Assembly: GCA_904374385.1 (NCBI GenBank) | Contig: CAJFGA010000008.1 | Span: 1-45,100 of the forward strand | From: an uncultured Clostridia bacterium | GTDB taxonomy: Bacteria > Bacillota > Clostridia > Christensenellales > Borkfalkiaceae | Length of the DNA: 45,100 bases | Direction: 5' to 3' | Part shown: positions 1 to 45,100 of the stretch, one piece after another | Layout of the letters: each line of letters starts with the position of its first letter | Position numbering within the stretch: position 1 is the stretch's first letter | Notes under the pieces: generated by a model | Told to the model about the DNA's origin: nothing | Database searches by the model: none | What the model saw: the letters and a program-made list of their open reading frames with translations, nothing else | Made by a program: the position numbers and the translations under genes

Positions 1-2
1 AA

Positions 3-1427
3 TACCCTTCTTCGCAGCTTGGCGCGAGCGGCATGAGCGTCGGTCTTCCTGACGGGCAGATGGGCAACTCCGAGGTCGGCCATCTCAATATGGGCGCCGG
101 GCGCATCGTCTATCAAGAATTGACCAAGATCACGAAGGAGATACAGGACGGCGAATTTTTCAAAAACCAAGCTCTCCTCGATGCGATGCAAAATGCAAAA
201 AAGAACGGAAAAAAACTGCATATTTGGGGATTATTGTCCGACGGCGGCGTGCACAGCCACAATACGCATCTCTATGCGCTCCTGCAGATGTGTAAAGAGC
301 AGGGGCTTGCCAACGCCTATGTGCACTGCTTTATGGACGGCAGAGACGTTTCTCCCACCTCGGGTGCCGGCTTCGTGCGCGCCCTGCAGGCGGAAATGGA
401 CAAACTTTCCTTCGGTACGGTCGCCTCTGTCTGCGGCAGATATTATGCGATGGACAGAGATAACCGCTGGGAGCGCGTCGTCAAGGCATACGAAATGCTT
501 ACCATCGGCAACGGCATCCAGGCGGAAGACGCGGCGCAGGCAATAGAGGAATCTTACAAGGCGGACGTGACGGACGAATTTATCCTTCCCACGAACGTTG
601 TGAAGGGCGGCAAACCCGTCGCGCTCGTGGAAAAGGGCGACAGCATCATTTTCTTCAATTTCCGCCCCGACAGGGCGAGGGAAATCACTCGTGCCTTTAC
701 CGAGCCGGATTTCAGCGGCTTTGAACGGAAAACGGGTTATCTTGCGCCCTTCTATGTGTGCTTTACCCAATACGATGCCACTTTCCGTCATGTAGAGGTC
801 GCTTTCAAACCGCAGAGTTTGAAAAATACGCTGGGCGAATACCTCGCTTCCCTCGGCAAAAAACAGCTGCGCATCGCCGAAACGGAAAAATACGCGCACG
901 TTACCTTCTTTTTCAACGGCGGCGTAGAGGCGCCCAACGAAAATGAAGTGCGCGTACTCATCCCTTCGCCGAAGGTCGCCACATACGATTTGAAGCCGGA
1001 GATGAGCGCTTACGAAGTGACGGAAAAGGCGATCGAGCAGCTTTCAACCGGCGAATACGATGCGATGATCCTGAACTTTGCCAACTGCGACATGGTCGGT
1101 CATACGGGCGTATTGGATGCTGCGGAAAAGGCGGTCGCAGCGGTAGACGACTGCGTCGATAAAGTCCTCAAAAAGATTTTGGAAATGGGCGGCGGCGCGC
1201 TCTTGACGGCGGATCACGGCAATGCGGATAAGATGATCGCGGAGGACGGTTCTCCCTTCACCGCGCATACGACCAACCCCGTACCCGTCGTACTCGTCTG
1301 TGACGCTTTGAAAGGCGCCAAACTGCGCGCAGGCGGCGTGCTTGCAGACCTTGCGCCCACCCTGCTCGATATGATGGGACTGCCCGTACCTGCAGAGATG
1401 ACGGGCAAAAGTTTGATCATCCGCTGA
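3..1427 (+). CDS. gpmI: 2,3-bisphosphoglycerate-independent phosphoglycerate mutase (5' truncated by window edge)
   Basis: Frame is open from nt 3 (YPSSQLGASGMSVGLPDGQMGNSEVGHLNMGAGRIV...). The GLPDGQMGNSEVGH, MDGRD, RWERV and TADHGNADKM motifs are typical of GpmI. Confidence 0.96.
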   Translation, partial: YPSSQLGASGMSVGLPDGQMGNSEVGHLNMGAGRIVYQELTKITKEIQDGEFFKNQALLDAMQNAKKNGKKLHIWGLLSDGGVHSHNTHLYALLQMCKEQGLANAYVHCFMDGRDVSPTSGAGFVRALQAEMDKLSFGTVASVCGRYYAMDRDNRWERVVKAYEMLTIGNGIQAEDAAQAIEESYKADVTDEFILPTNVVKGGKPVALVEKGDSIIFFNFRPDRAREITRAFTEPDFSGFERKTGYLAPFYVCFTQYDATFRHVEVAFKPQSLKNTLGEYLASLGKKQLRIAETEKYAHVTFFFNGGVEAPNENEVRVLIPSPKVATYDLKPEMSAYEVTEKAIEQLSTGEYDAMILNFANCDMVGHTGVLDAAEKAVAAVDDCVDKVLKKILEMGGGALLTADHGNADKMIAEDGSPFTAHTTNPVPVVLVCDALKGAKLRAGGVLADLAPTLLDMMGLPVPAEMTGKSLIIR

Positions 1428-1435
1428 TTTATTGC

Positions 1436-1461
1436 CCGCACCTTTCGGTGCGGGCATTTTC
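1436..1461 (+). terminator. Intrinsic terminator after gpmI
   Basis: CCCGCACC-TTTC-GGTGCGGG hairpin followed by CATTTT. Confidence 0.7.
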
Positions 1462-1478
1462 TGCCAAAGGGCCCGATT

Positions 1479-1533
1479 AAGGCTTCCCCCTAAAAGTGGG
1501 CAAGCTGTCGCTGCAAGTAACTGATGAGGGGGC
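1479..1533 (+). repeat. Dispersed double-hairpin repeat, copy 1 (diverged)
   Basis: AAGGCTTCCCCCTAAAAGTGGGCAAGCTGTCGCTGCAAGTAACTGATGAGGGGG; same layout as the copies at 14406 and 24563. Confidence 0.7.
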
Positions 1534-1779
1534 TATGAAAAAAAAGACCGCTCAAGCCGTAAAAAGTTTTTAGATTCGGGCCGTTATCCTTATACTGCCG
1601 CCGCGATTTCGAATAGAGCCGATTTGCAAAAATGTGAGCGATAAATAAAAAGGGAACCCATCGCGAATATTTTTGTAAAAACTTTCAGCAAGCGGCTTGA
1701 AAACGGTTGAAAAATCTCCGTGGATATGGTATACTTATCGAGTATTCTGTAAATAAAGAAAAAATTCGGAGTGATACTA

Positions 1780-2091
1780 ATGCCTGACATGATGTATTTG
1801 ATGTCAAACTTATTGGCGCCTTTGGATAACTACAATCCTTATGCGATCGCCAGATTTATCCTTTTGCTCGTGATGCTCGTTGCCTCGATCGTGGCGATCG
1901 TCATCGTGCTCATCCAGCCCGGCAACTCTACGGGTATCGATGCGCTCGGCGGTTCGAGCGAGACCTTTTTCGGCAAGAACAAGGGCAGATCGTTCGAGAG
2001 CAAAATGAAGAGATGGACGGTCATTGCCCTCGTCGTACTCGCGGTTCTCGCGGTCGCGTTCTACATTTTGCAGATCGGCGTGGGTGCATGA
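1780..2091 (+). CDS. secG: Protein translocase subunit SecG
   Basis: Two hydrophobic segments plus VLIQPGNSTGIDALGGSSETFFGKNKGRSFESKMKRWT; GGAG Shine-Dalgarno upstream of the ATG at 1780. Confidence 0.9.
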   Translation: MPDMMYLMSNLLAPLDNYNPYAIARFILLLVMLVASIVAIVIVLIQPGNSTGIDALGGSSETFFGKNKGRSFESKMKRWTVIALVVLAVLAVAFYILQIGVGA

Positions 2092-2167
2092 CTCCAATTC
2101 GGGATGATTAAAAAGGCGGCTGTTCGCAAGGATGGCCGCCTTATTTTATTATTTTTTGGAGAAAACG

Positions 2168-4246
2168 ATGTCCGCAAGGGAAGAACTCATTCAAAAATTT
2201 CATAGCGGTGAACTGCAATATAAAAAAGAAAGCGAGATCTGCCGCCTTTTGGGCATATCCGCCCGCTCCGGAAGGGACGCCGTTGCCGCCGTACTATCCG
2301 ATCTGCTGCGTGCCGGCGATATCGTACGCGACGAGCGCGGCCGGTTCGTCACCCCCGAAAAGCTTTCCCTGATTCGGGGGATTTTGCACGGCAATGAGCG
2401 CGGATACGCCTTTCTCGAAAGAGAGGGGGGAGAGGATCTGTTCATTCCGCACCGCGCCCTGCACGGTGCGCAGCATAAAGACGAGGTCTTTGCCAAAATC
2501 GTGGGCGGCGAACGCGGCGACGAGGCGGAGGTGTATGCCGTATTAAGCCGCGGAGTCAAGGAGCTTGCCGGCACGTTTTATAAGGAAGAACGCGGCGGCT
2601 GCGTTTCGCCCGACGATAAAAAATACTTTGAAGATATCCGCATCGTCGGCGGAAAGAAACGCGCCTTTTCTGGCGAAAAAGTATTCGTAAAGATCAAAAA
2701 CTGGCCGGAGGGCAGGAAGCCGGAGGGAGAAATCGAAGAGGTCTTGGGCCGAGGCGGAGAGCTTTCCGTCGAGGAGGAGGCGCTCATCAAAACGGCGGGG
2801 CTTGCAGAGGAATTTCCGCAGAAAGCGCTTGCCGAAGCCCGCCGCGTCGCAGCGGAAAAGATGCCCCTCGGGGGCAGAAGAGATTGCACAAACGAATTGA
2901 CGATCACCATAGACGGCGAAGACGCCCGCGATTTTGACGATGCGATCGGCGTTACGCGCGAAGGGGAAAATTTTTTGCTGCGCGTGCACATCGCCGACGT
3001 CACGCATTATGTCCGCCGCGGCGGCGCGCTCGACAAGGAAGCCTATGCGCGCGGCACCAGCGTCTATTTTCCCGACCGCGTCCTGCCCATGCTGCCCGTC
3101 GAACTTTCCAATGGCGTATGTTCTCTCAAAGAGGGGGAGGACAGGCTGACGCTCTCCTGCTTTATGAAGGTGGATGCAAAGGGCAGGGTCATAGATACCG
3201 AGATCGCCGAAGCGATCATCCGTTCCCGCAACCGCATGACGTATTCAGACGTGACGAAAATTTTGGAGGGGGATAGGGCTCTGTGCGATCGCTATGCGCA
3301 TTTGGTTCCCATGCTGCACGATGCCGCGGCGCTCGCCGAGATCCTCATCCAAAAGCGCGCGGCGCGCGGCAGTATCGACCTCGATGTAAAGGAGGCGAAG
3401 ATCGCCGTCGAAAACGGAGCAATAACCGTCGGAGAATATGTGCGCACGATCTCCCATCGCATGATCGAAGAATTTATGATCCTCGCCAATGAAACGGTCG
3501 CCGCATTTATGGCGGCATACGAAATGCCCTTTATCTACCGCGTACACGAAAAACCTTCCGAAGAAAAGGCTGCGGCCTTCAAAGCGTATTTGAGCGAGTT
3601 GGGCATCCGGGCAATTTTTCGTCCCGAAAACGTGCGGCCGGGCGAGTACGGCAAGATCCTCGAAGGTTTGCGGGGCGCGCAAAGTCCCATGTGCCATGTG
3701 GTCAACCGCGTCATGCTCCGCTCCATGTCTAAAGCGCGGTATAGCGATCAAAACAGCGGGCATTTCGGTTTGGCGTCCGATTGTTACTGCCATTTTACTT
3801 CGCCGATCCGCCGCTATCCGGACCTTCTCATCCACCACATCATCAAATTGGTGCTTGAGGGGCAGGCGGGGGAAGCGCAGCGGTTTGAAAGTTTTGTGGG
3901 CGGCGCGGCGCTCCGCTGTTCGGAAACGGAGCGCCGCGCAGACGAAGCCGAGCGCGCCGTAGACGAGCTGTATAAGGTTTGGTATATGCGCGAACATCTC
4001 GGCGAAATGTTTGAGGGTGTCGTGTCGGGCGTCACGGCGTTTGCCGTATTTGTCGAGTTGCCCAATACGGTGGAAGGGCGCATCAGGATAGAGAACCTTC
4101 CGCCTGACGATTACATTTTTATCGAACAAAAATACATGCTCAAGGGCGAACGCCGCGCCTTTAAAATCGGCGATGCCATCAAAATCACCGTCGCCGCATG
4201 CGATATCGGCACAAGGAAGTGCGATTTTCTTTTGGCGGAAGAATAA
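2168..4246 (+). CDS. rnr: Ribonuclease R
   Basis: RNB domain (DARDFDDAIGVTREGENFLLRVHIADVTHYV, YFPDRVLPMLPVELSNGVCSL) plus C-terminal S1 domain. Start placed at MSAREEL, after GGAG, rather than the ORF-track start. Confidence 0.96.
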   Translation: MSAREELIQKFHSGELQYKKESEICRLLGISARSGRDAVAAVLSDLLRAGDIVRDERGRFVTPEKLSLIRGILHGNERGYAFLEREGGEDLFIPHRALHGAQHKDEVFAKIVGGERGDEAEVYAVLSRGVKELAGTFYKEERGGCVSPDDKKYFEDIRIVGGKKRAFSGEKVFVKIKNWPEGRKPEGEIEEVLGRGGELSVEEEALIKTAGLAEEFPQKALAEARRVAAEKMPLGGRRDCTNELTITIDGEDARDFDDAIGVTREGENFLLRVHIADVTHYVRRGGALDKEAYARGTSVYFPDRVLPMLPVELSNGVCSLKEGEDRLTLSCFMKVDAKGRVIDTEIAEAIIRSRNRMTYSDVTKILEGDRALCDRYAHLVPMLHDAAALAEILIQKRAARGSIDLDVKEAKIAVENGAITVGEYVRTISHRMIEEFMILANETVAAFMAAYEMPFIYRVHEKPSEEKAAAFKAYLSELGIRAIFRPENVRPGEYGKILEGLRGAQSPMCHVVNRVMLRSMSKARYSDQNSGHFGLASDCYCHFTSPIRRYPDLLIHHIIKLVLEGQAGEAQRFESFVGGAALRCSETERRADEAERAVDELYKVWYMREHLGEMFEGVVSGVTAFAVFVELPNTVEGRIRIENLPPDDYIFIEQKYMLKGERRAFKIGDAIKITVAACDIGTRKCDFLLAEE

Positions 4247-4318
4247 TTCGTCCCAAAAGCTATCTCTTTCCCCGAAAATGTGCTATAATATTGATTGCGC
4301 GGCGGAAAGGAGTATAGC

Positions 4319-4822
4319 ATGCAATTTGAACTATGCGAATGGCGCGAATCCCTTGCGGATTCGCTCGTGGAGAGCGCGAACGACGCGCGCATCGGGCGGT
4401 ATATGCGGAACGGTTTTCCGTATCCCTATACGCCCGCCGACGCGCGCGCATTTATTGCCGCGGCGCGCGCCTGCGGAGAGGATCATAAAAACCGTGCCAT
4501 CGTTGCGGACGGCCGCGCGGTGGGCGGCATCGGCCTTACGCGTCTGGGCGATGTGTATCGCAAGAGCGCGGAGATCGGCTACTGGCTCACGCCTGCCTGT
4601 TGGGGCAAGGGGATCATGACGGAAGCGGTGGGGCAGATGTGTGCCATGGGCTTTGCCGATATGGATATCGTACGCATCTTTGCGGAAGTATTTGCGCCCA
4701 ACCTCGCGTCGCAGCGGGTGCTGGAAAAATGCGGTTTTGCCTTGGAAGGCAGAAAGCGCAAGAGCGTCTATAAGGGCGGTGCGTTTTGCGACAGCGTCGT
4801 GTATGCGCTCGTAAAGGATTAA
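4319..4822 (+). CDS. GNAT family (RimJ/RimL-like) acetyltransferase
   Basis: YRKSAEIGYWLTPACWGKGIMTEAV...FAPNLASQRVLEKCGFALEGRKRKSVYKGG. Confidence 0.9.
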   Translation: MQFELCEWRESLADSLVESANDARIGRYMRNGFPYPYTPADARAFIAAARACGEDHKNRAIVADGRAVGGIGLTRLGDVYRKSAEIGYWLTPACWGKGIMTEAVGQMCAMGFADMDIVRIFAEVFAPNLASQRVLEKCGFALEGRKRKSVYKGGAFCDSVVYALVKD

Positions 4823-4826
4823 AATC

Positions 4827-5276
4827 ATGAAGATTATCGCGGTCAATAAGTCGGCCTCCTTCGAATATTTCATCGAAGAAAAGTTTGAGGCGGGCATCGT
4901 GCTCGAAGGGAGCGAAGTCAAGTCTATACGCAAAAATAACTGCAGCCTGAACGATTCCTTCTGTTTTGTCCGCAAGGGCGAAGCGGTGTTGAAAAACATG
5001 CACATCGCCGTTTACGATAAGAGCGGCGCATTCAATACCCGCGATTCGCGGCGGGACAGGAAGCTCCTGCTCCATAAATCGGAGATCGCCAAAATCGTCG
5101 GCAAAGTCAATGAAAAGGGTTATACGCTCGTGCCCGTGAAAATCTATTTTAAGGATTCGCTCGTAAAAGTGGAGGTCGCGCTTTGCCGCGGCAAACATAC
5201 CTATGACAAAAAGCAGAGCCTCAAAGAAAAGGATCTGCAGCGCGACGCCGAGCGGCGCATCCGCGAATATACCTAA
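4827..5276 (+). CDS. smpB: SsrA-binding protein SmpB
   Basis: NKSASFEYFIEEKFEAGIVLEGSEVKSIRKNNCSLNDSF...YTLVPVKIYFKDSLVKVEVALCRGKHTYDKKQSLKEKD. Confidence 0.97.
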   Translation: MKIIAVNKSASFEYFIEEKFEAGIVLEGSEVKSIRKNNCSLNDSFCFVRKGEAVLKNMHIAVYDKSGAFNTRDSRRDRKLLLHKSEIAKIVGKVNEKGYTLVPVKIYFKDSLVKVEVALCRGKHTYDKKQSLKEKDLQRDAERRIREYT

Positions 5277-5320
5277 CTCTATTTTATTGCATTCATTTTC
5301 TTTTAAGGAGTTGACATTTT

Positions 5321-6592
5321 ATGGCTTACAAAAAGGATACCATCTGTGTGCAGGGCGGTTACCGCCCGAAAACGGGCGAGAGCCGCATCCCGCCCATCAG
5401 TCAAAGCACTACCTATTTCTATGAAAAGACGCAGGATATGGCGGATCTTTTCGACTTGAAAGCGGACGGTTATTTTTATACCCGCCTCGCCAATCCCACC
5501 GTCGCCGCGTTTGAGGGCAAGGTCACCGAGCTCGAGGGGGGCGTTGCGGGGGTCGGCTGCGCTTCGGGCATGGCGGCGTCCATGCTCGCCGCGTTTACCG
5601 TCTGCGGCGCGGGGGACAACATCGTCTCTTCCTCCGCGATCTATGGCGGCACTTTCAATCTGTTTGCGGTCACGCTGCCTAAACTCGGCATCGAAACGCG
5701 CTTTTTCGACCCCGATGCACCCGCCGAAGAGATCGAAAAGCTTATCGACGATAGAACAAAGATCATCTTCACGGAAACGATCGCCAATCCCGCGATCAAG
5801 ATCCTCGACTTTGACAAGATCGCCTCGATCGCTAAAAAGTACGGCGTACTGTTCTTTGTAGACAATACCCTCGCCACGCCCGTCTTGTGCCGCCCGTTTG
5901 AATGGGGCGCCAACGTCGTCATTCATTCCACGAGCAAATATATGGACGGACATGCGGCGGCGCTCGGCGGCATGATCGTGGACGGCGGTAACTTTAATTT
6001 TAAGGGCAATCCCCGCTATGCATCCTTCAACGAGCCGGATGAAAGTTATCACGGGCTCGTGTATGCCGATCTGCCCGCGGCGCAGTTCGCCACAAAATGC
6101 CGCGTGCAGATGATGCGCGATATGGGCGCGATGATGAGCCCGCAAAACGCCTTTTTGAGCTGGCTGGGGGCGGATACGCTCGCACTTCGCATGGAGCGCC
6201 ATTCTTCCAACGCCAAAAAGGTGGCGGCATATCTTTCCAAGCATCCCAAGATCGACTGGGTCTGGCACGCTTCGCTGCCCGACAATAAATACCATGCCCT
6301 CGCCGAAAAGTACCTGCCAGACGGGCAGGGCGGCATGCTCAGCTTCGGCATCAAGGGCGACGTCGCACAGGCGGCAAAGTTCATGGAGGCGTTAAAACTC
6401 ATTACGCAGGAAACGCACGTTGCCGACGTGCGCAGCTGCGTCCTGCATCCCGCATCCACCACGCACCGCCAGCTCACCAAAGAAGAGCTGGAACAGGCCG
6501 GCGTGCCCGAGAATCTCGTGCGCCTTTCCGTCGGCATCGAAAATCCCGACGATATCATCGCCGATCTCGAACAGGCACTGTCGCACGTCTGA
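5321..6592 (+). CDS. Cys/Met metabolism PLP enzyme (O-acetylhomoserine sulfhydrylase or methionine gamma-lyase type)
   Basis: CASGMAAS, IHSTSKYMDGHAAALGG (PLP lysine), HPASTTHRQL and VRLSVGIENPDDIIADLEQAL motifs. Confidence 0.93.
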   Translation: MAYKKDTICVQGGYRPKTGESRIPPISQSTTYFYEKTQDMADLFDLKADGYFYTRLANPTVAAFEGKVTELEGGVAGVGCASGMAASMLAAFTVCGAGDNIVSSSAIYGGTFNLFAVTLPKLGIETRFFDPDAPAEEIEKLIDDRTKIIFTETIANPAIKILDFDKIASIAKKYGVLFFVDNTLATPVLCRPFEWGANVVIHSTSKYMDGHAAALGGMIVDGGNFNFKGNPRYASFNEPDESYHGLVYADLPAAQFATKCRVQMMRDMGAMMSPQNAFLSWLGADTLALRMERHSSNAKKVAAYLSKHPKIDWVWHASLPDNKYHALAEKYLPDGQGGMLSFGIKGDVAQAAKFMEALKLITQETHVADVRSCVLHPASTTHRQLTKEELEQAGVPENLVRLSVGIENPDDIIADLEQALSHV

Positions 6593-6659
6593 TAAAAACG
6601 CGGTCTTCCGCCGCGCCCTTTTGAAAGGCGCGGCGGAGAGGGCCGTTTTGAGGGGCCAT

Positions 6660-7076
6660 ATGAAAAAAAAGTTGACTGCATTTGTTGCGTGCGTTATCGC
6701 TCTGTGCTGTATAGCGGCCTTGATGGGCTGTGCGGAAACTTTGTCCGAAGTCGGGGAATGGAAACTTTCGTTTTTTGGCGACGGAGATAAAAATTATTCT
6801 GTCGGAGACGAATACTTGGGAAATAAAGTGACGGAAACTTTGTATTCCTGCACGTTTGACGGAGCCGAATACAAAGTCTTTCATAACGGCACGGTCATCC
6901 GGGAGGGAAGTTATTCGGCGGAAAATGCGGGCGAAAAATCTGTTTTGCTCGCATTGAACGACGGCGGCGCCCGGCTCTACTGGAATTTGGGTGTGGAAAT
7001 GCAGGCCGACGGTAGAGAAACTTTGCGTATCATCGCAGAAATAGGTGGGAAAACGGTTTGTTTTATCCCCGCATAA
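6660..7076 (+). CDS. Small putative lipoprotein
   Basis: MKKKLTAFVACVIALCCIAALMGC lipobox; no family recognised. Start corrected from the ORF track. Confidence 0.65.
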   Translation: MKKKLTAFVACVIALCCIAALMGCAETLSEVGEWKLSFFGDGDKNYSVGDEYLGNKVTETLYSCTFDGAEYKVFHNGTVIREGSYSAENAGEKSVLLALNDGGARLYWNLGVEMQADGRETLRIIAEIGGKTVCFIPA

Positions 7077-7122
7077 ACAACATAGCAACAACGTCAATTC
7101 GGCACAAAGGAGAGAAAAGTCA

Positions 7123-8031
7123 ATGCCTATCGTAATTCCGCAGGATATCCCCGCTTACTCCGTTTTGAAAGAGGAAAATATTTTTGTCATGAACGACGAA
7201 CGCGCTTTCTCGCAGGATATCCGTCCCCTCGAGATCGCCATATTGAACCTCATGCCGACCAAGGTGGAAACGGAAACGCAGTTCATGCGCCTTCTCTCCA
7301 ATTCGCCTCTGCAAGTCAACGTAACGCTCATTTACACGGAATCGTACAAGAGTAAAAATACGGCGGCGGCGCATCTCGAGCGTTTTTATAAAAAGTTTGA
7401 CGATATAAAAGATAAACATTTCGACGGCATGATCATCACCGGCGCGCCCGTCGAAACGATGGCATTCGAGCAGGTCGCCTATTGGGAAGAGCTGAAAAAG
7501 CTGTTCGACTTTGCGGAAAAAAAGGTGACCAGTACCATCTATATCTGTTGGGGCGCGCAGGCGGCGCTTTACTATCATTACGGCATCGAAAAACATCTTC
7601 TGCCCGAAAAACTGTTCGGCGTATTTCCGCACAAAAAATATCTCGAACAGCATGACCCTCTCTTGAAGGGGATCGACGACGTCTTTTATGTCCCGCACTC
7701 CCGCCACACGACGGTGTACAGGGAAGATGCAAAAAAGGCGGACGATCTCGTCATCCTTTGCGATGCAGGCGAAGAGGTGGGACTTTCCATCGCCAAATCT
7801 AAAGACAATAAAAAGATCTTTCTGATGGGGCATATGGAGTACGACCGCAATACGCTCAAAACGGAGTACGAGCGCGACCTCGCCAAGGGGCTTCCCATCA
7901 AGCCTCCCTGTCACTATTTTGCGGATGAAAGCTGTACGGCGGTCAACGTCACTTGGACGAGCGCCGCAAATCTGTTTTATACAAACTGGCTCAACTATTA
8001 CGTCTATCAGGTCACGCCATTTAAATTTTGA
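7123..8031 (+). CDS. metA: Homoserine O-succinyl/acetyltransferase
   Basis: MPIVIPQDIPAYSVLKEENIFVM...LNLMPTKVETETQ...GAPVETMAFEQVAYWEEL...STIYICWGAQAALYYHYGI...HSRHTTV. Confidence 0.96.
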   Translation: MPIVIPQDIPAYSVLKEENIFVMNDERAFSQDIRPLEIAILNLMPTKVETETQFMRLLSNSPLQVNVTLIYTESYKSKNTAAAHLERFYKKFDDIKDKHFDGMIITGAPVETMAFEQVAYWEELKKLFDFAEKKVTSTIYICWGAQAALYYHYGIEKHLLPEKLFGVFPHKKYLEQHDPLLKGIDDVFYVPHSRHTTVYREDAKKADDLVILCDAGEEVGLSIAKSKDNKKIFLMGHMEYDRNTLKTEYERDLAKGLPIKPPCHYFADESCTAVNVTWTSAANLFYTNWLNYYVYQVTPFKF

Positions 8032-8111
8032 TTTCGGCTTGACAGATCTCCCTTTCTGTGATACCATATATTCAGCAAGCCGTGCAGTGCGGCAATAGGG
8101 AGGGAATATTG

Positions 8112-8609
8112 ATGGAAACAGTTGTCATGCATCCGTCATACGGGAAGATAACGTATACGGAAAGTTTTTGGACAGGAAAAAAGAGCCTCTTTATCGCGGA
8201 TAAAGAGGCGTTAAAATTGTCGCGTAAATCATTCCGGACGGAGGACGGTGCTTATATGGAGGTCAAGGGCAATTTCATGACGGGCGCCGTACTGCATGCG
8301 GGAGGGGAAGCGATCAGGCTGACGCCCGCTGTAAAGTGGTATGAGATCGTTCTGTCCGTGCTGCCTTTCCTGCTCGTCATGGTATGGGGCAATACTCCGG
8401 CGCTCTTCGCAATTGTGCCGATCGTCGGCGGAGCTATCGGCGGGGCGATCGGCGGGGCGATCGGCGGCATATTTTTTGTCGTCAACCTGTATAGTTTGCG
8501 GGCGGTGCACAAGGTTTGGCTGAAGGTCGTCATTTCTGTCGGTATGTTGGCGCTCTGTTTCGTCATTTGCTTCCTCGTCGCGGTGCTGATCCTGCAGATT
8601 TCTGCGTAA
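8112..8609 (+). CDS. Small membrane protein with glycine-zipper repeat
   Basis: Hydrophobic C-terminal half with GGAIGGAIGGAIGG; SD GGGAGGGA upstream. Confidence 0.6.
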   Translation: METVVMHPSYGKITYTESFWTGKKSLFIADKEALKLSRKSFRTEDGAYMEVKGNFMTGAVLHAGGEAIRLTPAVKWYEIVLSVLPFLLVMVWGNTPALFAIVPIVGGAIGGAIGGAIGGIFFVVNLYSLRAVHKVWLKVVISVGMLALCFVICFLVAVLILQISA

Positions 8610-8752
8610 AACAGTATAAAAAAGGGCGGTATGGGCTTCTTCATACCGCCTTTTGCGTTTTATTTCATAAAAATAATCGCAGCATTCCAAAAATAGAAGC
8701 GAATGCGATGTACTATGTCAGGCATAACAATGCAATTATAAGGAGAAACAAT

Positions 8753-9847
8753 ATGCAGTTCCAGTATTTCATGCCGGTAAAAATCATTTGCGGCCGCGAC
8801 TGCGTCGCGCAGAGCGCGTCCGTCTTTGCCGCCTTCGGCGAACGGGCCATTATCGTCACGGGCAAAAGTTCTGCGGCGAACGGTTCCCTTGCGGATGTGC
8901 AAGCGGCACTTTCCGCAAACGGGCAGGCACATATCGTATACGACAAGATCCCGCCCAATCCCACCGTCGCAAGCGTGCGGGAAGGGGGCAGGCTTGCGCG
9001 CTCTTTCGGCGCAGATTTTGTCGTTGCCGTCGGCGGAGGTTCTCCCATGGACGCGGCGAAGGCGGTCGCCATGCTCGCCAGGCAGGATGCCGGCGACATC
9101 TTTTCCTATACCGCTACGGCAGATGTCTTGCCCATGCTGCACATTCCGACTACGGCGGGCACGGGCAGCGAGGTCACGCCCTACGCGATCTTGACCAACG
9201 ACGAACGGGAAACCAAAACGAGCATTTCACATCCCGCTTATTTCCCCAAGGTCGCCTTTTTGGACGGCAAATATATGCGCGGGCTTCCGCAAAGTACGGC
9301 CGCTTATACCGCCATCGACGCGATGTCGCATGCGATGGAGGGGATGCTCTCCGTGCGCGCGGGCGCATTGACGGACGCGCTCGCCAAGGAGAGCCTGCGC
9401 CGTTTGCATGCCGCGCTTCCCGCCTTGACGCGGGGGCAATGCAGCGATGAAGACCGCGACGCGCTCCTGTATGCGGCGACGCTCGCGGGGATGGTCATCG
9501 CCAATACGGGCACCTGCGCCGTACATTCGATGGGTTATTCCCTCACTTACTTCCACGGCGCGCCGCACGGCAGGGCGAACGGCTTGCTGCTGCCCGAATT
9601 TTTTGCCGTCTGTGAAGAGAAGACTCCCGCTCGCGCAAAGGAGATTCTGCAGGCGGCAGGCTTTGCCGATTCCCGCGCCTTGGCGTCGGCGCTCGCGCCT
9701 TTATTGGGAGAGCGGGAAAAGATCGATGACGAAACGCTGCGCCGCTATGCGCAGAAGGCGTCTGTCAACAAAAATATAAAAAATTGCTCCGTCTTTTTTG
9801 GTGAGGAAGACCTCTTCCGCGTCTTAAAACGTTCGGTCGGCGCGTAA
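8753..9847 (+). CDS. Iron-containing alcohol dehydrogenase family protein
   Basis: VVAVGGGSPMDAAKAVA, IPTTAGTGSEVTPYAIL, AIDAMSHAMEG, GAPHGRANGLLLPE. Start corrected to the ATG after AAGGAGAAACAAT. Confidence 0.93.
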   Translation: MQFQYFMPVKIICGRDCVAQSASVFAAFGERAIIVTGKSSAANGSLADVQAALSANGQAHIVYDKIPPNPTVASVREGGRLARSFGADFVVAVGGGSPMDAAKAVAMLARQDAGDIFSYTATADVLPMLHIPTTAGTGSEVTPYAILTNDERETKTSISHPAYFPKVAFLDGKYMRGLPQSTAAYTAIDAMSHAMEGMLSVRAGALTDALAKESLRRLHAALPALTRGQCSDEDRDALLYAATLAGMVIANTGTCAVHSMGYSLTYFHGAPHGRANGLLLPEFFAVCEEKTPARAKEILQAAGFADSRALASALAPLLGEREKIDDETLRRYAQKASVNKNIKNCSVFFGEEDLFRVLKRSVGA

Positions 9848-9942
9848 GGCGCTGTGCCGCATCATAAAAGTCTTGTTCCGCCCGCCGCATTCTGCGGCGG
9901 GCAGAAAATTTTAAAATCTTTTTCAATAGTATCGTCATATGC

Positions 9943-9982
9943 TTGACAAATCGTACATACTGTATATAATGTATATATACAG
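9943..9982 (+). promoter_or_regulatory. Promoter and perfect inverted-repeat operator of the GntR/ABC operon
   Basis: TTGACA (9943-9948), 16 nt, TATAAT (9965-9970). Perfect CTGTATATA-N5-TATATACAG (9960-9982) overlaps the -10. Confidence 0.85.
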
Positions 9983-10003
9983 ATGATGCAAACGGAGGGC
10001 AAC

Positions 10004-10378
10004 ATGAATGTGATCGTCAGCAACGCCAGCGACAGGCCCATCTACGAGCAGATTTACACCCAGATCAAAGGTGCGATCCTGCGGGGAGAGGCGAAGGAGG
10101 GTGAACTGCTTCCCTCCATCCGTGCCCTCGCCAAAGAGCTGCGCATCAGCGTCATTACGACCAAGCGCGCTTTCGATGACCTCGAGCGGGACGGCTTTAT
10201 CAGTACCGTGCCGGGCAAGGGCAGTTTTGTCGCGGCAAAGAATAAGGAGCTCATCCGCGAAGAGCATTTAAAGGGTGCGGAAGAGCGGATAGCGGCGGGC
10301 GTGGCGCTCGCGCGTTCGGGCGGCATTTCTGACGAAGAGATCGAAGAGATGTTCCGCCTTATCATGAAAGGAGAATAA
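10004..10378 (+). CDS. GntR-family (YtrA-type) transcriptional regulator
   Basis: MNVIVSNASDRPIYEQIYTQIKGAILRGEAKEGELLPSIRALAKELRISVITTKRAFDDLERDGFISTVPGKGSFVA, short C-terminus, followed by ABC genes. Confidence 0.93.
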   Translation: MNVIVSNASDRPIYEQIYTQIKGAILRGEAKEGELLPSIRALAKELRISVITTKRAFDDLERDGFISTVPGKGSFVAAKNKELIREEHLKGAEERIAAGVALARSGGISDEEIEEMFRLIMKGE

Positions 10379-10381
10379 AAC

Positions 10382-11230
10382 ATGCAAAACAATGTGGCGA
10401 TACGAGGCTTGACTAAGCGTTTCAAAGATTTCTTACTCGACGGTGTCACGTTTTCCGTCCCGGCAGGCTGCGTCGTCGGCTTTGTCGGCGAAAACGGTGC
10501 GGGCAAAAGTACGACCATCAAAAGCATCTTGGGGCTTGTCCGTCCCGACGGCGGCGCGATCGAGGTATTCGGCAAACCCGCCGCTTCTCTTTCCAAGGGC
10601 GATAAAAATAAGATCGGCGCAGTGCTCGGCGAAAGCTGTTTGCCCGAAAATTTGAATTTGAAAGAGGTGAGCAGCGTAATGCGCAGCATCTTCGAGGGGT
10701 GGAACGAAGAACGCTTCTTTTCCTTTGCAAAAAAGTTTGCCCTGCCCGAAGATAAAAAGCTGCGCAGTTTTTCGCGCGGCATGCAGCAGAAAGCGGCGCT
10801 CGCCGTCGCCCTGTCGCACGGAGCGGAACTTCTCCTCCTCGACGAACCGACTTCCGGGCTGGATCCCGTCGCGCGGGATGAGATTCTCGATCTATTATAC
10901 GATTTTATGCAGGACGAACGCCGCTCTGTGCTCATTTCCTCCCATATCGTCTCCGATCTCGAAAAGCTGTGCGACTATATCGTGTTCATCCACGGGGGAA
11001 GAATCGTATTCGCGGAAGAAAAGGATGCCTTGGAAGAAAAGTACGCGGTCTTCCGCGGTTCTTCGCAGGCGCTCGGTGCGCTCGGCGAAGAGGCCGTGGT
11101 CGCCTATATGCGCGGAGACTACGGCATGACCGCGTTGGTCCTGCGCGATAAAGTGCCCGCCGGCACGCCGCTCGATAGGGCGGGTATCGAAGAGATCATG
11201 TTATATTATGTGCGAGGTGAAAGGGTATGA
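10382..11230 (+). CDS. ABC transporter ATP-binding protein
   Basis: Walker A GENGAGKST, signature SRGMQQKAALAVAL, Walker B LLLLDEPTSGLDP. Confidence 0.95.
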   Translation: MQNNVAIRGLTKRFKDFLLDGVTFSVPAGCVVGFVGENGAGKSTTIKSILGLVRPDGGAIEVFGKPAASLSKGDKNKIGAVLGESCLPENLNLKEVSSVMRSIFEGWNEERFFSFAKKFALPEDKKLRSFSRGMQQKAALAVALSHGAELLLLDEPTSGLDPVARDEILDLLYDFMQDERRSVLISSHIVSDLEKLCDYIVFIHGGRIVFAEEKDALEEKYAVFRGSSQALGALGEEAVVAYMRGDYGMTALVLRDKVPAGTPLDRAGIEEIMLYYVRGERV

Positions 11231-11832
11231 AGGGAACGTTTCTGAAAGACATCATAAACCTAAAGGGGCAAATGCTGTATTATGCGGTCGTCATCGTCAT
11301 CTTTTTTGTCGTCGGCATCGCAACGGGAAATATCTATTATTATGCGGGCGTATCTATCTTTTGCGGCGTCGTCGCGCCGCTGTCCGCCATCTCTTATGAC
11401 GAAAAGGATCATTGGGAAAAGTTTGCCCTTGCCTCGGGCGTCACGCGCAAAGAACTCGCGCTTTCCCGCTATCTTTTGGGAGGGGCGCTTTTCCTGCCCG
11501 TTTGGGCGCTGTCATTTGCCTTTTTTGCCGTGCCCGGTTTCCGCACGGCGGAAAATTTATATACTGTTTTGACGTTTGGGGGCTTGGGCCTGATCGTCGT
11601 GGATTGCGTGCTTCCCTTTGTTTTTAAAATGGGCGTAGAAAAAGCGCGCACCGTATACATCGTACTGATCGTCGCCGTCATGGCGCTGAGCGTCGGCGTC
11701 GCTTCCTTCATCGGGCTGGCAGGCGGCAATGCGCCGTTCATCGGCGCGATCGCCGCGCTTGCCGTCGGTATAGCCGGCGTCCCTGTTTCCGTCTGCATAT
11801 CCCTCTCTATCTACCAAAAAAAAGATTTCTGA
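11227..11832 (+). CDS. ABC-2 type transporter permease
   Basis: Polytopic hydrophobic protein overlapping the upstream ATPase stop by 4 nt (ATGA); SISYDEKDHWEKFALASGVTRKELALSRYL. Confidence 0.8.
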   Translation: MKGTFLKDIINLKGQMLYYAVVIVIFFVVGIATGNIYYYAGVSIFCGVVAPLSAISYDEKDHWEKFALASGVTRKELALSRYLLGGALFLPVWALSFAFFAVPGFRTAENLYTVLTFGGLGLIVVDCVLPFVFKMGVEKARTVYIVLIVAVMALSVGVASFIGLAGGNAPFIGAIAALAVGIAGVPVSVCISLSIYQKKDF

Positions 11833-11934
11833 TCCGTATTTTACAGCCCCGCCGTCTGGCGGGGCTTTTGCAGAACGCTTTACAAACGGGCGCGCGCATG
11901 ATACAATAAAAAGAGAACATCATAGGAGGCACGC

Positions 11935-12552
11935 ATGCGGCTCACGCTCCTGTATTTCAGCCCGACGCACACGACGCGTAAAATCGTCAGTGCGGTCGGC
12001 AAAGTTTTTTTTGAAAAGATGCTCTGCGAAACGCGCATCGCCGACGTTACGTCCCTCGCCGCGCGCCAGCGCGCCTATCCCTTCGGGCAAGACGACGTGT
12101 TGATCTTCGGCGCGCCCGTGTACGGAGGAAGGGTACCTGCGCTTCTGTTGCCCTTTCTGCAAAGTTTGCAGGGGAACGGTGCGCGCGCCGTCGCCCTGTC
12201 CGTTTACGGGAACCGCGACTATGACGACGCATTGGAGGAAACGTGCTCGCTCTTGGAGGGCGCCGGCTTTCGCGTGTGTGCCGCGGCGGCGTTCGTGGGG
12301 GAACATTCCTATTCTTCCCTTGTGGGCGGCGGCCGTCCCGATGCGGAAGATCTGCTTGCCGCTTCCGCATTTGCTTTGGCGGCGTATGAAAAAGTAGAGA
12401 GCAACGCGCGCATCGGCAAGCGGGTACCCGGAGAAAAACCCTATAAAGAGTACAGTGCCTTTATGTCGGCGCCCAAGCGAATGCCCGCCGTCGATCGGCA
12501 AAAATGCACTCGCTGCGGCGTCTCCCTGAATTTTTTATTTGATAAGAGGTAG
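11935..12552 (+). CDS. Flavodoxin-domain protein resembling EFR1-type flavodoxin/ferredoxin proteins, ferredoxin domain truncated
   Basis: LLYFSPTHTTRKIV...DDVLIFGAPVYGGRVPALLLPFLQSL...VDRQKCTRCGVSLNFLFDKR*; only the first CxxC of the expected 4Fe-4S motifs remains. Confidence 0.8.
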   Translation: MRLTLLYFSPTHTTRKIVSAVGKVFFEKMLCETRIADVTSLAARQRAYPFGQDDVLIFGAPVYGGRVPALLLPFLQSLQGNGARAVALSVYGNRDYDDALEETCSLLEGAGFRVCAAAAFVGEHSYSSLVGGGRPDAEDLLAASAFALAAYEKVESNARIGKRVPGEKPYKEYSAFMSAPKRMPAVDRQKCTRCGVSLNFLFDKR

Positions 12553-12557
12553 ATAAC

Positions 12558-13289
12558 ATGCAAGCGAACGAAGAACAATTGATCGGCGAGTTTTTGGAGG
12601 GTGACGGTGCCGCCTTCGAAAAGATCAATCAATTTATGGGGCTGATGACCCGATACGACTGCGCCATCCGCGAAGTGCGCACAAAATTTGAGGTGCTCAA
12701 CGAAGAACTTTCTTACAAAGCGGGGCGCAATCCCATCGAAAGCATCACTTCCCGGGTCAAAAGGCCGGTATCCGTGGTTGGTAAACTCAAAAGGCTGGGT
12801 AAGCCGATCACCGTCGAATCTATTTCGGAAAATCTCAACGATGTGGCGGGCATCCGCGTCATTTGCTCGTTCATCGACGATATCTATAAAGTGGCCGAGA
12901 TGCTCTCCGTACAGGACGACGTCACCGTCGTACAGGTCAAAGACTATATCCAAAAACCCAAGCCGAACGGATACAGAAGCTATCATATGATCGTAGAGAT
13001 CCCCGTATTTTTTTCGGAGGGAAAGCAGATGATGCGGGTCGAGATCCAGCTTCGCACCGTCGCGATGGATTTTTGGGCAAGCCTGGAACATCAGATGAAG
13101 TACAAAAAAGAGAGCGCCGACCGCCCCGAGATCGCGGCGGAACTCAAAAGCTGCGCCGAAACAATTGCCGCGACGGACGCGCGCATGCTCGGCATCCGCA
13201 AGCGGATCGAAAGTCTCGAAAAGCAGACGGAAGGGCAGGAAAACGGATATTCCGCCATCGACGGCATCAAACCGTTCCCGATCCGCTGA
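12558..13289 (+). CDS. Small alarmone synthetase / GTP pyrophosphokinase (RelQ/RelP-type)
   Basis: RVKRPVSVVGKLKRLG...NDVAGIRVICSFIDDIYKVAEML...KPKPNGYRSYHMIVEIP...VEIQLRTVAMDFWASLEHQMKYK. Confidence 0.93.
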   Translation: MQANEEQLIGEFLEGDGAAFEKINQFMGLMTRYDCAIREVRTKFEVLNEELSYKAGRNPIESITSRVKRPVSVVGKLKRLGKPITVESISENLNDVAGIRVICSFIDDIYKVAEMLSVQDDVTVVQVKDYIQKPKPNGYRSYHMIVEIPVFFSEGKQMMRVEIQLRTVAMDFWASLEHQMKYKKESADRPEIAAELKSCAETIAATDARMLGIRKRIESLEKQTEGQENGYSAIDGIKPFPIR

Positions 13290-13404
13290 CGGCAAAAATA
13301 TATGTCCGCGTAAAAAATTTTTGAACAAGCCTTGCATTTGCGCGACGTTTATACTATAATATTTTACGATAAATTCTGCCGTAAGGCAGCGGAAGGGGTA
13401 GAAT

Positions 13405-14313
13405 ATGCAGAGCAAAGATCTGTCCGGCATTGCCGGCGGCGATTTTGAAGAAAGGCAGCGGGTGCTCGATGTAGAAAAGTGGCTTGCGAGTGAGCGCGCC
13501 GGGCGCGATCTGTGCGGCACGATGCCGTATTGCGCCTTCTGTTTTAGGGGGGAAATATATCCCTGTGCCAAGGCGGAACTGCGCTACAAAATGCGCCTTG
13601 CCCTTCGTGAAATGGAAGAGGAGGCGGCCGCGGCGGAAACGCCCGCCGAAGAGGACGCCCCTACGCAGGAAACGCAGGAAATTTTGTGCGGGGAATGTGC
13701 TGAAGAGATTGCCGGGGAAATGCTCGCCGACGAAAGCGAGGGCAAAACGGCGGATCCCGTACGGGCTGCTGCGGAGATCATGGGCGATGCGCCCGCATCG
13801 CCGGCAGATATTTCGTTGCCGGAAGGGTATGAAGCCGTTACGCGCTATCGCCGTACATTTAAGGCGAAGCTCGTGCAAAACGAACGCGCGCAGGATTATT
13901 ATACCGAACTGAAAAATGCCTTTACGGCGTTGTCGGGGGTCAAGTCGCGCCTGTCGCAGGGGGGCGAAAATTTCCGTATCGGTCGGCAAAAGATCGCAAA
14001 AGTGAACTTCGGCGGCAAAACGCTTACGCTGTATCTCGCCCTCGATCCCGCAGAATACGAGGAAAGCAAGTATCGCTTTTCCGACGTGTCCGAAAAAAAA
14101 TCGTATGCGCAGACCCCGATGAAACTGCGCATTACGAGTGCCCGCGCCCTGCGCCATGCCAAGGAGCTGATCGGCGACATGGCCGAAAAATATTCCCTGT
14201 CAGATGTCGGCTGTATCTATACCGACTATCACTTCCCATACCGCACGGACGAACAGCTGATCGCCAAGGGCTTGATCAAACCGTATACGGCGATCGTCAA
14301 AAAGAGAAAATAA
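13405..14313 (+). CDS. Hypothetical protein with cysteine-containing N-terminus, acidic linker and conserved-looking C-terminal domain
   Basis: SD GGAAGGGG before ATG; YCAFCFRGEIYPC, Glu/Ala-rich linker, then YRRTFKAKLVQ...YYTELKNAFTALSGVKSRLS...GKTLTLYLALDPAEYEESKY. Confidence 0.7.
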   Translation: MQSKDLSGIAGGDFEERQRVLDVEKWLASERAGRDLCGTMPYCAFCFRGEIYPCAKAELRYKMRLALREMEEEAAAAETPAEEDAPTQETQEILCGECAEEIAGEMLADESEGKTADPVRAAAEIMGDAPASPADISLPEGYEAVTRYRRTFKAKLVQNERAQDYYTELKNAFTALSGVKSRLSQGGENFRIGRQKIAKVNFGGKTLTLYLALDPAEYEESKYRFSDVSEKKSYAQTPMKLRITSARALRHAKELIGDMAEKYSLSDVGCIYTDYHFPYRTDEQLIAKGLIKPYTAIVKKRK

Positions 14314-14315
14314 CG

Positions 14316-14346
14316 TCGCCCCGCTCCGATCGGAGCGGGGTTTTTG
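14316..14346 (+). terminator. Intrinsic terminator
   Basis: CCCCGCTCC-GATC-GGAGCGGGG followed by TTTTTG. Confidence 0.85.
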
Positions 14347-14405
14347 TTAAAAGCCCCCCAGATTATCTGGGGGGCAGTATAGGCTTATGTCGATGAGCAA
14401 AAATA

Positions 14406-14455
14406 AAGGCTTCCCCTTGGGGGGAAGCTGGCACCTTCGGTGACTGATGAGGGGA
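14406..14455 (+). repeat. Dispersed double-hairpin repeat, copy 2
   Basis: AAGGCTTCCCCTTGGGGGGAAGCTGGCACCTTCGGTGACTGATGAGGGGA. Confidence 0.8.
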
Positions 14456-14647
14456 TACCATGAAAAGAGAACGGTGATTCCGAGAGCGGAAGCGGAACAG
14501 GTCCTTCATCCGGCGGGCGCGCAAATTCGCCTGCCGCCGTGCCGCGCAGACAGCAAGGCCGAGGCGTCACGGGATATTTTGATTTTTATAAAATTTTGGA
14601 TTGATTTTCCGATAAAAGGGGAGATTTCGGCATATATATAGTACTGT

Positions 14648-15769
14648 ATGTCGAGTATTGTCAAAAATATATGGGAAAATATCCGCCTGTCCGCCGTACT
14701 GATCGGCACCGTCGTAGGCGCAGGTTTTGTTTCCGGTGCAGAACTCGTGCGTTTTTTTCCGACCGAAAACTTTCTTCCCTGCGCCGTTTTGGCGGCACTC
14801 CTCATCTTTCTCGGCTTTGCGCTTCTATTTGCTTGCGGCAGAAAGTACGGCGGATTCGAAGGGACGCTCGCGCACGTCTTTAAGAAATTTGCTCCCGCCG
14901 TGCGGTGGCTCGTGCTTGCCGCCTCTCTTTTGACCTCGGCAGGCATGCTGGCCGGGCTGGATTCGGTCATGCTCGAAGGCTTCGGCGTGCCGAAGTCGCT
15001 TCCGGTGCTCTCGGTCGGCGTTCTCGTCGCCGTATATTTTTTGTCGGAAAAGGGCACCGCCGCCATCGGATGGGTAAATATATGCCTTGTGCCCGCCATT
15101 CTTCTTTTTGTCGGCTCTCTCGCCTTTCGGCCCGTCGATTTCGGCTATGCGTTTTACCCTGCGCGCGATCCCTTTGCGGCGATGTGGCTGGTCTTTCTTT
15201 ATGCGGGTATGAATGTCTTTTTGTCCGCGCCCGTCGTGTGCGATCTCGGTGCCAAGCGTGCGGGCGGTGCGGGCGCGGCTGCTGCCGCATCTCTCGTCAT
15301 CGGCGGAAGTATCGTCGTCATCCTCGCCAATATTTACGCCGCAGGCGCCAATGCGATCGGAGCGGATATGCCTCTCCTGTCCGTCATGGGCGTAAATACC
15401 GCCATGGGAAAGATCTTTGCCGCCGTTTCCGCTTTCGGCATCGTGACGACGCTGTTTTCCTCTTATTATCCGCTGCATGCGCGCGCACGGCGATGCGCAA
15501 GGCCGAAGCTCGCACGCGTTCTCGTCTGCGCGGCAGCGTTCGTTTTTTCCCGCTTCGGACTGAAAAACATCGTTGCCTTTGCCTATCCCGTCCTCGGCCT
15601 TTGCGGTTTGTTTTTCCTTTGCGCCTGTGCGTTCGCGGAAAAGATCCGCAAAAAAATCTCCTCCCGGCGCCTGCGCGCAGGGAGGAGAGGGGCGTCACTT
15701 CGGGTGCTTGATCAGCAGCTTTTCCGCCAAAACGACGAGAAAGTACATTCCCGCAGCCAAAATACATAG
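14648..15769 (+). CDS. YkvI-like (APC superfamily-like) membrane protein; C-terminus overlaps a convergent gene
   Basis: LSAVLIGTVVGAGFVSGAELVRFF start and ~10 hydrophobic segments. Confidence 0.8.
   Translation: MSSIVKNIWENIRLSAVLIGTVVGAGFVSGAELVRFFPTENFLPCAVLAALLIFLGFALLFACGRKYGGFEGTLAHVFKKFAPAVRWLVLAASLLTSAGMLAGLDSVMLEGFGVPKSLPVLSVGVLVAVYFLSEKGTAAIGWVNICLVPAILLFVGSLAFRPVDFGYAFYPARDPFAAMWLVFLYAGMNVFLSAPVVCDLGAKRAGGAGAAAAASLVIGGSIVVILANIYAAGANAIGADMPLLSVMGVNTAMGKIFAAVSAFGIVTTLFSSYYPLHARARRCARPKLARVLVCAAAFVFSRFGLKNIVAFAYPVLGLCGLFFLCACAFAEKIRKKISSRRLRAGRRGASLRVLDQQLFRQNDEKVHSRSQNT
15657..15688 (-). terminator. Intrinsic terminator of the leftward ABC operon, inside the convergent CDS
   Basis: On the - strand: TCTCCTCCC-N14-GGGAGGAGA followed by TTTTTTT (15650-15656 is A-rich on +). 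Confidence 0.7.
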
Positions 15770-16501
15770 GATAAAGGTCGCCGCCATTACCAGGTCGAGC
15801 CGGAATACCTGCCCTCCGTATACGATCAGATAGCCCAACCCCGCCTTGGAAACGATGTATTCTCCCATGATCGAGCCGATCCATGCCATGCCTACGCAAA
15901 TTTTCAGCATGCCGATAAATTCGGGCAGGGAAGAGGGGATCACGAGCTTGGTTAAAATCTGCAACTTGCTCGCGCCCATCGAGCGGAGCAGGGTGATCTT
16001 ATTTTTATCCGTCGCCATAAAACCGCCGAGCATGTTCATGACGGCTACGATAATGCCGACGAGGACCGTCATAAAAACGATGGCGGTCGAACCCGTGCCG
16101 AACCAGATGATGATGACCGGCCCGAGCGCGATTTTGGGCAGGCTGTTCAGTACGACGATGTACGGCTCTAAGATCTTGCGCGCCCGCTCGCTCCACCAAA
16201 GCGCGAGTGCGATCAGCGAGCCCAAAACGACGGCGATGGCAAAGCCCGCAAGTGTTTCCCAAAGCGTCGTACCGATATGATAAAACAGGGTGCCGTTTTC
16301 CCACAGCTCCCCGATCATCGCCGCAATGCGCGAAGGAGAACTGATAATAAAGGGGTCGACGACCTCCAGCCTGGCGATTAGTTCCCACACGCCGAGGATG
16401 AGCGCCAGCACGCCGAAGCGCGCCGCCCATACGATGGCGGCGTTTCTTTTTTCCCGTTTCAGAAAGGCGATATGCTCGCCCGAAAAGTTTTTGTTTTTCA
16501 T
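15695..16501 (-). CDS. ABC transporter permease (SsuC/ThiX/TauC-like)
   Basis: Binding-protein-dependent inner-membrane family: NSLPKIALGPVIIIWFGTGSTAIVFM, EFIGMLKICVGMAWIGSIMGEYIVSKAGLGYLI. Start overlaps ATPase stop (ATGA). Confidence 0.9.
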   Translation of the reverse strand: MKNKNFSGEHIAFLKREKRNAAIVWAARFGVLALILGVWELIARLEVVDPFIISSPSRIAAMIGELWENGTLFYHIGTTLWETLAGFAIAVVLGSLIALALWWSERARKILEPYIVVLNSLPKIALGPVIIIWFGTGSTAIVFMTVLVGIIVAVMNMLGGFMATDKNKITLLRSMGASKLQILTKLVIPSSLPEFIGMLKICVGMAWIGSIMGEYIVSKAGLGYLIVYGGQVFRLDLVMAATFILCILAAGMYFLVVLAEKLLIKHPK

Positions 16502-17268
16502 ATGTTCAGCTCCTTCCACAGCTTTTCGAACCAAACCGAAAAGTGGGGCGATTCTCTTCTTTTGAGCGGGGAAAGGTCTTCAAATCCGATCTCATGCACG
16601 GCGACGGCGGAGGCGGGGCGCTTGCTCAAAACGAGGATCCTGTCTGCAAGGGAAATCGCCTCCGAAATGTCGTGCGTCACCAGCAGCGCCGTCTTTTTTT
16701 CGCCGCGGATGATGCCGTACACGTCGTTGCATACAGAGAGCCGCGTCTGATAGTCGAGCGCGGAAAACGGCTCGTCGAGCAGCAGGATCTCCGGGTCGGG
16801 CGCGAGGGTGCGTATGAGTGCCGCCCGCTGGCGCATGCCGCCCGAAAGCTGATCGGGATAGTAGTGCAAAAAGTCGCCGAGCCCGTATTTTTTGGCAAGG
16901 GAAAGCGCCTTTTCCCTGTTTTCGGCCGTGTTTTTTTTGCCGATCTCCAAGGGCAGGGTGATGTTCTTTTCGATGGTGCGCCAAGGAAATAATTCATCCT
17001 TTTGCAGCATATAGCCGAATTTGCCCGCACTTTCCCGCGCGGGCTTGCCGCGCACGGTGATTTCTCCCGCAGAGGGTGCCAAAAGCCCCGCCGCGAGGGA
17101 TAATACGGTGGTCTTGCCGCAGCCGGAAGGCCCGATGACGGCCATAAACTCCCCCTCGCGAACGGAAAAGTCGAGATCCTTTACGGCGAGCGTTTCGCCC
17201 TCTTTGGTATGATAGGTGAGGCTTACGCCTTCGAATGTCAGGATGCGCCTGTCAAGTGTTTCGTTCAT
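16498..17268 (-). CDS. ABC transporter ATP-binding protein (SsuB/ThiZ-like)
   Basis: GPSGCGKTTVLSLAAGL, LSGGMRQRAALIRTL, LLLDEPFSALDYQTR. Start at MNETLDRR. Confidence 0.94.
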   Translation of the reverse strand: MNETLDRRILTFEGVSLTYHTKEGETLAVKDLDFSVREGEFMAVIGPSGCGKTTVLSLAAGLLAPSAGEITVRGKPARESAGKFGYMLQKDELFPWRTIEKNITLPLEIGKKNTAENREKALSLAKKYGLGDFLHYYPDQLSGGMRQRAALIRTLAPDPEILLLDEPFSALDYQTRLSVCNDVYGIIRGEKKTALLVTHDISEAISLADRILVLSKRPASAVAVHEIGFEDLSPLKRRESPHFSVWFEKLWKELNI

Positions 17269-17333
17269 AGTAAAAACCTCCCCCGCGCATCGGCGGTAAG
17301 CCGATGCGCGGCGGCTTTTATTCACTGCAGTTT

Positions 17334-18344
17334 TCAGCCGAATAATTCGGCATATACCTTGGAAGAGTAACTCGTGTCTACCAAGTCGGCAAATTCGACC
17401 CTCCGTTCCAATTCTCCCGCGTTGTCGATGATGTCCTGCAAGCGGTTGAACGCGTCCTCGGTCATCGTCATATTCGTCTGCCACGCGTCGATAGACTTAT
17501 AGCTGTCGAGGGAAACTTTGACGGAATTTTCGCTCGTACCGTCAAAGTAGGGAGTCAAAAGTTTCGCCGCTTGTGTACTGTCCGTCTTGTTGACATAGTC
17601 GATGCCCTTCATGATCGCGCGCAAAAAACCTTCGATCGTCTCTTCGTTGGCGTCGATATAGTTCTCTCTGGCGATGTAGCAGGTATAGGGCACTTCGCCC
17701 GACGCCTCGCCGACGGAGGCGACTACATATCCTTTTCCCTGGGCCTCATATTCGGAGGCGACCGGCTCGAACATCGTGCAGTAGTCCGCCGTGCCCGATT
17801 CAAAGGCGGCGGTCATATAGTTAAAGTTGATATCATAATTCATGGTCACGTTCTGACCGTCATACAGCCCGTTTTCGTTGAGGATGTATTCGAAGGTCAT
17901 CGCAGGCACGCCGCCCTTTCTTCCGGCGAGGATTTCCTTGCCGGCAAGGCTAGTCGCCCAGTCGAACGTATCCGCTTCGTCCACACGGGAAACGAGGAAA
18001 GAGCCGTCCCTTTTCGTTAGTTGCCCGAACACGGTGGGTACGTTGTTCGAGCCTCCGATCAGTACATATAGCGCCGCCTCCGGCCCGCAGAATCCGATGT
18101 CGGCGCTTCCGGAAAGCACGGCGGCCATCACGGCATCCGCGCCGCCGCCGTTGGTCAATTCGATCTCGATGCCTTCTTCCTCGAAGTATCCGAGTGAGTC
18201 GGCGATGTACATGGGCGCGTAAAATACGGAGTGAGTCACTTCGTTCACGCGTATCGTTTTCAGCCCGCTCTCGTCCGTTTTACAGGCGGAAAGGGGCAAA
18301 AGCAGAAAGAGGGAGCACAAAACAGCTGTCAAAATTTTTTTCAT
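17334..18344 (-). CDS. ABC transporter substrate-binding lipoprotein (SsuA/ThiY/NMT1-like)
   Basis: Lipobox LPLSAC; VNEVTHSVFYAPMYIADSLGYFEEEGIEIELTNGGGADAVMAAVLSGSADIGFCGPEA. Confidence 0.92.
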   Translation of the reverse strand: MKKILTAVLCSLFLLLPLSACKTDESGLKTIRVNEVTHSVFYAPMYIADSLGYFEEEGIEIELTNGGGADAVMAAVLSGSADIGFCGPEAALYVLIGGSNNVPTVFGQLTKRDGSFLVSRVDEADTFDWATSLAGKEILAGRKGGVPAMTFEYILNENGLYDGQNVTMNYDINFNYMTAAFESGTADYCTMFEPVASEYEAQGKGYVVASVGEASGEVPYTCYIARENYIDANEETIEGFLRAIMKGIDYVNKTDSTQAAKLLTPYFDGTSENSVKVSLDSYKSIDAWQTNMTMTEDAFNRLQDIIDNAGELERRVEFADLVDTSYSSKVYAELFG

Positions 18345-18467
18345 GCGGTTCTCCGTTTTTGGATTTTGTAATAATACATCGTATGCGGCAGGGGACAAAT
18401 TTGATAGCATTTACGCTGCATTATCTCTGTACATTCCTTTTTTCGTTCTTTCTTTGTTCGCATTTAT

Positions 18468-18496
18468 TTGACAATCTCAGTCCGATTGACTATAAT
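18468..18496 (+). promoter_or_regulatory. Consensus housekeeping promoter upstream of valS
   Basis: TTGACA (18468-18473), 17 nt, TATAAT (18491-18496). Confidence 0.85.
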
Positions 18497-18591
18497 AAAT
18501 ACCTAAGATATTTTGAAAATTTCAGACTGCTGCGCGGTAGGTCGGAAAGAGGGGATTTCCGCTTCGGGTGAGGGTCAAAGAGAGGATCTTT

Positions 18592-21216
18592 ATGGAAATG
18601 CAAAAGACATACAATCCCAAGGATTTCGAGGATAGGCTCTATAAAGAGTGGATGGACAAAAATTACTTCCGCGCAGAAGTCGATCCGTCCAAAATACCCT
18701 TTACCATCGTCATTCCGCCCCCCAATATCACGGGGCAGCTCCATCTCGGCCACGCGCTCGACAATACCATTATCGACGCCCTCATCCGCTTTAAAAGGAT
18801 GCAGGGTTATTCTGCGCTGTACCTTCCCGGATGCGATCATGCATCTATTGCGACCGAGGTCAAGATCGTCGAACAGATGAAAGCGGAAGGGCTGACCAAG
18901 CAAGACGTGGGCAGAGAGGAGTTCTTGCGCCGCGCCTGGGAATGGAAGGAGAAATACGGCGGCCGCATCGTCGAACAGCTCAAAAAGATGGGGGTTTCGG
19001 CAGACTGGTCGCGCCTCGCCTTTACAATGGACGAGCGCTGTTCCAAAGCGGTGCGCGAAGTTTTCGTAAACCTCTACGAAAAGGGTTTGATATACAGGGG
19101 GGATCGCATCATCAACTGGTGCCCGAGCTGTAAAACGGCGCTTTCCGACGCGGAAGTGGAGTACAGCGAGGATGCTTCCTTCTTTTGGCATCTCAAATAT
19201 CCCGTAAAGGACAGCGACGAGTATATCGTCGTCGCGACGACCCGTCCCGAAACGATGCTGGGCGATACGGCGGTTGCCGTCAACCCGAAAGACAAGCGCT
19301 ACGAGCATATGGTCGGCAAAACGCTCGTTTTGCCCCTCGTCGGGCGTGAGATTCCCATCGTAGCGGACGACTATGTGGATATGGACTTCGGCTCCGGTGC
19401 GGTCAAAATTACGCCGGCGCATGATCCAAACGATTTCGAAGTGGGGCTTCGCCATCATCTGGAAGTCATCCGCGTCATGAATGACGACGGTACGATGAAC
19501 GAAAACGCCGGGGCGGCTTATAACGGCATGGATCGTTTCGCCGCGCGCGAAAAAATCGTCGAAGATCTGAAAAATTGCGGCGCACTCGTCAAGATTGAGC
19601 CGCATGCGCACAACGTAGGGCACTGCTATCGCTGCCACAGCACGGTCGAACCCATCGTTTCTAAGCAGTGGTTCGTCAAAATGGCGCCCCTCGCCAAGCC
19701 CGCCATCGATGCGGTCGTGCGCAACAAGATCCATTTTACGCCCGAGCGCTTTTCCAAAATTTATTATAACTGGATGGAGGGCATCAAGGATTGGTGTATC
19801 TCCCGCCAGCTTTGGTGGGGGCACCGCATCCCCGTTTGGTACTGTCAGGACTGCGGCGAAACGGTCGTTTCCAAGACCGACGTAACCGTCTGCCCGCACT
19901 GCGGCAGCAATCATCTCAAACAGGACGAGGATGTGCTCGATACTTGGTTCTCCTCGGCACTGTGGCCCTTCTCGACCCTCGGTTATCCCGAAAAGACCGC
20001 CGATCTCGATTATTTCTATCCGACGGACGTACTTTCCTGCGGATATGACATCATATTCTTCTGGGTGGCGAGGATGATCTTCTCGGGCATCGAACATACG
20101 GGCAAAGTTCCCTTCCGCGATGTTCTCTTGCACGGCATCGTGCGCGACGAACAGGGCAGGAAGATGTCTAAATCTCTCGGCAACGGCATCGATCCGCTCG
20201 AAGTGATCGACGAATACGGCGCCGACTCTCTTCGTTTTGCACTCATCTCGGGCGTGGCGCCCGGCAATGACAGCCGTTACAGCCGCTCCAAGGTCGAGGC
20301 AATGCGCAACTTTATGAATAAAATTTGGAACGCTTCCCGCTTCGTCATCATGAATGCGGAAGGGGAAAATGTTCCCGATATTAAAGAGATCAAGCTGAAC
20401 GCGCCCGACAAATGGATCATTTCCCGCCTCGAAAGCTGCATCAAAGAGGTCACGCTCAATATGGGCAAGTTCGAATTGGGGATCGCCGCGGGCGCGCTGT
20501 ACGACTTTATGTGGAGCGACTTTTGCGACTGGTACATCGAACTTTCCAAAAGCGCCCTTTACGGCGAAGATGCCGAAAAGAAGCGCGCCGCACTGGCCGT
20601 CCTTTGCTTTGTGCTCGAAAACGCGCTTAAATTGCTGCATCCATTCGTGCCGTTTATCACAGAAGAGATCTATCAAAACCTGCCCCATACGTCGGGCAGC
20701 ATCATGGTTTCCGATTATCCCCGCTATAATTCCAAACTCGCTTATAAAAAGGAGGCGAAGGCGTTCGAAGGGGTCATGGACATCATCAAGGCGGTGCGCA
20801 ACATGAAGACTTCCGTCAACTGCCCGCCTTCTAAAAAGGTCAAACTCTTCCTCGCATCCCCGAACAGGCGCCTGATCTCGGCAAATGCCGGTGCGATCAT
20901 GAAACTCGCGGGCGTAAGCGAGATCGGCTTCGTGGAGAGCGCCGCCGAGATCGGGGAAAAGACGATCTCGCAGGTCATCGAAAATTGCACGGTGTTCGTA
21001 CCGCTCGGAGAATTGGTCGACATCGCCAAGGAAAAGGAAAGGCTGACCTCCGAACTGGAGCGCATCGAGGGGGAGATCAAGCGCGCAGACAGCAAACTGC
21101 AAAACCGCGGCTTTATCGAAAAGGCGCCCAAAAACCTTGTGGAAGCAGAGCGCGCCAAGCTGGATAAATTTATCGAAATGCGCGAAAAGATCGCAAAACA
21201 GCTCAAAGAACTTTGA
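18592..21216 (+). CDS. valS: Valine--tRNA ligase
   Basis: [56 protein letters not shown]-like block, [19 protein letters not shown]-terminal coiled coil. Confidence 0.98.
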
Positions 21217-21237
21217 TCGTAAGATCATGAGCCGTTA

Positions 21238-21268
21238 AAAAAGGGGCGAAAAGATCGCCCCTTTTCCT
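21238..21268 (+). terminator. Terminator after valS
   Basis: AAAAAAGGGGCGA-AAAGA-TCGCCCCTTTTCC. Confidence 0.75.
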
Positions 21269-21570
21269 TTGCAGACAGAGAAGAACGGCGCGCCTTGCGG
21301 CACGCCGTTCTCCTAAAACAAATGAGAAAAAATATGGGTAGTGAGTATGATCGTAAAGTAATTGGCGAGATAAAATGAAAGGGCTTTCCGCCTCTCTATA
21401 TCTCTGTTAATATTATAAGTAAACGATGTCAAAAAGTCAAGTAAATTCTTACAAAAAAACGCTTTACGGGTGTTAAATTCTTTATTAACAATCTTAAATA
21501 ATAGATAAAAATAACATTTTAAATAAAAATATCGTATAATACAGTTTCAAAGCGCGTGGAGGCGATTTTT

Positions 21571-22056
21571 ATGTTTAATATCGTTTTGGTAGAACCGGAG
21601 ATCCCGCAAAATACGGGCAACATCGTGCGCACTTGTGCCGCAACGGGGTGCCGCCTGCATCTCATCAAACCGCTCGGATTCGAAGTGTCCGACAAATATT
21701 TAAAGCGTGCGGGCTTAGATTATTGGCACTTCGTAGAAATTTCTTACTATGAAAACATAGAGGCGCTGTTTGTCAAATTTCCGCAGGCACGTTATTTCTT
21801 TTTTACTACAAAAGCCAAATATACTTACAGCGATGTACAATATCGGGAAGGGGATTTTCTGGTTTTCGGCAAGGAAACGCAGGGGCTTCCCGAACCGCTG
21901 CTTCGAGATCATTACGAAAGCTGCGTGCGCATTCCCATGATCGGCGAGATCCGTTCCCTCAATCTCTCCAATTCGGTGGCCGTGGCGGTATACGAGGGGT
22001 GGCGGCAGGCAGATTTTTCGGGCGGAAAACGGCAGGGGAAACCGCGCACATTTTGA
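21571..22056 (+). CDS. trmL: tRNA (cytidine(34)-2'-O)-methyltransferase (SPOUT)
   Basis: MFNIVLVEPEIPQNTGNIVRTCAATGCRLHLIKPLGFEVSDKYLKRAGLDYW...FGKETQGLPE...RIPMIGEIRSLNLSNSVAVAVYE. Confidence 0.96.
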   Translation: MFNIVLVEPEIPQNTGNIVRTCAATGCRLHLIKPLGFEVSDKYLKRAGLDYWHFVEISYYENIEALFVKFPQARYFFFTTKAKYTYSDVQYREGDFLVFGKETQGLPEPLLRDHYESCVRIPMIGEIRSLNLSNSVAVAVYEGWRQADFSGGKRQGKPRTF

Positions 22057-22236
22057 CGGACATCCCTTTGCGCCCGCCCGACGATTTACCGCCTCGGGCC
22101 GTGCCGGCACCCTGAATGCCGGCGTGGTTTTCTGCATCGCCGGGGCGGAAGAAATTGGACGAGAATCATTGACAAATTGCGAAAAAAAGTATATCATAAT
22201 ATAGGGTAAAAAATATAACCGCAAGGAGATTAGGTC

Positions 22237-23556
22237 ATGAACAAGAAGTCTATTACCGATGTCGACGTAAAAGGCAAAAGAGTTCTCGTCCGGTGCGATT
22301 TCAATGTCCCCATGAAGGACGGCAAGATCACCGACGAAAACCGCATCATGGGCGCTCTTCCCACCATCAAATACTTGATGGAGCACGGCGCAAAGGTCAT
22401 TCTCTGCTCGCATATGGGCAAGCCGCACAATGTGCTGGACGCAAAGGTCAAACTCAACAAAAAGGAAAAGAAAGCAGTCGAAGCTTTGCCTGCGGATGAA
22501 CAGGCAAAGGCGACAGAGGAATATATCGAAAAGGCGAAGAAACACGACCCCGTCAAGCTGACCCTCAAGCCGGTCGCGGACAGGCTCAACGAGTTATTGG
22601 ACGGCAAAGTGACGTTTGCAAAGGACGTCGTCGGGCCGGATGCTGAGGCAAAAGTTGCCGCATGCAAAGAGGGCGAATGTGTCCTACTCGAAAACCTCCG
22701 TTTCTATGCGGGTGAAGAGGGCAGGGATCTCGATTTCTGCAAAAAGCTCGCCTCTTACTGCGATATCTATGTGAACGACGCCTTCGGTACGGCGCACCGT
22801 TCGCACGCATCCACGGCGGCGATCGTCGAATACGGCCTCGTCAAGACGGCCGTATGCGGCTTCCTCATCCAGAAGGAGTTGGAGGTCATGGCGGACGCGC
22901 TCGAACACCCCGTGCATCCCTTTGTGGCGGTGCTCGGCGGCGCAAAGGTCGCAGACAAACTCAACGTCATTTCCAATCTTTTGAATAAATGCGATACGCT
23001 GATCATCGGCGGCGGCATGGCGTACACCTTCCTGAAAGCGGAAGGGTACGAGATCGGCAAATCGCTCGTCGACGACGATAAGCTCGGCTACTGCAAAGAC
23101 ATGATGCAGAAGGCAAAGGATATGGGCAAAAAACTTCTTCTGCCCATCGATACCGTCATCGTCAAGGACTTCCCCAATCCTATCGACGCGCCCGTCGAAG
23201 TCAGAACGGTCAAAGTGAGCGAGATCCCCGCGGATATGGAGGGCTTGGACATCGGCGAAGAGACGAGAAAGCTCTTTGCCGACGCGATCAAGGGCGCCAA
23301 GACGGTTATTTGGAACGGCCCGATGGGGGTATTCGAAAATCCCATCCTCGCCAAGGGAACGATCGCGATCGCGGAGGCGATGGCGGAAGCAAAGGATGCC
23401 ACGACCATTATCGGCGGCGGAGACAGCGCTGCGGCAGTGCAGCAGCTCGGCTTTGCGGATAAGATGACGCATATCTCCACCGGCGGCGGCGCCTCCCTCG
23501 AATTGTTCGAAGGTAAGGTTCTTCCCGGCATCGCCTGCCTCAATGACAAAGACTGA
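22237..23556 (+). CDS. pgk: Phosphoglycerate kinase
   Basis: [79 protein letters not shown]. Confidence 0.98.
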
Positions 23557-23634
23557 GTATAAAAATTCGAAAGAGCGGAAATATTTCCGCTCTTTCCCGA
23601 GTAATAACGACTGTTAAAAAGGACTGAAAAGACT

Positions 23635-24381
23635 ATGAGAAAACCTATCATTGCAGGCAACTGGAAAATGAATAAGACGGCGGCGGAGGGCGTCGCCCTC
23701 GTCGAATCGCTCAAACCCCTCGTCGCGGACGCAAACTGCGACGTCGTGGTGTGTGTGCCTTTCACCGATATCCCCGCGGTCAGCGCGGCGGTAAAGGGGA
23801 GCAATATCCATGTCGGCGCACAGAACGTGCATTTTGCCGAAAAGGGCGCCTATACGGGTGAGATCTCTGCGGAAATGCTCAAAGAATTCGGCGTCGAATA
23901 CGTCATTATCGGCCACAGTGAACGCCGTCAATATTTCGGCGAAACGGACGAAACGGTCAATAAGCGCATGCTCGCCGCGCTGGCGGCGGGGCTGACCCCC
24001 ATCGTATGCGTCGGCGAAAGCCTTGAAGAGCGCGAAACCGGCAAGACGGAATCCGTCCTCGCCGTGCAGATCGAGGAGGGCCTCAAGGGGCTGGATGACG
24101 TTTCCAAGATCGTCATCGCCTACGAACCTGTTTGGGCGATCGGCACCGGAAGAACGGCGACGGCAGAGCAGGCGAACGAAACGATCGCCTTTATCCGTAA
24201 AAAGTGTGCCGAAGTATTCTGCCCGAACTGCGCGCAAAAGGTACGCATCCAGTACGGCGGCAGTATGAACGCTAAAAACTGCAAAGAGTTGATGGCGATG
24301 CCAGAGATCGACGGCGGCTTGATCGGCGGCGCTTCCTTGAAGGCGGACGATTTTTCCGTCATTGTCAATTACGACAAATAA
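23635..24381 (+). CDS. tpiA: Triosephosphate isomerase
   Basis: [47 protein letters not shown]. Confidence 0.98.
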
Positions 24382-24468
24382 GAGGAATATTTTCAAGATC
24401 GGACGAAGAGAGCGCGGAATTTTTTCGCGTTCTCTTTTTTGTTCAATAAAACCCGCGGACGAATTTGG

Positions 24469-24490
24469 CCGGTGACCGATGAGGGGGAGG
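24469..24490 (+). repeat. Dispersed double-hairpin repeat, partial copy (3' half)
   Basis: CCGGTGACCGATGAGGGGG matches the second-hairpin arm and tail of the family. Confidence 0.5.
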
Positions 24491-24562
24491 GAAGGGTTAA
24501 ACCCACATCAGCTGCAAGCGGTTCCATTCCCCCCGTCACGAAAGACGGCAAAGTAAACAAAA

Positions 24563-24612
24563 AAGGCTTCCCCCTCAGGGGGAAGCTGTCACCGCAGGTG
24601 ACTGATGAGGGA
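24563..24612 (+). repeat. Dispersed double-hairpin repeat, copy 3 (best preserved)
   Basis: AAGGCTTCCCCCTCAGGGGGAAGCTGTCACCGCAGGTGACTGATGAGGGA; both stems perfect (GCTTCCCCC/GGGGGAAGC; GTCACC/GGTGAC). Confidence 0.85.
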
Positions 24613-24704
24613 AGGGGATAACTGAGCCATTCATCCACCGCAAGCGGGTTCCCCTTGGGAGAAAGCAAAAGGAAATATACGAGCGAGAGGGCTGACAGCC
24701 CGAA

Positions 24705-24741
24705 AATAAAGATCCACTGGCTTTGCCGGCGGATCTTTATT
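24705..24741. terminator. Perfect 11-bp inverted repeat (terminator-like)
   Basis: AATAAAGATCC-N15-GGATCTTTATT. Confidence 0.5.
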
Positions 24742-24847
24742 GCACTTCGACACGGATGATTTTTCGGCTCGTCGCACGACGAAAAGGATGTCATACGGCA
24801 AAAGAGGTTTCAGACAGATGTCCGAAACCCTCTTTTGTGGATTGCAT

Positions 24848-25816
24848 TTAAAGTCTGAATACGGGTTCTCCGTTTTCAAATTGCACTTCCAAAACGTGTG
24901 CATGGCGATCGGGGTTGTTCAGCGGATCGCCCGAAATATATTTGTCCGAATAATCGCGGTAGTGGAGAATGCACAGCACCTCTCCGTCGTCGCCTGTCGT
25001 AAAGCAGTTATGCCCGGGGCCGAACACCTTCTTTTCGGGATCCGTTTTGAGTACGGGATATCTCTTTTTTGACCAAACATGCGGATCCAAAAGGTCGGCG
25101 TCCTCGTCGGCAGAAAGGATGCCCATGCAGTACATCTGTCCCGTCGCGCTCGCCGAATAGGTCACAAAAATTTTGCCGCCGTGTTTGAGTACGGCAGGGC
25201 CTTCGCAGACCCAAAAGTCGATGCGCTCCCAATCATAGTCGGGGGTAGTCAAAAGCACTTGCACCGTCTTCAGTTTGTTGGGCGCCTCCATTTCGGCAAT
25301 ATACAGGTTAGAGATGCCGAAGCGCCTGTGTACCTTTTCCGCCCAAATAAAGTAACGCTTGCCCCTGTGTTCGAAGGTGGTCGCGTCCAGCGAAAATTCC
25401 GTAAACGAATAGCTGTCATATCCGTTCTTGCGCCTGCCCGAAGGGGAACGGTGCGCCTGCATCATGCCGAGCTCGATCCAAGGGTCGTTCATGGGATCCT
25501 GTCCCGTACATTCGAGCACATAGGGCCGTATCTCCCATATTTTTTTGCTTTCGCCCGCGGCAAAGTAGATGTACCATTTGCCGTCGATGTAGTGGATTTC
25601 CGGCGCCCAGATGTGCGAGGCCATGATGCCTTCCTCGTGTTTGCGCCAAATGACCTTCTCTTCGGCGTCCGTGATCCCGTTGATCGTCGTCGATTTGCGG
25701 ATGCAGATCCTGTCATATGCGGGATAAGTCGCCGTAAAATAATACGTTCCGTCCGTGTGCTTGTAGACGTAAGGGTCGGCCCTGCCGAGCACCAAAGGGT
25801 CATTGTACTTAGCCAT
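24848..25816 (-). CDS. Glycoside hydrolase family 43-type protein
   Basis: YNDPLVLGRADPYVYKHTDGTYYFTATYP, ASHIWAPEIHYIDGKWYIYFAA, DFWVCEGPAVLKHGGKIFVTYSAS, GPGHNCFT. Confidence 0.92.
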   Translation of the reverse strand: MAKYNDPLVLGRADPYVYKHTDGTYYFTATYPAYDRICIRKSTTINGITDAEEKVIWRKHEEGIMASHIWAPEIHYIDGKWYIYFAAGESKKIWEIRPYVLECTGQDPMNDPWIELGMMQAHRSPSGRRKNGYDSYSFTEFSLDATTFEHRGKRYFIWAEKVHRRFGISNLYIAEMEAPNKLKTVQVLLTTPDYDWERIDFWVCEGPAVLKHGGKIFVTYSASATGQMYCMGILSADEDADLLDPHVWSKKRYPVLKTDPEKKVFGPGHNCFTTGDDGEVLCILHYRDYSDKYISGDPLNNPDRHAHVLEVQFENGEPVFRL

Positions 25817-25855
25817 AAATTTTACCGCCTTGTAAATTGTATTTCCTTCTGCTTT

Positions 25856-25884
25856 ATTGTAACATTGCAGGCTTGCGATGTCAA
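25856..25884 (-). promoter_or_regulatory. Promoter of the GH43 gene
   Basis: On the - strand: TTGACA (25884-25879), 17 nt, TACAAT (25861-25856). Confidence 0.75.
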
Positions 25885-25915
25885 TTCGATTTTTAAAAAT
25901 TCTGTGTAAAAAATC

Positions 25916-25954
25916 AAAAAAAATTCGGCAAATTGCAGGTTCGATTTGCCGAAT
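25916..25954 (-). terminator. Leftward intrinsic terminator upstream of the GH43 promoter
   Basis: On the - strand: ATTCGGCAAAT-N10-ATTTGCCGAAT followed by a T-run. Confidence 0.7.
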
Positions 25955-26169
25955 CGTTCACTTAAAAAACAACTCGGCCGGCGCGGCAAACGTTCGGCCG
26001 CCGCCTTTCGCGGCGGAGCGGCCGCCGATTTTTCTGATTTTGCAATTTCATTTTAAAAAGACTAATTTTGTTGCAAAAGCAACAGTATTTTTGTCGTTAC
26101 AATGTTACAATATGAACGAAAAGACCGAGATAAAGATCTCGGAAAAATAAAAATCGAGAGGTTATTGTT

Positions 26170-26700
26170 ATGAAAAGATGTGCGATTTGCGGCGAAATCG
26201 TCGCCGATGATGTAACTGTTTGCCCCGTTTGCAAAGCGACTAAATTTGTCCCCATCGATGACAGCGCGGAAATCAAATTTGCCTGCGTGCACGAAGTGGG
26301 CGTCGCAAAGGGGCTCGACGAAGAAGTCGTAAAGGGCCTGCGCGCGAACTTCGAAGGCGAGTGCACCGAAGTCGGCATGTACCTCGCGATGGCGCGCGTC
26401 GCCGAAAGGGAAGGATATCCCGAAATCGCGGAAGCATACAAGCGCTATGCGTATGAAGAGGCAGAGCACGCTTCTAAATTTGCAGAATTGCTCGGCGAGT
26501 GCATCACCGATTCCACCAAGAAAAACTTGGAAATGAGAGTGGCGGCGGAAACGGGCGCCTGCGCAGGGAAGCTCGAGATCGCTAAGCGCGCCAAAGAGTT
26601 GGGGTATGACGCCATTCATGACACCGTTCACGAAATGGCGAAGGACGAAGCGCGTCACGGCGCAGGCTTCAACGGGCTGTTGAAGAGATATTTCAAGTAA
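26170..26700 (+). CDS. Reverse-type rubrerythrin (N-terminal rubredoxin-like domain)
   Basis: [26 protein letters not shown] followed by ferritin-like domain with [47 protein letters not shown] and KDEARHG. Confidence 0.92.
26620..26696 (+). repeat. Left copy of 77-bp direct repeat (3' end of rubrerythrin gene; putative att site)
   Basis: GACACCGTTCACGAAATGGCGAAGGACGAAGCGCGTCACGGCGCAGGCTTCAACGGGCTGTTGAAGAGATATTTCAA; 76/77 identical to 28117-28193. Confidence 0.95.
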
Positions 26701-26741
26701 GAAAACGCATATATTGCGGTCAATACGGCTACAAAAACGCA

Positions 26742-26778
26742 TAAAAAGGACAGGCAATCCGCCTGTCCTTTTTTCATG
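26742..26778 (+). terminator. Terminator downstream of rubrerythrin, inside the putative element
   Basis: AAAAGGACAGGC-AATC-CGCCTGTCCTTTTTT. Confidence 0.85.
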
Positions 26779-26936
26779 CCGTTAATGTATGGGTGGAAAA
26801 AAAATGGAAGTCTGTTTTTATCAAATGGCGTTTTTATATGAAAAGTGGAAGTTGAAAAAGGTGGAAATTTTTTGTTGATAAAATCTTGGATTTTGATACA
26901 CATTCTGCACAACCAGCAAAGAGGATGACCTTTCAC

Positions 26937-27108
26937 CTAAAAGCAATCGAAGTTGCTTGCTATCCTCCAAAGAGTTTCCTCAAAGCCATACCACGCCAAA
27001 AGGTTTTTATTGTTCGCACCTTCGGCAAAGTAGTCGCTATCTTCCCATTCCTGAAACATATCCTTTGGGCTTTGCGCCTCTGCCTCCCGCATGGATTCCG
27101 TAAGTAGG
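26937..27108 (-). pseudogene. C-terminal fragment of an unidentified protein
   Basis: - strand frame reads ...TNALLTESMREAEAQSPKDMFQEWEDSDYFAEGANNKNLLAWYGFEETLWRIASNFDCF*; protein-like composition, no upstream body. Confidence 0.35.
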
Positions 27109-27761
27109 GCATTGGTGAAAGTGCATTCTATGGATGCAGCGGGCTGACGAGTATAACCATCCCCGACAGTGTGACGAGTATCGGTGATGACGCATTCTAT
27201 AATTGTAGCAAGTTGACGAGTATAATCATCCCGAACGGCGTGACAAGTATTGGTGAAAGTGCATTCTATGGATGCAGCGGGCTGACGAGCATCACGCTTC
27301 CGTTTTTGGGCAGTAGCGCTGCCGCAACGAGCGTTTCAAGGTCTACATTGTTCGGCTATATCTTCGGCACAAGCAACTATACGGGCAGCACTGCGGCACA
27401 GCAATATTATGGTTATAGGTTTTCTCAAACTTATTATATTCCCACATCGCTTCAGCGCGTGACGATAACGGGCGGAAAAATCCTTTACGGTGCATTTTAT
27501 AATTGTAGCGGGTTGACAAGTGTGACGATCGGCAACGGCGTGACAAGTATCGAAAGCTCTGCGTTCTATGGTTGCAGTAGGTTGACGAGCGTCGTGTTTG
27601 AAAATCCAAACGGTTGGTGGGTGTCTACTTCATTTACAGCGACAAGCGGAACGGTAATTCCCAGTAGCCAACTCTCTAATCCGTCTACCGCAGCAACCTA
27701 TCTAACATCTACTTATTACTATTATTATTGGAAACGCAATTCAATGGGTACAAATAATTAA
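27108..27761 (+). pseudogene. BspA-like leucine-rich repeat protein, 3' fragment / start-less cassette
   Basis: GIGESAFYGCSGLTSITIPDSVTSIGDDAFYNCSKLTSIIIPNGVTSIGESAFYGCSGLTSITLP...; open from just after TAG at 27105-27107 with no credible start codon or RBS. Confidence 0.8.
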
Positions 27762-27850
27762 TAGTGAATAAACGTAGAAAAGGGCTGTACAATCTGCAAA
27801 AGACAGTACAGCCCCTCTCTATGTTCAAAATGCAATATTCAGTTGTTCAG

Positions 27851-27890
27851 ACGGCGGCTGTCGTGAGGGGATATGCCGCCGTTTTTGTTT
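27851..27890. terminator. Terminator hairpin, possibly bidirectional
   Basis: ACGGCGGC-N16-GCCGCCGT followed by TTTTGTTT on +; lies immediately after the stop of the - strand sORF. Confidence 0.7.
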
Positions 27891-27891
27891 A

Positions 27892-27957
27892 TTATACAGT
27901 ATTATTTGTCCTGTTCATCTTGCGAAACTGATTTACTCCATTGTTGTTTTGTGACAT
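27892..27957 (-). CDS. Candidate 21-aa small protein
   Basis: - strand AGGAGGTCATTTTTC-ATG; MSQNNNGVNQFRKMNRTNNTV*; optimal SD and followed by a hairpin. Confidence 0.45.
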   Translation of the reverse strand: MSQNNNGVNQFRKMNRTNNTV

Positions 27958-28116
27958 GAAAAATGACCTCCTAAGTGGAAAAAAGGTGGACTTTTTCAAA
28001 ATCACACTCTCCATATAAATATTTTAGGTGGAAAAATTTATAGTAAAAATTGACAAAACAAGGCGTTTTTCCATATTTTTCCGATGAATTTGAGGCATTT
28101 ATGCGATTTTCAAAAC

Positions 28117-28193
28117 GACACCGTTCACGAAATGGCGAAGGACGAAGCGAGTCACGGCGCAGGCTTCAACGGGCTGTTGAAGAGATATTTCAA
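28117..28193 (+). repeat. Right copy of 77-bp direct repeat of rubrerythrin 3' end
   Basis: 76/77 identity to 26620-26696; in frame would encode ...[27 protein letters not shown], followed by a terminator (GCACCGC/GCGGTGC). Confidence 0.95.
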
Positions 28194-28458
28194 AGACTAA
28201 AATCGTTATAGACGTTCGTCAAAAAAGCACCGCAGAGCGCGGTGCTTTTTGCATATGCCCCGCAGTGCCGGTAATCAGGGGCATAAAAAGCGGTTTGACA
28301 AAAAAAGATTTCCCATCGGGGGAAGGTGCGGCATATCCGAACGGCTCCTTAGATTTTTCCTTAATAAAAAAATATCCGTCGGCATGACCGATGGATATTT
28401 TCTGTATGCTCGCTAACCGATTGCGCAAAATAAGGGCGGACGTATCTTATTTTCGCGT

Positions 28459-28920
28459 TTATTCTTCTTCGTCTGTGCCGTCCGTCGTCGAAACATCGTA
28501 GCGGATCTTGTCGTTTTTGGATAAAATTTCCTTTGTAAATTCGTTATACCATTCGGGTTTGACTACAATGACGGTATAGCGGTCATTTTTAAAATAGAGG
28601 ACAAGTTTGTTCGTCTTTGTAAACAGGTGGACAGATTCAATGTCGGCGATCTTATAGGCGCTCTTGATGATGCCGAACCATAGAACCACTTCTTTATCCG
28701 TGATCTGATAGACGGAACGGATGAGGATGGAAACGAGGATCACGATCAGCAGCACGCAGGCCAGCAAGATCACGACGTGCTGTATGCCGAGCAAAACGGT
28801 GGAAAATCCGTACTTGTCGATCCTGTAAATGGTCAGGCAAATACCGCCCACCGCCGCCACGAGCGCGGCGATCAAAAAAATAAGGATGAGTTTGGAAAGT
28901 TTGAATTTATAGCTCTTCAT
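28459..28920 (-). CDS. Small membrane protein with two TM segments and PH-like C-terminal region
   Basis: MKSYKFKLSKLILIFLIAALVAAVGGICLTIYRI...; start corrected to MKSYKF with GGAGG SD. Confidence 0.65.
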   Translation of the reverse strand: MKSYKFKLSKLILIFLIAALVAAVGGICLTIYRIDKYGFSTVLLGIQHVVILLACVLLIVILVSILIRSVYQITDKEVVLWFGIIKSAYKIADIESVHLFTKTNKLVLYFKNDRYTVIVVKPEWYNEFTKEILSKNDKIRYDVSTTDGTDEEE

Positions 28921-29141
28921 GGCATCCTCCGTAAATAAATTGTAACACATATGCCGCCAAAAAGCAAGAGGTTGCCGACAATTGTCGATTTTTTCTATCC
29001 GTATAATATTCCATTCGGTTTATGTTAAGCGGTGTATAAGTATTTTTTATCCGTTTATACCGTCATTTTGCTTGTAAATTGCCTGCAAAAGGTGTAAAAT
29101 AACTTCGGGTTTTGAGAAAGCAAACTGTGGAGGTGGATCCC

Positions 29142-29924
29142 GTGTTTGATCCTTCCGCGCAGCTTCTCGCGTTCAACAGCGAGGAACTGCAAGAAAAAGT
29201 TTTTCCGAAAAATGTCATACAGATCGGTTCTTTTGCCGTCAACGACAGCGTGATCTCCGGCTTTATCGTCGTCATCGTGCTGCTGATCGTCGCGCTCATC
29301 CTCAGGCTTACCATCATCCGCAAATGGAAAACGACCCCCACGGGCGGACAGATGTTTCTCGAATGGCTGGTGAGCTTTTTCGATAAGAGTGCGGACGAGA
29401 TGACCGAAAAGTACAGCGGTTTGATGGGGCCGTATACGTTGGGAGCCGCCGCGTACATCTGTTGCGGCGTGCTCATCGAATTGTTCGGCTTGCGTCCCGC
29501 CATTGCAGACGTATGCGCCTGTCTCGCACTTGCGCTGTGCTCGTTTTTGTTCATCCATACGTTGGGTTTTGTCAAAAACAAGCAGCGGCGTCTGCTGCAT
29601 TATGTAAATCCCATCAATATCATCACAGATCTCGCGGTGCCCGTTTCAATGACTTTCCGTCTGTTCGGCAGCATCTTGAGCGGCATGGTGATCATGGATC
29701 TCATCTATATTGTCGTGGAAAGCATTTGGTATTTTGGACTTCCCGTCGTGATCCCCGCGATCCTGACGCCGATCTTTACCTTGTTCCACGCATTGATTCA
29801 ATCGTATGTATTTGCGTCGCTGACGCTGACGTTCGTTTCGGAAGCGATCGAAACCAGGCCAAAGAAGCCGAAAAAAAAGCGAAAGCAGAAAACCGCGTCC
29901 CCGGCGGCGGGCGCGGCGGAATAA
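29142..29924 (+). CDS. atpB: F1Fo ATP synthase subunit a
   Basis: VPVSMTFRLFGSILSG and ALIQSYVFASLTLTFVSEA; start reassigned to GTG at 29142 preceded by GGAGG. Confidence 0.93.
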   Translation: MFDPSAQLLAFNSEELQEKVFPKNVIQIGSFAVNDSVISGFIVVIVLLIVALILRLTIIRKWKTTPTGGQMFLEWLVSFFDKSADEMTEKYSGLMGPYTLGAAAYICCGVLIELFGLRPAIADVCACLALALCSFLFIHTLGFVKNKQRRLLHYVNPINIITDLAVPVSMTFRLFGSILSGMVIMDLIYIVVESIWYFGLPVVIPAILTPIFTLFHALIQSYVFASLTLTFVSEAIETRPKKPKKKRKQKTASPAAGAAE

Positions 29925-29962
29925 ATAACTCTGTTCAACAGGATATCTTACGGAGGTAGGAC

Positions 29963-30217
29963 ATGGAACTTTTAGTCACTATGATGGTAAACTTGCTCGT
30001 CGATATGGGCCCGGCGATCGGCGCGGGCATTGCGGCGCTGACCGGTCTCGGCGCGGGCGTCGGCATGGGCATTGCAACGGGCAAAGCGGTGGAAGCGACC
30101 GCGCGTCAGCCCGAAGCGGTCGGCAAGATCAGAACGATGCTTTTGTTGGGGCTCGCCTTTGCGGAAACGACGGCGATCTACGGGCTTCTGATCAGTATTC
30201 TCCTTATCTTTATGTAA
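29963..30217 (+). CDS. atpE: F1Fo ATP synthase subunit c
   Basis: [60 protein letters not shown]. Confidence 0.97.
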
Positions 30218-30251
30218 AATTTTATGAAAAAAACTGTGGCAAAGGTGCGCA

Positions 30252-30803
30252 ATGTTTGATTTTATGGCAGATACGATGATGCTGTCGGCGTTCTCGGATA
30301 TGCTCGATAGAATGGGCATCACATGGTCGAGCATCCTTCTCCATTTAATTGCTTTGGTCATTCTTACGGTCGGGCTTTATCTTCTCTTGTTCAAGCCGGT
30401 CAAAAAGATGATCCGCGAACGGCAGGAAAAGGTGAAGAAGATCGAAAAGGAGAACGCCGACCTCAACGAGGAGGTCAAAGAACTGAAAAACAGTTCTGAA
30501 AAGGTGCTCTCCGAAGCGAAAAAAGAGGCTGCCGCCATGCACGAAAGTGCTGTTAAGGTCGCCAATCAAAAGGCAAATGACATTTTAAGCGAGGCGAAGG
30601 CAAAAGCCAAGGCGCTCATCGACCGCACGGAAACGGAAATGGATGAAGAGCGCAAAAAGCTGCAGGCGGACGTGGAGAAACAAATTGCGGACGTCTCGCT
30701 GCTCGTAGCCGAAAAGGTGATCGGGCGGGATATCTCCAAGGAGGACAACCGCCGCCTCATCGAAGCGAGCATCAAAGAGTGGAGCGAAAAGGAAAATGGC
30801 TAA
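30252..30803 (+). CDS. atpF: F1Fo ATP synthase subunit b
   Basis: Single N-terminal TM then long charged coiled coil ending LVAEKVIGRDISKEDNRRLIEASIKEW. Confidence 0.94.
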   Translation: MFDFMADTMMLSAFSDMLDRMGITWSSILLHLIALVILTVGLYLLLFKPVKKMIRERQEKVKKIEKENADLNEEVKELKNSSEKVLSEAKKEAAAMHESAVKVANQKANDILSEAKAKAKALIDRTETEMDEERKKLQADVEKQIADVSLLVAEKVIGRDISKEDNRRLIEASIKEWSEKENG

Positions 30804-31014
30804 GGAAGAATTGGTGGCAAAAGTCGTCGTATCCGAAAAGCCGGACGACGGCATTCTGCGTTTGGTCGCGGATTTTATCAAACAACGCGGCTGTTATCGG
30901 GCAGAATATGTCATCGACCCCGATATCCTCGGTGGTATCGTCATACGCATCGGCGACAAGGTTTACGACGGCTCCGTCAGAAGCCGCCTCGAAACCGTCC
31001 GCCAGTCATTGTAA
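30796..31014 (+). CDS. atpH: F1Fo ATP synthase subunit delta, C-terminal domain only (72 aa)
   Basis: EYVIDPDILGGIVIRIGDKVYDGSVRSRLETVRQSL matches the AtpH C-terminus; N-terminal OSCP helical domain absent. Confidence 0.88.
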   Translation: MAKEELVAKVVVSEKPDDGILRLVADFIKQRGCYRAEYVIDPDILGGIVIRIGDKVYDGSVRSRLETVRQSL

Positions 31015-31026
31015 AGAGAGAACATT

Positions 31027-32553
31027 ATGATCGATTTGAACGAAATCGGCCGCGAATTGAAAGAAAAGATCTCCCGTGTTTCCGATCATAGTCAAGAAAG
31101 GTCTACGGGCAAGATCGTCTATTCGGGCGACGGCATTATAAAAGTCGCAGGGCTTCCCGGTGTGCAATATAACGAATTGCTGGAAGTCCGGGGCGGTTAC
31201 CAGGCGCTGGCGCTCAACTTGGAGCATGACAGCGTGGGTGCCGTCCTTTTTTCGGGCGAAGATAAAGTACGTTTCGGCGATTATGTCTATTCTACCGGCA
31301 AAACGGTGCAGATGCAGGTAGGGGAAGAGCTGCTCGGAAGGGTCGTCGATCCCTTGGGAGCCGCGCTCGACGGTCTCGGCGAAATCGCGACCGGCAAGAC
31401 GCGCCCCGTCGAATTTCCCGCTCCCGCCATCATGGACAGGGGCAAAGTCAACAAACCGCTGCAGACGGGTATCCTCGCCATCGACAGCATGATCCCGATC
31501 GGCAGAGGGCAGCGCGAACTGATCATCGGGGACAGGCAGACGGGCAAAACCGCCATTGCGGTCGATACCATCCTCAACCAAAAGGGCGAAAACGTCATCT
31601 GCATCTATGTTTCGATCGGGCAGAAGGCTTCATCGCTCGCCAAAACGGTCAACACCCTCCGCACGGGCGGGGCGATGGAGTATACCTGCGTCGTATGCTC
31701 CACGGCGGACGACGCGGTCCCCATGCAGTATATCGCGCCGTACAGCGGCTGTGCCTTGGCGGAATATTTCATGTATCAGGGCAAAGACGTGCTTATTGTC
31801 TATGACGATTTGTCCAAACACGCCGTTGCCTACCGCGCGATGAGCCTGCTTTTAAAACGTCCGGCCGGCCGCGAGGCATACCCGGGCGACGTATTCTATC
31901 TGCATTCCCGCCTGCTGGAGCGCGCGGCAAAACTATCCGAGGCAAAGGGCGGCGGCTCTATCACGGCGCTTCCCATCGTCGAAACGCTTGCGGGCGATAT
32001 CTCGGCTTACATCCCGACCAACGTCATTTCCATCACCGACGGGCAGATCTATCTCGAAAGCGAGCTGTTCAACAGCGGCGTGCGTCCCGCGGTCAACGTG
32101 GGGCTTTCCGTGTCCCGCGTGGGCGGAAGCGCACAGCGCAAGGCGATCCGCCAGATCTCCGGCCAGCTGCGTATCAACCTTGCACAGTACAGAGAACTCG
32201 CCATCTTTATGCAATTCGGATCCGATCTCGATAACGAAACGCAAAAGACGCTCAGCCGCGGCGCCAAGCTCACGGATACCCTAAAACAGCGTCAGTATCT
32301 CAATTATACGGTCAAAGAGATGATCGTGCTTTTGGTCGTTTCCCAGAGCGACCTGATCGACGATATCCCCGCCAAAAAGGTGACCGAATTTAACGAAGGG
32401 CTGCTCGATTATCTGCGCATCAACCAAAGCGATCTTCTCGGAGCCATCGCCCCGGATACCGCCGTCACCGACGAATTGCGGGAAAAGATCCTTGCGGCGG
32501 CAAAAGAATTTATCGATCTTACCCTCGGAGACGAGGAGGAAAACCATGTCTGA
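31027..32553 (+). CDS. atpA: F1Fo ATP synthase subunit alpha
   Basis: GDRQTGKTAIAVDTILNQ, PIGRGQRELIIGD, YDDLSKHAVAYR, NVGLSVSRVGGSAQ. Confidence 0.98.
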   Translation: MIDLNEIGRELKEKISRVSDHSQERSTGKIVYSGDGIIKVAGLPGVQYNELLEVRGGYQALALNLEHDSVGAVLFSGEDKVRFGDYVYSTGKTVQMQVGEELLGRVVDPLGAALDGLGEIATGKTRPVEFPAPAIMDRGKVNKPLQTGILAIDSMIPIGRGQRELIIGDRQTGKTAIAVDTILNQKGENVICIYVSIGQKASSLAKTVNTLRTGGAMEYTCVVCSTADDAVPMQYIAPYSGCALAEYFMYQGKDVLIVYDDLSKHAVAYRAMSLLLKRPAGREAYPGDVFYLHSRLLERAAKLSEAKGGGSITALPIVETLAGDISAYIPTNVISITDGQIYLESELFNSGVRPAVNVGLSVSRVGGSAQRKAIRQISGQLRINLAQYRELAIFMQFGSDLDNETQKTLSRGAKLTDTLKQRQYLNYTVKEMIVLLVVSQSDLIDDIPAKKVTEFNEGLLDYLRINQSDLLGAIAPDTAVTDELREKILAAAKEFIDLTLGDEEENHV

Positions 32554-33409
32554 TACCGCCGAGATCAAGCATCGCATCAAGAGCGTGAGCGACACCCATC
32601 AGATCACCAAGGCGATGGAACTGATCTCCGTATCCAAGATGCGCAAGGCGATGGAAAAACAGGCGGTCAACGCGGCGTATTTCAACAGCGTTCGTTCGAC
32701 GATCAAGGATATCATGCGGCACAGTACCGATATCCGCCACAAATACCTCGTGCATCGGCCGAACGATCGTACGGCGTACATCGTCATTGCGGGTGATAAA
32801 GGGCTGGCGGGTGCTTTCAACAGCAACGTACTGAATATGGCGTGGGAACACATGCAGACCCGCCCCGTGCACTACGTCGTCACGATCGGGCAGATGGCGC
32901 GCGCTTTTTTCGAAAACAAGCACCAACCGGTCGACCTTGAATTTACGCACGCCGTCACCAATCCCACGCTGCATGACGCGCGCGGCATCATGCGCGACAT
33001 TCTCGACTTATACGACAGAAATTTGATGGATGAAGTGATCGTCGTCTTTACGCGCATGTATTCCACCGCTTCCCAAAAGCCGGAGATGGTGCGCCTACTT
33101 CCCATCGTCGAATCAGATATTCCCGGAGAGGAAACTTCCTCCTTCACCGGAGAAATACTTTACGATCCTTCTCCGAAGGAAGTATTGAACGTTCTCGTGC
33201 CGCAGTATCTCGTCGGCATGATCTATTCGGTGCTTATCCATTCTTTTGCGAGCGAACATGCTTCGCGCATGTTGGCGATGTCTAACGCGAACAAGAATGC
33301 GGATAAAATGCTGGAGGCGCTCAATCTCGAATACAACCGTTCCCGCCAGAGCGCGATCACAACCGAGATTTTGGATCTCGTGTCGGGCCGCTTTGCGGAC
33401 GGAAGATGA
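32546..33409 (+). CDS. atpG: F1Fo ATP synthase subunit gamma
   Basis: IKHRIKSVSDTHQITKAMELISVSKMRKA, IAGDKGLAGAFNSNV, SEHASRMLAMSNANKNADKML. Confidence 0.96.
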   Translation: MSDTAEIKHRIKSVSDTHQITKAMELISVSKMRKAMEKQAVNAAYFNSVRSTIKDIMRHSTDIRHKYLVHRPNDRTAYIVIAGDKGLAGAFNSNVLNMAWEHMQTRPVHYVVTIGQMARAFFENKHQPVDLEFTHAVTNPTLHDARGIMRDILDLYDRNLMDEVIVVFTRMYSTASQKPEMVRLLPIVESDIPGEETSSFTGEILYDPSPKEVLNVLVPQYLVGMIYSVLIHSFASEHASRMLAMSNANKNADKMLEALNLEYNRSRQSAITTEILDLVSGRFADGR

Positions 33410-33418
33410 CGCATATAG

Positions 33419-34819
<1,401 letters not shown>

Positions 34820-34855
34820 ATTTTTGCACTATGCCGCAGGGCAAAGGAGGGCGCA

Positions 34856-35263
34856 ATGAATAAATTTTATCTTGAAATTATCACGCCCGAAAAGGTTTTT
34901 TTCCGCGGTGAGGCGGAAAGCGTCAATATCCCTTCCATCGGCGGGGCGTGTACGATCATGGCAGGGCATCAGCCCATGGTGTTCGCTACCGAGCCGGGTA
35001 CCATCCGTATCACGGCGGACGGCGAAACGCGCGAAGCCTTTATGAGCGAGGGATTTATCGAGGTGCGCCCCGACGAAACGATCGCCTTTGCGCAGGCGGT
35101 GGAATGGCCGGAGGATATCGACGAGCGCCGCGCGCAGGAGGCAAAAGAACGCGCGGAAGAGATGGTGCGCCGCAACCGCAGCGCGGCCGAATATCAGCTC
35201 AACCGCCTCGCGCTGCAGAGGGCGTTTGCGCGCCTGCGCGTCAAACACCGCGGGCACGACTGA
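34856..35263 (+). CDS. atpC: F1Fo ATP synthase subunit epsilon
   Basis: FYLEIITPEKVFFRGEAESVNIPSIGGACTIMAGHQPMV, C-terminal helices. Confidence 0.95.
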   Translation: MNKFYLEIITPEKVFFRGEAESVNIPSIGGACTIMAGHQPMVFATEPGTIRITADGETREAFMSEGFIEVRPDETIAFAQAVEWPEDIDERRAQEAKERAEEMVRRNRSAAEYQLNRLALQRAFARLRVKHRGHD

Positions 35264-35308
35264 TCTGGCGTACAAACGGGTTGATTTTTATATCGAAATT
35301 ATATGGAA

Positions 35309-35338
35309 GAAGGGCTTGCGAATCATCGCAAGCCCTTC
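35309..35338. terminator. Bidirectional terminator between convergent atpC and nitroreductase
   Basis: Perfect GAAGGGCTTGCGA-ATCA-TCGCAAGCCCTTC, followed by AAATTTTTAAAA. Confidence 0.8.
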
Positions 35339-35394
35339 AAATTTTTAAAATTCACTTTGTCAAAGGCAGGGCGCGGCCGTGCCGTCGGCTTCCT

Positions 35395-35916
35395 TTATAT
35401 ACAATCGATTTTGGTTACGATGTTGGGCACGAGCCGTACAGCGGGTGCGCCCTTCGATGCGTATCCGACGGCGGCGGCGCCCACGGGCGTAAAGCCTTCG
35501 GGCAGGCGCAGCAATTCTTTGAATGCCGCTTTTTCGCGCAGGGCGTTGATAATGCCGCACACATACAGGCTGCCCAAACCGAGGTCTGTGGCTTCCAGCA
35601 TCATATTTTGAATGAGGCATGCGGCGTTTGCAAAGGCGATATGCGTCGGTTCTTTGACGGAAACGACGATCAGCGCGGGCGCGCCGTGGATGGGGTCGGC
35701 TTTGTCGTCGCCCATCTCTTCCCGCGCCATTTTTAAGAATTTTGCCAAGACGTCCCTGTTTGTCACCTGCGTCAGATGCAGCGTATCGTAAGCGCGCATG
35801 CCGACGGGCGCATACAGTGCCGCTTGGACGATTTTTTCCAGCTTGTCCCTGTCTACGGATACCCTTTGAAAGTCGCGTATCGACTTCCTTGCCGCAATAC
35901 ATTCGAATGTTTGCAT
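35395..35916 (-). CDS. Nitroreductase family protein
   Basis: MQTFECIAARKSIRDFQRVSVDRDKLEKIVQAALYAPVGM...LEATDLGLGSLYVCGI; start corrected from ORF track. Confidence 0.92.
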   Translation of the reverse strand: MQTFECIAARKSIRDFQRVSVDRDKLEKIVQAALYAPVGMRAYDTLHLTQVTNRDVLAKFLKMAREEMGDDKADPIHGAPALIVVSVKEPTHIAFANAACLIQNMMLEATDLGLGSLYVCGIINALREKAAFKELLRLPEGFTPVGAAAVGYASKGAPAVRLVPNIVTKIDCI

Positions 35917-35927
35917 CGTTCCCTCCT

Positions 35928-36452
35928 TTATTTTTGATAAATATTCCCTCCGTGGCAGTCGATGGCGACTACGCACGGAAAATTTTCGAAGGTAAAGCGG
36001 TACACCGCTTCGCTCAGCAGATCGGGGAAAGCGATCAGTTCGCTCTTTTTTACGGCGTTGCCGTACAGCGCGCCCGCACCGCCGATCGCGGCAAAATAGA
36101 CGGCATTGTTTTTTACGATCGAATCGACCACCTCTGCGCTTCGTTCGCCCTTGCCGATCATTCCTTTCAGCCCCAGCCCGAGCAGCCGCGGCGTAAAGGA
36201 GTCCATGCGGGCGCTTGTCGTGGGGCCGCAGCTGCCGCACGCCTTGCCCGCGGGGGCAGGGCAGGGACCGGCGTAATAAATGGTTTCTCCGCGCAGTGCA
36301 AATGGCAGGGGCTTCCCGTCGTCCAAAAATTCGCAGATGCGCTTGTGGGCGCAATCTCTGCCCGTCAAAATCGTGCCCGAAAGGAGCACGCCTTCTCCCG
36401 CTCTTAAATTTTCGATCGCCTCTTCCGTGAGGGGCAGCGTAATATTTTTCAT
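35928..36452 (-). CDS. Class I fumarate hydratase / tartrate dehydratase beta subunit
   Basis: [75 protein letters not shown]. Confidence 0.94.
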
Positions 36453-37132
36453 GTTTCCGATCTTTCCTTTGCGTTGAGCCGCTCTCTGAGCTCCGTTTTT
36501 ACCTTTGCGAGATCTGCATCGCACAGCAGTGGCAATACGTTTTCCAGTTCCTCGGGCGGAAGATCCCACCATTTGAATTGCTGCAAGATCCCGATCAATT
36601 CGTCGTCGAAGCGCTTTTTGATAAATTTTGCCGGATTGCCGCCCACAACGGTATACGCTTCCACATCCTTGGTAACGACCGATTGCGCCGCCACGATCGC
36701 GCCGTCGCCGATCTTTACGCCCGGCAGGATGACGCAGTTCCGCCCGAACCAAACGTCGTTGCCGATCACGGTATCTCCCTTATGCGGCAATTGTGAAAGG
36801 TGTGCCGGCACGATCTTTGCCCATTTTTCGCTCATGATGTTGAACGGATAGGTCGTTGCGCTGCATAGCCGATGGTTCGCGGCGCCCATGATAAACTGCG
36901 TGCCGCTCGCGATCTGGCAAAACTTGCCGATGATGAGCCGATCCCCGAAAATGGGGTAGTTGAATAAAATATTGTTCTTTTCGAACCCCATCGGATCCTT
37001 TTCGTCGTCGTAGTAAGTGTAATCTCCCACGAAAACGTTGGGCGCTTTGATCACGTTTTTGATATAACAGCTCGTGTGAAATTCATTGGGAAATATGACG
37101 TTCGGATCCGGAAAGCCTATCTTTTCTTTCAA
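36449..37132 (-). CDS. Vat/CatB-type xenobiotic O-acetyltransferase (left-handed beta-helix)
   Basis: [112 protein letters not shown]. Apparent TTG start. Confidence 0.9.
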
Positions 37133-37172
37133 ATGATCACCTTTTTAAAGTATTATGTCTGGCATAAAGCGC

Positions 37173-38012
37173 TCATATAACCGTCTTGGCGCAGCGCACG
37201 CAGTGGCATTGGATATTGATGGCGACGGGCAGTCCCGCGATGTGCGTAGGGGCGATCTCACAGGAAACCCCGATGGCGCTCGTCTTGCCGCCGAAGCCCT
37301 GCGGCCCGATGCCAAGGTCGTTGATCCGCTGCAGTGCCGCCTCTTCGATCGCGGCGACGTCCTTTCTCGGATGATGAGAACCGACTTCGCGCGTCAGCGC
37401 CTTTTTGGCGAGCAGGGCGCAGGTATCGAAAGTGCCGCCGATGCCCACGCCCGCGTAGACGGGCGGGCACGGCTTGCTGCCGGCCAGCGCGACCGTCTCG
37501 ACGATCGCGTCGACGATGCCGTCTATACCCTTGGCGGGCGTCAGCATATAGATGCGCGACATGTTTTCGCTCCCGAATCCCTTGGGCAGAAAGGTGAGCG
37601 CGATCTTGTCGCCCGCAACGATCTCCGTATGCAGAGCGGCGGGCGTATTGTCGGCGGTGTTCGCCCGCGTGATGGGGTCGCAAATGCTCTTGCGGAAGCA
37701 AAAATCCTTGTACGCTTTTCTTACGCCGTCGTCGACGGCGTCCGCGAGCAATTTGCCCTCGATATGCACTTCCTGCCCGATCTCCGCCAGCACGACGGCG
37801 TAACCCGTATCTTGGCAGATCGCCATCTGCTCTTCGGCGGCGATATCGGCATTCTTGAGCAGGGCGGAAAGCGCGAAGCGCGCGCCTTCTCCTTCCTCGC
37901 TGCGTTCCGCCCTTTCGAGCGCCGCGCGGCAGGAGGGGATCAGATGCAGGCAGGCTTCCCGTGCAAGGCGGTATACCGCCCGTTCGATCTCTTCGGAAGA
38001 AATTGTTCTCAT
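37173..38012 (-). CDS. Class I fumarate hydratase / tartrate dehydratase alpha subunit
   Basis: AICQDTGYAVVLAEIGQEV, FLPKGFGSENMSRIYMLTPAKG, GVGIGGTFDTCALLAKKAL, GIGPQGFGGKTSAIGV. Confidence 0.95.
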   Translation of the reverse strand: MRTISSEEIERAVYRLAREACLHLIPSCRAALERAERSEEGEGARFALSALLKNADIAAEEQMAICQDTGYAVVLAEIGQEVHIEGKLLADAVDDGVRKAYKDFCFRKSICDPITRANTADNTPAALHTEIVAGDKIALTFLPKGFGSENMSRIYMLTPAKGIDGIVDAIVETVALAGSKPCPPVYAGVGIGGTFDTCALLAKKALTREVGSHHPRKDVAAIEEAALQRINDLGIGPQGFGGKTSAIGVSCEIAPTHIAGLPVAINIQCHCVRCAKTVI

Positions 38013-38133
38013 CGTAAAAACCTCGGTAAAAGGGCGGCGTCCGATCCGCCTTTCCTCCCTATTATAGCAAAAAATTTAAAAAAGGAAAAGATTTTTATTT
38101 ACTTAAAAGCCGATTTCCGATATAATATTTGTC

Positions 38134-39087
38134 ATGGAACAAAAAAACAACGATCAATTCCCCGCAAAGCGGGGCGGGCTCCTGCAACAGCCCCGTAAAG
38201 TGATGAGCGGCATCGTATATTCCGCGGCCATCGTGCTGATGCTCGTTTTGAGCCTGCTCTTTTCCTTTACGCTGACGGCGGTCATGTCCGTCACGGGCGC
38301 CGATCTGGCAGAGCTGCAGGGGCAGGACTGGTATAAATATCTCTCTTACGGCCTGTATCAGCTCGCCTATATCGCCGTCGTGCTCGTCTTTACCTTCTTG
38401 TACAAGCAGAAACCGCGCGAGTACGGCTACCGCAGGGCGCATTGGAAATATTACATCGTCGCCGCGCTCCTCGCCTTCGGTCTGCTGTTCAGCCTGAACT
38501 GGGCGAACGGGCTGTTTATCGATCTGTTAGAACTGATCGGTTACACGGCGCCGTCGTCCTCTCTTCCCTCGCTCGAAGGGGGCGGCATCGTCGGCGTGCT
38601 CATCGTCGTGGCGGTGCTTCCCGCCATTTTGGAAGAGACTATCTTTCGCGGCATCATTTTGGACGGCATTAAAGAGATCGGCACCGTCGCCGCCTGCCTT
38701 TTGGGCGGGCTGCTCTTCTCGATCTTTCATCAAAGCCCCGCGCAGACGATCTATCAGTTTATTTGCGGGGCGGTGTTCACCCTCGTGGCGATCCGCGCCG
38801 ATTCCCTTTTGCCCGCCGTATTTATGCACTTTGCCAACAACGCGATCATCATTTTCGACGCAAAGTACGGCTTTTTGACCAATATGAGCCGGGGCGCCTA
38901 CATCGCCGTGACCGCTGTGTCGGCGGCGGCATTGCTCGGTACGCTCGCCTATCTCATCTTCTGCGACAAGAGAGGCAACCGCAAAAAGGAGGGGGAGATC
39001 AAGCCGTTTATTTACGGCGCCCTCGTCGGCATCATCGCGGCGGGCATCATGTGGATCGCCTCCCTCGTCACGGGGTTGGGGGGCTGA
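38134..39087 (+). CDS. CPBP family intramembrane glutamic endopeptidase
   Basis: AILEETIFRGIILDGI, LLFSIFHQSPAQTIYQFICGAVF, FMHFANNA. Confidence 0.93.
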   Translation: MEQKNNDQFPAKRGGLLQQPRKVMSGIVYSAAIVLMLVLSLLFSFTLTAVMSVTGADLAELQGQDWYKYLSYGLYQLAYIAVVLVFTFLYKQKPREYGYRRAHWKYYIVAALLAFGLLFSLNWANGLFIDLLELIGYTAPSSSLPSLEGGGIVGVLIVVAVLPAILEETIFRGIILDGIKEIGTVAACLLGGLLFSIFHQSPAQTIYQFICGAVFTLVAIRADSLLPAVFMHFANNAIIIFDAKYGFLTNMSRGAYIAVTAVSAAALLGTLAYLIFCDKRGNRKKEGEIKPFIYGALVGIIAAGIMWIASLVTGLGG

Positions 39088-39089
39088 AC

Positions 39090-39527
39090 ATGCAGAAGAT
39101 CAACCTCGTCTGCGTCGGCAAACTCAAAGAAAAATTTTGGGCAGACGCCGTCGCGGAATACTGCAAGCGCCTTTCCCGCTTTGCTTGCGTCAACGTCCGC
39201 GAACTTGCGGAAAAGAGGACGCTCAAAGAGGAGGCGGAAAACATCCTCAAAGAACTGCGCGGCGCCGCCGTCGTCCTCGCGGTGGAAGGCAAAAAATTTT
39301 CCAGCGAAGCGTTTGCGGAAAAAATCAAGGCATATGCCGATGCCGGACAGGAAGTCACCTTCGTCATCGGTTCCTCCTGCGGGCTGGACGCGAGCGTCAA
39401 GGCGAGGGCGGATCTGCTTCTCTCTTTTTCGGATATGACTTTCCCGCATCAATTGATGCGCGTCATTTTATGCGAACAGCTCTACCGTGCCTATATGATC
39501 AACGGCGGCGGAGAGTATCATAAATGA
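39090..39527 (+). CDS. rlmH: 23S rRNA (pseudouridine1915-N3)-methyltransferase
   Basis: INLVCVGKLKEKFWADAVAEYCKRLSRF...FVIGSSCGLDASVKARADLLLSFSDMTFPHQLMRVILCEQLYRAYMINGGGEYHK. Confidence 0.97.
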   Translation: MQKINLVCVGKLKEKFWADAVAEYCKRLSRFACVNVRELAEKRTLKEEAENILKELRGAAVVLAVEGKKFSSEAFAEKIKAYADAGQEVTFVIGSSCGLDASVKARADLLLSFSDMTFPHQLMRVILCEQLYRAYMINGGGEYHK

Positions 39528-39634
39528 GCCGATCCCCGTTCGGACCATGCTTTGCTCTGCGGTAAAGCGGTACGTCTGCCGCTCGGCAGGGCTTTCCGCC
39601 ACACGGTTTTTTCCGCTTTTCCATATAATGCAGT

Positions 39635-40411
39635 ATGGATGCGGTCGAAAAGGTGTATCGGTTTTACGAAAGCTGGCGGGGCGAAAAGTTTGTTTACGGC
39701 AAAAGCGTTTCAGGCAAGCCGCTTGTCGGCTTTTTTGTGGGCAAGCATACCTATCCCGTGCTCTTGTTGCAATACGCCATTCACGCGCGGGAATGGATCA
39801 CCTCTCTCCTTGCGCTCGAACATATAAAGCGCGGCGTTTCGCAGGGCGGCGCCTATATCCTGCCATTGACCAATCCGGACGGCGCGTTGCTCTCCCTGTG
39901 CGATCCTGCCCGCACTCTTTGGAAGGCGAACGCAAACGGCGTCGATTTGAACGTCAATTTTCCCGCCCTGTGGGGAACGGGCGTCTCCAATACCTTTGCG
40001 CCCTCTTCACAGAACTATGTGGGCGCGCGCCCGCTCTCCGAACCGGAAACGCGCGCGCTCGTTCGCTTTACGGGTAAGGTGCGACCGAGCGCCACGGTCA
40101 GCTATCACACCAAGGGGAGAGAGATCTATTGGGAATTTTTTCAGCAGGGTGCGGCGCTCGAGCGGGATAAGCGCCTCGCTTCGGCGCTCGCCGACGAAAC
40201 GGGCTACACGGCCAAAACGATAGTGGGCAGCGCGGGCGGCTATAAAGATTGGTGCATCCGCGCGCTGCGCATCCCCGCTTTCACCATCGAAGCGGGAAGC
40301 GACGCGTTTGCGCATCCGATCGGAGAAGGGGCTCTCCCCGCTCTCGTGCGCGAAAACATCGGCGTTCCCGAGCGCCTCGGTAAGGAGCTTTTGCCATGGA
40401 AGACAAAGTAA
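39635..40411 (+). CDS. M14 family metallocarboxypeptidase-like protein without signal peptide
   Basis: YAIHAREWITS, LPLTNPDGALL, GVDLNVNFP, SYHTKGREIYWEF, PAFTIEAGSD. Confidence 0.9.
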   Translation: MDAVEKVYRFYESWRGEKFVYGKSVSGKPLVGFFVGKHTYPVLLLQYAIHAREWITSLLALEHIKRGVSQGGAYILPLTNPDGALLSLCDPARTLWKANANGVDLNVNFPALWGTGVSNTFAPSSQNYVGARPLSEPETRALVRFTGKVRPSATVSYHTKGREIYWEFFQQGAALERDKRLASALADETGYTAKTIVGSAGGYKDWCIRALRIPAFTIEAGSDAFAHPIGEGALPALVRENIGVPERLGKELLPWKTK

Positions 40412-40866
40412 AATTTATGCGCGCGGCGATCGCCCGTGCGAAAAAGGGACTGGCGCAGGGCGAAGTGCCCGTCGGTGCCGTCGTCGTCGCAAACGGCAAG
40501 GTCATCGCTTCCGGTTATAACCGCAGGGCAAAGACGCAGACGGCGATCTCTCATGCCGAAACGTACGCCATCGACCGCGCCTGCAAAAAATTTAAGAGCT
40601 GGCGCCTGCCCGACTGCGATCTGTATGTGACCCTCGAGCCGTGCCCGATGTGTATGGGAGCGGCGCTGAACGCCCGCATCCGCAAGGTCTATTTCGGCGC
40701 ATATGAGCAGAAGGGGCGCTCTATGACGAAAGAGCTTGCCGAAAGCAACCTTCTCAACCACACGCTCGAAGTGGAGGGCGGCGTGCTCGAGGAGGAGTGT
40801 TCCGCCCTGCTGAGCGGTTTTTTCAGACAGATGCGCGAACGCACGAAGCGCGAGCCGCAGGATTGA
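40396..40866 (+). CDS. tadA: tRNA-specific adenosine deaminase
   Basis: HAETYAIDRACKKFKSWRLPDCDLYVTLEPCPMCMGAALNARIRKVYFGA. Confidence 0.95.
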   Translation: MEDKVKFMRAAIARAKKGLAQGEVPVGAVVVANGKVIASGYNRRAKTQTAISHAETYAIDRACKKFKSWRLPDCDLYVTLEPCPMCMGAALNARIRKVYFGAYEQKGRSMTKELAESNLLNHTLEVEGGVLEEECSALLSGFFRQMRERTKREPQD

Positions 40867-40921
40867 ACGCTCGCTCCCTCGCTTCTTTTGCAAAATATTG
40901 CTGCAGCGGCGCGCAATTCGT

Positions 40922-40950
40922 TTGACACATTGCGCGAAAAAACGTAAAAT
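40922..40950 (+). promoter_or_regulatory. Near-consensus housekeeping promoter upstream of prs
   Basis: TTGACA (40922-40927), exactly 17 nt, TAAAAT (40945-40950). Confidence 0.85.
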
Positions 40951-40956
40951 AGATGC

Positions 40957-41130
40957 ATAGTCTCTCGGCGAGGAAAATCGCGGGAGCGCCTAACCCGAAC
41001 GCATGTGAACGTTTCGGGCACAGGGGGCGGCAAAACGAAAAAGTTTTGCGCGGCTTTTACAAACAAAAGCCGTTATCTGTATCCGTCATAGACCGGCAGT
41101 CGCGCTGCGGCGCGGCTGCCGCACATTCAT
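40957..41130 (+). ncRNA. Candidate structured leader RNA / cis-regulatory RNA of prs (family unidentified)
   Basis: Four consecutive strong hairpins between the promoter and the prs RBS (see finding); no Rfam family recognised by eye. Confidence 0.5.
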
Positions 41131-41148
41131 AGCGTTTCGGAGGTACAC

Positions 41149-42102
41149 ATGATAACACACGGCAACGAGATCAAGATCTTTGCGGGCAATTCCAACCGTC
41201 CTTTGGCGGAAGCGATCGCGAAGAAGCTGAACACCGAGCTCGGCGGAGCGGAGGTCGGGCGCTTTTCCGACGGCGAAACGGCGGTTCACATTGACGAAAC
41301 CGTCCGCGGCAGAGATCTTTTCATCATCCAGTCCACGTCCGCGCCCGTCAATGACAATTTGATGGAACTGTTGATCCTCATCGATGCGGCGCGCCGCGCA
41401 AGCGCCGGCCGTATCACGGCGGTCATGCCCTATTTCGGCTATGCCCGGCAGGACAGGAAGGCGCGCTCGCGCGATCCCATCACGGCAAAGCTCGTTGCCG
41501 ACCTCATTACCGCGGCAGGGGCAGACAGGGTGCTTACCATGGACCTGCACGCCGCCCAGATCCAGGGCTTTTTCAATATTCCGCTCGATCATCTGCTCGG
41601 CGGGCCTACGCTCTACAACTATTTTAAATCGAAAAAGATCGTTGACGAAAATTTCGTCGTCGTATCGCCCGACATCGGTTCGGTCACCCGCGCGCGCAAT
41701 GTCGCCATGAAGCTCAACTGCCAGATGGCGATCATCGACAAGCGCCGCCCTAAGGCGAACGTGATGGAAGTCATGAATATCATCGGCGATATCGAGGGCA
41801 AAAAGTGCCTCATGATCGACGACATGATCGATACGGCGGGCACCATCTGTCAGGGCGCGCAGGCGCTCATGGATCACGGCGCCAAGGAAGTATATGCGGG
41901 CTGTACGCATGCCGTGTTCAGCGGCCCCGCGATGGAGCGCCTCGAAAAGGCTCCCATCAAAGAGTTGGTCGTGCTCAACACCATCGATCTCCCGCCCGAA
42001 AAACAGCTGGACAAGATCACCGTGATCTCCGTTGCGGACATCTTCGCCGCGGCGATCGAAAACGTCTACCTCGACAAGCCGATGTCAAAAATTTACGACT
42101 GA
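41149..42102 (+). CDS. prs: Ribose-phosphate pyrophosphokinase
   Basis: [82 protein letters not shown]. Confidence 0.97.
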
Positions 42103-42256
42103 GCGCGCCTCGATCTTTCTGCATTCACGGGCGGATCGAATGCGTTTTTAAAAAATTTTCAGAAAAATCGATTGCTGAATTTATGCCGCGTTTTGCAAAA
42201 AACGCGGCGTTCGCGCGTTCGGATATTCCCGTCGCGCCGCAAAAAAGGTAACTGCC

Positions 42257-42823
42257 ATGTATCTGATCGTAGGGCTCGGAAATCCCGAAAAACAATACGA
42301 AACGACCTTTCACAATATGGGCTTTCTTGCCGTAGGGGAGGCAGCCGATAAACTCGGCGTCAAATTCAAAAAAAAGGAGTGCGAGGCTTCCGTCGCCGAA
42401 GCTTTCCTCGGCGGGGAAAAGGTCATCCTCGCCCGCCCCGTGACCTACATGAACGCGAGCGGCAGGGCGGTCAAACAGCTCTTGTCTAAATACAAGCTCC
42501 CCCCCGAAAACATGATCGTCATCTATGACGATTTCGATCTCCCCAAAGGCAAGCTCCGCATCCGCGCGTCGGGCAGTGCGGGCACGCACAACGGCATGCG
42601 CAGCATCATCGGCGAGATCGGCACACAGGAATTTCCCCGCATCCGCATCGGCATCAAGGATCCGGAAGTCAATATCCCTATCATAAATTATGTGCTTGCC
42701 AATATCCGCAAAGAGGACTATCCGCTCTTTGCCGACGCCTGTTCCGCCGCTGCCGACGCCGCCATCGAGTTCGCGCGCGGGGAAGATATCGAACATGTCA
42801 TGAGCGCGTTCAATAAAAATTGA
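42257..42823 (+). CDS. pth: Peptidyl-tRNA hydrolase
   Basis: MYLIVGLGNPEKQYETTFHNMGF, PVTYMNASGRAV, VIYDDFDLPKGKLRIRASGSAGTHNGMRSI. Confidence 0.97.
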   Translation: MYLIVGLGNPEKQYETTFHNMGFLAVGEAADKLGVKFKKKECEASVAEAFLGGEKVILARPVTYMNASGRAVKQLLSKYKLPPENMIVIYDDFDLPKGKLRIRASGSAGTHNGMRSIIGEIGTQEFPRIRIGIKDPEVNIPIINYVLANIRKEDYPLFADACSAAADAAIEFARGEDIEHVMSAFNKN

Positions 42824-42838
42824 GCGCCGTATAAAACT

Positions 42839-45100
42839 ATGCCCAAAAACTTTTTCAGTGCGCACAATTTAGGGGCCGATTGGCTCGGCCTTGCAAACGA
42901 TCTCCGCCTCGGCACGCCGACGGCGGTTTTCGGCGTATCCGCGCCGCACCGCGCGCTCATCGCCGCCGCCTGTTTTTCCGGGCGCACCGTCTATGTATGC
43001 GACAACGCGCAGACCGCTTCCCGCATGGCGGAAGAGATCGCCGGCTTTTCGGGGATCATGCCCGCCCTGCTCTGCGCCAAAGACGAAGTGCTCTTGTACA
43101 AAGATGCCGTCAGTAAAGACGCGCTCTTCCGCCGCCTGAACGCGCTGTACGAAATTTCCCGCGGCGCCAAGTGCATCGTCGCGGATATCGAAAGCCTGCT
43201 GCAGCTTTTCCCAAAAAAGTTGCCCGTTTTAGAATTGAAAGAGGGGGAAGAGGTCGATTTCGCTTCTCTCTCTGCCCGCCTTGTCGGCATGGGATACGTG
43301 CGTTCGGCTGCCGTGGAATCCAAGGGCGCATTCGCCCTGCGCGGGGATATCCTCGACATTTTCCCGATCAACGGCGAAAATCCTGCCCGCGTCGACTTTT
43401 TCGGCGACACGGTGGAAAAGATCAAGCCTTATAATTTTGTCACGGGCGAAAGGCTTCCCCTCGTCTCCTCCCTTTCCGTCTGCGCCGCGACGGACGTCTT
43501 TTTCGAGGAAGGGGAACAAAAACGCGCCAAAGAAATTTTATTCGGCGAACTTTCCGATTTTAAGGATCCCGCCGCTTACAACCGCGCCGCGGCGATCGCG
43601 GGCGAGCTTGCCGCCAAACTGGATGCGGGTACGCCCTTCGGCGGGGCTTCTTTTCTCCTCCCCGTACTCGAAAATGCGGCGGATTTTGACGAATTTATCG
43701 GCGAAGCGTCGTATATATTCGACGAAACGAAACTGATCGCCGATAAACTCGAAGCGCTCGGCAAAGAGCACGAAGAGCGCTTTCGCCGGCTCTTGCACGG
43801 CGGCGAACTTTTTTCCTTCTCCCGCGGTCAGCTGCTTTCCAAACAAACATTTCAGCAAAAGCTGGCGGGAAAAGGATGTGCGGCGCTCCAGTCTTTCGCG
43901 TCTAAGACGTACTTTTTCGAGCCGCTCAAAGTATACAACATGCACTCCACGCCGGTGGGGCGGTATCTCAACAGTTTTCTCAACCTCGCCAACGATATCC
44001 GCAGCTGGCGTTCGAACGGTTACCGCGTCATGCTGTATTGCGGCAGCCCTTCCCGAGCGGAAAAGATGCGCGCCATGCTATCCGACGAGGGGATCTCTTA
44101 TGTGCAGTGCCCCGCCGAACTGACCCTGCTGAAGGGGGTCGCCGTCTTAGACGAAGAGTTGGATCGCGGGCTGATCCTGCACGAGTGCAAGCTCGCCGTG
44201 ATCGGCACGGGCGACATGTATACAAAATCGCCTGCCAAAAAGCGCATCCGCCGCAAGCGCAACGACATGTTCACGTCCCCCGAAGTGGGTGACTTTGCCG
44301 TACACGAAACGCACGGCGTCGGCAAGATCGTCGGCACCAAAAAGATCGAAACGACGGACGGCACCAAAGAATACATCGCCCTCGAATACCGCGGCGGGGA
44401 CGTCCTGTATGTCCCCGTCGAGCAGATGGACATTCTTTCCCGCTATATGGGGGAGGAAACGCCCGCTCTCTCCAAGATCGGCGGCGCAGAGTTCGAAAAG
44501 GTCAAGCAGAGGGTCAAGGCGTCGCTGAAAGCGATGGCGTTCGACCTAAAAAAGCTGTACGCCGAGCGCGCCGAAAAGCGCGGCTTCGAGTTCGCGCCGT
44601 ATGACGAGCTGATGCAGGAGTTCGAATCGGCGTTCCCGTACGAAGAGACGCCCGACCAGCTCTCTTCCGTCGCCGAGATCAAGGCGGACATGTGCTCCAA
44701 AAAGGTCATGGATCGCCTGCTGTGCGGCGACGTCGGCTACGGCAAGACGGAAGTGGCGTTCCGCGCGGCATATTTGTGCGTGCTCAACGGCAAACAAGCG
44801 GCGCTCATGTGCCCCAACACGATCCTGTGCCAGCAGCACTATGAAACGGCGCTCAAACGCTTTGCCGACTTCGGCGTCAATATCGAGGTGCTCAATCGTT
44901 TTAAAAGCCCCGCCGAGCAGGACAAGATCCTCGCCCGGCTCCGGAGAGGGGAGATCGATTTCATCATCGGCACCCACCGTCTTCTTTCCGACGACGTAAA
45001 ATTCAAAGATCTCGGCCTTTTGGTGCTCGACGAAGAACAGCGCTTCGGCGTCGAGCATAAAGAAAAGATCAAAAACATGAAGAGCGACATCGACTGTTTG
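42839..45100 (+). CDS. mfd: Transcription-repair coupling factor (continues past window edge)
   Basis: Frame from ATG 42839: RGDILDIFPINGENPARVDFFGDTVEKI, VHETHGVGKIVG, LLCGDVGYGKTEVAFRAA, IDFIIGTHRLL, LGLLVLDEEQRFGV. Missing from the ORF track only because it has no stop in the window. Confidence 0.95.
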   Translation, partial: MPKNFFSAHNLGADWLGLANDLRLGTPTAVFGVSAPHRALIAAACFSGRTVYVCDNAQTASRMAEEIAGFSGIMPALLCAKDEVLLYKDAVSKDALFRRLNALYEISRGAKCIVADIESLLQLFPKKLPVLELKEGEEVDFASLSARLVGMGYVRSAAVESKGAFALRGDILDIFPINGENPARVDFFGDTVEKIKPYNFVTGERLPLVSSLSVCAATDVFFEEGEQKRAKEILFGELSDFKDPAAYNRAAAIAGELAAKLDAGTPFGGASFLLPVLENAADFDEFIGEASYIFDETKLIADKLEALGKEHEERFRRLLHGGELFSFSRGQLLSKQTFQQKLAGKGCAALQSFASKTYFFEPLKVYNMHSTPVGRYLNSFLNLANDIRSWRSNGYRVMLYCGSPSRAEKMRAMLSDEGISYVQCPAELTLLKGVAVLDEELDRGLILHECKLAVIGTGDMYTKSPAKKRIRRKRNDMFTSPEVGDFAVHETHGVGKIVGTKKIETTDGTKEYIALEYRGGDVLYVPVEQMDILSRYMGEETPALSKIGGAEFEKVKQRVKASLKAMAFDLKKLYAERAEKRGFEFAPYDELMQEFESAFPYEETPDQLSSVAEIKADMCSKKVMDRLLCGDVGYGKTEVAFRAAYLCVLNGKQAALMCPNTILCQQHYETALKRFADFGVNIEVLNRFKSPAEQDKILARLRRGEIDFIIGTHRLLSDDVKFKDLGLLVLDEEQRFGVEHKEKIKNMKSDIDCL

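Follow-up and report, generated by a model that had tools for sequence, protein, structure and literature searches.

The rule for ATP synthases has been one outer stalk per enzyme, with the N-terminal domain (NTD) of subunit δ named as its enforcer. Ueno et al. (2025) reasoned that the NTD, positioned on the threefold axis, restricts the enzyme to one stalk (PMC12229609). In their PS3 construct δ residues 2–104 were removed and the C-terminal domain (CTD, residues 105–178) was joined to α, giving a δ(dN)-α enzyme that carries b2 stalks and a-subunits in up to three copies each, with a and b doubled, has an H+/ATP ratio of 5.8 versus 3.0, and synthesizes ATP at low pmf (PMC12229609). According to the same published design, one α N-terminus already touches the C-terminal region of δ, and the engineers worried that an unfused CTD might bind unstably (PMC12229609). 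They named Acidaminococcus fermentans, UniProt G4Q3K6 and A0A1I2C5T3 as natural, experimentally unverified δ(dN)-α cases (PMC12229609).

Other known enzymes also depart from the usual arrangement. The Chloroflexus aurantiacus ATP synthase (PDB 9itj–9itu) is a native precedent for two δ chains per enzyme, judged by PDB titles and chain counts (12 δ to 18 α chains over six entries). In the mycobacterial enzyme (PDB 7jg5), δ is covalently attached to another stator subunit, b, in a chain of 445 aa with its CTD match at 407–440.

The window, the 45,100-nucleotide stretch of DNA analysed here (positions 1 to 45,100 of contig CAJFGA010000008.1 from an uncultured Clostridia bacterium of the family Borkfalkiaceae, order Christensenellales), contains one complete F1Fo operon in the order atpB-E-F-H-A-G-D-C (29142–35263, forward strand). 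All eight F-type subunit genes (a, c, b, δ, α, γ, β and ε) have Pfam matches and are intact. The genes for a (atpB, 29142–29924, GTG start at 29142 assumed; ATP-synt_A, 3.7e-28), c (atpE, 29963–30217; ATP-synt_C, 5.8e-19) and b (atpF, 30252–30803, 183 aa and normal in length; ATP-synt_B, 9.8e-18) are single and of ordinary size. The 3′ end of atpF overlaps the start of atpH (30796–31014), a 72-aa ORF matching Pfam OSCP (1.3e-12), by 8 nt, and the TAA of atpH is followed after 12 nt by atpA (α, 31027–32553), in which the P-loop reads GDRQTGKT. The operon continues with atpG (γ, 32546–33409; ATP-synt, 4.1e-86), atpD (β, 33419–34819; ATP-synt_ab, 6.2e-74) and atpC (ε, 34856–35263; ATP-synt_DE_N, 3.5e-20, and ATP-synt_DE, 7.3e-10). 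The α subunit falls below the cut-offs of two other ATPase families: it scores 437 bits against a cut-off of 600 for a Mycoplasma F1-like model (MSC_0619/MMOB1660 type), the second model of this type gives 337 bits against 520, and the alternate (N-type) alt_F1F0 model gives α 609.7 bits against 750.5.

The genome of the window encodes Rnf, and no V/A-type ATPase was found in it, so F1Fo is its sole rotary ATPase and probably runs on the weak gradient made by Rnf. Rnf is likewise encoded in relatives with full-length δ; a low-gradient argument therefore fails to separate the δ types and is context rather than proof. RnfD of the window's genome and of one genus relative (L251, 1469–3271, and L253, 1191–3347, both reverse strand) bears a C-terminal extension of 280–400 aa without a Pfam match, and RnfD frames of other families in the order are of ordinary size (310–365 aa).

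The 72-aa ORF matches only positions 100–172 of the 172-position OSCP profile, and its closest solved structure is residues 112–175 of Bacillus PS3 δ (PDB 6n2y_I, 7e-9). Modelled with AlphaFold (mean pLDDT 76), the protein shows the δ/OSCP CTD's succession of elements, strand-helix-strand-strand-strand-helix, and its top 46 Foldseek matches are all δ/OSCP C-terminal domains (best E 4.5e-6, TM 0.81); the engineered PS3 chain, PDB 9jc1, is among the matches. The ORF scores below the cut-off of every NCBIfam δ model. It thus shares CTD sequence and fold with canonical bacterial δ and mitochondrial OSCP, and has the b-binding domain, but is without the NTD of about 105 residues, the helical domain that caps α3β3. 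The original prediction that this ORF is the C-terminal end of AtpH, and that just 72 aa lie between atpF and atpA, is upheld by the profile, structure and coordinate data alike. The cut lies at nearly the same boundary as in the engineered PS3 protein, but the CTD of the window and its genus is a separate ORF, not covalently fused to α. The Chloroflexus δ (157 aa), unlike that of the window, keeps residues before the CTD, the match falling at chain residues 105–152.

The short gene is conserved and under purifying selection. None of the 28 copies examined from 24 genomes of the genus is disrupted; they are 72–88 aa long, with upstream starts possible in some. Median pairwise dN/dS within the genus is 0.32 for δ, 0.19 for b and 0.10 for α, rough figures because dS is close to saturation. 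The window almost certainly encodes a reduced but functional δ.

It had also been suggested that the missing domain is encoded elsewhere, an idea that our searches do not bear out. In the window's genome, a metagenome-type draft that is 89.6% complete in 101 contigs, the 72-aa ORF is the sole OSCP match, with no second OSCP and no NTD. An NTD-only profile built from 20 full-length δ proteins gave zero matches in this genome and, across 18 genus relatives, a best E of 0.0057 over 46 residues, which is chance level; several of the relatives searched are more than 92% complete. Positive-control genomes with full-length δ gave 1e-31 to 1e-37.

The short form extends well beyond the window. Within the genus, 34 of 36 genomes have a significant OSCP match, in every case to the C-terminal part only. 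Across the order, 297 evenly sampled genomes yielded 147 δ loci in 146 genomes; the other 151 have no OSCP match. Classified by profile span and open-frame length, the loci comprise 24 full-length δ, 36 stand-alone CTDs, 83 of fused size and 4 others, where fused size means a CTD lying in a frame of at least 540 aa, so that the fused counts lean partly on frame length. Fusion of the CTD to α in such large frames was confirmed ORF by ORF in more than 25 loci, and by Pfam in the loci scanned. This joining is the same as in the engineered multi-stalk PS3 enzyme (PMC12229609), many times over. Across the class, full-length δ is commonest and fused frames occur in a few other families. Two named loci come from Clostridia MAGs: L186 is a stand-alone CTD that falls within a stand-alone clade of the order, and L188 encodes a b′-CTD-α chain.

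Rarer architectures are also present. Another genus of the window's family has tandem CTD-CTD-α fusions (L122, 3519–5561, and L123, 3822–5852, both reverse strand). In family f11, membrane-anchored b′, the δ CTD and full α form a single polypeptide of 746–755 aa (L118, 2430–4670, forward; L121, 3592–5835, reverse; L126, 3840–6104, reverse; L188, 3371–5638, forward), so that each α additionally bears half a stalk. We had considered three stalks of single b chains for these enzymes and dropped this in favour of b/b′ pairs, because a profile search and the ORF list place a separate b gene of 142–143 aa directly upstream (L118, L121 and L126). The AlphaFold model of the b′-CTD-α chain has 9jc1_I as its best Foldseek match, but at 10.7 Å rmsd over the two-domain span, and hence does not predict the placement of the CTD on α. 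The natural cases described in PMC12229609, whose likeness to the relatives in NTD loss and CTD-α fusion we take from the description there, are three fusions only; stand-alone CTDs, tandem and b′-CTD-α forms and the order-wide spread go unmentioned there.

Several loci carry more of δ. One stand-alone protein consists of two δ CTDs (L143, 3040–3435, forward; 131 aa), and another is a full δ followed by a second CTD (L140, 3071–3856, forward; 261 aa). A full-length or nearly full δ is fused to α in an Erysipelotrichaceae MAG (L223, 3662–5734) and in Ca. Colivicinus equi (L244, 3680–5737), and δ with most or all of its length is likewise fused to α in L137–L139, which have a longer partial δ, and in L216. 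An F1 built from such chains would have three NTDs competing for a single place on the axis.

In an unrooted α+β tree of 78 loci, made by a quick search without bootstrap, most full-δ enzymes form one cluster, and stand-alone and fused enzymes are intermixed across the remainder. The tree implies 11–12 label changes per label, and its well-supported (starred) branches force at least six interchanges between stand-alone and fused forms, which suggests that the two are equivalent. The window's genus is a stand-alone clade whose nearest relatives include fused forms (families f18 and f32). A stand-alone CTD, L142, sits within the full-δ cluster beside L140, indicating that the NTD was lost more than once. 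Transfer between lineages is also likely, because the tree places the tandem-fused genus far from the window's genus, and because the genomes G071 and G312 each have one full-δ and one fused operon.

Changes in α accompany those in δ. In full-δ enzymes the α N-terminus is nearly invariant (EISxIIKxQIxxY). For pairs at 60–65% core identity, the identity of the α N-terminal segment is 0.50 among full-δ enzymes but 0.17 among stand-alone and 0.15 among fused enzymes, a comparison of related sequences with one clade-rich full-δ set. NTD-less enzymes mostly retain the N-terminal helix with an unconstrained sequence, and at least one fused enzyme, L036, has lost it. Such relaxation is what loss of a partner that binds the α N-termini predicts. 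In the window's α the helix (residues 1–26, MIDLNEIGRELKEKISRVSDHSQERS) is present and the EISxIIKxQI dock motif is missing; the earlier statement that AtpA keeps an N-terminus of normal length therefore holds, with the qualification that the conserved docking sequence is gone. The relaxed dock, together with a short form that is lineage-wide in the genus and recurs through the order, supports the original prediction of a different stator connection in this lineage and answers its question of whether relatives share the short δ.

Copy number gives a further constraint. Nine genomes with a fused α have a single α gene (G067, G090, G292, G282, G331, G239, G053, G056 and G058), and two of these genomes (G067 and G090) are closed. 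With the fused gene as the only source of α, every F1 carries three δ CTDs, unless the chain is cleaved after synthesis.

We propose that the window encodes a working F1Fo whose δ has been cut in evolution to the CTD that holds the b stalk. The free CTD would occupy the place of a fused CTD, on the α N-terminal region, as the repeated replacement of free and fused forms by one another suggests; we consider it likely that the window's CTD is held there. With the NTD gone from the threefold axis, more than one α could bear a CTD, and several CTDs could bind two or three b2 stalks with their a-subunits. The extra stalks and a-subunits would move more ions per ATP and permit operation at a lower gradient.

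The most serious alternative is a minimal single-stalk enzyme in which the NTD is simply dispensable and one CTD on one α holds one b2 at an ordinary ion/ATP ratio. It draws on the same features that count against several stalks in the window, where no covalent bond joins the CTD to α and one copy per enzyme is possible, and on the single, normal-size a, b and c genes; since one α N-terminus contacts the δ C-terminal region in the known enzyme (PMC12229609), a CTD alone could hold the stalk. Such an arrangement is inapplicable to the single-α fused relatives, where three CTDs are obligatory, and the repeated swapping of fused and unfused forms suggests that the window shares their arrangement; nothing that remains in the operon breaks the threefold symmetry. 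We regard a single stalk as possible, although on the unlikely side.

The remaining alternatives fare worse. A cap supplied by another protein, unrelated or very divergent and encoded elsewhere, would suit the normal-length amphipathic N-terminal helix of α, and very divergent helical bundles can escape sequence searches; this is improbable given an NTD profile that is blank in the window's genome and at chance level in the genus against controls of 1e-31 or better, a dock sequence under no constraint, and a fused relative that has dispensed with the helix entirely. Read-through of the δ stop, which would turn the window's δ and α (30796–31027) into a fusion, is suggested by the shared frame of the two genes, whose starts are 231 nt apart and which are separated by one TAA and four codons (12 nt). 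We rejected it as very improbable because relatives do not keep this register: of 20 stand-alone junctions parsed, 4 preserve the frame, no more than chance, the gaps range from −8 to +59 nt, and each of the three stop codons occurs, so that the in-frame junction of the window looks like a chance event. The draft, metagenome-type state of the assembly might point to an assembly error, a pseudogene or a decaying operon, but the relatives refute this and leave it a negligible chance: the same form recurs in the genus and across families, every atpH copy examined is intact and constrained, and the eight operon genes are intact.

The likeliest reading of the locus thus remains a CTD-only δ in which loss of the NTD lifts the one-stalk limit, with a probability of roughly 0.55. 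For its parts our expectations differ. More than one stalk is rather likely in the fused relatives and an even call in the unfused enzyme of the window. The broader proposition, in which the NTD was lost repeatedly, the CTD was kept free, fused to α, in tandem or within b′-CTD-α chains, the ion/ATP ratio was multiplied for work at a very low ion-motive force, and the unfused enzymes are multi-stalk without a covalent tie, we advance tentatively and at slightly less than even odds.

The engineering work of 2025 broke the one-stalk rule and guessed at one natural genus; this order adds dozens of cases, both unfused and fused, making natural multi-stalk ATP synthases directly testable. Relatives with full-length δ are available for comparison, and the relaxed α dock provides a sequence trace that follows loss of the NTD. 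The unfused form of the window, a step that the engineers avoided, opens the question of whether a covalent link is required in the first place. If these enzymes are multi-stalk, the ion cost of ATP in these cells would be set by the number of a-subunits, and not by ring size alone.
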